Source of the DNA: Achromobacter dolens
GTDB taxonomy: Bacteria; Pseudomonadota; Gammaproteobacteria; Burkholderiales; Burkholderiaceae_B
DNA length: 49,142 bases
Direction: 5' to 3'
Assembly (NCBI RefSeq): GCF_902859745.1
Contig: NZ_CADIJW010000044.1
Coordinates: 1 to 49,142 of the forward strand
The notes below the pieces were generated by a model. The model saw only the letters and a program-made list of their open reading frames with translations, did no database searches and was not told the origin of the DNA. Positions 1 to 49,142 of the stretch are shown one piece after another. Within the stretch, counting starts at the first letter, position 1, and every line of letters starts with the position of its first letter. The translations under genes and the position numbers were made by a program.

Positions 1-1158
1 ATCGCGTGCGAGGTCGGCGCCTTCGGCGCTGGCGCGACCCCGGCGTTCACGGTGGCGCGGGCGCGCGCCTCGCTGGCGCTGCAGGCGGCGCCGCTGGGGT
101 TCGGCTCGTTCAGCCGGGCGGGCGCCACCTGGCGCACCTACGCCGTCGAGGCCGAGGGCATGCGCGTCGCCACGGCCTGCCGCACGGACATCCGGGCCGA
201 GCTGCGCCGCGAGATGGCCTGGACCGCGCTGCTGCCCGGCGTGGCCGGCCTGCTGGTGGGTTTTGCGCTGCTGTGGTTCGGCGTCGGCCGCGGCCTGGCG
301 CTGGTCGAAGGGCTGCGCCGCCGGCTGGCGTGCGAAGCGCCGTGGCCGGCGCACGACCTGCCCGGCGACAAGGTGCCGCGCGAACTCATGCCTTTCACGC
401 AGACGCTGACACACCTGTCGCAGCGCATGGAGGACATGCTGCTGCGCGAACGGCATTTCTCGGACCACGCGGCGCACGAGATGCGCTCGCCGGTCACGGC
501 CATCAAGGCGCACCTGCAGGTGCTGGAACGCCTGCCGGCGATGGCTGGCGATGCGGCCAGCCGCCAGGCGGTCGCGCATGCGCTGCAGGGCACCGCGCGC
601 CTCGAACGCCTGATCGAGCAATTGCTGATGCTGGCGCGCGCCGACGGCGATGATGCCGACGCGGCCTGCGATGCGCTGGCGGTGCTGGCGCGGGTGGCCA
701 GCCGCAAGCCGGCGCGGGTGCGCTGGCATCTGCCCGCCAGCCGGCCCTGGGCGGCGTTGCCGGATGCGCTGCTCGATTGCGCGGTGCGCAACCTGGTGGA
801 CAACGCGCTCAAGTACTCACCGGCGCACGCCGATGTCCAGGTCCACGTCTCGATCGCGGCGTCCGATCTGGTGGTGACGGTGCGCGACCGCGGGCCGGGG
901 CTCACCCCGGCGCAATGCGCGCGGGCGGTCGAGCCGTTCTGGCGCGGCGGGCGCCAGGGCGAGGGCGCGGGCCTGGGACTGTCGATCGTGGCCGCCATCG
1001 CGCGGCGCCACGGCGGCGCGCTGGCGTTGGAGTCGACGCCGGGCGCGGGCCTGCGCTGCCGCCTGAGCGTGCCGCTGGCCCTCGCGGCCGGGCTCAGTCC
1101 CAGGAGCGCGAATAGCGGTGATCGAGAAACAGTTCCGGCAGGCCCGACACCTGCTTGA
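1..1158 (+). CDS. Sensor histidine kinase, C-terminal part (5' truncated by window)
   Basis: The frame is open from base 1, so the start lies outside the window and about 385 codons are visible. A hydrophobic segment (MAWTALLPGVAGLLVGF) marks the last membrane span. It is followed by a dimerisation/phosphoacceptor helix with the H-box DHAAHEMRSP (His at visible codon 159), the N-box RNLVDNALKYS, the G1 box DRGPGL and the G2 box GAGLGLSI of the HATPase domain. This is the layout of QseC/TctE-type inner-membrane kinases, which phosphorylate a response regulator usually encoded just upstream, here out of view. The last 65 nt overlap the convergent ibrB-like gene. The signal sensed cannot be told from the sequence. 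Confidence 0.9.
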   Translation: MACEVGAFGAGATPAFTVARARASLALQAAPLGFGSFSRAGATWRTYAVEAEGMRVATACRTDIRAELRREMAWTALLPGVAGLLVGFALLWFGVGRGLALVEGLRRRLACEAPWPAHDLPGDKVPRELMPFTQTLTHLSQRMEDMLLRERHFSDHAAHEMRSPVTAIKAHLQVLERLPAMAGDAASRQAVAHALQGTARLERLIEQLLMLARADGDDADAACDALAVLARVASRKPARVRWHLPASRPWAALPDALLDCAVRNLVDNALKYSPAHADVQVHVSIAASDLVVTVRDRGPGLTPAQCARAVEPFWRGGRQGEGAGLGLSIVAAIARRHGGALALESTPGAGLRCRLSVPLALAAGLSPRSANSGDRETVPAGPTPA

Positions 1159-1729
1159 AGCGCAGGACCTCATCTTCGTCCATGCCGAGCTGACGGGCAA
1201 TGTCGGCGTCGCTCCAGCCGGCCTTGAGCAGGCGCACGACGATATCGGTCATGGGCATCACGCCGTGCACGCCGCGCGCGCGGTTGTGGCGGATGGTGGC
1301 GGCGATGCGGTCGGCGGCGCCGGCGCGGCCGTGGCGGATGACCACGATAGGCAGGTAGCCCTGCAGGCGCTGGCGGATGGGGCCCTTCTTCTTGCCCACG
1401 CGCTGGCGGTGAAAGCCGTCCACCACGACGTAGCGGGCGGGCCCTGCCTGGTGCGCGACGATGGGCTGGGTGTAGCCGTCGGCGGCGATCGACAGCTCCA
1501 GCAACCGCATTTCGGGCGGCGCGACGCTGTTGGGGTTGTAGTCGTTGGCCTCGATCCGCTCGCCGGGGACCCATTGCACGCAATCGACCGGCTCGGCGGC
1601 GAAGGGACTGTGCTCATGCAGGCACAGGCGGATCCGGTTGATGGCTTCGATCCGCTGGCGGATCGGCAGGCTGTCCAGTTCGTTGAACAGCATCCTGGCC
1701 CGGCTCTCCAGGCTGTCGAGAAGTGGCAT
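1094..1729 (-). CDS. ibrB: ParB/sulfiredoxin-fold protein, IbrB-like
   Basis: A 211-residue protein with a ParB-type nuclease/sulfiredoxin fold. Visible signatures are VDCVQWV and NDYNPN (residues 48-66), the VVDGFHRQR loop (102-110, the ParB GxxR-type motif), the IRHNRARG segment (146-153) and a C-terminal helix-turn-helix-like stretch SDADIARQLGMDEDEV. This pattern matches the IbrB/YbdM family, known as the partner of the PAPS-reductase-like IbrA/YbdN, which is encoded two genes upstream here. I chose the second ATG because AAGGA lies 6 nt before it; the first ATG (1735) abuts AAGG. The gene overlaps the preceding frame by over 100 nt. Biochemical function is not established for the family. 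Confidence 0.8.
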   Translation of the reverse strand: MPLLDSLESRARMLFNELDSLPIRQRIEAINRIRLCLHEHSPFAAEPVDCVQWVPGERIEANDYNPNSVAPPEMRLLELSIAADGYTQPIVAHQAGPARYVVVDGFHRQRVGKKKGPIRQRLQGYLPIVVIRHGRAGAADRIAATIRHNRARGVHGVMPMTDIVVRLLKAGWSDADIARQLGMDEDEVLRFKQVSGLPELFLDHRYSRSWD

Positions 1730-2162
1730 GGGCATTCCTTTTCAAGGTGATCCAGTTGCCCCGGCTGGTGTGGGGCTGGAAGCCGTAGGGTTGCAGCAGC
1801 TCGGCGCTGAGCCATGGCACGCGCAGGGTGCAGGGCTGGTCCAGGTCGTCGATGTAGTCGAGCACGCGCTGGCGCAGCGCCCGGAACAGGCCCAACTGGC
1901 GCGCTTCGGGGCGGATGTAGCCGTCGCGGATGCGCACCGTGTCGCTCAGTAGTTCGATGCTGACGAAGCCGAGCACGCGGGCGTGGCTTTTCCGCCTGAC
2001 GATGAACCAGCGGTGCCGCGGACTGTCGTTCAAGGGATAACCGCCGCAGTCGCGGCGCACGGTGGCGCTGGCGAAGAAGCGGCCCATCTGCGCGAAGAAG
2101 GCGCGTTCGTCGTCGTACGAGCGCAGCAGCAGGAAATCGTAGTGCTTCAGGGGATGCGTCAT
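1614..2162 (-). CDS. GNAT-like acyltransferase fold protein between ibrA and ibrB
   Basis: A 182-residue protein whose central part (GFVSIELLSDTVRIRDGYI, then RPEARQLGLFRALRQRV) resembles GNAT motif A: a strand followed by an arginine/glycine loop and a helix that would hold acyl-CoA. The canonical Q/RxxGxG/A loop is imperfect (RQLGLF), so activity is uncertain. The start ATG shares an ATGA overlap with the ibrA stop, showing translational coupling. The last ~40 residues, rich in Pro, Gln and Arg, are read through the start of ibrB in another frame and may be a non-functional extension. The placement suggests it acts with the IbrA/IbrB pair. Confidence 0.7.
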   Translation of the reverse strand: MTHPLKHYDFLLLRSYDDERAFFAQMGRFFASATVRRDCGGYPLNDSPRHRWFIVRRKSHARVLGFVSIELLSDTVRIRDGYIRPEARQLGLFRALRQRVLDYIDDLDQPCTLRVPWLSAELLQPYGFQPHTSRGNWITLKRNAHATSRQPGEPGQDAVQRTGQPADPPADRSHQPDPPVPA

Positions 2163-3382
2163 GGTGCGGCGCGCGCAGGCACGGGAAGCAGGCTGTCGAT
2201 GTCGCAGCGCGCCGGGCCGAACGACAGCGATCGCGCCATGTCCTGCTTGAGCAGCGACAGACCGATGCGGCGCCAGGAGGGCTGCGCCTTGCGATTTTCG
2301 AGGTCGGGGATGCCGGCGTCGGGCCACATCGCCAGCGGATGGCCGCGTTGTTCCCACCAGGCGATGAAGACGTCGATGCGCCGGGCGTACACCTGGCGCA
2401 GCGCGACCGGCATGCTGTCGAGCAGGAACTGGCTGTACTGGCGCCAGGTATCGAAAGTGGGCGGCAGGCCCAGCCCGCCGCGATAGCCGAGGAAGCGTTG
2501 GCGGCAATAGCGCGCCGCGTAGTTGGCGCCCTGCACGCGCTTGACGGCGCGAAACCAGGTCTCGGGCTCGAGCTTGTGGAACAGGTCCAGCCCCTTGCGC
2601 TGGTCGTCGCCGTAAGGTTGGCAGATGCGCATCTGCGAATACGGCACGCCGGCGCGCAGCATCTGGTCATAGAGGCGGTTGTAGGCGTGGCCGTTTTCGC
2701 CGGTGTAGCGCCACAGGTCTTCGAACTTCCAGTCGTAGATCGGGAAGAAGGTGACGGCGTTGTCGCGCTGCTTGTCGCGCGTGCTCCAGGGCAGCGGCTT
2801 GTGCGCGCCGGGCGGCGTCCAGGCGCATTTCTTGGTGCGGCGCTTGATGGCGAGATAGCGGTTGAGCGACTCGTCGGAGCGGATGCCGACCAGGAACGCG
2901 GTGGCCTTGTCGCGCGCCAGCCATTGGTTGAATTCGGGCACGAATTCCTCGAATTCCATGCGGTGGCGGTAAAACGGAAAATAGCCGGGATCGCTGATGA
3001 CGGACGGATGCCGCGGCAGCGGCCGGATCCAGTCGGCCTCGCGGCCGGGCTCCCAGGTGCACCAGTAGGGTTCGCGCAGGCTCGACGCGTTGCGCAGGTT
3101 GATGGGCAGGCAGATCCACCAGGGTTGGACGTCGGCGCGGTCGAACATGTGCGCGACGTGGGCGATGGTGGCCTGGTATTGCCCTTCGAGGTCGATGAAG
3201 ACCGCGTGCACCGGGCCGCGGCCCATTTCGCGCGCGACCTCGAGCGCCAGGTGCAGGGTGACGGAGCTGTCCTTGCCGCCGGAGAAGGCGACGCAGACCT
3301 GCTCGAAGTGCTGGAACACCAGCCGGATGCGGGCCTTCGCGGCTTCGTGGACGTCGAGGTCGCGGTAGTGTTTCAAGGCCAT
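2159..3382 (-). CDS. ibrA: PAPS-reductase-like ATP pyrophosphatase with DUF3440-like C-terminus, IbrA-like
   Basis: A 407-residue cytoplasmic protein. The N-terminus carries the PP-loop motif SGGKDSS (residues 34-40), which binds ATP and adenylates substrates in PAPS reductases, DndC and TilS/TtcA. The C-terminal half has the conserved blocks WRYTGENGHAYNRLYDQML and RICQPYGDDQRKGLDLF, typical of the DUF3440 family that includes E. coli YbdN and IbrA. IbrA was named as a regulator of immunoglobulin-binding proteins in E. coli, but its reaction is unknown. It is the first gene of a three-gene unit ending with IbrB. The pairing with a ParB-fold partner recalls the DndC-containing DNA phosphorothioation systems; this is analogy, not evidence of the same chemistry. 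Confidence 0.85.
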   Translation of the reverse strand: MALKHYRDLDVHEAAKARIRLVFQHFEQVCVAFSGGKDSSVTLHLALEVAREMGRGPVHAVFIDLEGQYQATIAHVAHMFDRADVQPWWICLPINLRNASSLREPYWCTWEPGREADWIRPLPRHPSVISDPGYFPFYRHRMEFEEFVPEFNQWLARDKATAFLVGIRSDESLNRYLAIKRRTKKCAWTPPGAHKPLPWSTRDKQRDNAVTFFPIYDWKFEDLWRYTGENGHAYNRLYDQMLRAGVPYSQMRICQPYGDDQRKGLDLFHKLEPETWFRAVKRVQGANYAARYCRQRFLGYRGGLGLPPTFDTWRQYSQFLLDSMPVALRQVYARRIDVFIAWWEQRGHPLAMWPDAGIPDLENRKAQPSWRRIGLSLLKQDMARSLSFGPARCDIDSLLPVPARAAP

Positions 3383-3650
3383 GGGTCGTGCATCCTGTTC
3401 GCGTCGTGCCCGGCCCGTCGCGCGGGCGGGCGTCGCGGCGCGCGGAACCGGCCGGACAGGGGCGGGTCATGCGTATGCGTCGCAACAAGCGTGTGAGGAT
3501 AGCCCGATCCCAAGGCGTGAACGGGGTCATTCCGTCCGCTATTTTCTGGAGATCGGCGCGCCCGCCCTGTGCGTGGCGGGCATTCGTCTTACCCGCGGCC
3601 CGAAGCGCCCAGCGTGTTGAAGCAGGCGCTTGCGGACGGAATTTCCAGGT

Positions 3651-4022
3651 TCAGGTCAGCCGGGCGCCGTTGGGCACGTCCAGCTCGGGCGTCACCAGTA
3701 CGGTCTGGTCGGCGGCATCGGCCAGGCCCAGCACCAGCACCTCGGAGCGCACCGGGCCAACCTGGCGCGGCGGGAAATTGACGATGCCGAGCACGCGCTT
3801 GCCCGGCAGTTGCTCCAGCGTGTAGCGGCCGGTGATCTGCGCCGAGCTTTTCTTGACGCCGACCCCGGCGCCGAAATCGATGGTCAGCTTATACGCCGGC
3901 TTGCGCGCCTCGGGGAAGGGATCGGCGGCGATGATGGTGCCGACGCGGATGTCGACCTTCATGAAGTCGTCGAAGCTGACGGTGGGGGCGGGCGGGGTGG
4001 CGGGGTCCTGGGTGTAGTGCAT
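3651..4022 (-). CDS. csaA: CsaA-type tRNA-binding domain protein
   Basis: A 123-residue single-domain OB-fold protein of the EMAP/Trbp111 type. The signature runs from DDFMKVDIRVGTI (residues 18-30) through EARKPAYKLTIDFG and KKSSAQIT to the C-terminal GARLT. CsaA was described as a secretion-associated chaperone in Bacillus, and the fold binds tRNA as a dimer. The length is slightly above the usual ~110 residues because of a Pro/Thr-rich N-terminal tail. No strong ribosome binding site precedes the ATG. It is followed on the plus side by 268 bases (3383-3650) in which I find no gene; the ibrA promoter probably lies at that stretch's left end. Confidence 0.88.
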   Translation of the reverse strand: MHYTQDPATPPAPTVSFDDFMKVDIRVGTIIAADPFPEARKPAYKLTIDFGAGVGVKKSSAQITGRYTLEQLPGKRVLGIVNFPPRQVGPVRSEVLVLGLADAADQTVLVTPELDVPNGARLT

Positions 4023-4076
4023 GGGCGTGGATGATCGGTTCAGGGGAAGCGGGCGGCGGCGCCCGCGATGGCCCCA

Positions 4077-5690
4077 TCATGCCAGATCGATGCCGCCGCG
4101 GGTCGCGCGCAGGGTGCGCAGGGTGGCCAGGTCGACCAGCGCAATGCGGCCGTCGAGGGTGCCGACGGCCAGCCTGCCGCCGTGCGCGGCAAGCGCATAG
4201 AGCACGGTGGCGATGCCGCCGATGCGGACCCGGGAGGCCAGCAGCAGGTCGCCGCTTGCGGCGTCGATCAGCATCAGGGTGCCGTCGAGGAAGGCCGCCA
4301 GCACCAGGCCGTCGGCCACCACGATGGCGCTGGCCGAGGCCGGGGTGGCATGGCGCCAGCGTTCCTGGCCACGCGCCAGCGATTTGCGGTAGATGAAGCC
4401 GCGATATTTGTTGCCGACCGTGGGCGAGTAGTGTTTGCCGGCGATCACCACGCCCGCGCCGAGCGCGTCGTCGATGTAGGCGCCGCGGCATTCCATGGCG
4501 TGGCTGGCGGACGTGCCATCCGGCTTGAGCAATGGCCAGAGGCGCTCGATGCGGCCATCGGCGTGGACCCGGCACAGGTGCTTGCCTTCGTGCGAATCGG
4601 GCGGCGTGCCCTGCAGCGCGAACAGATCGGGCGCGCCGTTGATGCCGATGTAGTGGTTGAAGCAGTCGTAGTGGCCGAGATCGAGGCGCCGTGCTTCGGT
4701 CAGGGTGGCATCGAGCAGGACGTCGCCCGCGGCGCGGCGGCGCGCATCGACGCGGTCGCGGCGGCCCAGCAGGCGGCCGTCGGCGCTGGCGCAGAAGGTG
4801 TACTGGCCATCTTCGTCGCGCACCGTCGTCAGCTCGCCGTCGCGCAGCGCGTACAACCGCGAGTCGCGGCGGAAGCGGGCGGCGGGATCGGGCGGGGCGA
4901 TCGCGTGCACGACGAGCGGCGTGGTGGGCAGGATCTCGGCGCCGCGGCCGCCGCCGTCGTGGCGCGCGAGCAGCGCGCCGTCCACGCGGTAGCGGTCGAG
5001 CAGGCAGTTGTCGTGGACCGCGGCGAGCGTGTCGGCGTCGAGCCAGGCGAGATCCCAGATGGCGCCGCGCAGGCCCAGGTCGGGCAGGCCCAGCCAGTCG
5101 GCCAGGCGCCGGGCGGCGTCGTCGGCATCAGGCGGCGTGGCGCGGTCGAGGGTGGCGGTGGCGGGGTCGAGTTCAGGCGTGGCCACGCCTGCGGCGGTCT
5201 CGACGCGCAGCAGCGTTTCGAACGCCGCGGGCGCATCGTCGTCCTGTTCGTCCCACGCTTCGTCCCAGGGGCGGACCCAGGCCTGGATGCGGCCGTCCTC
5301 CAGGTAGCGGCACCGCACCACTTCCGGCACGTTGAGGAAGGGGCGATGGCAGGCGCCGCTGTCCCAGTTCCAGGCGATCAGCTCGCCTTCGAACATATAG
5401 CCGCCGTCGTAGCTGCCCGCACCGATGGCGATGACGGGTTGGTCCGGATGGAAGGCGATGTCGTTGACGGGCAGGCGCGACGCGTCGCAGGCCGCGAACG
5501 GCGCGGGGTCGCCGCGGCGATAGAGGCCGACGCGATAGCGCAGCGTGGCGCCGCCATAGGCGGCGCGCGCGGGCGGGTTGATCAGCAGGGGAAAGGCCGA
5601 GGCCACGGCGACGATGTCGCCGGCCGGGTGGAAGAACACGCCGGTGATCCGGCCGGCGCCTTGCAGCGCCGGATTCATGAATGCGTTCAC
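4077..5690 (-). CDS. Uncharacterised beta-propeller-like (WD40-type) protein
   Basis: A 537-residue protein with no membrane span or signal peptide that I can see. Repeated short blocks such as GVFFHPAGDIVAVAS, NDIAFHPDQPVIAIG, WDLAWLDADTLAAVHDN and LAVGTLDGRIALVDLATLRTLRA look like blades of a WD40/quinoprotein-type propeller, each a hydrophobic strand, a turn with Gly/Asp and another strand. No catalytic motif stands out, so a scaffold or cytoplasmic binding role is the most that can be inferred. The frame opens with GTG at 5690; an ATG four codons later (5678) is an equally possible start, since neither has a clear ribosome binding site. It lies 54 bases upstream of csaA on the same strand. 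Confidence 0.72.
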   Translation of the reverse strand: MNAFMNPALQGAGRITGVFFHPAGDIVAVASAFPLLINPPARAAYGGATLRYRVGLYRRGDPAPFAACDASRLPVNDIAFHPDQPVIAIGAGSYDGGYMFEGELIAWNWDSGACHRPFLNVPEVVRCRYLEDGRIQAWVRPWDEAWDEQDDDAPAAFETLLRVETAAGVATPELDPATATLDRATPPDADDAARRLADWLGLPDLGLRGAIWDLAWLDADTLAAVHDNCLLDRYRVDGALLARHDGGGRGAEILPTTPLVVHAIAPPDPAARFRRDSRLYALRDGELTTVRDEDGQYTFCASADGRLLGRRDRVDARRRAAGDVLLDATLTEARRLDLGHYDCFNHYIGINGAPDLFALQGTPPDSHEGKHLCRVHADGRIERLWPLLKPDGTSASHAMECRGAYIDDALGAGVVIAGKHYSPTVGNKYRGFIYRKSLARGQERWRHATPASASAIVVADGLVLAAFLDGTLMLIDAASGDLLLASRVRIGGIATVLYALAAHGGRLAVGTLDGRIALVDLATLRTLRATRGGIDLA

Positions 5691-5821
5691 GATTCTCGCA
5701 GCCGCCGCGCTTGCGCGCGAGGCGGCTTCAGGCTTCGCGGGCCACGGATCGGGCGCGTGAAGGCGGCGGGGCGCGGCGCGGCGGCGGGCGGGCGCATGGG
5801 CGGACGGCCGTCAATGACGCG

Positions 5822-5989
5822 TCATGATTTGGCGGCGGCGGCCGTGGTGGCGCTTTTCTTGCCGCGCGGCTTGGCCGCGGGCGTTTCGCTCACCGGCGGC
5901 GTGTCGAACTCCTGTTTGTTTCGTTCGCCCCGCGGGGTGTTTTCCGGATGGGGTTTGGGAAAGGCCCAGGGTTTCGTTTTCTGATCCAT
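5822..5989 (-). CDS. Small hypothetical protein, 55 residues, Pro/Lys-rich
   Basis: The start at 5989 is set by an AAGGAG eight nt upstream of the ATG, giving MDQKTKPWAFPKPHPENTPR and a C-terminal tail rich in Lys and Ala (KPRGKKSATTAAAAKS). The frame extends further upstream, but that part has no ribosome binding site. The protein is hydrophilic with no membrane segment; the basic tail could bind nucleic acid, which is inference only. It has its own intergenic region on both sides. I do not recognise a characterised family. Confidence 0.6.
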   Translation of the reverse strand: MDQKTKPWAFPKPHPENTPRGERNKQEFDTPPVSETPAAKPRGKKSATTAAAAKS

Positions 5990-6523
5990 TGCTTGTACTC
6001 CTTGCACAGGCGGAACAGTAGCATTTGCCGTGGCCGTGAGTAAGTGAGGGTTGACGTCAATATTCATCACATCGTGATATGAGGAAGCGGTTGGGGCGGC
6101 GACGCGGGCGGCGGTGCGGCGGGCGGTGGCGCGGCGGGCCGGCTACCGTACGACCGCCGCGGCGTCGCAGCGTTCATTTCTGGAGGCTTGGTGTCTGGAT
6201 TTCACCGCATGAGCGCATTGCGTGAATGGCCCGTGCGGGCCGCGGCGTCATGGCGGCGCTGGCGGGAGGCCGCGTCGGCGGCATCCTTGCAAGGGACCGC
6301 CGCGGCGCCTGCCGCGATGCCTGTCCCGATTGCATCCGAACATTTTACCTTGGCCGCGCTGCGCGGCGCGGCGCGCTGGCGCGGCGGGCCGGGAGCGCGC
6401 CGCACGCGGCGGGAAGTCGCCATCCGGCGCCGACTCGTACTCATCCATTTGCGTCGCTGAAAGCAGTAGTCGCCGCCGCCCCGGGCGGGACTACGATGGG
6501 GCCGTGCACATAGGGAGGGAACT
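5990..6523 (+). other. Gene-poor stretch
   Basis: No convincing gene is visible in these 534 bases. Several frames are open, but they lack ribosome binding sites and read as Ala/Arg-rich low-complexity translations typical of high-GC shadow frames. The right end holds an imperfect hairpin with arms GTAGTC (6466-6471) and GACTAC (6489-6494), about 30 nt before the next start codon; it may sit in that gene's 5' leader. Confidence 0.5.
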
Positions 6524-6718
6524 ATGGACACGACCAAGGAATGGTACGCCGCCGTCAAGGAATGGCAGCGCGCGCGCGACGAATTGACCGCGGCCGTCGC
6601 CGCGATCAAATGGCCCGATCCGACGCCGGCCTGCCTGGCCACCTACGACCGCGCCTACGCCCATGAAACCGCCGCGCGCGAGCGCATGAACCAGGCCTAC
6701 GAACGCGTCCGACGATAG
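6524..6718 (+). CDS. Small hypothetical protein, 64 residues, helical
   Basis: A 64-residue hydrophilic protein predicted by eye to be almost all helix (KEWQRARDELTAAVAAIKW, then HETAARERMNQAYERVRR). A strong AGGGAGG lies four nt before the ATG, which supports translation. Trp, Tyr and charged residues are spaced as in a short helical hairpin. It has no recognisable domain and no signal peptide. The stop is 29 nt before the GNAT gene start, but that gene appears to have its own promoter. Confidence 0.6.
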   Translation: MDTTKEWYAAVKEWQRARDELTAAVAAIKWPDPTPACLATYDRAYAHETAARERMNQAYERVRR

Positions 6719-6734
6719 CGTGCGCGCGGGTTGC

Positions 6735-6740
6735 TACACT
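6735..6740 (+). promoter_or_regulatory. -10 hexamer of likely leaderless GNAT transcript
   Basis: TACACT ends 7 nt before the ATG at 6748, and no ribosome binding site lies in between. Transcription starting at the usual distance would begin at or next to the start codon. Confidence 0.5.
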
Positions 6741-6747
6741 GCCGCGC

Positions 6748-7233
6748 ATGACGCAATCCCAGACTCTCCTGACAATCCGGCAAGCGCGCCCCGACGATGT
6801 GGCGGCGCTCGAGGACATATTGACGCAAACCTACGCGGGCACCTGGCGGCCGCAGATGACGCCGCAGAAATACCAGTACTTCCTGGACAGCGGCAAGATC
6901 CCGCGATACGTCGCCGAGCGCGGCGCGCGGTTCCACGTTTGCGAGGCCGACGGCCGCGTGGCGGGCATGGTGGATTGGGAAAAGAACTTCATCTGGGCCC
7001 TGCACGTGCATCCGGCGCTGCAGCGGCGCGGCGTCGGCGCGGCGCTGCTGGCGCTGGCCGAGGACGGCATGCGCGCCGCCGGCTTCGGCGACGCGCGGCT
7101 GGAGACCGACACTTTCAATATGCAGAGCCGCGCGTTCTACGCCAAGCATGGCTATGCCGAGGTCGACACTTATCCCGACGAGGAGTGGGACAGCGGCTTC
7201 ACCACGGTGCTGCTGGTCAAAGCGCTGGCGTGA
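6748..7233 (+). CDS. GNAT family N-acetyltransferase
   Basis: A 161-residue cytoplasmic acetyltransferase. The acetyl-CoA loop is HVHPALQRRGVGAALLALAED (motif A, Q/RxxGxG/A satisfied by RRGVGA), and motif B includes NMQSRAFYAKHGYAEV. The N-terminus ITIRQARPDDVAALEDI-type strand-helix is standard for the family. The acceptor substrate cannot be read from sequence. The next gene on the same strand encodes a PaiB-like protein; in Bacillus subtilis the paiA-paiB pair likewise couples a GNAT polyamine acetyltransferase with PaiB, so a small amine is a reasonable guess. An operator-like region separates the two genes, so they may be transcribed separately. Confidence 0.88.
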   Translation: MTQSQTLLTIRQARPDDVAALEDILTQTYAGTWRPQMTPQKYQYFLDSGKIPRYVAERGARFHVCEADGRVAGMVDWEKNFIWALHVHPALQRRGVGAALLALAEDGMRAAGFGDARLETDTFNMQSRAFYAKHGYAEVDTYPDEEWDSGFTTVLLVKALA

Positions 7234-7265
7234 TCCCGTGGGCGGGCGCGGCGGCGCGGGAAGCC

Positions 7266-7304
7266 GTTGATGTGATCCGTTGATGTGATCCGTTGATGTG
7301 ATCC
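7266..7304 (+). repeat. Three perfect tandem copies of a 13-bp unit
   Basis: GTTGATGTGATCC occurs three times without a gap at 7266, 7279 and 7292. It lies between the GNAT stop and the paiB-like promoter. The unit length is not a multiple of three and the array is outside genes, so the copy number could vary without harming a reading frame. Confidence 0.9.
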
Positions 7305-7327
7305 GCTGCCGGCGGCGCTGTTGCCGG

Positions 7328-7387
7328 GGAGCCACGCGCATTGTGGCTCCATGAATTAAGGGTTATATGGCTCTCGCAATGGAGCCA
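7328..7387 (+). promoter_or_regulatory. Promoter with two inverted repeats upstream of paiB-like gene
   Basis: A perfect inverted repeat has arms GGAGCCAC (7328-7335) and GTGGCTCC (7343-7350). A second has arms TGGCTC (7368-7373) and GAGCCA (7382-7387) and repeats the same half-site. Between them lie a possible -35 TTGTGG (7341-7346) and -10 TATATG (7364-7369) with 17 nt spacing. The four related half-sites straddling the promoter look like a repressor or activator operator; the cognate regulator is not identifiable here. Confidence 0.6.
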
Positions 7388-7432
7388 GCGCGGCGCTATG
7401 GTGTGTTTTTCCTTTCCACTGCCCATTCCGCC

Positions 7433-8065
7433 ATGTACCTGCCGTCCGCCTTCCGTGAAGATTCCATCGAGGTCCAGCACGATTTCATCCGCGCGCACCC
7501 CCTGGGGGTGCTGATGACCAGCGGGAAGGGCGGGCTGATGGCCAATCACATTCCCTGTCTGCTCTATCCGGAAGGGCCGCAAGGGGTGCTGCGGCTGCAC
7601 ATGGCGCGCGCCAATCCGCAATGGCAGGAACTGGCCGCCGGCGGCGAATGCCTGGTGGTGTTCCATGGCGCGCAGGCCTACATCACGCCGTCCTGGTACG
7701 CCACCAAGGCGGAGACGCACAAAGTCGTGCCGACCTGGAACTTCGTCGCCGTGCATGTTTGGGGCCAGGCGCGCATCCATGACGATCCGGCCTGGGTGCG
7801 CGCGCAGATCGGCGCCCTGACCGATGCGCAGGAAAAGGCGCGGGCGCAGCCGTGGCGCGTCGAGGACGCGCCAGAGGATTTCATCGCGGCGCAGATGCGC
7901 GCCATCGTCGGCGTCGAAATCGCGATCACGCGCATCGAAGGCAAATGGAAAGTCAGCCAGAACCGCACCGTGGCCGATCGTCAGGGCGTGGCGGCGGGCC
8001 TGGCCAATGAGCAGGGCGATGCGGTGATGGCGGGTCTGGTGGCCCGCCGCGGCGGGCTGGCGTGA
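7433..8065 (+). CDS. paiB: PaiB-like FMN-binding negative transcriptional regulator family protein
   Basis: A 210-residue split-barrel flavoprotein. The characteristic start MYLPSAFREDS, the block MANHIPCLLYP, the AYITPSWYATK motif followed by VPTWNF, and the C-terminal KVSQNRTVADRQGV are all hallmarks of the PaiB family. In Bacillus PaiB represses sporulation and protease genes; elsewhere the role is unclear. I set the start at the ATG of MYLPSAF because the family begins there; upstream in-frame codons cross the promoter. The 3' end overlaps the convergent MFS gene by 113 nt. It follows a GNAT gene, as in the paiA-paiB arrangement. Confidence 0.88.
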   Translation: MYLPSAFREDSIEVQHDFIRAHPLGVLMTSGKGGLMANHIPCLLYPEGPQGVLRLHMARANPQWQELAAGGECLVVFHGAQAYITPSWYATKAETHKVVPTWNFVAVHVWGQARIHDDPAWVRAQIGALTDAQEKARAQPWRVEDAPEDFIAAQMRAIVGVEIAITRIEGKWKVSQNRTVADRQGVAAGLANEQGDAVMAGLVARRGGLA

Positions 8066-9311
8066 CTGGCGGGCGTTGAATCGCGGCGCCGCGGCCCCAT
8101 ACCAGGCAGGCGATGGCCGCGGCCTGCAGCGCCGCCGCCGCCGCCAGGAACCAGAACAGCGGGTGCGGCCCCTGGCCGGCCAGCGTGCGCAGCAGGCCGA
8201 ACACGGCGGGCGCGAAGGCATAGGCGCCCTGCGACATGGCCACGATCAGCGGCACCACGCGCGCAGCGTCCTCGCGCGCGAATTCGGTCTGCGCGATCAG
8301 CGGCGGCAGCGAGGTGGCATTGCCGATGCCGGCTCCGAACAGCAGCACGCCCGCCCACACCGCCCAGGTATGCTCCATCGCCAGCATCAGCACCAGCGAG
8401 CCGGCGATCTGCGCGCCATAGGACAGGCAGGCGACCAGGCGGCGGTCGGCCGAGTCTGGCATCAGCCAGCCCACCAGGCTGCGGCCGGCGATGGCGCTGG
8501 CGGTGGCCAGTCCCATCGCGATGCCGGCGGTCTGCGCACCCAGCAGCGGCGCCAGCAACGACAGCAGGTGCGCGATCAGGCCGATCTGCGCGAACAGGCC
8601 CAGCGCCATGCCCGCGCCCAGCGACAGGAAGGCGCGGTCGCGCCATAGCCGCGGCACGCGCGCCACCGCGGCGGCGGCAGCCTGCGCCGGCGCGTCCGGC
8701 GGCACGCCGTCGGGATGCTGGCCGAGTTGTTGCGGCGTGACGGCGAACACCTTGCGCGCCAGCACCGCGATCACCAGCACCATCGCCAGGCCGACCCACC
8801 AGGCCGCCTGCGCGAAGCCATGGCCCGCGATCAGGAACACCCACAGCGGCGAGAACACCACGCCGCCGACGCTGGCGCCGTTGTAGGCCATGCCCAGCGC
8901 GGCCGGCCGGCGCTTGACGAACCATGGCGAGATCAGCGCGTTGACCGCCGCCGCGCCGAGCGTGACCCAGCCCATGCCGGAGAACAGCGCGGCCGCGTAC
9001 AACTGCCACGGTGCGGTCGCGCGGGCCCAGCCCGACACGCCCAGCGCCAGCGCGATGGCCCCCGCCAGGGTCACGGCGGGCACGCCCCAGCGCCGGTACA
9101 GGCGCGGCAGGTTGGCCACGACCAGCGTGCCGCACAGGAAGTGCAGCGTGACGGCGGCCGACACCAGCGCCACGCTCCAGCCGGTGCGCTGTACCACCGC
9201 GTGCAGGAACACCGGCGGGCCGTAGAAGCCGACGCCCCAGCCGAAGACGGCCAGCACGAAGGTGGCATAAAGGACTTTCCGACCGAAAAACAAAGGCTGT
9301 GGGGTGCGCAT
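7953..9311 (-). CDS. MFS transporter
   Basis: A 452-residue membrane protein with about 12 hydrophobic spans, starting FFGRKVLYATFVLAVFGWG and including the segments ALFSGMGWVTLGAAAVNALI, MAYNGASVGGVVFSPLWVF and GVLLFGAGIGNATSLPPLI. Between spans 6 and 7 is an Ala/Pro-rich cytoplasmic loop. This is the layout of drug or metabolite exporters of the major facilitator superfamily; the substrate is unknown. The upstream open frame is a shadow of the divergent ArsR gene. The last ~40 residues are Pro/Arg-rich and overlap paiB on the other strand. The 90-bp divergent spacing to an ArsR-type regulator suggests that regulator controls it. Confidence 0.85.
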   Translation of the reverse strand: MRTPQPLFFGRKVLYATFVLAVFGWGVGFYGPPVFLHAVVQRTGWSVALVSAAVTLHFLCGTLVVANLPRLYRRWGVPAVTLAGAIALALGVSGWARATAPWQLYAAALFSGMGWVTLGAAAVNALISPWFVKRRPAALGMAYNGASVGGVVFSPLWVFLIAGHGFAQAAWWVGLAMVLVIAVLARKVFAVTPQQLGQHPDGVPPDAPAQAAAAAVARVPRLWRDRAFLSLGAGMALGLFAQIGLIAHLLSLLAPLLGAQTAGIAMGLATASAIAGRSLVGWLMPDSADRRLVACLSYGAQIAGSLVLMLAMEHTWAVWAGVLLFGAGIGNATSLPPLIAQTEFAREDAARVVPLIVAMSQGAYAFAPAVFGLLRTLAGQGPHPLFWFLAAAAALQAAAIACLVWGRGAAIQRPPVTPARRGGPPDPPSPHRPAHWPGPPPRPDDRPRCGSG

Positions 9312-9401
9312 GGCGGGTGGCGGCGAGGGCGCCGGCTGTCTTGTTGGGATGACTCGCAGTATGCTTGGCCCTGTAGACAACACTTTGGCCAGGACCGAAT
9401 C

Positions 9402-10145
9402 ATGGAATCCGAGTTCGCCGATATCAACCTGTCGGCCGTCGCAGGCGCGATCGCCGATCCGGCGCGGGCGCGCATGCTGTGCGTGCTGCTCGATGGCCGG
9501 GCCCGCACCGCCACCGAGCTGGCGGCGGCCGCCGAGATCGGCGCCTCCACCGCCAGCAGCCATTTCCAGCGCCTGCGCGAGCAGGGGCTGGTGGAGCAGG
9601 CGGCGCAGGGCAAGCATCGTTATTACCGGCTGGCCAATGCCGAAGTGGCGCGCGCGCTGGAGGCGCTGCTGGTGGTGGCGGGCGCCGAGCGCGCGCCGTT
9701 CAAGCCCAACACGCCCTCGGCGTTGCGCGAGGCGCGCACCTGCTACGACCATATGGCCGGCACGCTGGCCGTGCGCATCCATGACGCGATGCTGGCGCGC
9801 CAGTGGCTGGCGGCCGATGGCCGCGATTACGCGCTCACGCCGCTGGGCGAGGCCTCGCTGGCGCAGGTCGGCGTGGACGCGGCGCAGGCGCGCCAGCGCC
9901 GCCGCCGCTTCGCCTGCCCCTGCCTGGACTGGAGCGAGCGCCGCTCGCACCTGGGCGGCGCGCTCGGCGCCGCGCTGCTGGACGCATTGCTCGCGCGCGG
10001 CTGGATCGACAAGGACCTGGATTCGCGCGCGCTGTCGGTCACGCGCAAGGGCGCGCGCCAGTTTCCCGCGTTTTTCGGCATGCCCGACGAGGCGTCCGGC
10101 GATAGCGCGGACTGGCGCCACGCCGGCGGCCACGCCGCGGCCTAG
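9402..10145 (+). CDS. ArsR-family (winged-helix) transcriptional regulator with C-terminal extension
   Basis: A 247-residue regulator. Residues ~8-90 form the ArsR-type winged helix (AGAIADPARARMLCVLL, then TATELAAAAEIGASTASSH as the recognition helix, and GKHRYYRLA as the wing). The remaining ~150 residues form a second domain with RRRRFACPCLDWSERRSHLGG, whose CPC pair, His and Asp could bind metal or sense a thiol-reactive compound. Standard ArsR proteins are ~100-120 residues, so this belongs to a long subgroup. AGGA seven nt before the ATG fixes the start. It is divergent from the MFS gene and probably represses it. Confidence 0.86.
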   Translation: MESEFADINLSAVAGAIADPARARMLCVLLDGRARTATELAAAAEIGASTASSHFQRLREQGLVEQAAQGKHRYYRLANAEVARALEALLVVAGAERAPFKPNTPSALREARTCYDHMAGTLAVRIHDAMLARQWLAADGRDYALTPLGEASLAQVGVDAAQARQRRRRFACPCLDWSERRSHLGGALGAALLDALLARGWIDKDLDSRALSVTRKGARQFPAFFGMPDEASGDSADWRHAGGHAAA

Positions 10146-10334
10146 GGCCGGTGCGAGGCGCCTTGTAGCGCGGACAGGCCCTGGCCCGTCATGACATCGC
10201 CTTGCCGCGGGCGAGAGGCCGCGGCGGTTTTCGCACACCCCCATCGACATCGCGCGTCGCCCCTTGGCCGGCAGGCCGGGGCGGCGCACCCACCGCTTTT
10301 TTCATCGGGCATTTGCCCTGTACAGGAGGTGGCC

Positions 10335-10985
10335 TTGCCTACGCTGGCCCTGCACGCTTTCCGCCGCATTCTGCCAATCGCGACGGAACTGCGCATCGAC
10401 GTCAACCATGCTCCGCATGAAGTGGAGACGGAGCTCGATGCCATCCACGACCGCATGAATCGTCCCTCGGACCGCTTGTATGGATTGCCGGAGGTTCAAA
10501 CCGACATCCCTGGCATGGTGCTTCGCTACCGCGAAGCCGATGGCGAGTATTACGTGTATGTGGTGGACGCGCGGCGCGGGCGGCTGGCGGGCTACACGGT
10601 GTTCAACCGGCTGATCGAGGTGGGGCGGCGCGCCGATCCCTACGTGCGCGCGCCGCACTCGAAATACGCCGCGCCCTACCAGGGCATGGGGCTGGCCACG
10701 GCGGTCTATCGCTGGGGGCTGGATGCCGGCCTGTGCATCATGAGCGGCGCGCGCCAGTCGACCGGCGCCCACCGCCTGTGGCTGGCGCTGGCCCGCGACT
10801 ACGAGCTGGGCTACGTCGACCTGCGGCGCAAGCGCCTGACCTACCTGGGCGCCTCGGTGACGCCGACGGTGCTGGGCGACCTGCATACCCGGATGTTCCT
10901 GCTGGGACGGGGCTGGACCCGATCCGACTACCTGCGGGCGACCGGCATGCACGCGCCTGAAAGTGCGCTTTCGCAACAGTCATAG
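10335..10985 (+). CDS. GNAT-like N-acetyltransferase family protein
   Basis: A 216-residue protein. The centre (YYVYVVDARRGRLAGYTVFN, then PYQGMGLATAVYRWGLDAGL) has the strand/Q-x-x-G-x-G/A loop/helix of GNAT motif A, followed by GARQSTGAHRLWLALARDY, a block I associate with phage- and beta-proteobacterial GNAT-like proteins. No ATG fits the 5' end. An AGGAGG at 10324-10329 points to the TTG at 10335 as the start (5 nt spacing); GTG at 10329 overlaps that motif. The 189-base gap upstream holds no other gene that I can see. Acceptor unknown. Confidence 0.7.
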   Translation: MPTLALHAFRRILPIATELRIDVNHAPHEVETELDAIHDRMNRPSDRLYGLPEVQTDIPGMVLRYREADGEYYVYVVDARRGRLAGYTVFNRLIEVGRRADPYVRAPHSKYAAPYQGMGLATAVYRWGLDAGLCIMSGARQSTGAHRLWLALARDYELGYVDLRRKRLTYLGASVTPTVLGDLHTRMFLLGRGWTRSDYLRATGMHAPESALSQQS

Positions 10986-11211
10986 GGGAAATCCCCGGGA
11001 CGGATCAGCGTGGTGACGGCCCGACGAGCGGGTCATCTGGCTGTCACCCGCGTACCGCCTGATTGTCCGACCGGCGCGGCGCGTCCGACGGAAACGGGGA
11101 CGCAATTCGCGCATTGCAACAATGTTTCTATCGGATGCCGGAGTTACAAAACTTATCCGAACTGTCATGAACAGCCGGGGTATGCTGGATCGCAGAAAGA
11201 GGGCATCCGAA

Positions 11212-11484
11212 GTGCATCAGAACAACTTGATCTACAAGGGATACCGGCTGACGGCCAAGGTGTCCCGGGGCGCGGGCGAAGAAGTTCAGACGCTGCCCAG
11301 CGGCCCCGTTTTCATCGCCTCGATCATGGTGGTCCAGGCGGGCGCCGTGCAGGAAGGCGGCGACGAATACCCCGTGCCGCGCTTTGCCGAAGGCGGCTTC
11401 GTCTACAGCCCGCGCGAGGCGGTGCATGCCGCCATCCTGCACGGGCGCGAAATCGTCGACGGCCTGACCCACGTGCCGTCCTGA
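11212..11484 (+). CDS. Hypothetical protein, 90 residues
   Basis: A 90-residue soluble protein opening HQNNLIYKGYRLTAKVSRG and ending GREIVDGLTHVPS. An AGAGG nine nt before the GTG at 11212 makes this the preferred start; ATG codons further upstream in frame (11167, 11182) have no ribosome binding site and read as basic sequence without domain character. The alternation of short strands and a C-terminal helix (SPREAVHAAILHGREIV) suggests a small alpha/beta fold. I do not recognise a characterised family. Confidence 0.65.
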   Translation: MHQNNLIYKGYRLTAKVSRGAGEEVQTLPSGPVFIASIMVVQAGAVQEGGDEYPVPRFAEGGFVYSPREAVHAAILHGREIVDGLTHVPS

Positions 11485-11503
11485 CGCCTGGCGGCGCCAG
11501 GAT

Positions 11504-12271
11504 TCATTCGGCCGCGAACACGGCCTTCCAGTCGCGCGTCTTGGCCAGCGTCAGCACGCTGGCCGATTGTTCCAGAATGGCCACGGCCTTCTTGAGTTCC
11601 TCGGCCGATGCGCCGTCTTCCAGGATCACCATGCGCGAGTTGCGCGCATCGGCCATTTTCACGTCCGACATCTTGCCGTGGGTCTGGTAGACCTGCGTCC
11701 AGTCCATTTTCTTGCCCGCCTTGAGCGCGATCGGCTCGATATAGGTCAGCGCGGTGCTGCCGGCCGCGCGCACCGCGAAGGCGAAGTCGGCGGTGTGGCC
11801 GCTGCTGCCCTTGGCGCGCGCGCCCTTGACCATGCGGTTGGGGCCGACGCCGGCCGCCAGCGCCCGGCCCACCTGGGCGCGAAAACGCAACTGGCTGAAG
11901 CGCGGCATCCATTTGGCGCACTGGAACGACAGCGCCATGGCCAGCTTGACCGCGTCCCACAGGGCTTCCTGCAACTGCTCGTTGGGGCCCGTGGCGACGA
12001 TGGCGCCCGACTTGTCGAAGTGCGCCAGGCTCACGCCAGGCGTCTCGTTGAGGATGTCGATGCGCTTGGGCGCCAGCTCGATGCCGTAGCTGGAGGCATG
12101 CATCGACGTCTCACAGGCGTCGGTGAGATAGAACGTGGCGTCGTCCGGGTATGCAATGAAGAACGCGGCGTGCTGGCCGTCCAGGCCCAGCGTCATCGGC
12201 GAGATGGCGCGGATGGCGTGTTCGCCCGCCGGCAGGACGGTCCAGCCGGAGGCTTCCAGGAAATTGCTCAT
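11504..12271 (-). CDS. DUF1828-like domain protein, second gene of a two-gene unit
   Basis: A 255-residue soluble protein. The N-terminal ~90 residues (SPMTLGLDGQHAAFFIAYPDD, YLTDACETSMHASSYGI) fit the strand pattern of the DUF1828 family, and the C-terminal part (TADFAFAVRAAGSTALTYIEPI, SRMVILEDGASAEEL) fits the companion domain often called DUF1829, which looks nuclease-like in secondary structure. The domain assignments come from memory of the pattern and are not proven. The start overlaps the previous stop as ATGA, so the two genes are translationally coupled. Such pairs are common in mobile and defence-associated DNA, but the function is unknown. Confidence 0.65.
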   Translation of the reverse strand: MSNFLEASGWTVLPAGEHAIRAISPMTLGLDGQHAAFFIAYPDDATFYLTDACETSMHASSYGIELAPKRIDILNETPGVSLAHFDKSGAIVATGPNEQLQEALWDAVKLAMALSFQCAKWMPRFSQLRFRAQVGRALAAGVGPNRMVKGARAKGSSGHTADFAFAVRAAGSTALTYIEPIALKAGKKMDWTQVYQTHGKMSDVKMADARNSRMVILEDGASAEELKKAVAILEQSASVLTLAKTRDWKAVFAAE

Positions 12272-12804
12272 AGGATCAGTTCGATTTGACGGCCCTTGAG
12301 GGGATGCGCGAAACCGCCGGTCAGGGTGAGGTTGGCCCTCGGCAGGAAATACTGCATCAGCTCGGCGATCGTGTGCAGGGCGGGCACGACGGGCTCGGCA
12401 TAGCCTTCGCCTTCGTCCACCCAGATGTGTTCATGGCTGCGGTCCGCCAGCGGCTTGCGGTACTGCGGCCGGCCTTCGCCCACCAGGCTGGTGTGGAACG
12501 AGTCGTCGGTATCCACGCCGAACACGCGGTGCGGGCCGACGAACAGGCTGGCGCAGAAGGCCTCCGCCAGGAAGATGGTGGCCTGGCCGTGCACCACGGT
12601 GCGGGCGCCGCGGTAGATGGCGCGGAAGATCACGTCGTCGCGCGCCTCGCCCTTGACTCGGCAGGGGCTGGCGAACTCCATCCATTGGATGCTGGCGGCG
12701 GCCGGTTTCGGGGTCCAGGTGATCTGCTTGACCGTTTCCTTGGGCTCCGCAAGGATCTCTTGCACCTCATCAACGGTGATTAACGGTTCGAACTTGTTGG
12801 CCAT
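12268..12804 (-). CDS. Hypothetical protein, first gene of the DUF1828-like unit
   Basis: A 178-residue soluble protein beginning MANKFEPLITVDEVQEILAE. The middle holds VIFRAIYRGARTVVHGQATIFLAEAF and CASLFVGPHRVFGVDTDDSFHTS, an alternating strand pattern with conserved-looking Asp and His residues (HRVFGVD, HTS, HEHIWVDEG). The C-terminus is LTLTGGFAHPLKGRQIELIL. The name DUF6978 comes to mind for such proteins, but I cannot confirm it. It is followed with an ATGA overlap by the DUF1828-like gene, so the products very likely act together. Confidence 0.62.
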   Translation of the reverse strand: MANKFEPLITVDEVQEILAEPKETVKQITWTPKPAAASIQWMEFASPCRVKGEARDDVIFRAIYRGARTVVHGQATIFLAEAFCASLFVGPHRVFGVDTDDSFHTSLVGEGRPQYRKPLADRSHEHIWVDEGEGYAEPVVPALHTIAELMQYFLPRANLTLTGGFAHPLKGRQIELIL

Positions 12805-12877
12805 GGAACGGATCTAGTAACTGGAAATGCGCCGTGCCGCCCTCGTCGCCGCGGCTGGGCGCGAGGGGCGTGAGCAC

Positions 12878-12910
12878 GCTTTTCCCGTCGGGCCGGCCAA
12901 CGGGAAAAGC
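12878..12910. repeat. REP-like perfect inverted repeat
   Basis: Arms GCTTTTCCCGT (12878-12888) and ACGGGAAAAGC (12900-12910) are perfectly complementary around an 11-base GC-rich loop. A second short palindrome (CCCCTCGCTGGGG) follows at once. It sits in the 230-base non-coding stretch 12805-13034, which has no gene. Without a T-run on either side it is more likely a repetitive extragenic palindrome than a terminator. Confidence 0.65.
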
Positions 12911-13034
12911 CCCCTCGCTGGGGAGCTCTGGCCCGCGCAGCGGGAGTGCGCGGGGGCGTAATCTTACAAGATGAAGACCGTGTCGGCTTTTGGCTGTATG
13001 GATATCCAGCGTCCGCCGCATCGCGGCCAGCGCC

Positions 13035-13889
13035 CTACAGCGAGCTGGCGGCGAACGTATCGCATTGCTTGAGATCGCCGCTGTCCAGGCCGCGCTTGAA
13101 CCAGCGCACGCGCTGCGCCGACGAGCCATGGGTGAAGGCGTCGGGCACCACGTAGCCCTGGCTCTGCTTCTGCAGCCGGTCGTCGCCGATGGCGGTGGCG
13201 GCGGCCAGCGCTTCCTCGACGTCGCCGCTTTCGAGGATGTTGCGGGCGGCGTTGGCGCGCTGCGCCCACAGGCCGGCGAAGCAGTCGGCCTGCAGTTCCA
13301 TGCGCACCGACAGCGCGTTGGCCTGCGACGGGTTGCGCCGGCGCAGGTTGTCGACCTGGTCGGAGATGCCCAGCAGGTGCTGCACGTGATGGCCGACCTC
13401 GTGCGCGATGACGTAGGCCTGGGCGAAATCGCCGGGCGCCTTGAAGCGGTTCTGCAGCTCGTCGAAGAACGCCAGGTCGATGTAGACCTTGCTGTCGCCG
13501 GGGCAGTAGAACGGTCCCATCGCCGCCTGGCCGGTGCCACAGGCCGTGGGCGTGGCGCCGCGGAACAGCACCAGCTTGGGCGGCACGTACTGGCGGTTCA
13601 GGTCTTTCTGGAAGATGGCGCTCCAGGTGTCCTCGGTCTCGCCCAGCACCTTGGACACGAAGCGTGCCTGCGGGTCGTTGGCGGGCGGGCGGCTGGCGGG
13701 GGCCTGCTGTTGCTGCGTGGCCGGTCCCTCGGCCATCTGCAGCACCACGCTGGGATCGACGCCGAAATACATGGCGACCAGGGCCAGCACGATAGTGCCG
13801 ATGCCGATGGTGCCTCGGCCGCCGATGCGCGGACCGCTGGCGCGGCGGTCTTCCACGTTGTCGCTTTCGCGGGAATCATCCAGGCGCAT
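13035..13889 (-). CDS. ypfJ: YpfJ-family zinc metallopeptidase
   Basis: A 284-residue protein with one N-terminal membrane span (about residues 28-43, TIGIGTIVLALVAMYFG) and a periplasmic zinc-peptidase domain. The zinc site is HEVGH (residues 163-167) within VIAHEVGHHVQHLLG, and RMELQADCFAGLWA supplies the conserved downstream metal ligands and Cys. A Gln/Pro-rich linker joins the span to the catalytic part. The length matches the neutral zinc metallopeptidase family; substrates are not known. GGAG seven nt upstream of the ATG at 13889 supports this start over the longer frame. Confidence 0.92.
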   Translation of the reverse strand: MRLDDSRESDNVEDRRASGPRIGGRGTIGIGTIVLALVAMYFGVDPSVVLQMAEGPATQQQQAPASRPPANDPQARFVSKVLGETEDTWSAIFQKDLNRQYVPPKLVLFRGATPTACGTGQAAMGPFYCPGDSKVYIDLAFFDELQNRFKAPGDFAQAYVIAHEVGHHVQHLLGISDQVDNLRRRNPSQANALSVRMELQADCFAGLWAQRANAARNILESGDVEEALAAATAIGDDRLQKQSQGYVVPDAFTHGSSAQRVRWFKRGLDSGDLKQCDTFAASSL

Positions 13890-13962
13890 ACTGTGTCTCC
13901 GGGCGGCCGCGGCCGCCATGTGTTGCGTCGGCCGCGGTTGGCGATGCGGCCTTCAAGAGTGT

Positions 13963-13968
13963 TAGGAT
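13963..13968 (+). promoter_or_regulatory. -10 hexamer of likely leaderless yciO transcript
   Basis: TAGGAT ends 6 nt before the ATG at 13975. A weak TTGGCG (13938-13943) lies 19 nt upstream. There is no room for a ribosome binding site, so the mRNA probably starts at the A of the ATG. Confidence 0.5.
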
Positions 13969-13974
13969 AATCCC

Positions 13975-14601
13975 ATGGCCCTTCATTTAGATATCCACCC
14001 CGCGAATCCCCAACCGCGCCTGCTCAAGCAGGCCGCCCAATGGCTGAACGACGGGGGGCTGGTGGCGGTGCCCACCGATTCCAGCTACGCGGTGGTCGCG
14101 CGCCTGGACGACAAGAACGCCGCCGACGGCCTGCGCCGCCTGCGCGGCCTGGACGATCGCCATCATCTCACGCTGCTGTGCCGCGACCTGGCCGAGATCG
14201 GCCACTTCGCGCGCGTGGACAACCGCCAGTACCGCCTGCTCAAGGCCGCCACGCCGGGGCCCTGGACCTTCATCCTGGAAGCCACCAAGGAAGTGCCGCG
14301 GCGCGTCTCGCACCCGTCGCGCAAGACCATCGGCATCCGCGTGCCGGACCATGCCGTGATGCTGGGCCTGCTCGAACAGATGGGCGCGCCGCTGTTGTCC
14401 ACCACGCTGATCCCGAAGGGCGAGTCCGACGCGCTGAATGACGCCGAGGCCATCCGCGAGCGTTACGACCACGAGCTGGCGGCCATCATCGACGCGGGCG
14501 CTTGCCCGCATTCGCCGACCACCGTGATCGACCTGACCGGCGACGACCCCGTCGTGGTGCGGGTGGGGCGCGGCGATCCGGCCACGCTGGGCCTGGCCTG
14601 A
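13975..14601 (+). CDS. yciO: YciO, Sua5/YrdC-type family protein
   Basis: A 208-residue protein of the Sua5/YciO/YrdC fold. It shows IHPANPQPRLLKQAA at the N-terminus, PTDSSYAVVARLDDKNA, LTLLCRDLAEI, TPGPWTFILEATKEVPRR, KTIGIRVPD and SPTTVIDLTGDDPVVVRVG, which match YciO from start to end. True TsaC/Sua5 enzymes make threonylcarbamoyl-AMP for the tRNA t6A modification; YciO paralogues bind nucleotide and RNA, but whether they do the same job is disputed. The gene lies head-to-head with ypfJ across an 85-bp gap. It is followed by the site-2 protease. Confidence 0.93.
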   Translation: MALHLDIHPANPQPRLLKQAAQWLNDGGLVAVPTDSSYAVVARLDDKNAADGLRRLRGLDDRHHLTLLCRDLAEIGHFARVDNRQYRLLKAATPGPWTFILEATKEVPRRVSHPSRKTIGIRVPDHAVMLGLLEQMGAPLLSTTLIPKGESDALNDAEAIRERYDHELAAIIDAGACPHSPTTVIDLTGDDPVVVRVGRGDPATLGLA

Positions 14602-14711
14602 AACGGCTGACCATCCGTTCGCGCGGCGGCGCGCGCCGCCGGTCGTCGCCGGCGCGCGGCAGGGCGGGCGCCGCTGTGCATGTCGCCGCACTGTTCGTCA
14701 CGCCGCTCCTC

Positions 14712-14717
14712 TACAAT
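14712..14717 (+). promoter_or_regulatory. -10 hexamer upstream of site-2 protease gene
   Basis: TACAAT ends 10 nt before the ATG at 14728, leaving at most a leader of about three bases. No ribosome binding site is visible between them, so a leaderless or nearly leaderless message is likely. Confidence 0.5.
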
Positions 14718-14727
14718 CCGCTTCGCC

Positions 14728-15375
14728 ATGAATGACATCATCCAGACGATCGCGGTCTACGCGATACCGGTTATCTTCGCCATCACCCTGCACGAGGCGG
14801 CGCACGGCTACGTCGCGCGCATGTTCGGCGATCCGACCGCCTACCAGGCGGGCCGCATCAGCCTGAACCCGGCGCGCCACATCGACCCGATCGGCACGCT
14901 GCTGGTGCCGGCGGTGATCCTGCTGACTTCCAAGCTGCTGGGCAGCCCGGGCATGCTGTTCGGCTGGGCCAAGCCGGTGCCGGTGGATTTCGGCCGCCTG
15001 CGCCGTCCCAAAAAGGACATGCTGTGGGTGGCGCTGGCCGGTCCCGCCGCCAATCTGCTGATGGCGATCCTGTGGGTGTTTTCGCTGCGCCTGTTCCTCG
15101 AAACCGGCATGCAGGAAAGCTTCTGGTTCGAGATGGCGATGGCCGGCGTGCAGGTCAACCTGGTGCTGATGGCCCTGAACCTGCTGCCGATTCCGCCGCT
15201 GGATGGGGGACGCATCCTTTTCAGCCTGCTGCCCAACCGGCTGGCCTGGCAATACTCGAAAATCGAGCCGTATGGGCTGGTGATCGTCGTGGTGCTGCTG
15301 GTGACCGATGTGCTCTGGATATTGATGCGTCCGGTATTGGCTTTGGGAACGACGATCGTTCAGTGGTTCCTCTAG
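14728..15375 (+). CDS. Site-2 protease family (M50) membrane metalloprotease
   Basis: A 215-residue integral membrane protein with four or five spans. The zinc motif HEAAH is at residues 22-26, inside the first span, and the second conserved motif LNLLPIPPLDGGRIL carries the metal-binding Asp. There is no PDZ domain, so it belongs to the short, YwhC-like branch of M50 rather than the RseP branch. Such proteins cut other proteins within the membrane; the substrate here is unknown. It lies 87 bp upstream of dapA on the same strand. Confidence 0.9.
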   Translation: MNDIIQTIAVYAIPVIFAITLHEAAHGYVARMFGDPTAYQAGRISLNPARHIDPIGTLLVPAVILLTSKLLGSPGMLFGWAKPVPVDFGRLRRPKKDMLWVALAGPAANLLMAILWVFSLRLFLETGMQESFWFEMAMAGVQVNLVLMALNLLPIPPLDGGRILFSLLPNRLAWQYSKIEPYGLVIVVVLLVTDVLWILMRPVLALGTTIVQWFL

Positions 15376-15462
15376 GATTTTGGCCAATATCCGTTAAACT
15401 CAGCGGTTTCACTGATTCTGGCCCTGGGGCATCCCGCCACGGGGCTCTGGAGCCCCTCATTT

Positions 15463-16368
15463 ATGGCATCCCCTGCAACCGCCGCAGGCGTTAATTTCCA
15501 GGGCAGCATGGTGGCCCTCGTCACCCCGATGCAGCCCGATGGCAGCCTAGACTACGCCGCCTACCGGTCGTTGATCGACTGGCACATCCAGGAAGGAACC
15601 GATGCGCTGGTGGTGGTGGGCACCACCGGGGAGTCGCCGACGGTCTCCATGGAAGAGCATGCGGAACTGATCCGCGTGGCGGTCGAGCATGCCGCCGGCC
15701 GCATCCCGGTCATCGCGGGCGTGGGCGCCAACTCCACCGACGAAGCCATACATCTCACGCGCCACGCCAAGGCGGTGGGCGCGCAGGCCGGCCTGTCGGT
15801 GGTGCCGTACTACAACAAGCCGTCGCAGGAAGGCCTGTACCGCCACTTCCGCGCCATCGCGGAAGCCGTCGACCTGCCGACCATCCTGTACAACGTGCCG
15901 GGCCGCACCGTGGCCGACATGAGCAACGAAACGGTGCTGCGCCTGGCGCAGGTGCCGGGCATCATCGGCATCAAGGACGCCACCGGCGACATCGGGCGCG
16001 GCGGCCTGCTGCTGCGCGAGGCGCCGGCCAGCTTCCAGGTGTTCAGCGGCGATGACCCCACCGCGGCCGCCCTGATCCTGCTGGGCGCGCGCGGCAACAT
16101 CTCCGTCACCGCCAACGTCGCGCCCAAGCTCATGCGTGACTTGTGTGCCGCCGCCCTGGCGGGCAACGTGCCGAAGGTGCGTGAACTTAATGCGCGCCTG
16201 GCCCGTCTGAACAAGGCTTTGTTCGTTGAAGCCAATCCTATTCCCGTCAAGTGGGCGCTGGCCGAAATGGGCCGCACCGCGCTGGGCTACCGGTTGCCGC
16301 TGGTGGAACTGGGCGCGTCGCACCACGAAACGGTGCGTCGCGCGCTCCAGGAAACGGGCCTGCTCTAA
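15463..16368 (+). CDS. dapA: 4-hydroxy-tetrahydrodipicolinate synthase
   Basis: A 301-residue TIM-barrel enzyme that condenses pyruvate with aspartate semialdehyde, the first committed step of the diaminopimelate/lysine pathway. The Schiff-base lysine is K171 in IGIKDATGD. The other active-site residues are visible: GTTGE with Thr54/Thr55, Tyr117 in PYYNKP, and Tyr143 and Arg148 in YNVPGR. The N-terminus is about ten residues longer than in E. coli ([10 protein letters not shown]). It is followed 17 nt later by bamC, the same order as in E. coli (dapA-nlpB), indicating one operon. Confidence 0.97.
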
Positions 16369-16385
16369 ATATCGTGAGGATACGT

Positions 16386-17510
16386 ATGAACAAGCGTCAT
16401 GCCGGTTTGTCGGCATTGATGTCTCTGGTGTTGTTGGCCGGCTGCAGCGAGGTCAACCAATTCCTGGGCAATGAAGAATCCGTCAATTACAAAAGCGCCG
16501 TCACGCAACGTGGCGAGCCGCTGAGCATCCCGCCCGACCTGACCCAGGCCGCCAGCGATCCGCGCTACCGCGCGCCGGCGTCGGGCTCGACCACCTATTC
16601 GCAATTCCAGCAGCAGGGCCAGGCCCAGGCCAGCGCGCCCAAGGCCAGCAACGTGCTGCCCGGCCGCCAGGACATGCGCGTCGAGCGCGACGGCGACCTG
16701 CGCTGGCTGGTGGTCGACCGCGCGCCCGAGGACGTGTTCCCGCGCCTGGTCGACTTCTGGACCGAAAACGGCTTCACCGTCGCCAGCAACAATCCGGCCG
16801 CCGGCCTGATCGAGACCGATTGGGCGGAAAACCGCGCCAAGATCCCGGAAAGCTGGCTGCGCCAGGCCCTGGGCGCGGTGCTGGAATCGGCCTGGGACAG
16901 CGGCGAGCGCGAGAAATTCCGCACCCGCGTCGAACGCGTCAACGGCCACACCGAAATCTACGTCAGCCATCGCCAGATGCTGGAAAAGCGCGTCGGCAGC
17001 GACGGCTCGCAAGTGCAGTGGCAGAACGGCAAGGAAGACCCGGGCCTGAACGCCGCCATGCTGGCGCGCATGATGGTCTACCTGGGCACCGACGTCGACA
17101 ACGCCCGCAAGCTGGTGCAGCAGGCGGAAGCCGCGCCGCAGAAGCCGACGGTGCAGCAGGACGTCCGCGCGCAGGGCGCGGCCCTGATCGTCAGCGAATC
17201 GTTCGACCGCGCCTGGCGCCGTGTCGGCGTTGCGCTGGACGGCGGCGGCTTCTCGGTGGACGATCGCGATCGTTCGGCCGGCGACTACTTCGTGCGCTAC
17301 GTCGACACCGACACGGGCGAGAAGATCGACCAGCCGGGCTTCTTCAGCCGCATGTTCTCGGGCGACAAGAAGGCCGAGGCGCCGCAGTACCGCATCCACC
17401 TGGTCGGCAGCGGCGAACAGACCACCGTCACGGTGCTGGACGCCAAGGGCGAACGCGACAACAGCGCCACCGCCCAGCGCCTGCTGAGCGTGCTGAAGGA
17501 CAAGATGTAA
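16386..17510 (+). CDS. bamC: Outer membrane assembly lipoprotein BamC
   Basis: A 374-residue lipoprotein. The signal peptide ends in the lipobox LLAGC (Cys20). An unstructured N-terminal segment with SVNYKS and PLSIPPDLTQ follows, which in BamC binds BamD, and then two helix-grip domains (about residues 95-215 and 250-374, the latter starting SESFDRAWRRVG). BamC is an accessory part of the BAM complex that inserts beta-barrel proteins into the outer membrane. The gene follows dapA closely and ends at a strong terminator. The length is slightly above E. coli NlpB (344). Confidence 0.94.
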   Translation: MNKRHAGLSALMSLVLLAGCSEVNQFLGNEESVNYKSAVTQRGEPLSIPPDLTQAASDPRYRAPASGSTTYSQFQQQGQAQASAPKASNVLPGRQDMRVERDGDLRWLVVDRAPEDVFPRLVDFWTENGFTVASNNPAAGLIETDWAENRAKIPESWLRQALGAVLESAWDSGEREKFRTRVERVNGHTEIYVSHRQMLEKRVGSDGSQVQWQNGKEDPGLNAAMLARMMVYLGTDVDNARKLVQQAEAAPQKPTVQQDVRAQGAALIVSESFDRAWRRVGVALDGGGFSVDDRDRSAGDYFVRYVDTDTGEKIDQPGFFSRMFSGDKKAEAPQYRIHLVGSGEQTTVTVLDAKGERDNSATAQRLLSVLKDKM

Positions 17511-17555
17511 TTGCCGCGTATTCCGGCGGGCGCCACGGCGCCCGCACGGCTCCGG

Positions 17556-17579
17556 AAAAGGCCCTTCGCGGGCCTTTTT
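17556..17579 (+). terminator. Rho-independent terminator of dapA-bamC
   Basis: Stem AAAAGGCCC / GGGCCTTTT with loop TTCGC, running into a short T-tract, 45 bp after the bamC stop. It is well placed to end the operon. Confidence 0.85.
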
Positions 17580-17651
17580 CTTTGCGCGCGGGGTCGGCGT
17601 ATGCCGCGGCGGCGGCACGCGCGGGAACGGCGCCCGGCGGCGCGCAAACAA

Positions 17652-17676
17652 AAACCCCGGCGCGGGGCCGGGGTTT
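17652..17676 (-). terminator. Rho-independent terminator downstream of small lipoprotein
   Basis: Stem arms AAACCCCGGC (17652-17661) and GCCGGGGTTT (17667-17676). Read on the minus strand the hairpin ends in a TTTTTG run. It lies 36 bp after the stop of the minus-strand lipoprotein gene. Confidence 0.8.
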
Positions 17677-17712
17677 CTGCTTGCCGTGATCAGCGCGGGG
17701 GTTGTTCGCTGA

Positions 17713-17940
17713 TCAGGACGCGGGGGTGGTCGAGCCGCCCGGGGTGTTCGAACCGCCGCCAGGCGTGGTGCCAGGCGTCGGGGCCGGGGCCGGCGAGGTG
17801 GCCGGCGGCGTGCTCGAAGGCGCCGGGGCGGTGGCGCCCGGCGTGGGGTTGTTCGCGGGCGCCGGGGCATCTTCCTTCTTGTTGCACGCGCTGAGCGAGA
17901 CCGCCAGCACCGAGGCAATAATCAAGGTTTTGCTCATCAT
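17713..17940 (-). CDS. Small Pro/Thr/Ala-rich lipoprotein
   Basis: A 75-residue lipoprotein with a clear signal peptide and lipobox LSAC (MMSKTLIIASVLAVSLSACN). After the lipidated Cys and a short KKED patch, the mature part is low-complexity (Pro, Thr, Ala, Gly, Ser) with no fold, so it may serve as a flexible surface or periplasmic tether. CAGGAG lies seven nt before the first ATG. The gene has its own terminator. The 217 bases between it and roxA (17941-18157) hold no other gene and must contain its promoter. Confidence 0.8.
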   Translation of the reverse strand: MMSKTLIIASVLAVSLSACNKKEDAPAPANNPTPGATAPAPSSTPPATSPAPAPTPGTTPGGGSNTPGGSTTPAS

Positions 17941-18157
17941 TTTTAGACTCCTGTAGATGACGACTCTTGAAACCCCGTCAGGGGAAACCAGGATCCAGGC
18001 TACAGGAAGCCGTAAGCGATGCGAGTGTGAAAGTTAAAAAGGTCGCATCCCAACGGCAACAAACCTTTCCGCGCGGTGTGATGTCTTGCTTTATGTGACC
18101 CTGCGCATAGACCTCATTGCGTTCTGTGCAAGACGGATACGCGCAGGTTTCCGGATA

Positions 18158-19351
18158 CTACGAGGCGACGTAATGGATCCAGCCGGAATCCAGCCAGTCC
18201 GCCAGGCATGAGCGGGCTTCGTCGGACAGGCGGGCGCAGGCCGGATCGGCGCAGTCCAGGCTGCGCGCGTCGGCCAGCTTGCAGAGCGCGGGCGCGGCCG
18301 GCGTCATGGCGGTTTCGCCGTTGATGAAGAGCTGCTTGCCGCGATAGAGCATGCGGCTGCGGCGATCCAGCACCAGCCTGCCGCTGGCGGGCCAGTCTTC
18401 TTCCAGATCCACGTCCAGGCCCTCGGGGCCGTCGAACACACTGAGGTTGCTGGGCTCGGTCAGCCAGCAGCCCAGGAAGCGCGACGCCAGCGCGTCGTCG
18501 AAACGCAGTTTGCTGACGGTGTCGAGCGTGGCCTGCACCAGCGCATCCGGCACCTGCGCCGGCGTGGCCACGGCGGCCTGGGCCGGATCACGGTAGACAG
18601 CCGACAGCTTGGGGCCGGGCAGCGCCGGCTCGCCGTAGGAGCCGCCCAGCAGGCCGACGCGCGCCATCACCTGGTCGGCGGCGGCCTCGAGCAGGCCGCG
18701 CGCCAGCGTGGCCTGCGTGGGGGCGCGGAAACCGATGGAGATGGTCATGCAGCCGTCGCCGGCGGCGATGCCGTCGTGCGCGGCCTGCGGCGGCAGGTAG
18801 AGCATGTCGCCCGGCGCCAGCACGGCCTGTTCCTCGGGCTGGAAATGGCTGAGGATCTTGAGCGGCAGGCCGGGTTCGAGCGACAGGTCCTTCTGGCGGC
18901 CGTAGCGCCATTCGCGCTCGCCGGCCGCCTGCAGCAGGAACACGTCGTAGCTGTCGAAGTGCGGGCCGACGCCGCCGCCGTGGCTGGCGATGCTGATCAT
19001 CACGTCATCGAGCCGCGCGTCGGGGATGAAGCGGAACTGCTGCATCAGCTCGGCCGCGGCGTCGCTGTGCAGGTCGACGCTTTGCACCAGCAGGGTCCAG
19101 TCGCCTTCGTTGTCCTTGGGCAGGCGGGCGAAGGGGCCGTTTTCCATCTGCCATTCGCCGTTCTCGCGCCAGATCAGGCGCGATTCGACGTCGTCGCGGC
19201 GCGCCAGCTTCTTGATCGCGGCGATGGTGACCGGCGGCTTGAAATCCGGGAGGGCCTGGCGGATCAGCAGCGGCTTCTTCTGCCAGTAGCGGCGCATGAA
19301 GTCGTTGGGGCTCTGGTTGCCCAGCAGCGGCAGGGGATGGTCGAGGTTCAT
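18158..19351 (-). CDS. roxA: Ribosomal protein uL16 3-hydroxylase (JmjC-type cupin)
   Basis: A 397-residue Fe(II)/2-oxoglutarate oxygenase of the YcfD/RoxA family, which hydroxylates an arginine of ribosomal protein L16. The iron triad is visible as H131 and D133 (GPHFDSYD) and H192 (PPQAAHDG). The JmjC core is followed by a dimerisation segment and a C-terminal winged-helix-like region ending [13 protein letters not shown]. The length fits the family (E. coli 373). Its ATG overlaps the mutS stop as ATGA, so it is the second gene of a mutS-roxA operon with no promoter of its own visible. Confidence 0.93.
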
Positions 19352-22002
19352 TGCAGGTGCTTCTTCAGGCGGTAGAGGGCGTCCAGCGCTTCGCGCGGGG
19401 TCAGGCTGTCGGGGTCGATGCCGGCGAGTTCCTCGCGCAGCGTGTCCAGCGCCTCGATGGCGTCGGCGCGGTCGGCTTCGGCATAGGCCTGCGCGTCGGC
19501 GTCGGCCGCGGCCGAGAACAGGCCGAGCTGCGGCGTGGGCGCGCCTTGCGCCTCGAGCCGTTCGAGTTCGCGGGTGGCCTGGCGGATCACGGCGGCGGGC
19601 ACGCCGGCGCGCTGCGCCACCTGGATCCCGTAGCTGCGGCTGGCCGGGCCTTCGCGCACTTCGTGCAGGAACACGATGCCGCCGGCCGACTCGGCCGCGG
19701 CCAGATGCACGTTGGCGGAAGCCGGTTGTTCGGCCGGCAGGCGCGTCAGTTCGAAGTAGTGGGTGGCGAACAGCGTCAGGGCGCGGTTGTGCGCCAGCAG
19801 GCGGCAGGCGATGGCCCAGGCCAGCGCCAGGCCGTCGTAGGTGGAGGTGCCGCGGCCGATCTCGTCCATCAGCACCAGGCTGTTGGGCGTGCTGGCCGCG
19901 AGAATGGCGGCGGCTTCGGTCATCTCCATCATGAAGGTCGAGCGTCCGCCGGCCAGGTCGTCGGCGGCGCCGATGCGGGTGAAGATGCGGTCGATGCGGC
20001 CGACGCGGGCGCGCGCCGCCGGCACGAAGCTGCCGATGCGCGCCAGCAGCACGATCAACGCCACCTGCCGCATGTAGGTCGATTTACCGCCCATGTTGGG
20101 GCCGGTGATGAGCAGCATGCGGCGCGCCGGATCGAGGCGGCAACCGTTGGGCGTGAAGCGCTCGATGGCCTGCTCGACCACCGGATGGCGGCCGGCGTCG
20201 ATGTCGATGTCGGCCTGCTCGGACAGTTCGGGGGCGATCCAGTCGTGGCGCCGCGCGTGCTCGGCCAATGCCGCCAGCGTGTCGAGTTCGGCCAGCGCGC
20301 CGGCGCAATCGGACAGCGGGCGCACGTGTTCGGCCAGCACGTCCAGCAGTTGCTCGAACAGCCATTTCTCGCGCGCCAGCGAGCGGTCCTGCGCCGACAG
20401 CACCTTGTCTTCCCAGGTCTTGAGTTCCGGGGTGATGTAGCGTTCGGCGTTCTTGAGCGTCTGGCGGCGGCGGTAGTCTTCGGGCACCTTGGCGGTCTGG
20501 CCCTTGGTGACCTCGATGTAGAAGCCGTGCACGCGGTTGAATTCGACGCGCAGGTTGCTGATGCCGGTGCGCTCGCGTTCGCGCGCTTCCAGTTGCACCA
20601 GGAAGTCGCCGCCGTCGGCGGCCAGGGCGCGCAGTTCGTCGAGTTCGGCGTCGAAGCCCGTGGCCAGCACGCCGCCGTCGCGGATCGCCACGGCCGGTTC
20701 GGGGGCGATGGCGCGCATCAGCAGGGCGGCCAGCGCCGGGTCCACCGACAGATGCGAGACCAGGTCGTTCAGGCGCGGCGAGGCGGCCATCGGCGCGACC
20801 AGGTCGCGCAGCGCCGGCAGGGCTTGCAGCGCGTCGCGCAGGCTGGCCAGTTCGCGCGGGCGCACCGAGCGCAGCGCCAGCCGCGCGGCGATGCGTTCGA
20901 TGTCGGGGAAGGCGTTGAGCGCGCCGCGCAGCGTCTCCAGCAGGCCGGCCGAACCGAAGGTCTGTTCGACGTCCATGCGGCCGGCCAGCAGCGTCGAGAT
21001 GGCATGCTGGCGGGCCTGGGCCGGCGCGTTGTCGCGCAGCGGATGGTGCAGCCAGCGGCGCAGCAGGCGGCTGCCCATGGGCGTGCGGCAGCCGTCCAGC
21101 AGCGAGAACAGCGTGGGCGAATCCTCTCCCGACAGCGTCTGCGTCAGTTCGAGGTTGCGGCGCGTGACCGGATCGAGCAGCACGAACTGGCCGGGGCGCT
21201 CGGCCGACAGGCTCTGCACGTGCGCCAGCGCCTGCGACTGGGTGCGGGCGGCGTAGCGCAGCAGCGCGCCGGCGGCGCAGATGCCGGCCGGCATGTCTTC
21301 GATGTCGAAGCCCGCCAGCGTGTCGGTTTTGAAGTGCGCCAGCAGGTGCGCGCGGGCGCCGTCGCTTTCGAAGTGCCAGTCGGGCACGCGCGAACGCGCG
21401 CCTTCGAACGGGAAGTCGAATTCGGCGCTGTCGGCGCAGACGATTTCGGCCGGCGCGATGCGGTGCAGTTCGGATTCGAGCTGCGCCGGCGCGCATTCGG
21501 TGACGCGGAAGTCGCCGCTGGCCAGGTTCAGCCAGGCCAGCCCGGCGCGCGGCGCGCGGGCGTTGCCGGTGACGAACACCGCGGCCAGCGCGCGGTCGGC
21601 CTTGGCCGGCAGCAGCGCGTCGTCGGTCAACGTGCCGGGGGTGACGATGCGCACGATGCGGCGCTCGACCGGGCCCTTGGAGGCCGCGGGATCGCCGATC
21701 TGTTCGCAGATGGCGACGGACTCGCCCATCGCCACCAGCCGCGCCAGGTACTGTTCCATCGCGTGCACCGGCAACCCGGCCATGGGGATGGGCGTGCCGT
21801 TGGACGAGCCGCGCTTGGTCAACGTCAGGTTGAGCAGCCGCGCGCCGCGTTCCGCGTCTTCATAGAACATTTCATAGAAGTCGCCCATGCGATAGAACAG
21901 CAGCAAGGGGCCGGCCTCCGCTTTCAGGCGGAGGTATTGCTGCATCATGGGAGTGTGGCCCGCGTGGGCCTCGGCGGCGGTGGTCTGTGTTGCGGAATTC
22001 AT
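19348..22002 (-). CDS. mutS: DNA mismatch repair protein MutS
   Basis: An 884-residue mismatch-recognition ATPase. The mismatch-binding loop [13 protein letters not shown] is near the N-terminus (Phe and Glu of the FxE motif present). Connector, lever and clamp domains follow, then the ATPase with Walker [10 protein letters not shown] (about residue 635) and Walker [17 protein letters not shown], and a C-terminal tetramerisation tail. The length is close to E. coli MutS (853). It works with MutL, not in this window. The start lies 7 nt downstream of a -10 element, without a ribosome binding site. Confidence 0.97.
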
Positions 22003-22009
22003 GCCCGTG

Positions 22010-22015
22010 ATTGTA
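22010..22015 (-). promoter_or_regulatory. -10 hexamer of likely leaderless mutS transcript
   Basis: On the minus strand TACAAT ends 7 nt before the mutS ATG (22002-22000). I see no convincing -35 and no ribosome binding site. Confidence 0.5.
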
Positions 22016-22089
22016 TCGGGCCGGCGCGGGGGAGCGGAGGCGGAGGGTGGCGCGGCGTCGCCCGGCCGGGTTGCCCGGCGCGGGAACTT

Positions 22090-22152
22090 TCAGGCCAGGA
22101 AGGGCAGCAGGACGATGCCGTGGACCAGCACGAAAATGCCGACGAGGCTCAT
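22090..22152 (-). CDS. Possible 20-residue hydrophobic peptide
   Basis: A short frame starts 13 nt after the stop of the PPOX-fold gene on the same strand. Apart from one Ser, one His and one Pro the peptide is entirely hydrophobic (MSLVGIFVLVHG, then IVLLPFLA), as in a single membrane span. No clear ribosome binding site precedes the ATG, so it would depend on re-initiation. It may be a small membrane protein or the remnant of a longer one. Confidence 0.3.
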   Translation of the reverse strand: MSLVGIFVLVHGIVLLPFLA

Positions 22153-22165
22153 GGAACCGCGCGTA

Positions 22166-22792
22166 TCAGTACAACGTGCTGGCCACGCGCGCCGGCAGGT
22201 CGCGGTCGTAGGCCGCGCCATCGAAGGTGCCAGCGGTCAGGTCGGACAGCATGCGGCCGACGCTGGGCAGCGCCGCGCGCGGGATCTGGGTGGCGGGGTC
22301 CCACAGCCGCGAGCGCAGCAGGGCGCGCGAGCATTGGAAGAACACTTTCTGCACGTCGACGATCAGGACCGAGCGCGGCTGCTTGCCGTCCATCTCGAAC
22401 CGTTGCAGCAGCGCCGGGTCGACGCTGATGCGCGCGGTGCCGTTCACGCGCAGCGTTTCGTTGACGCCGGGAATCAGGAACAGCAGCGCAACGCGCGGCT
22501 CGGCCAGGATGTTGCGCAGGCTGTCGATGCGGTTGTTGCCGCGCCGGTCCGGCAGCAGCAGGGTTTTTTCATCTTCGACCACGACGAAACCGGCGGGATC
22601 GCCGCGCGGCGACACATCCAGACCGTCCGGGCCCGAGGTGGCCAGCGCCGCGAACGGCGCGGCCTCGATGAAGGCGCGATAGTGCGGGTGGACGTGGTCC
22701 ACTTCCTTCTTCAGGGAGGCTTCGCCCGGTTCGCCATACAGGGCCTGCAGGGCGGCGGGGTCGGTGATGAGGTGGGTGGTGTCCAGGGGCAT
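22166..22792 (-). CDS. Pyridoxamine 5'-phosphate oxidase (PPOX)-fold FMN-binding protein
   Basis: A 208-residue split-barrel protein. The pattern HPHYRAFIEAAPFAALATSGPDGLDVSPRGD, FVVVEDEKTLLLPDRRGNNRIDSL, VALLFLIPGVNETLRVNG and the C-terminal CSRALLRSRLWD is that of the MSMEG_1061-type FMN-dependent PPOX-like family. These bind FMN or F420 and reduce or oxygenate small compounds; the true substrate is unknown. It is too divergent to be PdxH. No ribosome binding site is evident before the ATG. It lies upstream of mutS on the same strand, separated by about 160 bp and the mutS promoter. Confidence 0.85.
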   Translation of the reverse strand: MPLDTTHLITDPAALQALYGEPGEASLKKEVDHVHPHYRAFIEAAPFAALATSGPDGLDVSPRGDPAGFVVVEDEKTLLLPDRRGNNRIDSLRNILAEPRVALLFLIPGVNETLRVNGTARISVDPALLQRFEMDGKQPRSVLIVDVQKVFFQCSRALLRSRLWDPATQIPRAALPSVGRMLSDLTAGTFDGAAYDRDLPARVASTLY

Positions 22793-22898
22793 GGCGAAGG
22801 CTCGGTGGGTCTGCGCGGATACTAGCGATTCCCGCTGCCTGTGACAACCTGCGCGCGGCGCGCCGCGGACACGTCCCCCGGGGAAGGCGAAGCGCCGT

Positions 22899-22970
22899 TC
22901 AGCCTTCCTGGCCGTAGCCGAAAGGCCAGCGGCGGCGGGTGGGTTCGGGCTTGGCGGTGTCTTCTTGCAT
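22899..22970 (-). CDS. Possible 23-residue small protein
   Basis: A short frame with a good ribosome binding site (GGAG six nt before the ATG), encoding a charged, Pro/Arg-rich peptide (MQEDTAKPEPTRRR, then WPFGYGQEG). A slightly longer version from an upstream ATG is possible. It sits between the PPOX and 87-residue genes, in an A/T-richer patch that could hold its promoter. The strong Shine-Dalgarno match is the only evidence that it is translated. Confidence 0.4.
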   Translation of the reverse strand: MQEDTAKPEPTRRRWPFGYGQEG

Positions 22971-23091
22971 GTTTTTCTCCGTAGGTTGCATTGGGGAAAA
23001 TTCTATTTCCCCAGATGTAACAGCATTGCAAGGGATGGTTAGCACTCGCTTGGGGGCGGCGCCGGGGCGAAGCGCTGCCATGGAACGGCTC

Positions 23092-23355
23092 CTAGTCGGC
23101 CGCGAACAGCGTGACCTGGCGCTCGAGCGCGTAGGTGGCGCGGTAGCTGGCGGGCGTGGCGCCGCGGTCGATCAGCAGCAGGCCGTCGCGTTCGGCGGCG
23201 GCCAGGACCTCGCGCAGCTTCTGGCCGCCTTCGAGGCCGGTGGCTTCGCACAGGCGGTCCAGCGGCAGGTAGTCGCCGTTCTTGACGCCGGACAGTCGCG
23301 GAAAGGCGCTGAGCCAGATGCTGCGGCTGGGCGGGGAGTTGATCAGACTGGTCAT
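23092..23355 (-). CDS. Hypothetical winged-helix-like protein, 87 residues
   Basis: An 87-residue soluble protein. The segment DYLPLDRLCEATGLEGGQKLREVLAAAERDGLLLIDRG reads like helix-turn-helix plus wing, and the tail SYRATYALERQVTLFAAD completes a small winged-helix shape. The start is the ATG at 23355, with AGGGAA about nine nt upstream; the much longer open frame above it is a shadow of the LysR gene. It is 113 nt downstream of lysR on the same strand. Function unknown; DNA binding is inference. Confidence 0.6.
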   Translation of the reverse strand: MTSLINSPPSRSIWLSAFPRLSGVKNGDYLPLDRLCEATGLEGGQKLREVLAAAERDGLLLIDRGATPASYRATYALERQVTLFAAD

Positions 23356-23468
23356 GGGGCGGGGTTCCCTTGCGGTCGGATGACTGTATGGATGAACAGT
23401 ATATCTGAACGTCGGACCGAGTCCCGCTGGGTATGTCGCACCGCTGCCGGCATGCCGCGCGGGGGGCG

Positions 23469-24368
23469 CTAGCCGGCCGCGCCGGTGTGGGCCAGCAGAC
23501 ATGCCACCAGCGCGTCGAAGACCGCCTTGCAGCGGGGGCTGGCGCGCAGGTCTTCGTGCATGGTGATCCAGGTTTCCAGCTTGAAAGCGGCCTGCTCCGG
23601 CAGCAAGCGCACCAACTGTTTGTCGCGGCGCGCGAGCGCCACCTGGCACACGCCGATGCCGGCGCCGGCCCGGATCAGCGCCAGTTGCGCCAGGTCGCTG
23701 TCGGCGCGCAGGGCGAAGCGGTCGCGGACCCAGGGGATCGGAAAGCGCTTGCTGGCGCCGCGCAGGAACGGCGTCTCGGTGTCGTAGCCGATCAGGGCGT
23801 GGCCGGCCAGGTCGGCCGGCGCGGTGGGCGTGCCGCAGCGGCGCAGATAATCCTTGCGGGCGTACAGACCGATCTCGACGTGGCCGACCGGGCGCGCGAT
23901 CAGTTGTTCCTGCCTGGGCGGGGCCATGCGCACGGCGATGTCGGCTTCGCGCAGCAGCAGGTTCTGCACGCGGTTGGTGGGCGCCAGTTCGACGGTCAGG
24001 CGCGGGTGTTCCTGGCGCAGGCGCGCGAGCGCCGGGGGCAGCACTTCGATGCCGATGACTTCGCTGGCCGAGACCCGCACGGTGCCGGCGACGCCGGGGC
24101 CTTGCGCGGCGGCCGCGCGTTCCAGGGCGGCGGCGTGGCTGTGCATGGCCTCGGCATAGCCGCGCAGCGACTGCGCGGCGTCGGTGGCCAGCAGGCCGGT
24201 CTGCGAGCGGGTGAACAGAACCTGCCCGAGCGCGCGCTCGAGCGCCGCGATGTGGCGGCCCACCGTGGGCTGGGTGATGCCGAGCGCGCGCGCGGCGCCT
24301 GACAGCGAGCCCTCGGCGAGCACGGCGAGAAAGCTGCGGTAGAGTTCCCAGCCGATCGGTTTGGTCAT
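23469..24368 (-). CDS. LysR-family transcriptional regulator
   Basis: A 299-residue regulator. The N-terminal winged helix is WELYRSFLAVLAEGSLSGAARALGITQPTVGRHIAALE, with the recognition helix at QPTVGRHI, followed by the linker helix and a periplasmic-binding-protein-like effector domain (VRVSASEVIGIEVLPPAL to the C-terminus). It is divergent from an epimerase-like gene across about 92 bp, so it most likely controls that gene and itself. That gap carries the arms ATAAAT (24371-24376) and ATTTAT (24403-24408). The effector is unknown. Confidence 0.93.
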   Translation of the reverse strand: MTKPIGWELYRSFLAVLAEGSLSGAARALGITQPTVGRHIAALERALGQVLFTRSQTGLLATDAAQSLRGYAEAMHSHAAALERAAAAQGPGVAGTVRVSASEVIGIEVLPPALARLRQEHPRLTVELAPTNRVQNLLLREADIAVRMAPPRQEQLIARPVGHVEIGLYARKDYLRRCGTPTAPADLAGHALIGYDTETPFLRGASKRFPIPWVRDRFALRADSDLAQLALIRAGAGIGVCQVALARRDKQLVRLLPEQAAFKLETWITMHEDLRASPRCKAVFDALVACLLAHTGAAG

Positions 24369-24460
24369 GCATAAATGTATAGCTGCGAGGCTAGGTTCGG
24401 CAATTTATTTTGTGCAGCGCCAGCGCCAGAATGGTCGCCATGGATTCACGGGAGATGACC

Positions 24461-25468
24461 ATGACGACGATCGAATCGGGCCGGCCGGGCACCGCGCTGG
24501 TATTGGGCGCCACCGGCGGGGTGGGCGGGGAGGCGGCGCGCCAGTTGCGTGACGCCGGTTGGGGCATCCGTGCCCTGGCGCGCGGGCTGGCGACGGAAAC
24601 GGCGCAGCGCGATGGCATGACGTGGCTGCGCGGCGACGCCATGAACCGCCAGGACGTGGCGCGGGCGGCGCAGGGGTGCGAGGTGATCGTGCATGCGGTC
24701 AATCCGCCCGGCTACCGCCGCTGGGGCGAGTTGGTGCTGCCGATGATCGACAACACCATCGCGGTGGCGACCGCCCAGGGCGCGACCATCGTGCTGCCGG
24801 GCACGATCTACAACTACGGACCGGACGCCTCTGTACTGCTGCGCGAGACCTCGCCGCAGCATCCGTTGACGCGCAAGGGCGCGATCCGGGTGGAGCTCGA
24901 ACGCCGCCTGCAGGTCGCCAGCGCGCATGGCGCGCGCGCCGTGGTGCTGCGGGCCGGCGATTTCTTCGGGCCTGGCGCCGGCAACAACTGGTTCTCGCAG
25001 GCGCTGGTCAAACCGGGCCGGCCGTTGACGCGGGTCAGCGTGCCGGGCGCGCCGGGCGTGGGGCATCAATGGAACTACCTGCCGGACGTGGGCCGGGCGC
25101 TGGTCGAGCTGCTGGCGCGGCGCGAAGCGCTGGCGCCGTTCGCGGCGTTCCACATGGCTGGGCATTGGGATGCGGACGGCACGCGGATGGCCGCGGCGAT
25201 CGTGCGGGTGGCGCGCCGCCACGGGGCCGAGCCGCGGGTGGGCGCGTTTCCATGGTGGCTGCTGCGGCTGGCGGCGCCGTTCTCGGAGACGCTGCGCGAG
25301 ATGATGGAGATGCGGTACCTGTGGCGCCAGCCGCTGCGCATGGACAACACGCGCCTGGTCGGCGTGCTGGGCGCCGAACCGCATACGCCGCTGGACGAGG
25401 CGGTGGCGGCGACGCTGCGCGGGCTGGGATGCCTGCCGCAAACGCCGCCGCCAACGCCCGCCGCCTGA
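24461..25468 (+). CDS. NAD(P)-dependent epimerase/dehydratase family (atypical SDR)
   Basis: A 335-residue Rossmann-fold protein. The nucleotide-binding motif is GATGGVGG near the N-terminus (ALVLGATGGVGGEAARQL), typical of extended or atypical SDRs. Later landmarks are VIVHAVNPPGYRRW, VLPGTIYNYGPD, VLRAGDFFGPGAGNNW and WNYLPDVGRAL. The catalytic YxxxK is not obvious (the expected region reads LTRKGAIRVELE), so it may bind NAD without classic epimerase chemistry. GGGAG six nt before the ATG at 24461 decides the start among several Met codons. Divergent LysR suggests inducible expression. Confidence 0.83.
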   Translation: MTTIESGRPGTALVLGATGGVGGEAARQLRDAGWGIRALARGLATETAQRDGMTWLRGDAMNRQDVARAAQGCEVIVHAVNPPGYRRWGELVLPMIDNTIAVATAQGATIVLPGTIYNYGPDASVLLRETSPQHPLTRKGAIRVELERRLQVASAHGARAVVLRAGDFFGPGAGNNWFSQALVKPGRPLTRVSVPGAPGVGHQWNYLPDVGRALVELLARREALAPFAAFHMAGHWDADGTRMAAAIVRVARRHGAEPRVGAFPWWLLRLAAPFSETLREMMEMRYLWRQPLRMDNTRLVGVLGAEPHTPLDEAVAATLRGLGCLPQTPPPTPAA

Positions 25469-25559
25469 TGCGGGTTCCGGCGCGCGCGACTTGCTGGCGC
25501 CGGACCGCGCCATGCACAATGGCGCCACGCGGCCGTTCGCAGCGCCGCGGGAGCGCCCG

Positions 25560-26465
25560 ATGCCTGATTTACCCTTTCCCGCCACGCTGGATGCCAGCGA
25601 ACGCGTGACCATCGCCCACGGTTCCCACCGCGCCGAGTTCGCGCCGGGCGGGGGCGGGCGCCTGACCCGCCTGTCGACGGGCGAGCATGACTGGATCGTG
25701 CCGCTGGTCGAGAACGGCTGGCCGCCGGCGCAATGGCCGCGCGCCGGGTCGTATCCGCTGACGCCCTACTCGAACCGGGTGCGCGACGGGGTGTTCACCT
25801 TCGCGGGCGCGCGGCATGTGCTGGAATCGCTGCCCGGTCGGCCGCAGGCGATCCATGGCGGCGGCCTGTACCAGCCCTGGCAGGTGCGCCACCTGGCCGA
25901 TGACGCGGTCGACCTGGTGCTGCAACAGCCGGCCGGCGTGCTGGGCTGGCCGTGGCCGTATGAGTGCGTGCAGCGCTACCGGCTGGATTCGCGCGGGCTG
26001 TCGCTGACGCTGCTGATGATCAACCAGGGCGAGACGCCGATGCCGTTTGGCTGCGGCATCCATCCGTATTTCACCGCGCCGCGGGTGGCGTTGCATGCGC
26101 GGCGCATCTGGCCGGCCGACGCCGACGGCCTGCCCGGCGCCAGCCAGACGGTCCATGTGCGCGAGCTGGGCCAGTCGGCCGAGGGTTGCGATACCTATCT
26201 GTCGCAATGGGGTGGACGCGCCACGCTGCACTGGCCGGACGGGCACGAACTGGCGTTGCACGCCGATGCGGCCTTTGCGCACCTGGTGGTCTACACCGCG
26301 CCGGGCGCTGATTTCCTGTGCGTGGAGCCGGTGACCAACGTGGCCGATGCCTTCAACCTTGCGGCGGCGGGCGAGACTCGCGCCGGCCTGCAGGTGCTGG
26401 CGCCGGGAGAGCGCTTCAGCGCGACGCTGTTGCTGGCGCTGCGGCCGCCGCGCGGCGCGCGTTGA
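25560..26465 (+). CDS. Aldose 1-epimerase family protein
   Basis: A 301-residue beta-sandwich protein of the galactose mutarotase fold. Visible family motifs are PLTPYSNRVRDGVF (substrate Asn-Arg), QAIHGGGLYQPW (catalytic His), MPFGCGIHPYFTA (second His) and FLCVEPVTNVADAFN (catalytic Glu). It would interconvert sugar anomers, or like YeaD act on a sugar phosphate. GGGAG six nt before the ATG at 25560 sets the start. It follows the epimerase-like gene by 91 bp; joint sugar-related metabolism is possible but not proven. Confidence 0.88.
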   Translation: MPDLPFPATLDASERVTIAHGSHRAEFAPGGGGRLTRLSTGEHDWIVPLVENGWPPAQWPRAGSYPLTPYSNRVRDGVFTFAGARHVLESLPGRPQAIHGGGLYQPWQVRHLADDAVDLVLQQPAGVLGWPWPYECVQRYRLDSRGLSLTLLMINQGETPMPFGCGIHPYFTAPRVALHARRIWPADADGLPGASQTVHVRELGQSAEGCDTYLSQWGGRATLHWPDGHELALHADAAFAHLVVYTAPGADFLCVEPVTNVADAFNLAAAGETRAGLQVLAPGERFSATLLLALRPPRGAR

Positions 26466-26541
26466 GGCCGGCGGCCATGCCGCTGGCAACGGTCGGACGC
26501 TCCGGCGATAATCCGGCAAAACCCAATCCAGGAGTCGTTAC

Positions 26542-26898
26542 GTGAAAAAGCTCAGCACCGAACAATTGCAGGCGGCGGCCGAGACGCTGCGCCGGGTGCA
26601 GGCCAGGCTGGCCCGTTCGGGCAGCCTGCCGCTGGAGCCGACCATCTATGCCAGCGCCAAGGGCTTTCGCCGCGCCGTGCCCGACTACGTCTGGTCGTGG
26701 CTGTCGGGCCTGCTGGCGCCGCACAAGAGCCTGTCGGCCTGGATGGACGCGCACCAGCCGGGCTGGCGCGAAGGCAAGATTCCGGCGGCGGTGGTCTACG
26801 CGCGCACCGAGAACGGCTGGTTCGACTGGCTGATCGCGCAACTGGAAGAGGAAATCCGCGACCCGCACGCTCGCGCCAAGCGCGGCGGAAACGCCTGA
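26542..26898 (+). CDS. Hypothetical protein, 118 residues
   Basis: A 118-residue soluble, mostly helical protein opening KKLSTEQLQAAAETLRRVQARLA and ending EEIRDPHARAKRGGNA. The middle (AVPDYVWSWLSGLLAPHKSLSAWMDAHQPGWREG) is rich in Trp. The start is GTG, supported by AGGAG seven nt upstream; a GATAAT (26505-26510) may be its -10. No recognised domain. Confidence 0.6.
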   Translation: MKKLSTEQLQAAAETLRRVQARLARSGSLPLEPTIYASAKGFRRAVPDYVWSWLSGLLAPHKSLSAWMDAHQPGWREGKIPAAVVYARTENGWFDWLIAQLEEEIRDPHARAKRGGNA

Positions 26899-27032
26899 TC
26901 CGGGCCGGCAGGCCGGGCAAGGAGGCGGCGCGATTGCGGACGGCTATGTCCGCACTCTCGCGCCCGCCGGCCTCTTTTTCACGGCACCGGGCCGGGCCAT
27001 AGTGTTGCCTGTTTTTCACCACAGGAGCCGAC

Positions 27033-27386
27033 ATGGCCTTTCCCGATTCAGCCGCCTTCAAGCCCGCGCCGGATGGCACGGTATTCATCGTCAATGTGAT
27101 CCATGCCCATCCAGGCCGGCAGGAGGACGCCTTCCGCGCTATCCAGGACGTGGTGCATTACGTCGCGCGCACCAAGCCTGGCTTTCTCTGGAGCAACCTG
27201 GCCAAGAGCACGGACGGCAAGACCGTGGTGAACATCGAGGCGATCTCGGGGGCGGGAAAGGTCGATGAGTTCTTTTCCGATCCGGTGTTCGTGGAGAAAT
27301 TCCGCAAGCTCGATGCGGTATCGACCAGCGAATTTCACACCTATCAGGTCGACGACCTGGTGCTGCCCGGGCTGCGCGCGGCCTGA
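27033..27386 (+). CDS. Antibiotic biosynthesis monooxygenase (ABM)-fold protein
   Basis: A 117-residue ferredoxin-like dimeric alpha/beta-barrel protein. VFIVNVIHAHPGRQEDAFRAIQDVVHYVARTKPGFLWSNL is the ABM pattern: strand, helix, then Gly-Phe before the second strand. NIEAISGAGKVDEFFSDPVFVEKF follows. Members are cofactor-free quinol oxygenases or heme-degrading enzymes, and many are uncharacterised. CAGGAG precedes the ATG by five nt. The single-gene setting gives no substrate hint. Confidence 0.82.
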   Translation: MAFPDSAAFKPAPDGTVFIVNVIHAHPGRQEDAFRAIQDVVHYVARTKPGFLWSNLAKSTDGKTVVNIEAISGAGKVDEFFSDPVFVEKFRKLDAVSTSEFHTYQVDDLVLPGLRAA

Positions 27387-27403
27387 GCCGGTCGGGGCAG
27401 GCG

Positions 27404-27703
27404 TCAGGCGCGGGCCCGCGAGCGCGCCGCGCGCAGACGCCGCGCCACCAGCACCAGCAGTTCCTGCACCGCGGCCACCAGCAGCGCGGCCAGGATCGAG
27501 CCCAGCACCAGCGCGTCCCACAGGCGCGGCGGACCGACGCGGAACTGGATGGTGTCGAACACCAGCCCGGCGGTGACGCCGGCGACGATGACGGCCTTCC
27601 AGCCCTGCAGCGGCACCAGCCGCAGCATCAGCAAGGCGACCGCCACCATGCCCCAGAGCATGGGTTCCAGCGCTTGGTCGAACAGGTGAGAAATCAGAGC
27701 CAA
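27404..27703 (-). CDS. Small membrane protein, about 99 residues
   Basis: Two or three hydrophobic spans are visible: MLWGMVAVALLMLRLVPL, AVIVAGVTAGLVFDTI and LVLGSILAALLVAAVQELLVLVA, followed by an Arg-rich cytoplasmic tail. The frame opens with TTG at 27703, directly abutting GGGAG, which is too close; CTG at 27697 or the ATG at 27661 are alternative starts. I do not recognise the family. It is convergent with the ABM gene. Confidence 0.6.
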   Translation of the reverse strand: MALISHLFDQALEPMLWGMVAVALLMLRLVPLQGWKAVIVAGVTAGLVFDTIQFRVGPPRLWDALVLGSILAALLVAAVQELLVLVARRLRAARSRARA

Positions 27704-27822
27704 CTCCCGAAAGCGCGGCGGCGGGCTGGCAGCCCGCGTCGCGCAGTCGAGTTTTTACCGCTTTCTCCGCTGTAATGCGAGACGCCCGTCCCGTTTTTTT
27801 CGTCGGAACGGGCTGCGGCGGG

Positions 27823-28836
27823 TCAGAAGCCTTCCAGCACCACCTTGCCGCGCGCCTTGCCGCTCTCGATGAAGGCGTGGGCGCGGCGCAGGTTTTCGGC
27901 GTTGATGCGGCCGTAGTGCTCGCCCAGCGTGGTGCGCAGGGTGCCGTTGTCGATCAGCCGCGCGGCCTGGTTCAACAGCTCGTGCTGGGCGATCAGGTCG
28001 GGCGTGTTGTGCAGCGGCCGGGCGAACATGAATTCCCAGTGCAGCGAGGCCGACTTGCCCTTGAGCAGGCGCACGTCGATGGCCGACGGGTCGTCGATCA
28101 GCGCGATCCTGCCCTGCGGCGCGATGGCTTCGGCCAGTTGCGGGAAATGCTGGTCGGTCTGGGTCAGGCCGGCGATGAAGCTGACCTGCGGATGGCCGAT
28201 GCGCTTGAGCTCCTCGGCCAGCGGGCGGGTGTGGTCGATGACGTGATGGGCGCCCAGCTCGGTGACCCAGGCCTGGGTCTCGGGCCGCGAGGCGGTGCCG
28301 ATGATGGTCAGGCCGGTCAACTGGCGCGCCAGTTGCACCAGGATCGAGCCGACGCCGCCGGCCGCGCCGACCACCAGCAGTGAGCCCTGGCTGGGCGCGG
28401 CGTTATCGAGCACGCGCAGGCGGTCGAAGAGCAGTTCCCACGCGGTGATGGTGGTCAGCGGCAGCGCGGCGGCCTGGGCGAAATCCAGGCTCTGCGGCAT
28501 GCGGCCGACGATGCGCTCGTCGACCACGTGCAGTTCGCTGTTGGCGCCGGGGCGGGTCAGGGCGCCGGCGTACCAGACGCGGTCGCCGGGCGCGAACAGG
28601 CTGGTCTTGGCGCCCACGGCGCGCACGATGCCGGCGGCGTCCCAGCCGATGATTTCTGGCTGGCCGTCCTTGGGCTTGCGGTTGGCGCGGATCTTCACGT
28701 CCACCGGGTTGACGGAAATGGCTTTGACTTCGACCAGCAGGTCGTGGTCGCCGGGCACGGGCTCGGGCACGGTGATGTCCTGCAGCGATTGCGGATCGGT
28801 GGCGGGCAGGTTCTGGAAGTAGGCGATGGCTTTCAT
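27823..28836 (-). CDS. Zinc-free MDR-type alcohol dehydrogenase / quinone oxidoreductase family protein
   Basis: A 337-residue medium-chain dehydrogenase. The N-terminal GroES-like part includes VKAISVNPVDVKIR and GWDAAGIV, with no structural zinc cysteines; the NADPH site is VVGAAGGVGSILVQLARQ. The Asn-Pro-Val-Asp pattern and the lack of catalytic zinc place it with the zinc-independent quinone-oxidoreductase or YogA-like group, which reduce alpha,beta-unsaturated carbonyls or quinones. It is 27 nt downstream of an SDR gene on the same strand. Both are probably controlled by the divergent LysR at 29768, so this is likely a small redox detoxification operon. Confidence 0.9.
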   Translation of the reverse strand: MKAIAYFQNLPATDPQSLQDITVPEPVPGDHDLLVEVKAISVNPVDVKIRANRKPKDGQPEIIGWDAAGIVRAVGAKTSLFAPGDRVWYAGALTRPGANSELHVVDERIVGRMPQSLDFAQAAALPLTTITAWELLFDRLRVLDNAAPSQGSLLVVGAAGGVGSILVQLARQLTGLTIIGTASRPETQAWVTELGAHHVIDHTRPLAEELKRIGHPQVSFIAGLTQTDQHFPQLAEAIAPQGRIALIDDPSAIDVRLLKGKSASLHWEFMFARPLHNTPDLIAQHELLNQAARLIDNGTLRTTLGEHYGRINAENLRRAHAFIESGKARGKVVLEGF

Positions 28837-28863
28837 GGGGGATCTCGTAACGGGAAAAAGGGA

Positions 28864-29658
28864 TCAGGCGATGGTGCGGACCACGCCGCCGTCGACGCGC
28901 AAGGCGGCGCCGTTGGTGGCCGAGGACTGGCGCGAGCAGGTGTAGACGACCATGTTGGCCACTTCCTCCACCGTCGCCAGCCGGCGCAGCAGCGAGCTGG
29001 GACGATGCTGGGCGATGAAGTCGCGTTCCATCTGTTCTTGCGGCAGGCCTTGTTCCCTGGCCATTTCGGCGAAGAAGTCGACCACGCCTTCGGAGCGCGT
29101 CGGGCCGGGCAGCACGGCGTTGACGGTCACGCCGCTGCCTGCGGTCAGCTCCGCCAGGCCGCGCGAGACGCCCAGCAGCGCGGTCTTGCTGACGCCGTAG
29201 TGGATCATCTCGGCGGGAATGTGCAGCGCCGATTCGCTGGAGATGAAGACGATGCGGCCCCAGTCGGCGGCCAGCATGCGCGGCAGGTAATAGCGCGACA
29301 GGCGCACGCCGCTCATGACGTTGGTGTCGAGCATGTAGCGCCAGTCGTCGTCGGTGATCTCGGTGAAGGACTTGGGCGCGAAGTAGCCGGCGTTGTTGAC
29401 CAGGATGTCGACATCGGGATGGGCGGCGCAGATCGAGGCGGCGCCGTCGGCGGTGGACAGGTCGGCCTGCACGGTGTGGACCTGGGCGCCCGGATGCTGG
29501 CGCGCGACGGCGTCGGCGGCCTGCTTGAGCTTGTCGGCGTTGCGGCCGTGCAGCACGACCTGGGCGCCGGCCTCGGCCAGGCCCTGGGCGATGGCCAGGC
29601 CGATGCCGCCGGATGAGCCGGTGACCAGGGCCTTCTTGCCGTCGAGTTCGATTTTCAT
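28864..29658 (-). CDS. Short-chain dehydrogenase/reductase
   Basis: A 264-residue classical SDR. The cofactor motif is TGSSGGIG (residues 13-20), NNAG lies at 88-91, the catalytic Ser is around 141 (VFISSES), and Tyr154 and Lys158 are in YGVSKTALL. The C-terminus has the usual VDGGVVRTIA. Substrate unknown. GGAG six nt before the ATG at 29658 favours this start over an upstream in-frame codon. It is the first gene of the SDR-ADH operon, divergent from LysR. Confidence 0.93.
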   Translation of the reverse strand: MKIELDGKKALVTGSSGGIGLAIAQGLAEAGAQVVLHGRNADKLKQAADAVARQHPGAQVHTVQADLSTADGAASICAAHPDVDILVNNAGYFAPKSFTEITDDDWRYMLDTNVMSGVRLSRYYLPRMLAADWGRIVFISSESALHIPAEMIHYGVSKTALLGVSRGLAELTAGSGVTVNAVLPGPTRSEGVVDFFAEMAREQGLPQEQMERDFIAQHRPSSLLRRLATVEEVANMVVYTCSRQSSATNGAALRVDGGVVRTIA

Positions 29659-29737
29659 GGGGGACTCCAAAAGCGTGGGGGTGGCGCCATCATTACCCAG
29701 TGGCGGACGCGGAAAAACCGGCTAGCATCGGACTCAG

Positions 29738-29756
29738 TTTCAATGAATTTTTGAAA
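29738..29756 (+). promoter_or_regulatory. LysR-type operator candidate
   Basis: The palindrome TTTCAATGAATTTTTGAAA has perfect 6-bp arms around 7 bases and contains the T-N11-A pattern of LysR sites. It lies in the 109-bp divergent gap, 11 bp before the LysR start. It could mediate autorepression and activation of the SDR-ADH operon. Confidence 0.6.
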
Positions 29757-29767
29757 ATGAGCCCTTC

Positions 29768-30679
29768 ATGGTTCGATTTGAAGACCTGCGCATCTTTGTA
29801 GCGGCGGCGGATCACGGCAGTTTTTCGGCTGCCGCGCGCGAGCTGGACCTGACGCCGGCGGTGGCCAGCGCCGCGCTCAAGCGGCTCGAACTGTCGCTCG
29901 AAACCCGCCTGTTCGTGCGCTCGACGCGCAGCCTGCGGCTGACCGGCGACGGCGAGCGCTACCTGGAATACGCGCGCGCCGCCTTGTCGAGCCTGCAGGC
30001 CGGCCAGAGCGCGCTGGCGCGCGACAAGACGGCGATCTCCGGCACGCTGTCGCTGTCGATTCCGTCGGACCTGGGCCGCCATGTGCTGCTGCCCTGGCTG
30101 GACGAATTCCAGCAGCGCCATCCGCGCGTGAACTTCCAGGTGCGCATCAGCGACCGCCTGGCCGACCTGTACCGGCAGCCGGTCGATATCGCGCTGCGCT
30201 ACGGCACGCCCGGCGATTCGGGCCTGGTGGCGCTGCCGCTGGGCGAGCACAACCGCCGCGTCGTGTGCGCCGCGCCGGCCTATTTCGCGCGCCACGGCAT
30301 GCCGCGCACTCCCGCCGACCTGCGCCGCCACAACTGCCTGTGCTTCGTGCTGGGCGAGTCCCTGCATGATCGCTGGGCCTTCGAGCACGAGGGCGACGCC
30401 GTGACCGTGGCGGTCAAGGGCGACCGCGTCGGCGACGACGGCGACCTGGTGCGGCGCTGGGCGCTGGCCGGCCACGGCGTGGCCTACAAGTCGCGCTACG
30501 ACGTGCTGGCCGATCTGCGCGCCGGGCGGCTGGTGCAGGCCTTGCCCGACTACATCGGCGAACCGTCGCCGCTGTACCTGCTGTGCGTGCACCGCATGCT
30601 GCTGTCGCCCGCGGTCAAGCGCCTGCGTGAATTCCTGCAGGCGCGCCTGCGCGAGTTCGAGGCCGGCGCCACGCCGTGA
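29768..30679 (+). CDS. LysR-family transcriptional regulator
   Basis: A 303-residue regulator with the N-terminal helix-turn-helix FEDLRIFVAAADHGSFSAAARELDLTPAVASAALKRLE and a C-terminal effector-binding domain (SGTLSLSIPSDLGRHVLLPWL, then VDIALRYGTPGDSGLV). The effector-domain pattern resembles the CrgA/DsdC-like group that often regulates adjacent dehydrogenases. The palindrome just upstream is a candidate binding site. It is transcribed away from the SDR-ADH pair, the standard arrangement for LysR control of a divergent operon. Confidence 0.93.
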   Translation: MVRFEDLRIFVAAADHGSFSAAARELDLTPAVASAALKRLELSLETRLFVRSTRSLRLTGDGERYLEYARAALSSLQAGQSALARDKTAISGTLSLSIPSDLGRHVLLPWLDEFQQRHPRVNFQVRISDRLADLYRQPVDIALRYGTPGDSGLVALPLGEHNRRVVCAAPAYFARHGMPRTPADLRRHNCLCFVLGESLHDRWAFEHEGDAVTVAVKGDRVGDDGDLVRRWALAGHGVAYKSRYDVLADLRAGRLVQALPDYIGEPSPLYLLCVHRMLLSPAVKRLREFLQARLREFEAGATP

Positions 30680-30691
30680 CCGCCGGGCCGC

Positions 30692-31195
30692 TCAGTGATG
30701 GGCGGCGGCGCGGTTGGCGGCGCGGGTGCGCGCGGCTTTCTTGGCGGCGGCCGAGCGTCCCGCCGCGCCCTTGGTGGCGGCGGCCTTTTTCGCGGCGGCC
30801 GAACGATCCGCCGCCGTGCGCCGGCTGGCCGTCTTGGACGCATGGCGCGACAGGGCGGACTTGGACGCCGGCTTGGCGCTTTCACGCTTGAGGGCGCGGG
30901 TGGTGGCGCGGGCGCGCGTGGCGGATTTCGCGTGGCCGTCGTGCGCCGCCTCGCTGTCCTGCTTGGCCTTGCGGCGGGTGGCCGCGCCGGCCTTCTTGGG
31001 CGAGGGCAGGTCGACGCCGGCGCGGCGCGCCTTCGACAGGCCGATGGCGATGGCCTGCTTGGTCGAGCGCACGCCGTGCTTGCCTTCGCGCACGTGGTCG
31101 ATTTCCTCGCGCACGAATTCGCCTGCTTGGGTGGATGGGGACTTGCCTTGCTTCTTGTCGCGCGCGGCGCGTTGCAGCGTTTTCCGTTCAGGCAT
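30692..31195 (-). CDS. DUF6496-like protein with histone H1-like basic tail
   Basis: A 167-residue, very basic protein. Residues ~22-62 (FVREEIDHVREGKHGVRSTKQAIAIGLSKARRAGVDLP) form a compact conserved block typical of DUF6496 proteins. From residue ~65 on it is low-complexity Ala/Lys/Arg/Thr with recurring AAAKKA motifs, very like histone H1 or Bordetella BpH1/BpH2-type tails. It probably binds DNA and affects nucleoid structure; this is inferred from composition. AGGAGG five nt before the ATG gives a strong translation start. It is convergent with lysR. Confidence 0.82.
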   Translation of the reverse strand: MPERKTLQRAARDKKQGKSPSTQAGEFVREEIDHVREGKHGVRSTKQAIAIGLSKARRAGVDLPSPKKAGAATRRKAKQDSEAAHDGHAKSATRARATTRALKRESAKPASKSALSRHASKTASRRTAADRSAAAKKAAATKGAAGRSAAAKKAARTRAANRAAAHH

Positions 31196-31383
31196 GACAA
31201 CCTCCTGGCTTGCGTTTCAGAAGCGAGACCGCGACGTGGGCGAGGCCGCGCCGACGGGACTCGTAACACCACTCTATGCCCCACGCGGTATCCTGTGTGT
31301 TCGAATGGATTGCCGGTCGTAAGCGCCGGAACCCCGCGCGCGGCCGACGATTCGCAACGCTTCCCCCTCAAAGGAGACAAGCC

Positions 31384-31602
31384 ATGTCGAATCATGTCTA
31401 CAAGCAGATCGAACTGGTGGGCTCGTCCACCAAGTCCACCGACGATGCGATCAGCAAGGCCATCGAACGCGCGTCCGAAACGCTACGCCACCTGGATTGG
31501 TTCGAGGTCACCGAGGTGCGCGGCCACATCAAGGACGGCAAGGTGGCGCACTGGCAGGTCGGCCTGAAGATCGGCATGCGGCTGGAGGATGGCGACGTCT
31601 AG
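31384..31602 (+). CDS. Dodecin family flavin-binding protein
   Basis: A 72-residue protein with the complete dodecin pattern: NHVYKQIELVGSS, TDDAISKAIERASETLRHLDWFEVTEVRGHI and VAHWQVGLKIGMRLE. Dodecins form hollow dodecamers that store or buffer FMN/riboflavin in the cytoplasm; the Trp in HLDWFEV and the Gln in HWQVG are the flavin-stacking and binding residues. AAAGGAG lies a few nt before the ATG. The length is normal. It is followed by the large gene-free repeat region. Confidence 0.95.
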   Translation: MSNHVYKQIELVGSSTKSTDDAISKAIERASETLRHLDWFEVTEVRGHIKDGKVAHWQVGLKIGMRLEDGDV

Positions 31603-31673
31603 CGCCGCCGAGGCGCGATGGCGAGCGCCCGGCATTGACGCGGCGGGCGCGACGCGTCCGCGGCGCTGCTCCT

Positions 31674-32248
31674 TTTTTGAGCGGTCCTTGCAAGTGCTTG
31701 TCGGATAAGATTTTTTTCGGCTTGTCATGAGACTGTTCAGAGGTTTGTCCACATCCGGTGGGGACAAATGCGAGACGGGGCGGGCGGGCGCGGCGCATCA
31801 CGTAGCTGGCGCGGCCGGCGCACGGCGCCTGAGCGTTTATTGCCCGCCAGGCGCAAGGCCTTGGCGGTAAAGGGATTTTTGCGGCTGCCCGCAGGCTGTC
31901 CTCAGCCTTATCCACATTTCCCGGGGACAACCCGACGCCTTTTCGGGCCGCCCTGGGCCTTTCTTGATCAGCCCTTGCAGGTGCTTGATGTGCAAGGGAA
32001 AAGCCGAGCTGCCCTCATCCTGTCCTCATGCTTGTCCACAGAATGCTGGGACAAATGCACATGGCGGCGCGGATGCTGGCGGCAGGCGCGGGATGCGTCC
32101 GCAGGGCGGTGGATAAGTGTCCTGGGAATCGGCCAAACGGTCGATTGCGCATTTTTTGATCGGCACTCGCAAGTGCCTGGCATGACAGGTTTTTTCGCAC
32201 CTGCCCCACACCTGTCCTCAAGCTTCTCCACAGTTGGCGGGGATATTG
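31674..32248 (+). repeat. Array of four ~96-bp gap-free repeat units with DnaA-box-like 9-mers
   Basis: Units lie at 31674-31769, 31837-31932, 31961-32056 and 32153-32248, with spacers of 67, 28 and 96 bp. Anchored on a T-rich TTGA (TTGC in unit 2), every unit has a palindrome CAAGNNCTTG (one mismatch in units 3 and 4) at +14, CTGTCCTCA (CTGTTCAGA in unit 1) at +56, TTNTCCACA at +68 and GGACAA (GGATAT in unit 4) at +85. The 9-mers are TTGTCCACA (31745), TTATCCACA (31908, a perfect DnaA box), TTGTCCACA (32032) and TTCTCCACA (32224). TTGTCC with GGACAA also forms an inverted repeat in units 1 and 3. A reverse-oriented near-box GGTGGATAA lies at 32108 in the last spacer. Confidence 0.85.
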
Positions 32249-32252
32249 TTGG

Positions 32253-32325
32253 CCCCCACGCGGCGCGCACTGCGTGCGCTTGCTGCCCTCCGAGGGGGCT
32301 GCCCGGCCTTCGGGCGGCCGGGCGC
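32253..32325. repeat. GC-rich palindromic intergenic element
   Basis: Nested short palindromes (GCGCGCACTGCGTGCGC, CCCTCCGAGGGGG, GCCCGGCCTTCGGGCGGCCGGGC) follow one another here. The text is of the style found repeatedly between genes in Bordetella and Achromobacter. I see no coding potential. Confidence 0.55.
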
Positions 32326-32332
32326 TTAATCC

Positions 32333-32364
32333 ACAAAAAAAAGCCCCCCGGCTTGGCGGGGGGC
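32333..32364 (-). terminator. Rho-independent terminator of FMN reductase gene
   Basis: On the minus strand, stem GCCCCCC / GGGGGGC (32358-32364 and 32343-32349) is followed by a run of eight or more T residues. It lies 72 bp after the stop of the gene at 32437. Confidence 0.88.
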
Positions 32365-32366
32365 GT

Positions 32367-32392
32367 GATCGCCCGGAGGTAGACGGGCGATC
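32367..32392. repeat. Perfect 8-bp inverted repeat
   Basis: Arms GATCGCCC (32367-32374) and GGGCGATC (32385-32392) flank ten bases. It lies just before the terminator of the minus-strand FMN reductase gene and may stabilise its 3' end. Confidence 0.5.
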
Positions 32393-32436
32393 GGTTGCCG
32401 GGCGGGCAGGCGCCCTTGGCCCGGCAGCGGCGGCAA

Positions 32437-32991
32437 TCAGGCGTTGAACTTCTTGACCCAGTCGACGTAGCGGTCGATCCAGCCTTGCAGGAACTTGCGC
32501 GTGCCTTCGTTGGTGATGTTGTACTGGTCGTCGACCAGGCCATCGGTGTACTGCAGGAAGACTTCCGGCGTGGTCAGGGCGTTGGCGCCTTCGGCGGCCA
32601 GTATGTTGCGCAGGTGCTGCTGCATGAGGGCGGTGCCGGCGGCGCTGGGCGAGGTGCCCAGGATGCCCACGGCCTTGCCGGCCCACGAATTCTGGCCCCA
32701 CGGACGGGTGCCCCAGTCGATGGCGTTCTTGATGGCGGCGGGCACCGAGCGGTTGTGCTCGGGCGAGACGAACAGGATGCCCTGGGCATCGAGGATCTGC
32801 TGCTTGAGCTTGGCCGCGGGCGCGGGCAGGTTGTTCTCGTTGTCCTGGTTGTACAGCGGCACGTCGCCCAGGCTGACGTAGTCGAACTTGAAGTCCGCGG
32901 GAACCAGTTTTTCCAGCGCGCGCGCCAGGCGCAGGTTGATCGATGCGGCGCGCAGGCTGCCGACGAAGACGGCGATCTTGTAGGTGCTCAT
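32437..32991 (-). CDS. NADPH-dependent FMN reductase (ChrR/azoreductase family)
   Basis: A 184-residue flavodoxin-fold enzyme. The signature is VFVGSLRAASINLRLARAL (FMN phosphate loop), VPLYNQDNEN, GILFVSPEHNRSVPAAIKNAIDWGTRPWG and GKAVGILGTSPSAAGTALMQQHLR. These match E. coli ChrR/YieF, which reduces quinones, chromate and azo dyes with NAD(P)H. AGGAG about nine nt before the ATG at 32991 supports this start. It ends at a strong terminator. Its neighbour upstream on the same strand is the AtzH-like gene, 79 bp away. Confidence 0.93.
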   Translation of the reverse strand: MSTYKIAVFVGSLRAASINLRLARALEKLVPADFKFDYVSLGDVPLYNQDNENNLPAPAAKLKQQILDAQGILFVSPEHNRSVPAAIKNAIDWGTRPWGQNSWAGKAVGILGTSPSAAGTALMQQHLRNILAAEGANALTTPEVFLQYTDGLVDDQYNITNEGTRKFLQGWIDRYVDWVKKFNA

Positions 32992-33070
32992 GAGGCGGGG
33001 CTCCTGGGTCGGGGGAAAGCCCAGTGTAGACCTGTCGTCATGACCGCTCAATGGCGGCGAGCCCATAAGG

Positions 33071-33448
33071 TTATGGACTCATCAGGCTGACATGCGCCGA
33101 CACCACGCGCCAGCCTTGCGGCGTGCGCATCCAGGTCTGGCTCTGGCGGCCGATGCGGTCGCTGCCGTCGCGCTGGAATTCGATGTTGGTGGTGGCGAAG
33201 TCGTGGCCATAGGTGGTGATGGCGGTGCGCAGCACGCGGCGCGCCAGGCCTTGCGGCGAACGGCCGGCGCGGAAGGCGCGGATGGCGTCGTAGCCGTAGA
33301 GGTTCTCGCCAGCGCCGTAGCGCAGCGTATGGGGGCTGTTCCAGAACAGTTCGTCGAGCACGTCGACCTGGTTGTTGACCAGGGCGGCCTCATAGCGCGC
33401 GAAGGCCACGGTGACCTCGGCGACGACGGCGGGCAGGTTGATATCCAT
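33071..33448 (-). CDS. atzH: AtzH-like (SnoaL/NTF2-fold) protein
   Basis: A 125-residue NTF2-like cone-fold protein. The pattern [58 protein letters not shown] and [26 protein letters not shown] matches the DUF3225/AtzH family. AtzH is encoded in cyanuric-acid operons beside the amidases AtzE/AtzG and AtzF, and AtzE- and AtzG-like genes lie 1.5-3 kb away here. The exact role of AtzH is unclear. The ATG at 33448 matches where the family begins; an ATG at 33460 is also possible but sits against GGAG. Confidence 0.85.
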
Positions 33449-33656
33449 GTTGCGGGGCATGCTCCGTGTTGAATGCACCACGATGGTGCTTGATTCAGGG
33501 TAATCACCAATATGGGGTGTGTTGCGGTGCGCAAATTCCGCCGTGGCATAGGCGGATCTCCCTGTCCGCGGGGGGATGCTGCGGTGCAAGGCTGGCACGC
33601 GGCTTGCTAGGGTTTACACCACATAACACGCTGCACGCCGCTCCAGGAGTTTCACC

Positions 33657-34202
33657 ATGTCCAGTTCCGCCGTTCCCGCCCCGGTCACCATGCTGGTCAC
33701 CCGGCACATTGCGCCCGAACGCTACAGCGATTTCCTGTCCTGGATGCGCCAGGGCGAGATCCTCGCCGCCGGCTTTCCCGGTTTTCTCGGTTCGGGCGTG
33801 CTGCAACCGCCCGAGGGCGGCGACCAGTATCAGATCGTGCTGCGCTTCAATGACGAGGCCAGCCTCAATCGCTGGGAGCAATCGTTGCCGCGCCGCATGT
33901 GGCTCGAACGCGGCGCCGCGCTGGTGCGGGCCAGCCACGCGCGCCGCGTCAGCGGCATGGACAGTTGGTTCGGTCCGCAGGGCACCGCGGGCGCGCCGCC
34001 GCGCTGGAAGCAGGCCGTGAGCATCTGGCTGGCGTACTTCCCGGTGCTGCTGGCGTTCACGCTGCTGGTGAGCGAACACCTGAGCGCCTTGCCGGTGTTC
34101 TGGCGCGCGCTGATCACCAGCGTGACCATGACGCCGGTGATGGTGTTTGTCTGCATTCCGTTCGTCACGCGGCGGTTGGGCCGCTGGCTGCAGCCGCGCT
34201 GA
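33657..34202 (+). CDS. ABM-domain protein with C-terminal membrane anchor
   Basis: A 181-residue protein. Residues ~8-95 form an ABM-like ferredoxin fold (MLVTRHIAPERYSDFLSWMRQGEILAAGFPGFLGSGVLQP, then YQIVLRFNDEASLNRWEQS). After a short linker come two hydrophobic spans, SIWLAYFPVLLAFTLLVSEHL and ALITSVTMTPVMVFVCIPFV, ending in a basic tail. The ABM domain would face the cytoplasm. This is the known membrane-anchored ABM architecture; the reaction is unknown. A GGAG lies about nine nt before the ATG. It interrupts the otherwise minus-strand amide-utilisation cluster. Confidence 0.82.
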   Translation: MSSSAVPAPVTMLVTRHIAPERYSDFLSWMRQGEILAAGFPGFLGSGVLQPPEGGDQYQIVLRFNDEASLNRWEQSLPRRMWLERGAALVRASHARRVSGMDSWFGPQGTAGAPPRWKQAVSIWLAYFPVLLAFTLLVSEHLSALPVFWRALITSVTMTPVMVFVCIPFVTRRLGRWLQPR

Positions 34203-34240
34203 CGCGGTCGCCAGCGGGTGGCGTGGCCCGGCCATGCCGC

Positions 34241-34948
34241 CTAGGCCGCCTGTGCGCGCCGGCTGGCGTACAGCCGGTGCAGCGTGATCTTGCGCACGGC
34301 GGCCTGGCTGTCGCCGATGTGGGCGCGCAGCAGCGCGGTGGCCTGTTCGGCGTCACGCCGCAGGATCGCCTGCAGGATGGCGGCGTGTTCGGCGTAGGTG
34401 CGGGCAATGCGCTCGGGCTGGGTGAAGTCCAGCCGCCGCACGATGCGGATGCGCTCGGTGGCGGCGCGATGCACGCGCGCGATCTCGGGGTTGCCGGCGG
34501 CGGCCACCAGGTCAGTGTGAAAGCGCTCGTCCAGCGCTGCCAGCCACTCGCCATCGTGCGACTGGTTGGCGCCGTCCACCAGCCACACGTCCGCCAGCGG
34601 CTGCAGCGCGCGCAGCGGATCCGGCACCTGGCCCGGCGCGCACAGGGCCTGCACGGCGGAGATCTCCAGCACGCTGCGCAGCTCGTAGAAATGATCGAGC
34701 GTGTCGAAGTCCAGCGGCTTGACCAGCCAGCCGTTGCGCTGGCGCACTTCCAGGTAGCCCTCGCGTTCCAGGCGGAAAAGCGCCTCGCGCACCGGCGTGC
34801 GGCTGACGCGCAGGCGCTCGGCGATCTCGGTTTCGGTGAAGCGGTCGCCGGGCGCCAGGCGGAAGTCGAGGATGTCGCGCTTTAGCGTGCCGTAGGCGGA
34901 ATCGGCCAGGCTGCGGGGCGTGTCGATGACGGCGAATGCGGAATCCAT
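34241..34948 (-). CDS. GntR-family (FadR/FCD) transcriptional regulator
   Basis: A 235-residue regulator. The N-terminal winged helix is ADSAYGTLKRDILDFRLAPGDRFTETEIAERLRVSRTPVREAL, and the C-terminal FCD ligand domain includes LRSVLEISAVQALC, LDERFHTDLVAAAGN and YAEHAAILQAILRRDAEQA, with the His/Asp residues that bind metal and ligand. GAGG six nt before the ATG at 34948 sets the start. It is the last gene of the ABC-atzG-atzE operon, 22 nt after atzE, so it probably represses that operon in response to its substrate. Confidence 0.93.
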   Translation of the reverse strand: MDSAFAVIDTPRSLADSAYGTLKRDILDFRLAPGDRFTETEIAERLRVSRTPVREALFRLEREGYLEVRQRNGWLVKPLDFDTLDHFYELRSVLEISAVQALCAPGQVPDPLRALQPLADVWLVDGANQSHDGEWLAALDERFHTDLVAAAGNPEIARVHRAATERIRIVRRLDFTQPERIARTYAEHAAILQAILRRDAEQATALLRAHIGDSQAAVRKITLHRLYASRRAQAA

Positions 34949-34970
34949 GGACGGCCTCGGTTGTGGCGGG

Positions 34971-36359
34971 TCAGGGGAGGGGACGAACGGCGGCAACGCC
35001 CGCCTGCTCCAGCCGCCGCGCGGCCAGCAGGCAATCGGCCTCGCGCCACGGCGCGGCGATCAATTGAACGCCCAACGGCAGGTGCGCGTCGGCGCCGATG
35101 CCCGGCCAGGTTGGCGCGGCGCACACCGGCAGGCCAAGACAGGAGATCGGCTGCGTCAGCAGGCCCATGCTGGCGCGGGCGGGCAGTGACTGGCCGGCCA
35201 GGGCCAGGGTCTCGGTGCCGATGGCGGTGGCGGGCACCGGCGTGGCCGGGGCGATCAGCACGTCGTAGTGCGCGAACAGCGCCATGGCTTCGCGGTAGAC
35301 GCGGTGGCGTACCCGCTGGGCCTGCTGCACCCAGGCGGCGGGGACCAGGCTGCCGGCGACCAGGCGATCACGCGAATGGGGTTCGTAGTAGTCATAGTGC
35401 GTGACCAGGCGGCGGCGATGCAGCGCGCCGCCCTCGGCCGCGGTGATGACGAACGCGGCGGCGCGCGCCTGTTCGGCGCTGGCCAGTTCGACGACCTCCG
35501 TGGCCGCCAGCGCGCGCGCGGCCAGTTGCACGGCCTGGCGCGCCTCGGCGCCGGCCCAGTGCGCGAAGTAGCCGCCCAGCACGGCCACGCGCAATGGGCG
35601 GTCCGAGCCCAGATCCGCGAGCACGGGCTCGACGGGCCGTTGGGCGCAGGCGGCATCTTCATCGTCAGCGCCTTGCAGCGCATCGTAGACCGCGGCCAGG
35701 CTGGCCGTATCGGCCGCGAACGGGCCCAGGTGGTCGAGGCTGCCGACGAACGGGAACGAGCCGGTGCGCGGCAGGCGGCCGAAGGTCGGCTTCAGGCCGA
35801 ACACGCCGCACAGCGAGGCTGGCACGCGGATCGAGCCGTTGGTGTCCGAGCCCAGCGTCAGCGGCACCAGGCCGCCGGCCACCGCCGCCGCGCTGCCGCC
35901 CGAGGAACCGCCGGCGATGCGGGCGGGATCGTGCGGGTTGCGGCTGGCGCCGTAGTGTGAATTCTCGGTGGTGAAGCCGTAGGCGTGCTCGTCCATGTTG
36001 AGCGCGCCCACCAGCACGGCGCCGGCATCGCGCAGCCGCGCCACCAGGGTGGCGTCGCGCGGCGCGGGCGGATTGGCGGCGTTGACGCGGCCGCCGGCCA
36101 GCGTCACCTCTTCGGCGGTGTCGAACAGGTTCTTGACCGCGTACGGCACGCCGGCCAGCGGCGGCAGGGATTCGCCGCGAGCCCGCCGCGCGTCGATGGC
36201 GGCGGCTTCCTGGCGCGCACGGGTTTCGGTGATGGCGGTGAAGCAGTTGTAGCGCGCATCGGCGGCGCGGATGCGCGCCAGCGTGGCTTCCAGCACGGCG
36301 CCTGCGCTGCGCTCGCCATTGCGGATCTGCCGCGCCAGGTCGAGGACGGCGCCGTTCAC
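34971..36359 (-). CDS. atzE: AtzE-family amidase (1-carboxybiuret hydrolase-like)
   Basis: A 462-residue amidase-signature enzyme. The Ser-cisSer-Lys triad is visible: Lys76 in VPYAVKNLFD, the cis-Ser in GGSSGGSAAAV (152/153) and the nucleophile in SDTNGSIRVPA (Ser176). In the atz pathway AtzE, with the small AtzG subunit, deaminates 1-carboxybiuret from cyanuric acid breakdown. Cyanuric acid hydrolase (AtzD) and allophanate hydrolase (AtzF) are not in this window, so the substrate may be another amide. The start is GTG, overlapping the atzG stop as GTGA, which fits a GatCA-like two-subunit complex. Confidence 0.9.
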   Translation of the reverse strand: MNGAVLDLARQIRNGERSAGAVLEATLARIRAADARYNCFTAITETRARQEAAAIDARRARGESLPPLAGVPYAVKNLFDTAEEVTLAGGRVNAANPPAPRDATLVARLRDAGAVLVGALNMDEHAYGFTTENSHYGASRNPHDPARIAGGSSGGSAAAVAGGLVPLTLGSDTNGSIRVPASLCGVFGLKPTFGRLPRTGSFPFVGSLDHLGPFAADTASLAAVYDALQGADDEDAACAQRPVEPVLADLGSDRPLRVAVLGGYFAHWAGAEARQAVQLAARALAATEVVELASAEQARAAAFVITAAEGGALHRRRLVTHYDYYEPHSRDRLVAGSLVPAAWVQQAQRVRHRVYREAMALFAHYDVLIAPATPVPATAIGTETLALAGQSLPARASMGLLTQPISCLGLPVCAAPTWPGIGADAHLPLGVQLIAAPWREADCLLAARRLEQAGVAAVRPLP

Positions 36360-36538
36360 GGGCGGAACACCGAGGCCGATTCCAGCTCCACCGGCAGGGC
36401 CTCGTCGATGAAGCTCGAAGCGATGTCGTGGATGCGCGTGAACTGCCGCGCCACCTCGGTCGCGGCCGGTTCGCGCAGGGCATAGCCGGCCAGCGCCAGC
36501 GCGCTGCGTACATATTGGTCGATGGTTTCCTGGGTCAT
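36356..36538 (-). CDS. atzG: AtzG-like (DUF4089) small amidase subunit
   Basis: A 60-residue helical protein, DQYVRSALALAGYALREPAATEVARQFTRIHDIASSFIDEALP, of the DUF4089/AtzG type. AtzG wraps around AtzE as GatC does around GatA and is needed for a stable enzyme. GGAG six nt before the ATG gives a clear start. It overlaps atzE by four nt and is 34 nt downstream of the ABC ATPase gene, so importer and amidase are made from one message. Confidence 0.9.
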   Translation of the reverse strand: MTQETIDQYVRSALALAGYALREPAATEVARQFTRIHDIASSFIDEALPVELESASVFRP

Positions 36539-36572
36539 GGCGGACTCCGGTGGATCGGAAGGAAAAGACGAA

Positions 36573-37394
36573 CTATTTGCGGACTTCGCGCTGGAAAATC
36601 TCCAGGCTCAGTTTCTTCATGCCGATGAAGCTGGGCTCGGACAGCGTCTCGACCGTGCGCGGCCGGGCGTCGCCGTAGTCCAGGATCTCGGCCACGCGGG
36701 TGGGGCGCTTGGTCAGCAGCAGCACCTGGTCGGCCAGGTACACGGCTTCCTCCAGGTCGTGCGACACCAGCAGCATGGTGGTGCCGGTCTGCATGAAGAC
36801 CTCCTGCAGCTTTTCGCGGATGAACAGCGTCATCTCGAAATCCAGCGCCGAGAACGGCTCGTCCAGGAACAGCACTTCCGGTCCGGGGGCCAGCGCGCGC
36901 ATGATGGAGGCCGTCTGCTGCTGCCCGCCCGACAGCTCGTAGGGATAGCGCTTGAGGTCGAACTTGACGTCGAACGAGGCCACCAGCTCTTCCACGCGCG
37001 CGTCCACCTCGGCTTTGCTGCGGCCTTCGAGGCGCAGCGGGTAGGCGATGTTGTCGATGGTGCGCAGCCACGGGAACATGGCCTCGCGGTAGTTCTGGAA
37101 GACGTAGCCGATCTTGGTCTGGGCCAGCGACTTGCCGTCGAACAGGATCTCGCCGGCATCGATGGGGATCAGGCCCGCGATCATGTTGATCAGGGTCGAT
37201 TTGCCGCAGCCGTTGGGGCCGAACACCGAGACGATCTTGCCCTTGGGGATGTCGAGGTTGAAGTCCTCGTACAGCGGCCAGCCGGCGAAATACTTGGTCA
37301 GGCCGCGGATGGTGATGTGGGTGCCGGCCGGACCCGGCTGGAACGGCGCGGGCGTGGGGGAGGGGGCGATGACGGGGTTGATGACGGTGGACAT
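36573..37394 (-). CDS. ABC transporter ATP-binding protein, NitT/TauT type
   Basis: A 273-residue ATPase with Walker A GPNGCGKST (59-67), Q-loop YVFQNYREAMFPW, signature LSGGQQQ (154-160), Walker B VLFLDEPFSALD and H-loop LLVSHDLEEAVYLAD. The closest known class is SsuB/TauB/NrtD, which energises uptake of sulfonates, nitrate, taurine and heterocyclic compounds. The N-terminal ~25 residues are a Pro-rich tail. It lies two nt after the permease gene in a tight operon with the binding protein and the amidase. Confidence 0.95.
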   Translation of the reverse strand: MSTVINPVIAPSPTPAPFQPGPAGTHITIRGLTKYFAGWPLYEDFNLDIPKGKIVSVFGPNGCGKSTLINMIAGLIPIDAGEILFDGKSLAQTKIGYVFQNYREAMFPWLRTIDNIAYPLRLEGRSKAEVDARVEELVASFDVKFDLKRYPYELSGGQQQTASIMRALAPGPEVLFLDEPFSALDFEMTLFIREKLQEVFMQTGTTMLLVSHDLEEAVYLADQVLLLTKRPTRVAEILDYGDARPRTVETLSEPSFIGMKKLSLEIFQREVRK

Positions 37395-37396
37395 GA

Positions 37397-38287
37397 TTAT
37401 CGGCCGCTCCAGTGGACCACGCGCTTTTCCAGCACCAGGAAGAGGATGTTGAGGACGTAGCCGAGCGCGCCGGCGGCCAGGATCGAGGCGTACATGTCGC
37501 GCACGTTCAGCACCTGCTGGGCGTTGATGATGCGGTTTCCGAGCCCGCTGTCCGAGCCGATGAACATCTCGGCCACGATCACGATGACCAGCGCCATCGA
37601 CACGCCGCTGCGCAGGCCGACGAAGGTGGGCTGCAGGCTTTCCCAGATCAGCACGTCCTTGAAGATCTGCCAGCGCGAGGCGCCCATCACCCGCGCAGCC
37701 ATCACGCGCTGCTTGCGCGCATTGATGACGCCGTAGGCGCTGTTGAACAGGATCACCAGCACCGCGGCGAAGGCGGCGATGGCGATCTTGTTCATGTCGG
37801 TCACGCCGAAGATCATCAGGAACAGCGGGATCAGCGCCGACGACGGCGTCGAGCGGAAGAAGTCCACCAGGAATTCGACGCTGCGGTAGGCTTTTTCATT
37901 GCTGCCCAGCAGCACGCCCAGCGGCACGCCGATCACGCCCGCGATGACAAAGGCCTGCAGCGTGCGGCTGACCGAGGCCAGGAAGTCGCCCAGCAGCGGG
38001 CCGCCGGCCATGCCCTTGGCCAGGGCCACCAGCGTGGCGCCGGGCGTGGGCAGCAGCACCGGGCTGACCAGTTGCAGGCGCACCACCAGGTCCCACACCA
38101 CGTACAGCGCCAGCGGGCCGATCAGCGGCAGCAGGCGCGCGGCGGTCCAGGTGCGCGGCGGGCGCGAGGCGGGGGCGGTTTTGCCCGGCGACCCGGCGGC
38201 AGGCAGGGCGGCCGCCGACGCGACCGCCGCGTGGCTGGCGCCGCCGGCCGGGGCCGCGCTGGCGCGGTTGGCGTTGATCGCGTCCAT
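37397..38287 (-). CDS. ABC transporter permease, NitT/TauT type
   Basis: A 296-residue inner-membrane protein. After a ~50-residue Ala/Pro-rich cytoplasmic tail come about six spans, starting LLPLIGPLALYVVWDLVV. The EAA loop that contacts the ATPase is visible as MAARVMGASRWQIFKDVLIWESLQPTFVGL. The family is SsuC/TauC. It is three nt downstream of the binding-protein gene. Confidence 0.95.
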   Translation of the reverse strand: MDAINANRASAAPAGGASHAAVASAAALPAAGSPGKTAPASRPPRTWTAARLLPLIGPLALYVVWDLVVRLQLVSPVLLPTPGATLVALAKGMAGGPLLGDFLASVSRTLQAFVIAGVIGVPLGVLLGSNEKAYRSVEFLVDFFRSTPSSALIPLFLMIFGVTDMNKIAIAAFAAVLVILFNSAYGVINARKQRVMAARVMGASRWQIFKDVLIWESLQPTFVGLRSGVSMALVIVIVAEMFIGSDSGLGNRIINAQQVLNVRDMYASILAAGALGYVLNILFLVLEKRVVHWSGR

Positions 38288-38290
38288 GGC

Positions 38291-39298
38291 TCAGCCCTTG
38301 TACAGCATCGAGGCCACGTCCACCTTCTGCGCGAAGATGCCCTTGTCGGCGAACAGGTCGAAGAATTTCTGGAAGTACTGGATGTCGCTGGGGGTGAACT
38401 CGTTGTAGAGCGTATAGGCGGCCAGCGGCACGGCTTCGGTCATGGGGCCTTCGATGGCGGTGTAGCCCTTCATGAAGGGGCGCGCCTCGTCGGGCTTGGT
38501 GCGGATCAGCTCGATGCCGCGGGCGTAGGCGGCGATGAATTTCTTGCTTTCCTCGGGATGCTTCTTCAGGAACGCGGTGGTCAGCGAGGCCGAGCCGCCG
38601 AACCACGGCGCCATCGGATCGCCCAGCACGTATTTGGCGATCACGCCCGCCTCGAGCACGCGGGTGGTGCCGTTCAGGCGCCCGACCGTGCCGGTGGGCT
38701 CGAGCGTGTAGCACGCGTCCAACTGGCCGGCGGCGACCGCGGCGACGTGCTGGCTGATCGCCAGCTCGACCACGGTCGCCCCGGTTGCGCCGGCGCGCTC
38801 CAGCACTGCTTTGGCCAGCGTGGCATTCTGGATGCCGGGTCCAGAACCGACCTTTTTCCCCTTGAGGTCTGCGATGGATTGGATGGGACTGTCTTTCGAG
38901 ACGATGAACTCGTCCAGCACGTTCTTGGCGTTGCTGGGATTGGAGGCGAAAATCTTGAACAGGCCGGGCGAGGCGATCTCGCCGATGGCCAGGTTGGCCG
39001 AGCCGGTGCCGTTGGCGCTGCCGTCGGCGCGGCCCGCGAGCATGGCTTCCATGACCTGCTGCGCGCCGGCGAACTTGAGCGCCTCGACATTCAGGCCGGC
39101 TTCCTTGAAGTAACCCTTTTCGATGGCGGCATAGAACGGCAGGCCGGCCGCGACCGGCCAGTAGCCGATGCGGATGACCGGGCCCGATTGCGCGCGCACC
39201 AGGGCGGGCGCGGCCAGCGCGGCGGCGCCCAGCGCGGCGCCCTGCATCAGCCGGCGGCGGGTGGCGTTGAAAGCGAAGGGCGCGGGGCGGTCGGTCAT
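38291..39298 (-). CDS. ABC transporter substrate-binding protein (NMT1/SsuA-like), Tat-type signal
   Basis: A 335-residue periplasmic protein. The N-terminus has a twin-arginine-type signal (ATRRRLMQGAALGAAALAAP, then ALVRAQ as likely cleavage site). The mature part IRIGYWPVAAGLPFYAAIEKGYFKEAGLNVE is the NMT1/SsuA/TauA pattern; DLKGKKVGSGPGIQNATL and LDACYTLEPTGTVG line the pocket. The ligand is unknown, but the amidase downstream suggests a ureide, carbamoyl or other amide compound. AGGAG about six nt before the ATG sets the start. It is the first gene of the six-gene operon. Confidence 0.93.
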   Translation of the reverse strand: MTDRPAPFAFNATRRRLMQGAALGAAALAAPALVRAQSGPVIRIGYWPVAAGLPFYAAIEKGYFKEAGLNVEALKFAGAQQVMEAMLAGRADGSANGTGSANLAIGEIASPGLFKIFASNPSNAKNVLDEFIVSKDSPIQSIADLKGKKVGSGPGIQNATLAKAVLERAGATGATVVELAISQHVAAVAAGQLDACYTLEPTGTVGRLNGTTRVLEAGVIAKYVLGDPMAPWFGGSASLTTAFLKKHPEESKKFIAAYARGIELIRTKPDEARPFMKGYTAIEGPMTEAVPLAAYTLYNEFTPSDIQYFQKFFDLFADKGIFAQKVDVASMLYKG

Positions 39299-39329
39299 GC
39301 GGGACTCCTGGTCGGGAAAAGAATGGGCG

Positions 39330-39341
39330 CTTGTAGACAAG
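39330..39341. promoter_or_regulatory. GntR/FCD-type operator candidate
   Basis: The perfect palindrome CTTGTAGACAAG lies 32 bp upstream of the binding-protein start in the 279-bp divergent gap 39299-39577. Its TTGT-N2-ACAA core resembles sites of FadR/FCD regulators, and the operon ends with such a regulator gene. I see no other gene in this gap. Confidence 0.5.
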
Positions 39342-39577
39342 CTTGCATACCAGTCCTTCAAGCAAGACCCGTGCCAACCTTCGCGGACCCGGTTTTTCGC
39401 CATGATGGGGCGATCCTGGCGCCTCGCGTGAACCAAGCTGGTGCATGTGGCACCGACAGGGGGCGCGCCTGGCGTCGTGGCGCGGCCGGCCCGCCAGGCG
39501 TTAGGATGTGCACAGGCCGGGGCTGCCGCCCCGCCGTTATCGGAAGGGCGCGTCATCGGGCGCGCCGTGGCGTGGAT

Positions 39578-40489
39578 ATGAATACCCGTTTTGTCGAAGC
39601 ATTCCTGTGGTCCGCCCGGCTGGGCAGTTTTCGCGCGGCCAGCGACCGCCTGCACATCACGCAGGCCGCGGTGGCCAACCGCATCGCCTCGCTCGAGGAG
39701 GACATCGGCGCGCGCCTGTTCGAGCGCGACGCCAAGGAGCTGCGGCTGACGGCGGTGGGCACGCGCCTGCTGGACTATGGCGAGCGGCTGATGCAGTTGC
39801 GTCAGCAGATCCTGTCGCTGGGCCGCACCGGCGACGAGGTGTTCGGCCTGGTGCGCATCGGCGCCATCGAGACGGTGGTGCACACCTGGCTGATCGGCTT
39901 TTTGACCAACCTGCGTTCCACCTATCCGGGCATCGAGGTGCAGTTGACCTCGGAGACCACCCGCGCGCTGCACCGCGGCCTGCGCGAAGGCACGCTGGAC
40001 ATCGCCTTCCAGACCGACCTGCTGACCGATACCGGCGTCATCAGCACGCCGTGCCTGCCGATGGAGATGGGGTGGGTCGGGCCGGCCGGCGACGAGGAAT
40101 CGCTGTCCGTGCAGCAGTTGCTGAGCGAGCCGGTGCTGACCATGAGTCCCGGCTCGCAGCCGCACGAGGCCCTGAAAGGGCTGTTCCGCGAAGCCGGCCT
40201 GCCCTTGGGCAAGGTGCATTGCGTCAGCTCGATCTCGGCGCTGGCGCGGCTGGTGCGCAGCGGCTTTGGCCGCGCCCTGGTGCCGCTGCCGCCGATCTAC
40301 GAATACGTGGCGCGCGGCGAGGTGCAGATGATCCGCTGCGACGTGCCGGTGCCGCCGCAACTGCTGGTGGTGAGCTACCTGGAGGGCGCCGGTTCGGATG
40401 CGATCCGGCTGGTGGCCGAGCTGGCCTGCCGCGCCTCGGATCAGTACACCGCGTCGGTCACGCCGCCAACATTCGGGTCCGCGCAATAG
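39578..40489 (+). CDS. LysR-family transcriptional regulator
   Basis: A 303-residue regulator with the N-terminal helix-turn-helix FVEAFLWSARLGSFRAASDRLHITQAAVANRIASLEEDIG and an effector domain (VRIGAIETVVHTWLIGFL, LDIAFQTDLLTDTGV). It is divergent from the ABC/amidase operon, so it may activate the operon while the GntR protein represses it. No strong ribosome binding site precedes the ATG. Downstream is the hairpin at 40577. Confidence 0.92.
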   Translation: MNTRFVEAFLWSARLGSFRAASDRLHITQAAVANRIASLEEDIGARLFERDAKELRLTAVGTRLLDYGERLMQLRQQILSLGRTGDEVFGLVRIGAIETVVHTWLIGFLTNLRSTYPGIEVQLTSETTRALHRGLREGTLDIAFQTDLLTDTGVISTPCLPMEMGWVGPAGDEESLSVQQLLSEPVLTMSPGSQPHEALKGLFREAGLPLGKVHCVSSISALARLVRSGFGRALVPLPPIYEYVARGEVQMIRCDVPVPPQLLVVSYLEGAGSDAIRLVAELACRASDQYTASVTPPTFGSAQ

Positions 40490-40511
40490 CGTTATCCCTA
40501 GGTCGGCTTTC

Positions 40512-40542
40512 AGTAATTCTGTTGCCGGCGCGAAAAATTACT
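40512..40542 (+). promoter_or_regulatory. Inverted repeat in the leader upstream of 40611
   Basis: Arms AGTAATT (40512-40518) and AATTACT (40536-40542) are perfectly complementary around 17 bases. It precedes the terminator-like hairpin in the 121-bp gap between lysR and the next gene. It could be an operator or part of a structured leader. Confidence 0.4.
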
Positions 40543-40576
40543 CGTTTGTCGGAGTTGGCCCCGCCGGCCGAAGATG

Positions 40577-40605
40577 AATCCCTTCCGTTATCGAAGGGAT
40601 TTTTC
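40577..40605 (+). terminator. Terminator-like hairpin ending 6 nt before a start codon
   Basis: Perfect 9-bp stem AATCCCTTC / GAAGGGATT with a 7-base loop and a T-run. It may terminate lysR. The 3' arm also contains AAGGG, the only ribosome binding site candidate for the gene at 40611, so the same structure could attenuate that gene. Confidence 0.6.
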
Positions 40606-40610
40606 TTTCC

Positions 40611-41279
40611 ATGAGCCAAGCCTCCACTCCGTCCACGCCCCACGGCATGCTGTTCGTCGCCTGCGACGTCGATCCCGCCTTCGAAACCGATTTCAACCGC
40701 TGGTACGACCGCGAGCACGTCGAAGAGCGCGTGCGCATCCCCGGCTTCCTGTCGGGCGCACGCTATTTCTCGCGGTCCGGCGGCCGCAAGTACCTGGGGC
40801 TGTACCGCACGGCATCGCTGGGCGCGTTCACCACCGCCGACTACCGCGCCGCCTTCGAGCGCCAGACGCCGTGGTCGGTGGCCAACCTGGACCGCATGCG
40901 CGACCCGATGCGACGCGTCTGCGCGGTGCAGGCCGTGACCGGGTTCGGCAGCGGCAGCCACATCGCGGTGCTGCCGCTGGTGTTCGGCGGCGATGCCGGG
41001 GCGCTGGTGGCGCGGGCGGCTGAGGCGGGCGCGGCGCTGGCGCAGGTCGATGGTTTCGTTCAGTCCTATTTGTTGGCGCCGGATGCGGCCTTGAGCGGCC
41101 CGTTGCCGCGAGAATCCACCGAGAACCGCCGCCTGGATCCGCTGTTCGTGGTCGAGGCCAGCTCGGCCGGCGCCGCGCAGGCCCTGGCCGAACAGGCCGC
41201 CGGCGCCTTCGGCATCCGCGCCAGCGATGCCTGGCAACTCGAACTGGGCTGGAAGCTGGCGGCCGCCGACCTGCGCTGA
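40611..41279 (+). CDS. Uncharacterised ferredoxin-fold-like protein, 222 residues
   Basis: A 222-residue soluble protein. The opening MLFVACDVDPAFETDFNRWYDREHVEERVRIPGFLSGARYF is the pattern of dimeric alpha/beta-barrel proteins of the EthD/DUF4286 kind, in which the His after WYDREH is conserved; a second, weaker copy of the fold occupies the C-terminal half. No catalytic assignment can be made. It is followed 44 bp later by an MFS symporter, so it may process the imported compound. Expression may be controlled by the hairpin just upstream. Confidence 0.7.
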   Translation: MSQASTPSTPHGMLFVACDVDPAFETDFNRWYDREHVEERVRIPGFLSGARYFSRSGGRKYLGLYRTASLGAFTTADYRAAFERQTPWSVANLDRMRDPMRRVCAVQAVTGFGSGSHIAVLPLVFGGDAGALVARAAEAGAALAQVDGFVQSYLLAPDAALSGPLPRESTENRRLDPLFVVEASSAGAAQALAEQAAGAFGIRASDAWQLELGWKLAAADLR

Positions 41280-41323
41280 CACGGCGCCGCCGTCCACACA
41301 CATCACGAACATGGGGAAACACA

Positions 41324-42643
41324 ATGGCTGAAAACACCTTGCGCGCTCCGGCGGCCGCCCACGGCGGCGCGGCGCCGGACAAGATGAAGAAACTGGCGAT
41401 GGCCAGCTCGGTCGGCACCACGCTGGAGTGGTACGACTTCACGATCTACAACCTGATGGCGGCGCTGGTATTCAACGCCATCTTCTTCCCGTCGTTCGAC
41501 CCGCTGACGGGCACCATCCTGGCGTTCTCGACCTATGCCGTGGGCTACGTCTCGCGGCCGCTGGGCGGCTTCGTCTTTGGCCACCTGGGCGACCGCCTGG
41601 GGCGCAAGTTCGTGCTGGTCGCCACGCTGGTGATCATGGGCGTGTCGACGGGCCTGATGGGCATGCTGCCCACCTATGCCAGTTGGGGCGTGTGGGCGCC
41701 GGTGGCATTGGTGGCGCTGCGCTTCATCCAGGGCGTGGCGCTGGGCGGCGAGTGGGCCGGCGCGGTGCTGCTGTCGATGGAACACGGCAAGCCCGACCAG
41801 CGCGGCCGCAATGCGTCCTTCACGCAGGTCGGGCCGTCGTGCGGCACGCTGATCGGCACCGGCTTCATCGCGCTGATCTCGCTCTGGCTCACGCCCGAGG
41901 AATTCCAGGCCTGGGGCTGGCGCGTGCCGTTCATGTCGAGCGTGGCGCTGGTGCTGTTCGGCCTGTGGCTGCGCCGCGGCGTCGAGGAAACGCCGGTGTT
42001 CCTGGAAATGGAACAGAAGCGCGAAACCGCCAACACCCCGATCAAGGAAGTGCTGGTGCAACACTGGCGCCAATTGCTGGTGGCCGGCGGCTCGCGCATC
42101 GGTTCGGACGTGCTGTACGCGCTGGTGGTGGTGTTCACGCTGACCTACGTGACCACCGTGCTGCACCTGTCGCGGCCGCTGGCGCTGGGCGCCACCATGC
42201 TGGGCGCGGCGCTCAATGCCATCGCCGTGCCGCTGTGCGGGCATCTGTCGGACAAGATCGGGCGCCGTCCCGTGTACGTGGCCGGCGCGGTGCTGGGCAT
42301 GGTCTGGGCCTTCGTGTTCTTCACGCTGATGGACACCGCGCATCCCATCGCGATCTGCGCCGCCGTGGTGGTCGGCCTGCTGATCCACGCGATGATGTAC
42401 GGCCCGCAGGCCGCCTTCATCACCGAGCAGTTCCCGGGGCGGGTGCGCTACGCCGGGTCGTCGCTGGCCTACACGCTGGCCGGCATCGTCGGCGGGGGCT
42501 TCGCGCCGCTGATCATCGCCAGCCTGTTCAAGTCGTGGAGCTCGACCGTGGCGGTGTCGCTGTACGTGGCCGCCGCGCTGGTCGTGACCGCCATCTCGGT
42601 GCTGGCCGCCAGGGAGACCGCCAAGGCGCCGCTGCAACGCTGA
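41324..42643 (+). CDS. MFS metabolite:H+ symporter (ProP/ShiA/KgtP-like)
   Basis: A 439-residue protein with 12 spans. The family marks are ASSVGTTLEWYDFTIYN in span 1, the loop motif GHLGDRLGRKFVL between spans 2 and 3, RFIQGVALGGEWAGAVLL in span 4-5, and a second GHLSDKIGRRPVY after span 8. This is the MHS (metabolite:H+ symporter) subfamily that takes up organic acids, betaines or shikimate. The substrate cannot be told. It probably forms an operon with the 222-residue protein and ends at a strong terminator. Confidence 0.93.
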   Translation: MAENTLRAPAAAHGGAAPDKMKKLAMASSVGTTLEWYDFTIYNLMAALVFNAIFFPSFDPLTGTILAFSTYAVGYVSRPLGGFVFGHLGDRLGRKFVLVATLVIMGVSTGLMGMLPTYASWGVWAPVALVALRFIQGVALGGEWAGAVLLSMEHGKPDQRGRNASFTQVGPSCGTLIGTGFIALISLWLTPEEFQAWGWRVPFMSSVALVLFGLWLRRGVEETPVFLEMEQKRETANTPIKEVLVQHWRQLLVAGGSRIGSDVLYALVVVFTLTYVTTVLHLSRPLALGATMLGAALNAIAVPLCGHLSDKIGRRPVYVAGAVLGMVWAFVFFTLMDTAHPIAICAAVVVGLLIHAMMYGPQAAFITEQFPGRVRYAGSSLAYTLAGIVGGGFAPLIIASLFKSWSSTVAVSLYVAAALVVTAISVLAARETAKAPLQR

Positions 42644-42678
42644 GCGCGGGGCCGGTCTGGCCGGCTTCTCCTGCCTGC

Positions 42679-42702
42679 GCCCGGGCTTGCCCGGGCTTTT
42701 TT
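42679..42702 (+). terminator. Rho-independent terminator after MFS gene
   Basis: GCCCGGGC TT GCCCGGGC followed by six T residues, 36 bp after the MFS stop. Confidence 0.88.
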
Positions 42703-42801
42703 GCGTCCATTCCGCGCGCGGCTGTCTGACGGCCGTTGCGGCCGCGAGGCCGGAAAACGACGGGAAGGGGCGCGTTTTCATGCATTTTCGTTCGGAGAAA
42801 T

Positions 42802-42844
42802 GTCAGCTATCTGACTTTGCGCTGAATAACAAACGAAAATTGTT
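42802..42844 (+). promoter_or_regulatory. A/T-rich regulatory region upstream of imelysin operon
   Basis: An inverted repeat GTCAG-CTAT-CTGAC (42802-42815) is followed by AACAA (42828-42832) and TTGTT (42840-42844) arms around seven A-rich bases. The A/T-rich palindrome is in the position expected for a Fur site, but it matches the Fur consensus poorly. The rest of the gap 42703-42921 shows no gene. Confidence 0.35.
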
Positions 42845-42921
42845 TACACTCGCATCCACAAAATTCAAGTGTGGACCGGGTCGCCGCGGGGCGAATCCGG
42901 TCCGAGTTACGGGAGAAAGTG

Positions 42922-44220
42922 ATGCGCAAGTTGTTGTTGGGGGCGGCGCTGGCCGTCGCGGCATTCGGGGGGGCGGCGCACGCCGCCACGCAGCCCAAGG
43001 CCGTGGTGACGAATTACTCGGACCTGGCGCTGGCCGGCTATGAAGACGCGCTCACTTCCGCCAAGGCGCTGCGCGAGGCCGTCAACGCCCTGGTCGCCAA
43101 GCCCAGCGCGGACACGCTCAAGGCCGCCCGCCAGGCCTGGCTGGACGCGCGCGTGCCGTACCAGCAGACCGAGGCCTTCCGCTTCGGCAACCCGATCGTC
43201 GACGACTGGGAAGGGCGTGTGAACGCCTGGCCGCTGGATGAAGGCCTGATCGACTACGTCGACGCCTCCTACGGCACCGAGAACGACGAGAACGCCTATT
43301 ACGCGGTCAACGTCATCGCCAATTCCAAGATCTCGGTGGGCGGCAAGACCGTCGATGTCAGCGAGATCACGCCCAAGCTGCTGTCCGAGGTGCTGCACGA
43401 GGCCGACGGCAACGAGGCCAACGTGGCCACCGGCTACCACGCCATCGAATTCCTGCTGTGGGGCCAGGACCTGAACGGCACCGGCCCGGCGCCGGCCGAC
43501 CGCAAGGGCACGCCGCAGGAACGCCACGCGGGCAACCGTCCGCACACCGACTACGACGTCAAGCAGTGCACCGGCGGCAACTGCGAACGCCGCATCGCCT
43601 ACCTGAAGGCCGTGACCGACCTGCTGGTGACCGATCTGGAAGAGATGGTCGGCAACTGGAAGAAGGACGGCGCCGCGCGCAAGGCCGTGGAAGAAGATCC
43701 CAAGGCCGGCCTGGTGGCGATGCTGACCGGCGTGGGCAGCCTGTCGTACGGCGAACTTGCCGGCGAGCGCATGAAGCTCGGCCTGATGCTGCACGATCCC
43801 GAGGAAGAGCATGACTGCTTCTCGGACAACACCCACAACTCGCACTTCTACAACCAGATCGGCATCCGCAACGTCTACCTGGGCGCGTACACCCGCGTCG
43901 ATGGCAAGCAGGTGTCGGGCGCCAGCCTGTCGGAACTGGTCAAGGCGCGCGATCCCAAGCTGGACGCCGAAGTGCGCGCCAAGCTGGACGCCACCGTGGC
44001 CGCCATGCAGGCCATGAAGACCCGCGCCGAGACGGTCGAGACCTATGACCAGATGATCGCCGACGGCAACAAGGAGGGCAACGCCGTGGTGCAGGCCGCC
44101 ATCGACCGCCTGGTCGACCAGACCCGCAGCCTGGAGCGCGTGATCGCGCTGCTGGACCTGGGCAAGGTCGCCATCGAAGGTTCCGACAGCCTGGACAAAC
44201 CCGACGCCGTATTCAAGTGA
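42922..44220 (+). CDS. Imelysin family protein (M75, IrpA-like)
   Basis: A 432-residue periplasmic protein with a signal peptide ending AAHAA (MRKLLLGAALAVAAFGGA). The two-lobed imelysin fold shows YQQTEAFRFGNPIVDDWEGRVNAWPLDEGLIDYV and the family motif GxHxxE as GYHAIEF (His173, Glu176). IrpA, EfeM/EfeO and algal p19-like members bind iron or help its uptake; peptidase activity is doubtful. GGGAG seven nt before the ATG sets the start. Its stop overlaps the next start as GTGA. Confidence 0.93.
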   Translation: MRKLLLGAALAVAAFGGAAHAATQPKAVVTNYSDLALAGYEDALTSAKALREAVNALVAKPSADTLKAARQAWLDARVPYQQTEAFRFGNPIVDDWEGRVNAWPLDEGLIDYVDASYGTENDENAYYAVNVIANSKISVGGKTVDVSEITPKLLSEVLHEADGNEANVATGYHAIEFLLWGQDLNGTGPAPADRKGTPQERHAGNRPHTDYDVKQCTGGNCERRIAYLKAVTDLLVTDLEEMVGNWKKDGAARKAVEEDPKAGLVAMLTGVGSLSYGELAGERMKLGLMLHDPEEEHDCFSDNTHNSHFYNQIGIRNVYLGAYTRVDGKQVSGASLSELVKARDPKLDAEVRAKLDATVAAMQAMKTRAETVETYDQMIADGNKEGNAVVQAAIDRLVDQTRSLERVIALLDLGKVAIEGSDSLDKPDAVFK

Positions 44221-45728
44221 AGCTCGTATTCGCCGCCGTACTGGCGGCGTCGGCCCATGCCGGCGCCGCTCCGACCGCGCCCGCCGGGCGCGACGACCTG
44301 AGCGCCGAGGACCTCAAGCGGGTCCTCGCCATCACCGCGCCGACCCGCGATTTCTCCAAGGCCGAGACCTTCGAGACCATGCAGGCGGGCGCCACCACCA
44401 CCAACAAGCTCATCAACGCCGACATTTTTTCGCAGCCGTCGGCCAACATGAGCTTCGAGCGGCGCCAGGAATTCCAGGTCGGCAACGGCCTGTTCCGCAA
44501 GGACTGGGTCTCCGCGCCGGCCTCCACGCAGGCCTCCGACGGCCTCGGCCCGCTGTTCAACGCGCGGTCCTGCCAGGCCTGTCATACCAAGGACGGGCGC
44601 GGCTCGGTGCCGGGCTTCGATCCGCTAGAGCGTCCCGACGCCGTGGCATTGCTGTTGCGCCTGGCGGTGCCGGAAGGCCCGGACCGCGGCCATCCGCGCC
44701 TGGCGCCGGGCGAGATCGCGCTGCTGCCCGAGCCCGTCTATGGCGTGCAATTGCAGAACTTCGCGGTGGCCGGCCTGCCGGCCGAAGGCCGCATGGAAAT
44801 CGAGTACACCCCAGTCACCGTCAAGCTCAATGGCGGCGAGACCGCCACGCTGATGAAGCCGGCCTACCGCATCGACAACCTGGGCTACGGCCCGATGCGC
44901 AAGGACACGCAGATCTCGCCGCGGCTGGCGCCGCCGATGATCGGCCTGGGCCTGCTGGAATCGATCCACGAGGCCGACATCCTGGCCAACATCGGCGCCG
45001 ACAAGCGCGACGGCATCGTCGGCAAGGCCAACTGGGTCATCGACGCGCGTACCGGCCAGCGCGCGCTGGGCCGCTTCAACCTGAAGGCCGGCCAGCCCAC
45101 GGTGGAGCAGCAGAGCGCCGCCGCGTTCTCCAACGACATGGGGCTGTCGACGCCGCTGTTCCCCAACCACTACGGCGACTGTACGCCGGCGCAGCCCCAG
45201 TGCCTGAAGATGCCGCACGGCGCGCAGCCGCGTTTCGGTCCCGAGGAAGTGCCGGCCAAGCTGATGGACTTCGTCACCACCTATTCCACCAACCTGGCGG
45301 TGCCGCAGCGGCGCGATGCCGACGACGCCCGCGTGCTGGCCGGCAAGAAACTGTTCTACGAGGCCAACTGCGTGGCGTGCCACGTGCCCAAGTACGTCAC
45401 CAGCCGCAACGCGAAGCAGGCCGAGCATCGCTTCCAACTGATCTGGCCGTACACCGACATGCTGGTGCACGACATGGGCGATGACCTGGCCGACGGCGTG
45501 TCCGATGGTTCCGCCAACGGCCGCGAATGGCGCACCCCGCCGCTGTGGGGCATCGGCCTGACCAGGACCGTCAATCCCACCGCCACCTGGCTGCACGACG
45601 GCCGCGCCCGCACGCTGCTGGAGGCGGTGCTGTGGCATGGCGGCGCGGGCCAGCCGGCGCGCGACCGCGTGGTGGCGATGACGCCCGAAGAACGCGCCGA
45701 CCTGATCCGTTTCCTGGAGTCGCTGTGA
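44217..45728 (+). CDS. Di-heme oxidoreductase (thiol oxidoreductase-like, cytochrome c peroxidase fold)
   Basis: A 503-residue periplasmic c-type cytochrome. After a signal peptide (VKLVFAAVLAASAHA) there are two heme-attachment sites, CQACH (119-123) and CVACH (385-389), separated by ~260 residues, as in the DUF1111 di-heme family related to MauG and CcpA. LLHDMGDDLADG-like and TATWLHDGRARTLLEAVLWHGG blocks are typical. In imelysin operons it probably changes the redox state of iron during uptake, which is inference. The start is GTG, translationally coupled to the imelysin gene. Confidence 0.92.
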   Translation: MKLVFAAVLAASAHAGAAPTAPAGRDDLSAEDLKRVLAITAPTRDFSKAETFETMQAGATTTNKLINADIFSQPSANMSFERRQEFQVGNGLFRKDWVSAPASTQASDGLGPLFNARSCQACHTKDGRGSVPGFDPLERPDAVALLLRLAVPEGPDRGHPRLAPGEIALLPEPVYGVQLQNFAVAGLPAEGRMEIEYTPVTVKLNGGETATLMKPAYRIDNLGYGPMRKDTQISPRLAPPMIGLGLLESIHEADILANIGADKRDGIVGKANWVIDARTGQRALGRFNLKAGQPTVEQQSAAAFSNDMGLSTPLFPNHYGDCTPAQPQCLKMPHGAQPRFGPEEVPAKLMDFVTTYSTNLAVPQRRDADDARVLAGKKLFYEANCVACHVPKYVTSRNAKQAEHRFQLIWPYTDMLVHDMGDDLADGVSDGSANGREWRTPPLWGIGLTRTVNPTATWLHDGRARTLLEAVLWHGGAGQPARDRVVAMTPEERADLIRFLESL

Positions 45729-46816
45729 TGGCTATCCTTGTTGCACGCTGGCGCGCGCCGGCCCTGGCCGCCGCACTGGCGCTGGCCTGGCCGTTGGCCG
45801 CCGGCGCCGAATTGCCCGCCGACCTGGGCGAGCGCCTGGCGCACGGCTATGCGCGGCCGGCCGCCGCCGGCATGGTCGCCGCCGCGACCGATCTGGACGG
45901 CGCGCTGGGCCAGTGGTGCGGCAAGCCGGATGCGGCCGGCGCCAAGCGGGTCGAAGCGGCTTTTGCCGACCTGGCCCTGGCGTGGGCGCGCCTCGAACCG
46001 CTGCGCTTCGGGCCGTTGGTTCAGGCCAACCGCTACGAGCGCCTGGCGTTCTGGCCCGACACGCGCGGCGTGATGCCGCGCCAGGTGCAGGCCGTGATCG
46101 CCGCGCAGGATGCCGACCTGCTCAAGCCGGGCGCGCTGGCCGGCCGCAGCGTCGCGGTGCAGGGGCTGCCGGCATTGGAATTCGTGCTGTATGGAGAGCC
46201 GGCGCTGCTGGCGCAGCAAGGCGCGCCCACGTTTGCCTACGCTTGTGGCTACGCCCGGGCCGTGTCGGCCAACGTCGCCGCGATCTCGCGCGACGTGGCG
46301 CAGGCGTGGGATGCCAAGGCCGACTTCGGCCGCCAGTTCGCGCAGCCGCGGGCGGGCAATGATCTCTACCGCGATCCGCAGGAAGTGGCGGCCGAAGCCA
46401 TGAAGGCGCTGTCCACCGGCCTGCAGTTCGCGCGCGACGTGAAGCTGCTGCCGGTGCTGGGCGATTCGGCCGACGGCGCCCGGCCCCGGCGCGCCGCGTT
46501 CTGGCGCAGCGGGCTGTCGACGCGCACGCTGGCCGCCGGCCTGGAGGGCCTGGCGGCGTTCTATCAGGCGGGCGGCTATGCCTTGCCCGAGGGCGAGGAC
46601 TGGATGGCGGGCGCGGTACTGGCCGAAGTGGGCAACGCGGCGCGCGCGCTGCGCGAGGTGCCGGCGCCGCTGGAGCGGGCGCTGGGGGATGCCGAAGGGC
46701 GCCGCCTGCTGGGCCTGGCGGCGTTGACCCTGAAGAACGCCAAGGCCATCGTCGACCAGGACCTGGCGCCGGCGCTGGGCGTGACCATCGGCTTCAATGC
46801 GCTCGATGGCGACTGA
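45728..46816 (+). CDS. Second imelysin-like protein, degenerate M75 motif
   Basis: A 362-residue periplasmic protein with a signal peptide ending PLAAGAE. The imelysin core is recognisable (LALAWARLEPLRFGPL, RYERLAFWPDTRGVMPRQV), but the GxHxxE position reads GLPALEF, so the His is lost and only Glu remains. The paralogue upstream keeps the full motif, which suggests different jobs, perhaps binding rather than chemistry. The start overlaps the previous stop (TGATG), so the operon continues without a gap. Confidence 0.9.
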   Translation: MAILVARWRAPALAAALALAWPLAAGAELPADLGERLAHGYARPAAAGMVAAATDLDGALGQWCGKPDAAGAKRVEAAFADLALAWARLEPLRFGPLVQANRYERLAFWPDTRGVMPRQVQAVIAAQDADLLKPGALAGRSVAVQGLPALEFVLYGEPALLAQQGAPTFAYACGYARAVSANVAAISRDVAQAWDAKADFGRQFAQPRAGNDLYRDPQEVAAEAMKALSTGLQFARDVKLLPVLGDSADGARPRRAAFWRSGLSTRTLAAGLEGLAAFYQAGGYALPEGEDWMAGAVLAEVGNAARALREVPAPLERALGDAEGRRLLGLAALTLKNAKAIVDQDLAPALGVTIGFNALDGD

Positions 46817-48002
46817 GCGCGACCGCATGCTGACCGACATTGCGCGCGATGTGCGGGCCGGCAACGCGCCGGCGCGCCCCGCGCGGCGCGATTTCCTGGC
46901 CTGGGGCGCGGGCGGCGCGCTGGGCGCGGCTCTCGGGTGGCCGCGCCCAGCGCCGGCCGCCCCCGGCGAGGATGCCCAGACGCGCTATCTGGCGGCGCGG
47001 CAGCGCGGCGGTCGCGACGAGACGGTGGTGCTCGATGGCGCCGGACAGGACCGGCACGTGGTGCCGATGCCCGCGCGCGGCCACAGTTTCGCGATCGACG
47101 CGCCCGCCGAACGCGCCGTGGTGTTCGGCCGCCAGCCGGGCTTCTTCGCGCTGGCGTTCGACCTGCGCGGCGCCCGCCCGCCGCTCGAACTGCCCTTGCC
47201 GGAAGACCGCCATTTCTTCGGCCACGGCGCCTATTTCGACGGCGGCCGGCTGTTGGCCGCGACCGAGAACGATTTCGACGGCGGCCGTGGCGTGCTCGGC
47301 ATCTACAATGCCACGCCGGGCGGCGGCTACCGCCGCATCGGCGAATACGACAGCGGCGGCATCGGGCCGCACGAAGTGCTGTTGATGCCCGACGGCAAGA
47401 CGCTGTGCGTGGCCAACGGCGGCATCCTGACCCATCCGGACTACGGCAAGCTCGAACTGAACCTGGACACCATGCGGCCGTCGCTGGCTTACCTGGACGC
47501 GGCCAGCGGCGCGCTGCTGGAGCGGGTCGAACTGGCGCCTGACCTGCATCGTCTGTCGATTCGCCATCTCGCGCTGGCGGGCGATGGCAGCGTCTGGTTC
47601 GGCTGCCAATACATGGGACCGGCCGGCGACCGTCCGGCGCTGGTGGGGCGCCACCGGCGCGGCGCGCAGCCGGTGCTGTTCAGCGGGCCGGCGGATACGT
47701 TGCGCGCGATGCGCAACTACATCGGCTCGGTGGCGGCGGACGCGGCCGGCGCGGTGATCGCCACGTCCAGCCCGGTGGGCGGGTGGGTGCTGTACTGGGA
47801 TGCGGCCAGCGGCCGCTGCCTGGGCGAGACCCGCCTGGCCGATGGCTGCGGCGTGGCGCCGGCGACGGACGCGGGCTTTCTGGTCAGCAGCGGCCTGGGC
47901 GCCATGGTGCGCACCGACGCGGCGGGCGGCGAGCGGCCGGTGCTGGCGCCGTCGCGCGAACGCTCCTGGGACAATCATTTCCGCAAGGTCGCGGCCGCTT
48001 GA
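46806..48002 (+). CDS. DUF1513 domain protein, Tat-exported
   Basis: A 398-residue protein with a twin-arginine signal (ARRDFLAWGAGGALGAALG, Arg27-Arg28) and a beta-propeller-like mature part: HSFAIDAPAERAVVFGRQPGFFALAFD, FFGHGAYFDGGRLLAATENDFDGGRGVLGIY, GIGPHEVLLMPDGKTLCVANGGI. These are DUF1513 hallmarks. The family is nearly always the last gene of imelysin/di-heme operons; its function is not known. The start overlaps the previous gene by 11 nt; an ATG nine nt earlier is an alternative. Confidence 0.9.
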   Translation: MATERDRMLTDIARDVRAGNAPARPARRDFLAWGAGGALGAALGWPRPAPAAPGEDAQTRYLAARQRGGRDETVVLDGAGQDRHVVPMPARGHSFAIDAPAERAVVFGRQPGFFALAFDLRGARPPLELPLPEDRHFFGHGAYFDGGRLLAATENDFDGGRGVLGIYNATPGGGYRRIGEYDSGGIGPHEVLLMPDGKTLCVANGGILTHPDYGKLELNLDTMRPSLAYLDAASGALLERVELAPDLHRLSIRHLALAGDGSVWFGCQYMGPAGDRPALVGRHRRGAQPVLFSGPADTLRAMRNYIGSVAADAAGAVIATSSPVGGWVLYWDAASGRCLGETRLADGCGVAPATDAGFLVSSGLGAMVRTDAAGGERPVLAPSRERSWDNHFRKVAAA

Positions 48003-48171
48003 GGCGGCCCGCGCCGCGCCCCCCGGGGCGATGCGGCGCATGCGATGGCCTGCCACGGCGCGCAGGATGCCTTACAAAGCTTGACATACCGGCCCCCCGT
48101 CGCGGCCCTTTCCGCAAGACGCATCTGATAAAGTTTTCGGCTGTCTTTTTTTGCAAGAAGGAGCGACAACG

Positions 48172-49020
48172 ATGGAAGACGCGTTGAAGGAATTCAATGC
48201 CTGGGCCCCCAGGCTGGTGGACCTGGGCATCAATCTGCTCGTGGCCTTGCTGATCCTGGTCATCGGCTGGTGGGTCTCGGCCTTGCTGGGCCGCTGGGTG
48301 CGGCGCATCGCCACGCGTTCGAGCAAGATCGATCCGACCATCGTGCCGATGTTCTACAGCACGGTGGTCTGGACGGTGCGCATCTTCACGTTGATCGCGG
48401 TGCTGGCGCGTTTCGGGGTGCAGACCGCCAGCCTGATCGCGGTGCTGGGCGCCGCCGGCCTGGCCGTGGGCCTGGCGCTGCAGGGCACGCTGCAGAACAT
48501 CGCGGCCGGCATCATGCTGCTGATCCTGCGGCCGGTGCGCGCCGGCGAATACGTCGGCCTGAGCACGGGCGCGGAAGGCACGGTCGAAGAGGTCGGCCTG
48601 TTCCTGACGCGGCTGGTCCAGGTCGACGGCATCCACCTGACGCTGCCCAACAGCACGGTGTGGAACGCCACCATCACCAACTACAGCCGCAACAAGACGC
48701 GCCGCCTGGATATCCCGGTGCCGGTGCGCTATGGCGATGACCTGAACGCGGTGCTGGCCAAGCTGCAGGACATCGTCGCGTCCAATCCCAACGCGCTGAA
48801 GGATCCGCAGCCGCTGGTGAAGGTGGTGGACTACAAGGAAAGCGGCGTGGTGGTGAACGTGCGCGTGTGGGCCGAGGCGGCCAAGTACTGGGACCTGCGC
48901 TGGGGCCTGTACCAGGACATCCGCCTGTCGCTGGAGGCCGCGGGCTTCCAGGCGCCGATCCCGCTGCGCGAGATCCAGAATCCCAAGGCCAGCGAGCCCA
49001 AGGCAGGCGCCGCTGTCTGA
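48172..49020 (+). CDS. mscS: Small-conductance mechanosensitive channel (MscS family)
   Basis: A 282-residue inner-membrane channel. Three spans are visible (LGINLLVALLILVIGWWVSALL, VVWTVRIFTLIAVLARFG, and the pore helix ASLIAVLGAAGLAVGLALQGTLQNIAAGIMLLI with its Gly/Ala pattern), followed by the beta domain (EGTVEEVGLFLTRLVQVDGIHLTLPNSTVWNATITNYS) and the C-terminal alpha/beta cytoplasmic cage. It releases solutes when membrane tension rises after osmotic downshock. The length equals E. coli MscS. AAGGAG eight nt before the ATG. It ends at a terminator. Confidence 0.95.
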   Translation: MEDALKEFNAWAPRLVDLGINLLVALLILVIGWWVSALLGRWVRRIATRSSKIDPTIVPMFYSTVVWTVRIFTLIAVLARFGVQTASLIAVLGAAGLAVGLALQGTLQNIAAGIMLLILRPVRAGEYVGLSTGAEGTVEEVGLFLTRLVQVDGIHLTLPNSTVWNATITNYSRNKTRRLDIPVPVRYGDDLNAVLAKLQDIVASNPNALKDPQPLVKVVDYKESGVVVNVRVWAEAAKYWDLRWGLYQDIRLSLEAAGFQAPIPLREIQNPKASEPKAGAAV

Positions 49021-49092
49021 GCGTATGGCCGTGACCCGTCCTGCCCTAGGTTGACACCTACGGGACGGTATCCGTAGCGATTACGGACTGAG

Positions 49093-49119
49093 CACCCGAT
49101 GAACTTCATCGGGTGTTTT
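49093..49119 (+). terminator. Rho-independent terminator after mscS
   Basis: Stem CACCCGATG / CATCGGGTG with loop AACTT and four T residues, about 70 bp after the mscS stop. Confidence 0.85.
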
Positions 49120-49142
49120 GCATTGTAGGGACAGATGTGGGC

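Follow-up and report, generated by a model that had tools for sequence, protein, structure and literature searches.

The window analyzed here, a 49,142-nucleotide stretch of the Achromobacter dolens contig NZ_CADIJW010000044.1, which is part of a 6.29-Mb draft genome, contains an array of four 101-bp units without indels at positions 31667 to 32246 (Table 1, which also gives the start of each box II). The array is flanked by genes for a dodecin and an NADPH-dependent FMN reductase. Because both of these genes point inward, the array is bounded by two 3′ ends and therefore is not a promoter element at this locus. The dodecin gene adjoins the array in all 36 same-genus stretches (each of 3.1 to 3.8 kb), and the FMN reductase gene is present in 29 of them. 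The product of the FMN reductase gene has an identical counterpart in A. ruhlandii LMG 1866, and the terminator of this gene is a hairpin with a T-tract at 32343-32364.

Table 1. Genes, repeat units, and DnaA-box-like 9-mers at the array locus
Feature	Position in the window	Strand	Remarks
Dodecin gene	31384..31602	+	Pfam PF07311, E 2.7e-30; points into the array; conserved neighbor
Unit 1	31667..31767	+	Fis-like 31668-31682; IHF-like 31691-31703; 77.3 bits with model R1
Unit 1 boxes	III 31733-31741; II 31745-31753; inverted I 31759-31767		III weak; II TTGTCCACA
Unit 2	31830..31930	+	Fis-like 31831-31845; IHF-like 31854-31866; 75.6 bits with model R1
Unit 2 boxes	III 31896-31904; II 31908-31916; inverted I 31922-31930		III CTGTCCTCA; II TTATCCACA
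Unit 3	31954..32054	+	Fis-like 31955-31969; IHF-like 31978-31990; 67.9 bits with model R1
Unit 3 boxes	III 32020-32028; II 32032-32040; inverted I 32046-32054		III CTGTCCTCA; II TTGTCCACA
Unit 4	32146..32246	+	Fis-like 32147-32161; IHF-like 32170-32182; 76.2 bits with model R1
Unit 4 boxes	III 32212-32220; II 32224-32232; inverted I 32238-32246		III CTGTCCTCA; II TTCTCCACA
NADPH-dependent FMN reductase gene	32437..32991	-	Pfam PF03358, E 5.5e-37; points into the array; usual neighbor

Each unit comprises a tandem weak-strong pair of DnaA boxes (III and II) with a 3-bp gap, followed after 5 bp by an inverted box (I), which brings the number of DnaA-box-like 9-mers to 12 in 580 bp. Measured against the E. 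coli consensus, boxes III and I are weak. The original prediction, which offered as candidate roles a DnaA titration or reactivation site of the datA or DARS kind, a captured plasmid origin, or tandem small RNAs, had placed four gap-free units here, and they are indeed indel-free and alike far beyond chance. Its spacers of 67, 28, and 96 bp agree with the distances of 163, 124, and 192 bp between successive box II starts, from which they follow. Some details had to be amended. The anchor CTGTCCTCA is generally present, except in unit 1, which has CTGTTCAGA, and the anchor CAAGNNCTTG is replaced by CAGGTGCTTG in unit 3 and by CAAGTGCCTG in unit 4. The DnaA-box-like 9-mers at the fixed offset, described as one perfect box and two of a high-GC form, read TTGTCCACA, TTATCCACA, TTGTCCACA, and TTCTCCACA in units 1 to 4. 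The last anchor turned out to be the end of the inverted DnaA-box-like 9-mer, with TTGTCCC (ATATCCC in unit 4) on the other strand.

The array is abutted at 32251-32324 by a dispersed GC-rich repeat, which is found in several copies of ∼82 to 97% identity in each Achromobacter genome searched. These copies are sometimes tandem, and related stretches occur in Variovorax and Acidovorax plasmid records.

Repeated units with T-runs could also be read as tandem small RNAs, and terminator-like patterns number 7 versus 1.4 expected. This role is, however, highly improbable: there is no Rfam match at the gathering score, the best sub-threshold ones (E ≤ 10) fall on the terminator hairpin near 32343-32364, and the consensus fold of 103 units (RNAalifold) has an energy of -0.67 kcal/mol and contains three invariant pairs but 0 covarying ones. 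In addition, the T-run lies inside the unit, and position 3 of box II varies freely on one side. A search for sigma-70-type promoters gave no match, which is weak evidence, given that 0.1 such matches were expected by chance. One of the sub-threshold Rfam matches, to anti-hemB (32335-32402, minus strand, E 0.0013), coincides with the terminator hairpin of the FMN reductase gene.

Conservation and chromosomal position

A blastn search with an 801-bp query returned one array-length match in 36 of the 37 same-genus genomes, the remaining one (G029) being only 78% complete, and no match in 24 genomes from other families of the order. A search with TGTCCTCANNNTTNTCCACA gave 45 exact matches, from 15 genomes, and all of them were inside the array. 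With one mismatch allowed, this sequence has 3 matches in 42 of the 43 same-genus genomes and 0 in G029. Identity over 36 aligned loci is 81% in the unit columns, 93% in the core formed by boxes III, II, and I, and 47% in the inter-unit spacers. Applied to 27 loci of named Achromobacter around the FMN reductase gene, a strict filter recognized 4 units in 24 loci, 3 in two, and 0 in one. The locus is syntenic and chromosomal, and the units found elsewhere in the genome have the same DnaA-box layout. The prediction of a replication-linked function was to fail if the unit proved to be a dispersed repeat without a conserved offset; the offset is conserved.

Beyond the genus, the pattern is present in 14 of the 15 genomes of a Bordetella-like genus (g31), which, judging from its sequences, is Bordetella or a close neighbor. 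All nine g31 loci opened have 3 to 7 units near an FMN reductase gene, and in seven of them the dodecin gene is inside the stretch. One g31 locus (L078) matches B. pseudohinzii, which has 6 units at its own locus, with 91% identity over 2.6 kb. In the named Bordetella loci around the FMN reductase gene, the strict filter found 6 units in B. pseudohinzii, 2 in genomosp. 2, 1 in sp. BOR01, and 0 in B. petrii BT 1 9.2; thus, the array is not universal in Bordetella as NCBI names it. Dodecin-adjoining arrays are also found in g32 and g62: that of g32 has 3 units and is accompanied by the FMN reductase, and in that of g62 the filter counted 5 units and the model 6.

The unit collection consists of 189 units from 45 loci, selected by a filter that demands an exact box II and a nearly exact box I and thereby fixes those columns by construction. 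Two Achromobacter loci (L028 and L030) lose one unit each to this filter because the box II of that unit reads TTGCCCACA. The sequence model R1 was trained on 103 units from 14 of the 36 Achromobacter loci and all nine g31 loci. Trained only on the arrays of these two genera, it recognized units in 199 of the 268 genomes of the family, representing 40 of its 43 genera (E ≤ 0.01); many of the matches are weak, and those in several genera outside the training set range from 1e-8 to 1e-19.

Of the complete Achromobacter genomes, 13 have a dif match; in these, the array is located at 0.60 ± 0.05 (range, 0.52 to 0.67) of the arm from gidA to dif, 27 to 38% of the genome away from gidA, and in all 13 it points to ter. 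The comparison of its position with those of oriC and ter, as proposed originally, places it mid-arm. The array is on the opposite arm in 2 of the 14 complete genomes (G016 and G021), as judged by eye from the dnaA strand, and inversions around the origin keep its distance. These 13 positions are not independent tests, as the gene order is shared by descent. Two other genera are represented by three genomes. In G104 (g31, dnaA at base 1; 3.72 Mb), the array is found at 0.95 Mb; in G107 (g31, gidA at base 19; 4.04 Mb), it is found at 3.00 Mb; and in G129 (g33, dnaA at the start; 4.59 Mb), an array of two units, at a different locus, is found at 3.32 Mb. All three positions are at about 51 to 55% of the half-genome as measured without dif. 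For comparison, the distance from oriC in E. coli is ∼0.96 Mb (21% of the genome) for DARS2 and ∼1.5 Mb (33%) for DARS1. The relevant part of PMC4585315 describes the relative distances of DARS1 and DARS2 as conserved among 59 E. coli genomes and datA as being close to oriC.

Numerous DnaA boxes might suggest a replication origin, either oriC or that of a captured plasmid or integrated element. Given that dnaA and gidA are 1.8 to 2.4 Mb from the array in 14 complete genomes, that the GC skew shows no sign change at the array locus, and that the array appears in no plasmid or phage record (distant blastn), an origin here would be most surprising. The original verdict of "probably not oriC" was right, as the array is neither at the skew switch nor in the dnaA/gidA region, whereas the captured plasmid origin finds no support at a syntenic chromosomal locus. 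In G027, a DnaA-box-rich region is located instead upstream of gidA (L041, 7700-9750), where several near-parS copies resembling TGTTTCACGTGAAACA were noted by eye along with scattered DnaA boxes; perhaps this is where parS and oriC lie in the genus. Both forms of the origin reading were rejected: dnaA, gidA, dif, and the GC skew place oriC ∼2 Mb off, and the better plasmid matches fall within the dispersed repeat (32250-32326), the rest being short and weak, with no match to the array.

Complete Achromobacter genomes contain 7 to 8 units each (R1, E ≤ 0.01). Thus, G016 has 4 units in the array, 1 at a distance of 117 kb, and a pair 3.7 kb apart elsewhere, and G000 has 4, 2, and 2. The nearer extra site lies 99 to 134 kb from the array in 8 complete genomes among the matches listed; in G016, it adjoins what we take, by eye, to be a gene for a Sir2-type deacetylase-like protein. 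The extra pair is found mid-arm (0.53 to 0.65) in all 7 genomes in which it was placed, in 6 of them on the arm opposite the array. Two full DARS-like units 3.7 kb apart (L186 and L190) mark this second mid-arm locus, next to genes that, named by eye, presumably encode flavoprotein, MocR/GntR-like, and DedA-like proteins.

Some other head-to-head pairs with the 5-bp gap in Achromobacter (L183/L187, L184/L188, and L185/L191) have no clear box III or Fis-like anchor and for this reason were not counted as units; some such pairs may regulate genes. The palindromic pair represented by L183 and L187 (G016:C1:3405760 and equivalents) is ∼0.12 to 0.26 Mb from dif in 8 complete genomes among the matches listed. 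A double DnaA box, TTTCCCCAAAGTTATCCACA (L192 and L193; G016:C1:401127, G027:C1:433920, and equivalents), occurs once in each of 15 Achromobacter genomes; in the 14 that are complete, its distance from dnaA is 0.39 to 0.49 Mb. As its spacer resembles that of the E. coli nrdA double box, it may belong to a DnaA-regulated promoter.

The presence of units at other loci, with other neighbors, also bears on the idea that the array is some other architectural element bound by DnaA, Fis, or IHF, such as a transcription roadblock between the convergent genes or a macrodomain organizer. Its location between two 3′ ends, its fixed modules for several proteins, and the element CAAGNNNTTG, to which IHF or another protein may bind, would fit such a role. 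Nevertheless, a single intrinsic terminator would be enough, and the hairpin with its T-tract is already in place, which, together with the units elsewhere, makes this explanation improbable.

Box geometry and known DnaA-binding loci

In all four units, the tandem of a weak box III and box II has the spacing of DARS1 and DARS2 (12 bp from start to start), and the inverted box I is also at the DARS spacing, starting at +14 from box II after a 5-bp gap. Thus, unit 2 reads CTGTCCTCA-3-TTATCCACA-5-inverted TTGTCCCCG, DARS1 of E. coli K-12 reads TAATACACA-3-TTATCCACA-5-inverted TTATCCACT, and DARS2 of the same strain reads TTCTTCACA-3-CTATCCACA-5-inverted TTATTCACC, with identical offsets of 0/+12/+26 for boxes III, II, and I and identical orientations; the E. 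coli 9-mers were assigned to these boxes in the present analysis from the description in part of PMC5742627, not from a printed core sequence. According to that description, DARS1 and DARS2 share equal box spacing, with box I opposite to boxes II and III and a head-to-head contact between I and II. Such head-to-head contact of DnaA molecules drives ADP release, as outlined in part of PMC8682772. At the g31 loci, the inverted box is TTATCCCC and in some of them TTATCCACC, which is even nearer to DARS1: several loci have TTATCCACC where DARS1 has TTATCCACT.

R1 had no match up to E 10 in the E. coli DARS1 and datA stretches. In the DARS2 stretch, its best match, which is not significant (E 0.089), corresponds to a second site rather than to the assigned core. 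The DARS2 region (L106, 3452-3474) contains a second head-to-head pair, TTATCCACA-5-inverted TTATCCCAG, with the same 5-bp gap.

The gap spectrum serves as the control for the 0/+12/+26 match, in place of a formal probability. The pattern TCCACA-N(0-24)-GTGGAYAA was searched for in 47 genomes from as many other families of the order, yielding 126 rows or, once palindromic duplicates were merged, 105 sites. The gap between the 9-mers is 5 bp in 63 of these sites, with every other gap seen in at most 6, and 33 of the 47 genomes have a 5-bp head-to-head site. The pattern read backward gave 37 matches over all gaps, compared to the 126 rows for the real one. Similarly, TTNTCCACANNNNNNGKGGAYAA matches 188 of the 399 genomes of the order, and its backward version is represented by 0 among the matches listed. 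This enrichment across families indicates that the head-to-head spacing is selected generally, beyond the array.

Like the array, DARS2 is a stand-alone piece of regulatory DNA well away from oriC, and the involvement of Fis sites, perhaps also of IHF sites, would be common to both. DARS2 is in the mutH promoter region (455 bp) and has one core per locus, compared to 4 in this array and 3 to 7 in the g31 loci opened; its IHF and Fis sites are spread over a regulatory region of ∼400 bp, whereas in the array Fis-like and IHF-like sites are within ∼65 bp of every core. The array also differs in its neighbors, in its inverted box, TTRTCCCC, and in belonging to the order Burkholderiales. DARS1 is a single site in the 101-bp promoter region upstream of uvrB and, as part of PMC5742627 describes, acts in vitro without added factors.

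The main rival explanation is that the array is a DnaA titration or datA-like locus, which would lower the initiation potential by soaking up DnaA or promoting ATP hydrolysis. Any DnaA cluster titrates to some extent, the density of DnaA-box-like 9-mers is high (12 in 580 bp), and each unit holds a tandem with the 2- to 3-bp gap of a "double DnaA box", the form that E. coli DnaA prefers in ChIP-seq according to part of PMC11317965. The DnaA-box cluster of datA likewise includes a tandem weak-strong pair with a 3-bp gap. However, datA has no inverted box at +26, which makes the originally suggested datA-like role less likely, and pure titration would not need the fixed, strongly enriched 5-bp head-to-head gap. 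In datA, boxes 2 and 3 have an IHF site between them that is essential, as described in the pertinent part of PMC5835720; rather than two essential boxes with IHF between them near oriC (the location given for datA in PMC4585315), the array has the box layout of DARS and lies mid-arm. All this leaves titration or a datA-like function an unlikely, if still serious, reading. Several DnaA-binding clusters away from the origin, like the array, also exist in B. subtilis; this organism has no IHF, and the datA and DARS loci are reported absent from it in the part of PMC13220808 that deals with them.

Fis-like and IHF-like sites and the proteins that could bind them

The Fis consensus GnnYAnnnnnTRnnC, as given in part of PMC4245941, is found at -77 from box II with at most one miss in 186 of the 189 units and with none in 71. 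All 6 specified bases are present in unit 4. The mean score of 5.32 of 6 was reached by 1 of 1,000 column permutations of all 189 units; in an earlier control with every fifth unit, 0 of 200 permutations reached the real score.

The IHF consensus TAAnnnnTTGATW has its best offset at -54, where the element CAAGNNCTTG resides, with a mean score of 5.76 of 9 (6.38 in g31 alone). As many as 95 of 1,000 permutations reach that score, and the IHF-like site is suggestive only, since the permutation controls did not separate the match from chance. The form of the element, YAAGNNNTTG followed by a T-tract, resembles an IHF site with its A-tract, but the match was not separated from chance in permutations of either every fifth unit or all 189. 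An IHF site accompanied by an A-tract is the layout of the lambda H′ site.

Fis-sized open frames with an HTH_8 domain (83 to 136 amino acids) are present in all eight genomes searched. In three g31 genomes and one g33 genome, two related genera, the Fis-sized gene is located beside genes that we take, from their sequences, to be dusB- and purH-like. According to the pertinent part of PMC4245941, the conservation of Fis is specific to E. coli-related gammaproteobacteria; given this limit, the HTH_8 protein is a candidate Fis.

Aligned with the E. coli protein, the DnaA proteins of G030 (Achromobacter) and G104 (g31) retain D269, R281, R285, L290, R334, R399, and T435, and both have His in place of R227. 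In the DARS2 assays described in part of PMC4245941, R227, L290, R399, and T435 are crucial, and R334 has a moderate effect. Accordingly, the His at position 227 is a mark against strict equivalence.

Predicted role of the array

The locus is probably a cis-acting non-coding array of four tandem DARS-like modules that would regenerate ATP-DnaA. Of the roles suggested originally, the DARS-like one gains support from the exact box geometry, the Fis-like site, the mid-arm location, and the conservation; a datA-like role is less probable, and a captured plasmid origin and small RNAs find no support. From these observations we infer binding of DnaA, Fis, and IHF, release of ADP, and an effect on initiation. 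In each module, ADP-DnaA molecules would meet head to head on the strong box II and the inverted box I, and an additional DnaA molecule would occupy the tandem weak box III. The head-to-head contact would then weaken the binding of ADP, and the DnaA set free in its apo form would take up ATP again. The Fis-like site, perhaps together with an IHF-type bend, 30 to 65 bp upstream of box III, might gate the reaction. Located mid-arm, the array would double upon passage of the replication fork and raise ATP-DnaA for the next round.

The core is of a known kind. New features are the multiplication of the module, the close packing of Fis-like sites within it, the synteny that extends across genera, and the occurrence of arrays at mid-arm. 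To our knowledge, ATP-DnaA regeneration outside E. coli and its relatives has been little studied. Even for B. subtilis, it is described as unknown in part of a 2026 review (PMC13220808). Part of PMC4245941 describes the conservation of the DARS2 core as specific to E. coli-related gammaproteobacteria, and part of PMC10380432 describes DARS1- and DARS2-like sequences as conserved in many proteobacteria. A search of the open-licence literature for DARS in Bordetella, Burkholderia, Achromobacter, betaproteobacteria, or Burkholderiales found no study of such sites among the matches listed.

The chances are evenly balanced that DnaA reactivation in the Achromobacter/Bordetella family is a modular, copy-number-tuned device, in which complete DARS2-like modules (a Fis-type gate, a bend, and a three-box core) have been multiplied in tandem into mid-replichore arrays, with further units at other loci, the opposite arm included. 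Passage of the fork at mid-arm would then raise ATP-DnaA stepwise. The number of units varies naturally in a syntenic array, so that a dosage model of replication timing is directly testable. That the head-to-head gap is exactly 5 bp across Burkholderiales suggests a wide distribution of DARS-type DnaA contacts and provides a pattern with which to search for them. Replication timing may thus be set by DARS-like modules in a second large bacterial group. If this is true, DARS would be an ancient replication timer that beta- and gammaproteobacteria have in common, not one peculiar to the relatives of E. coli.
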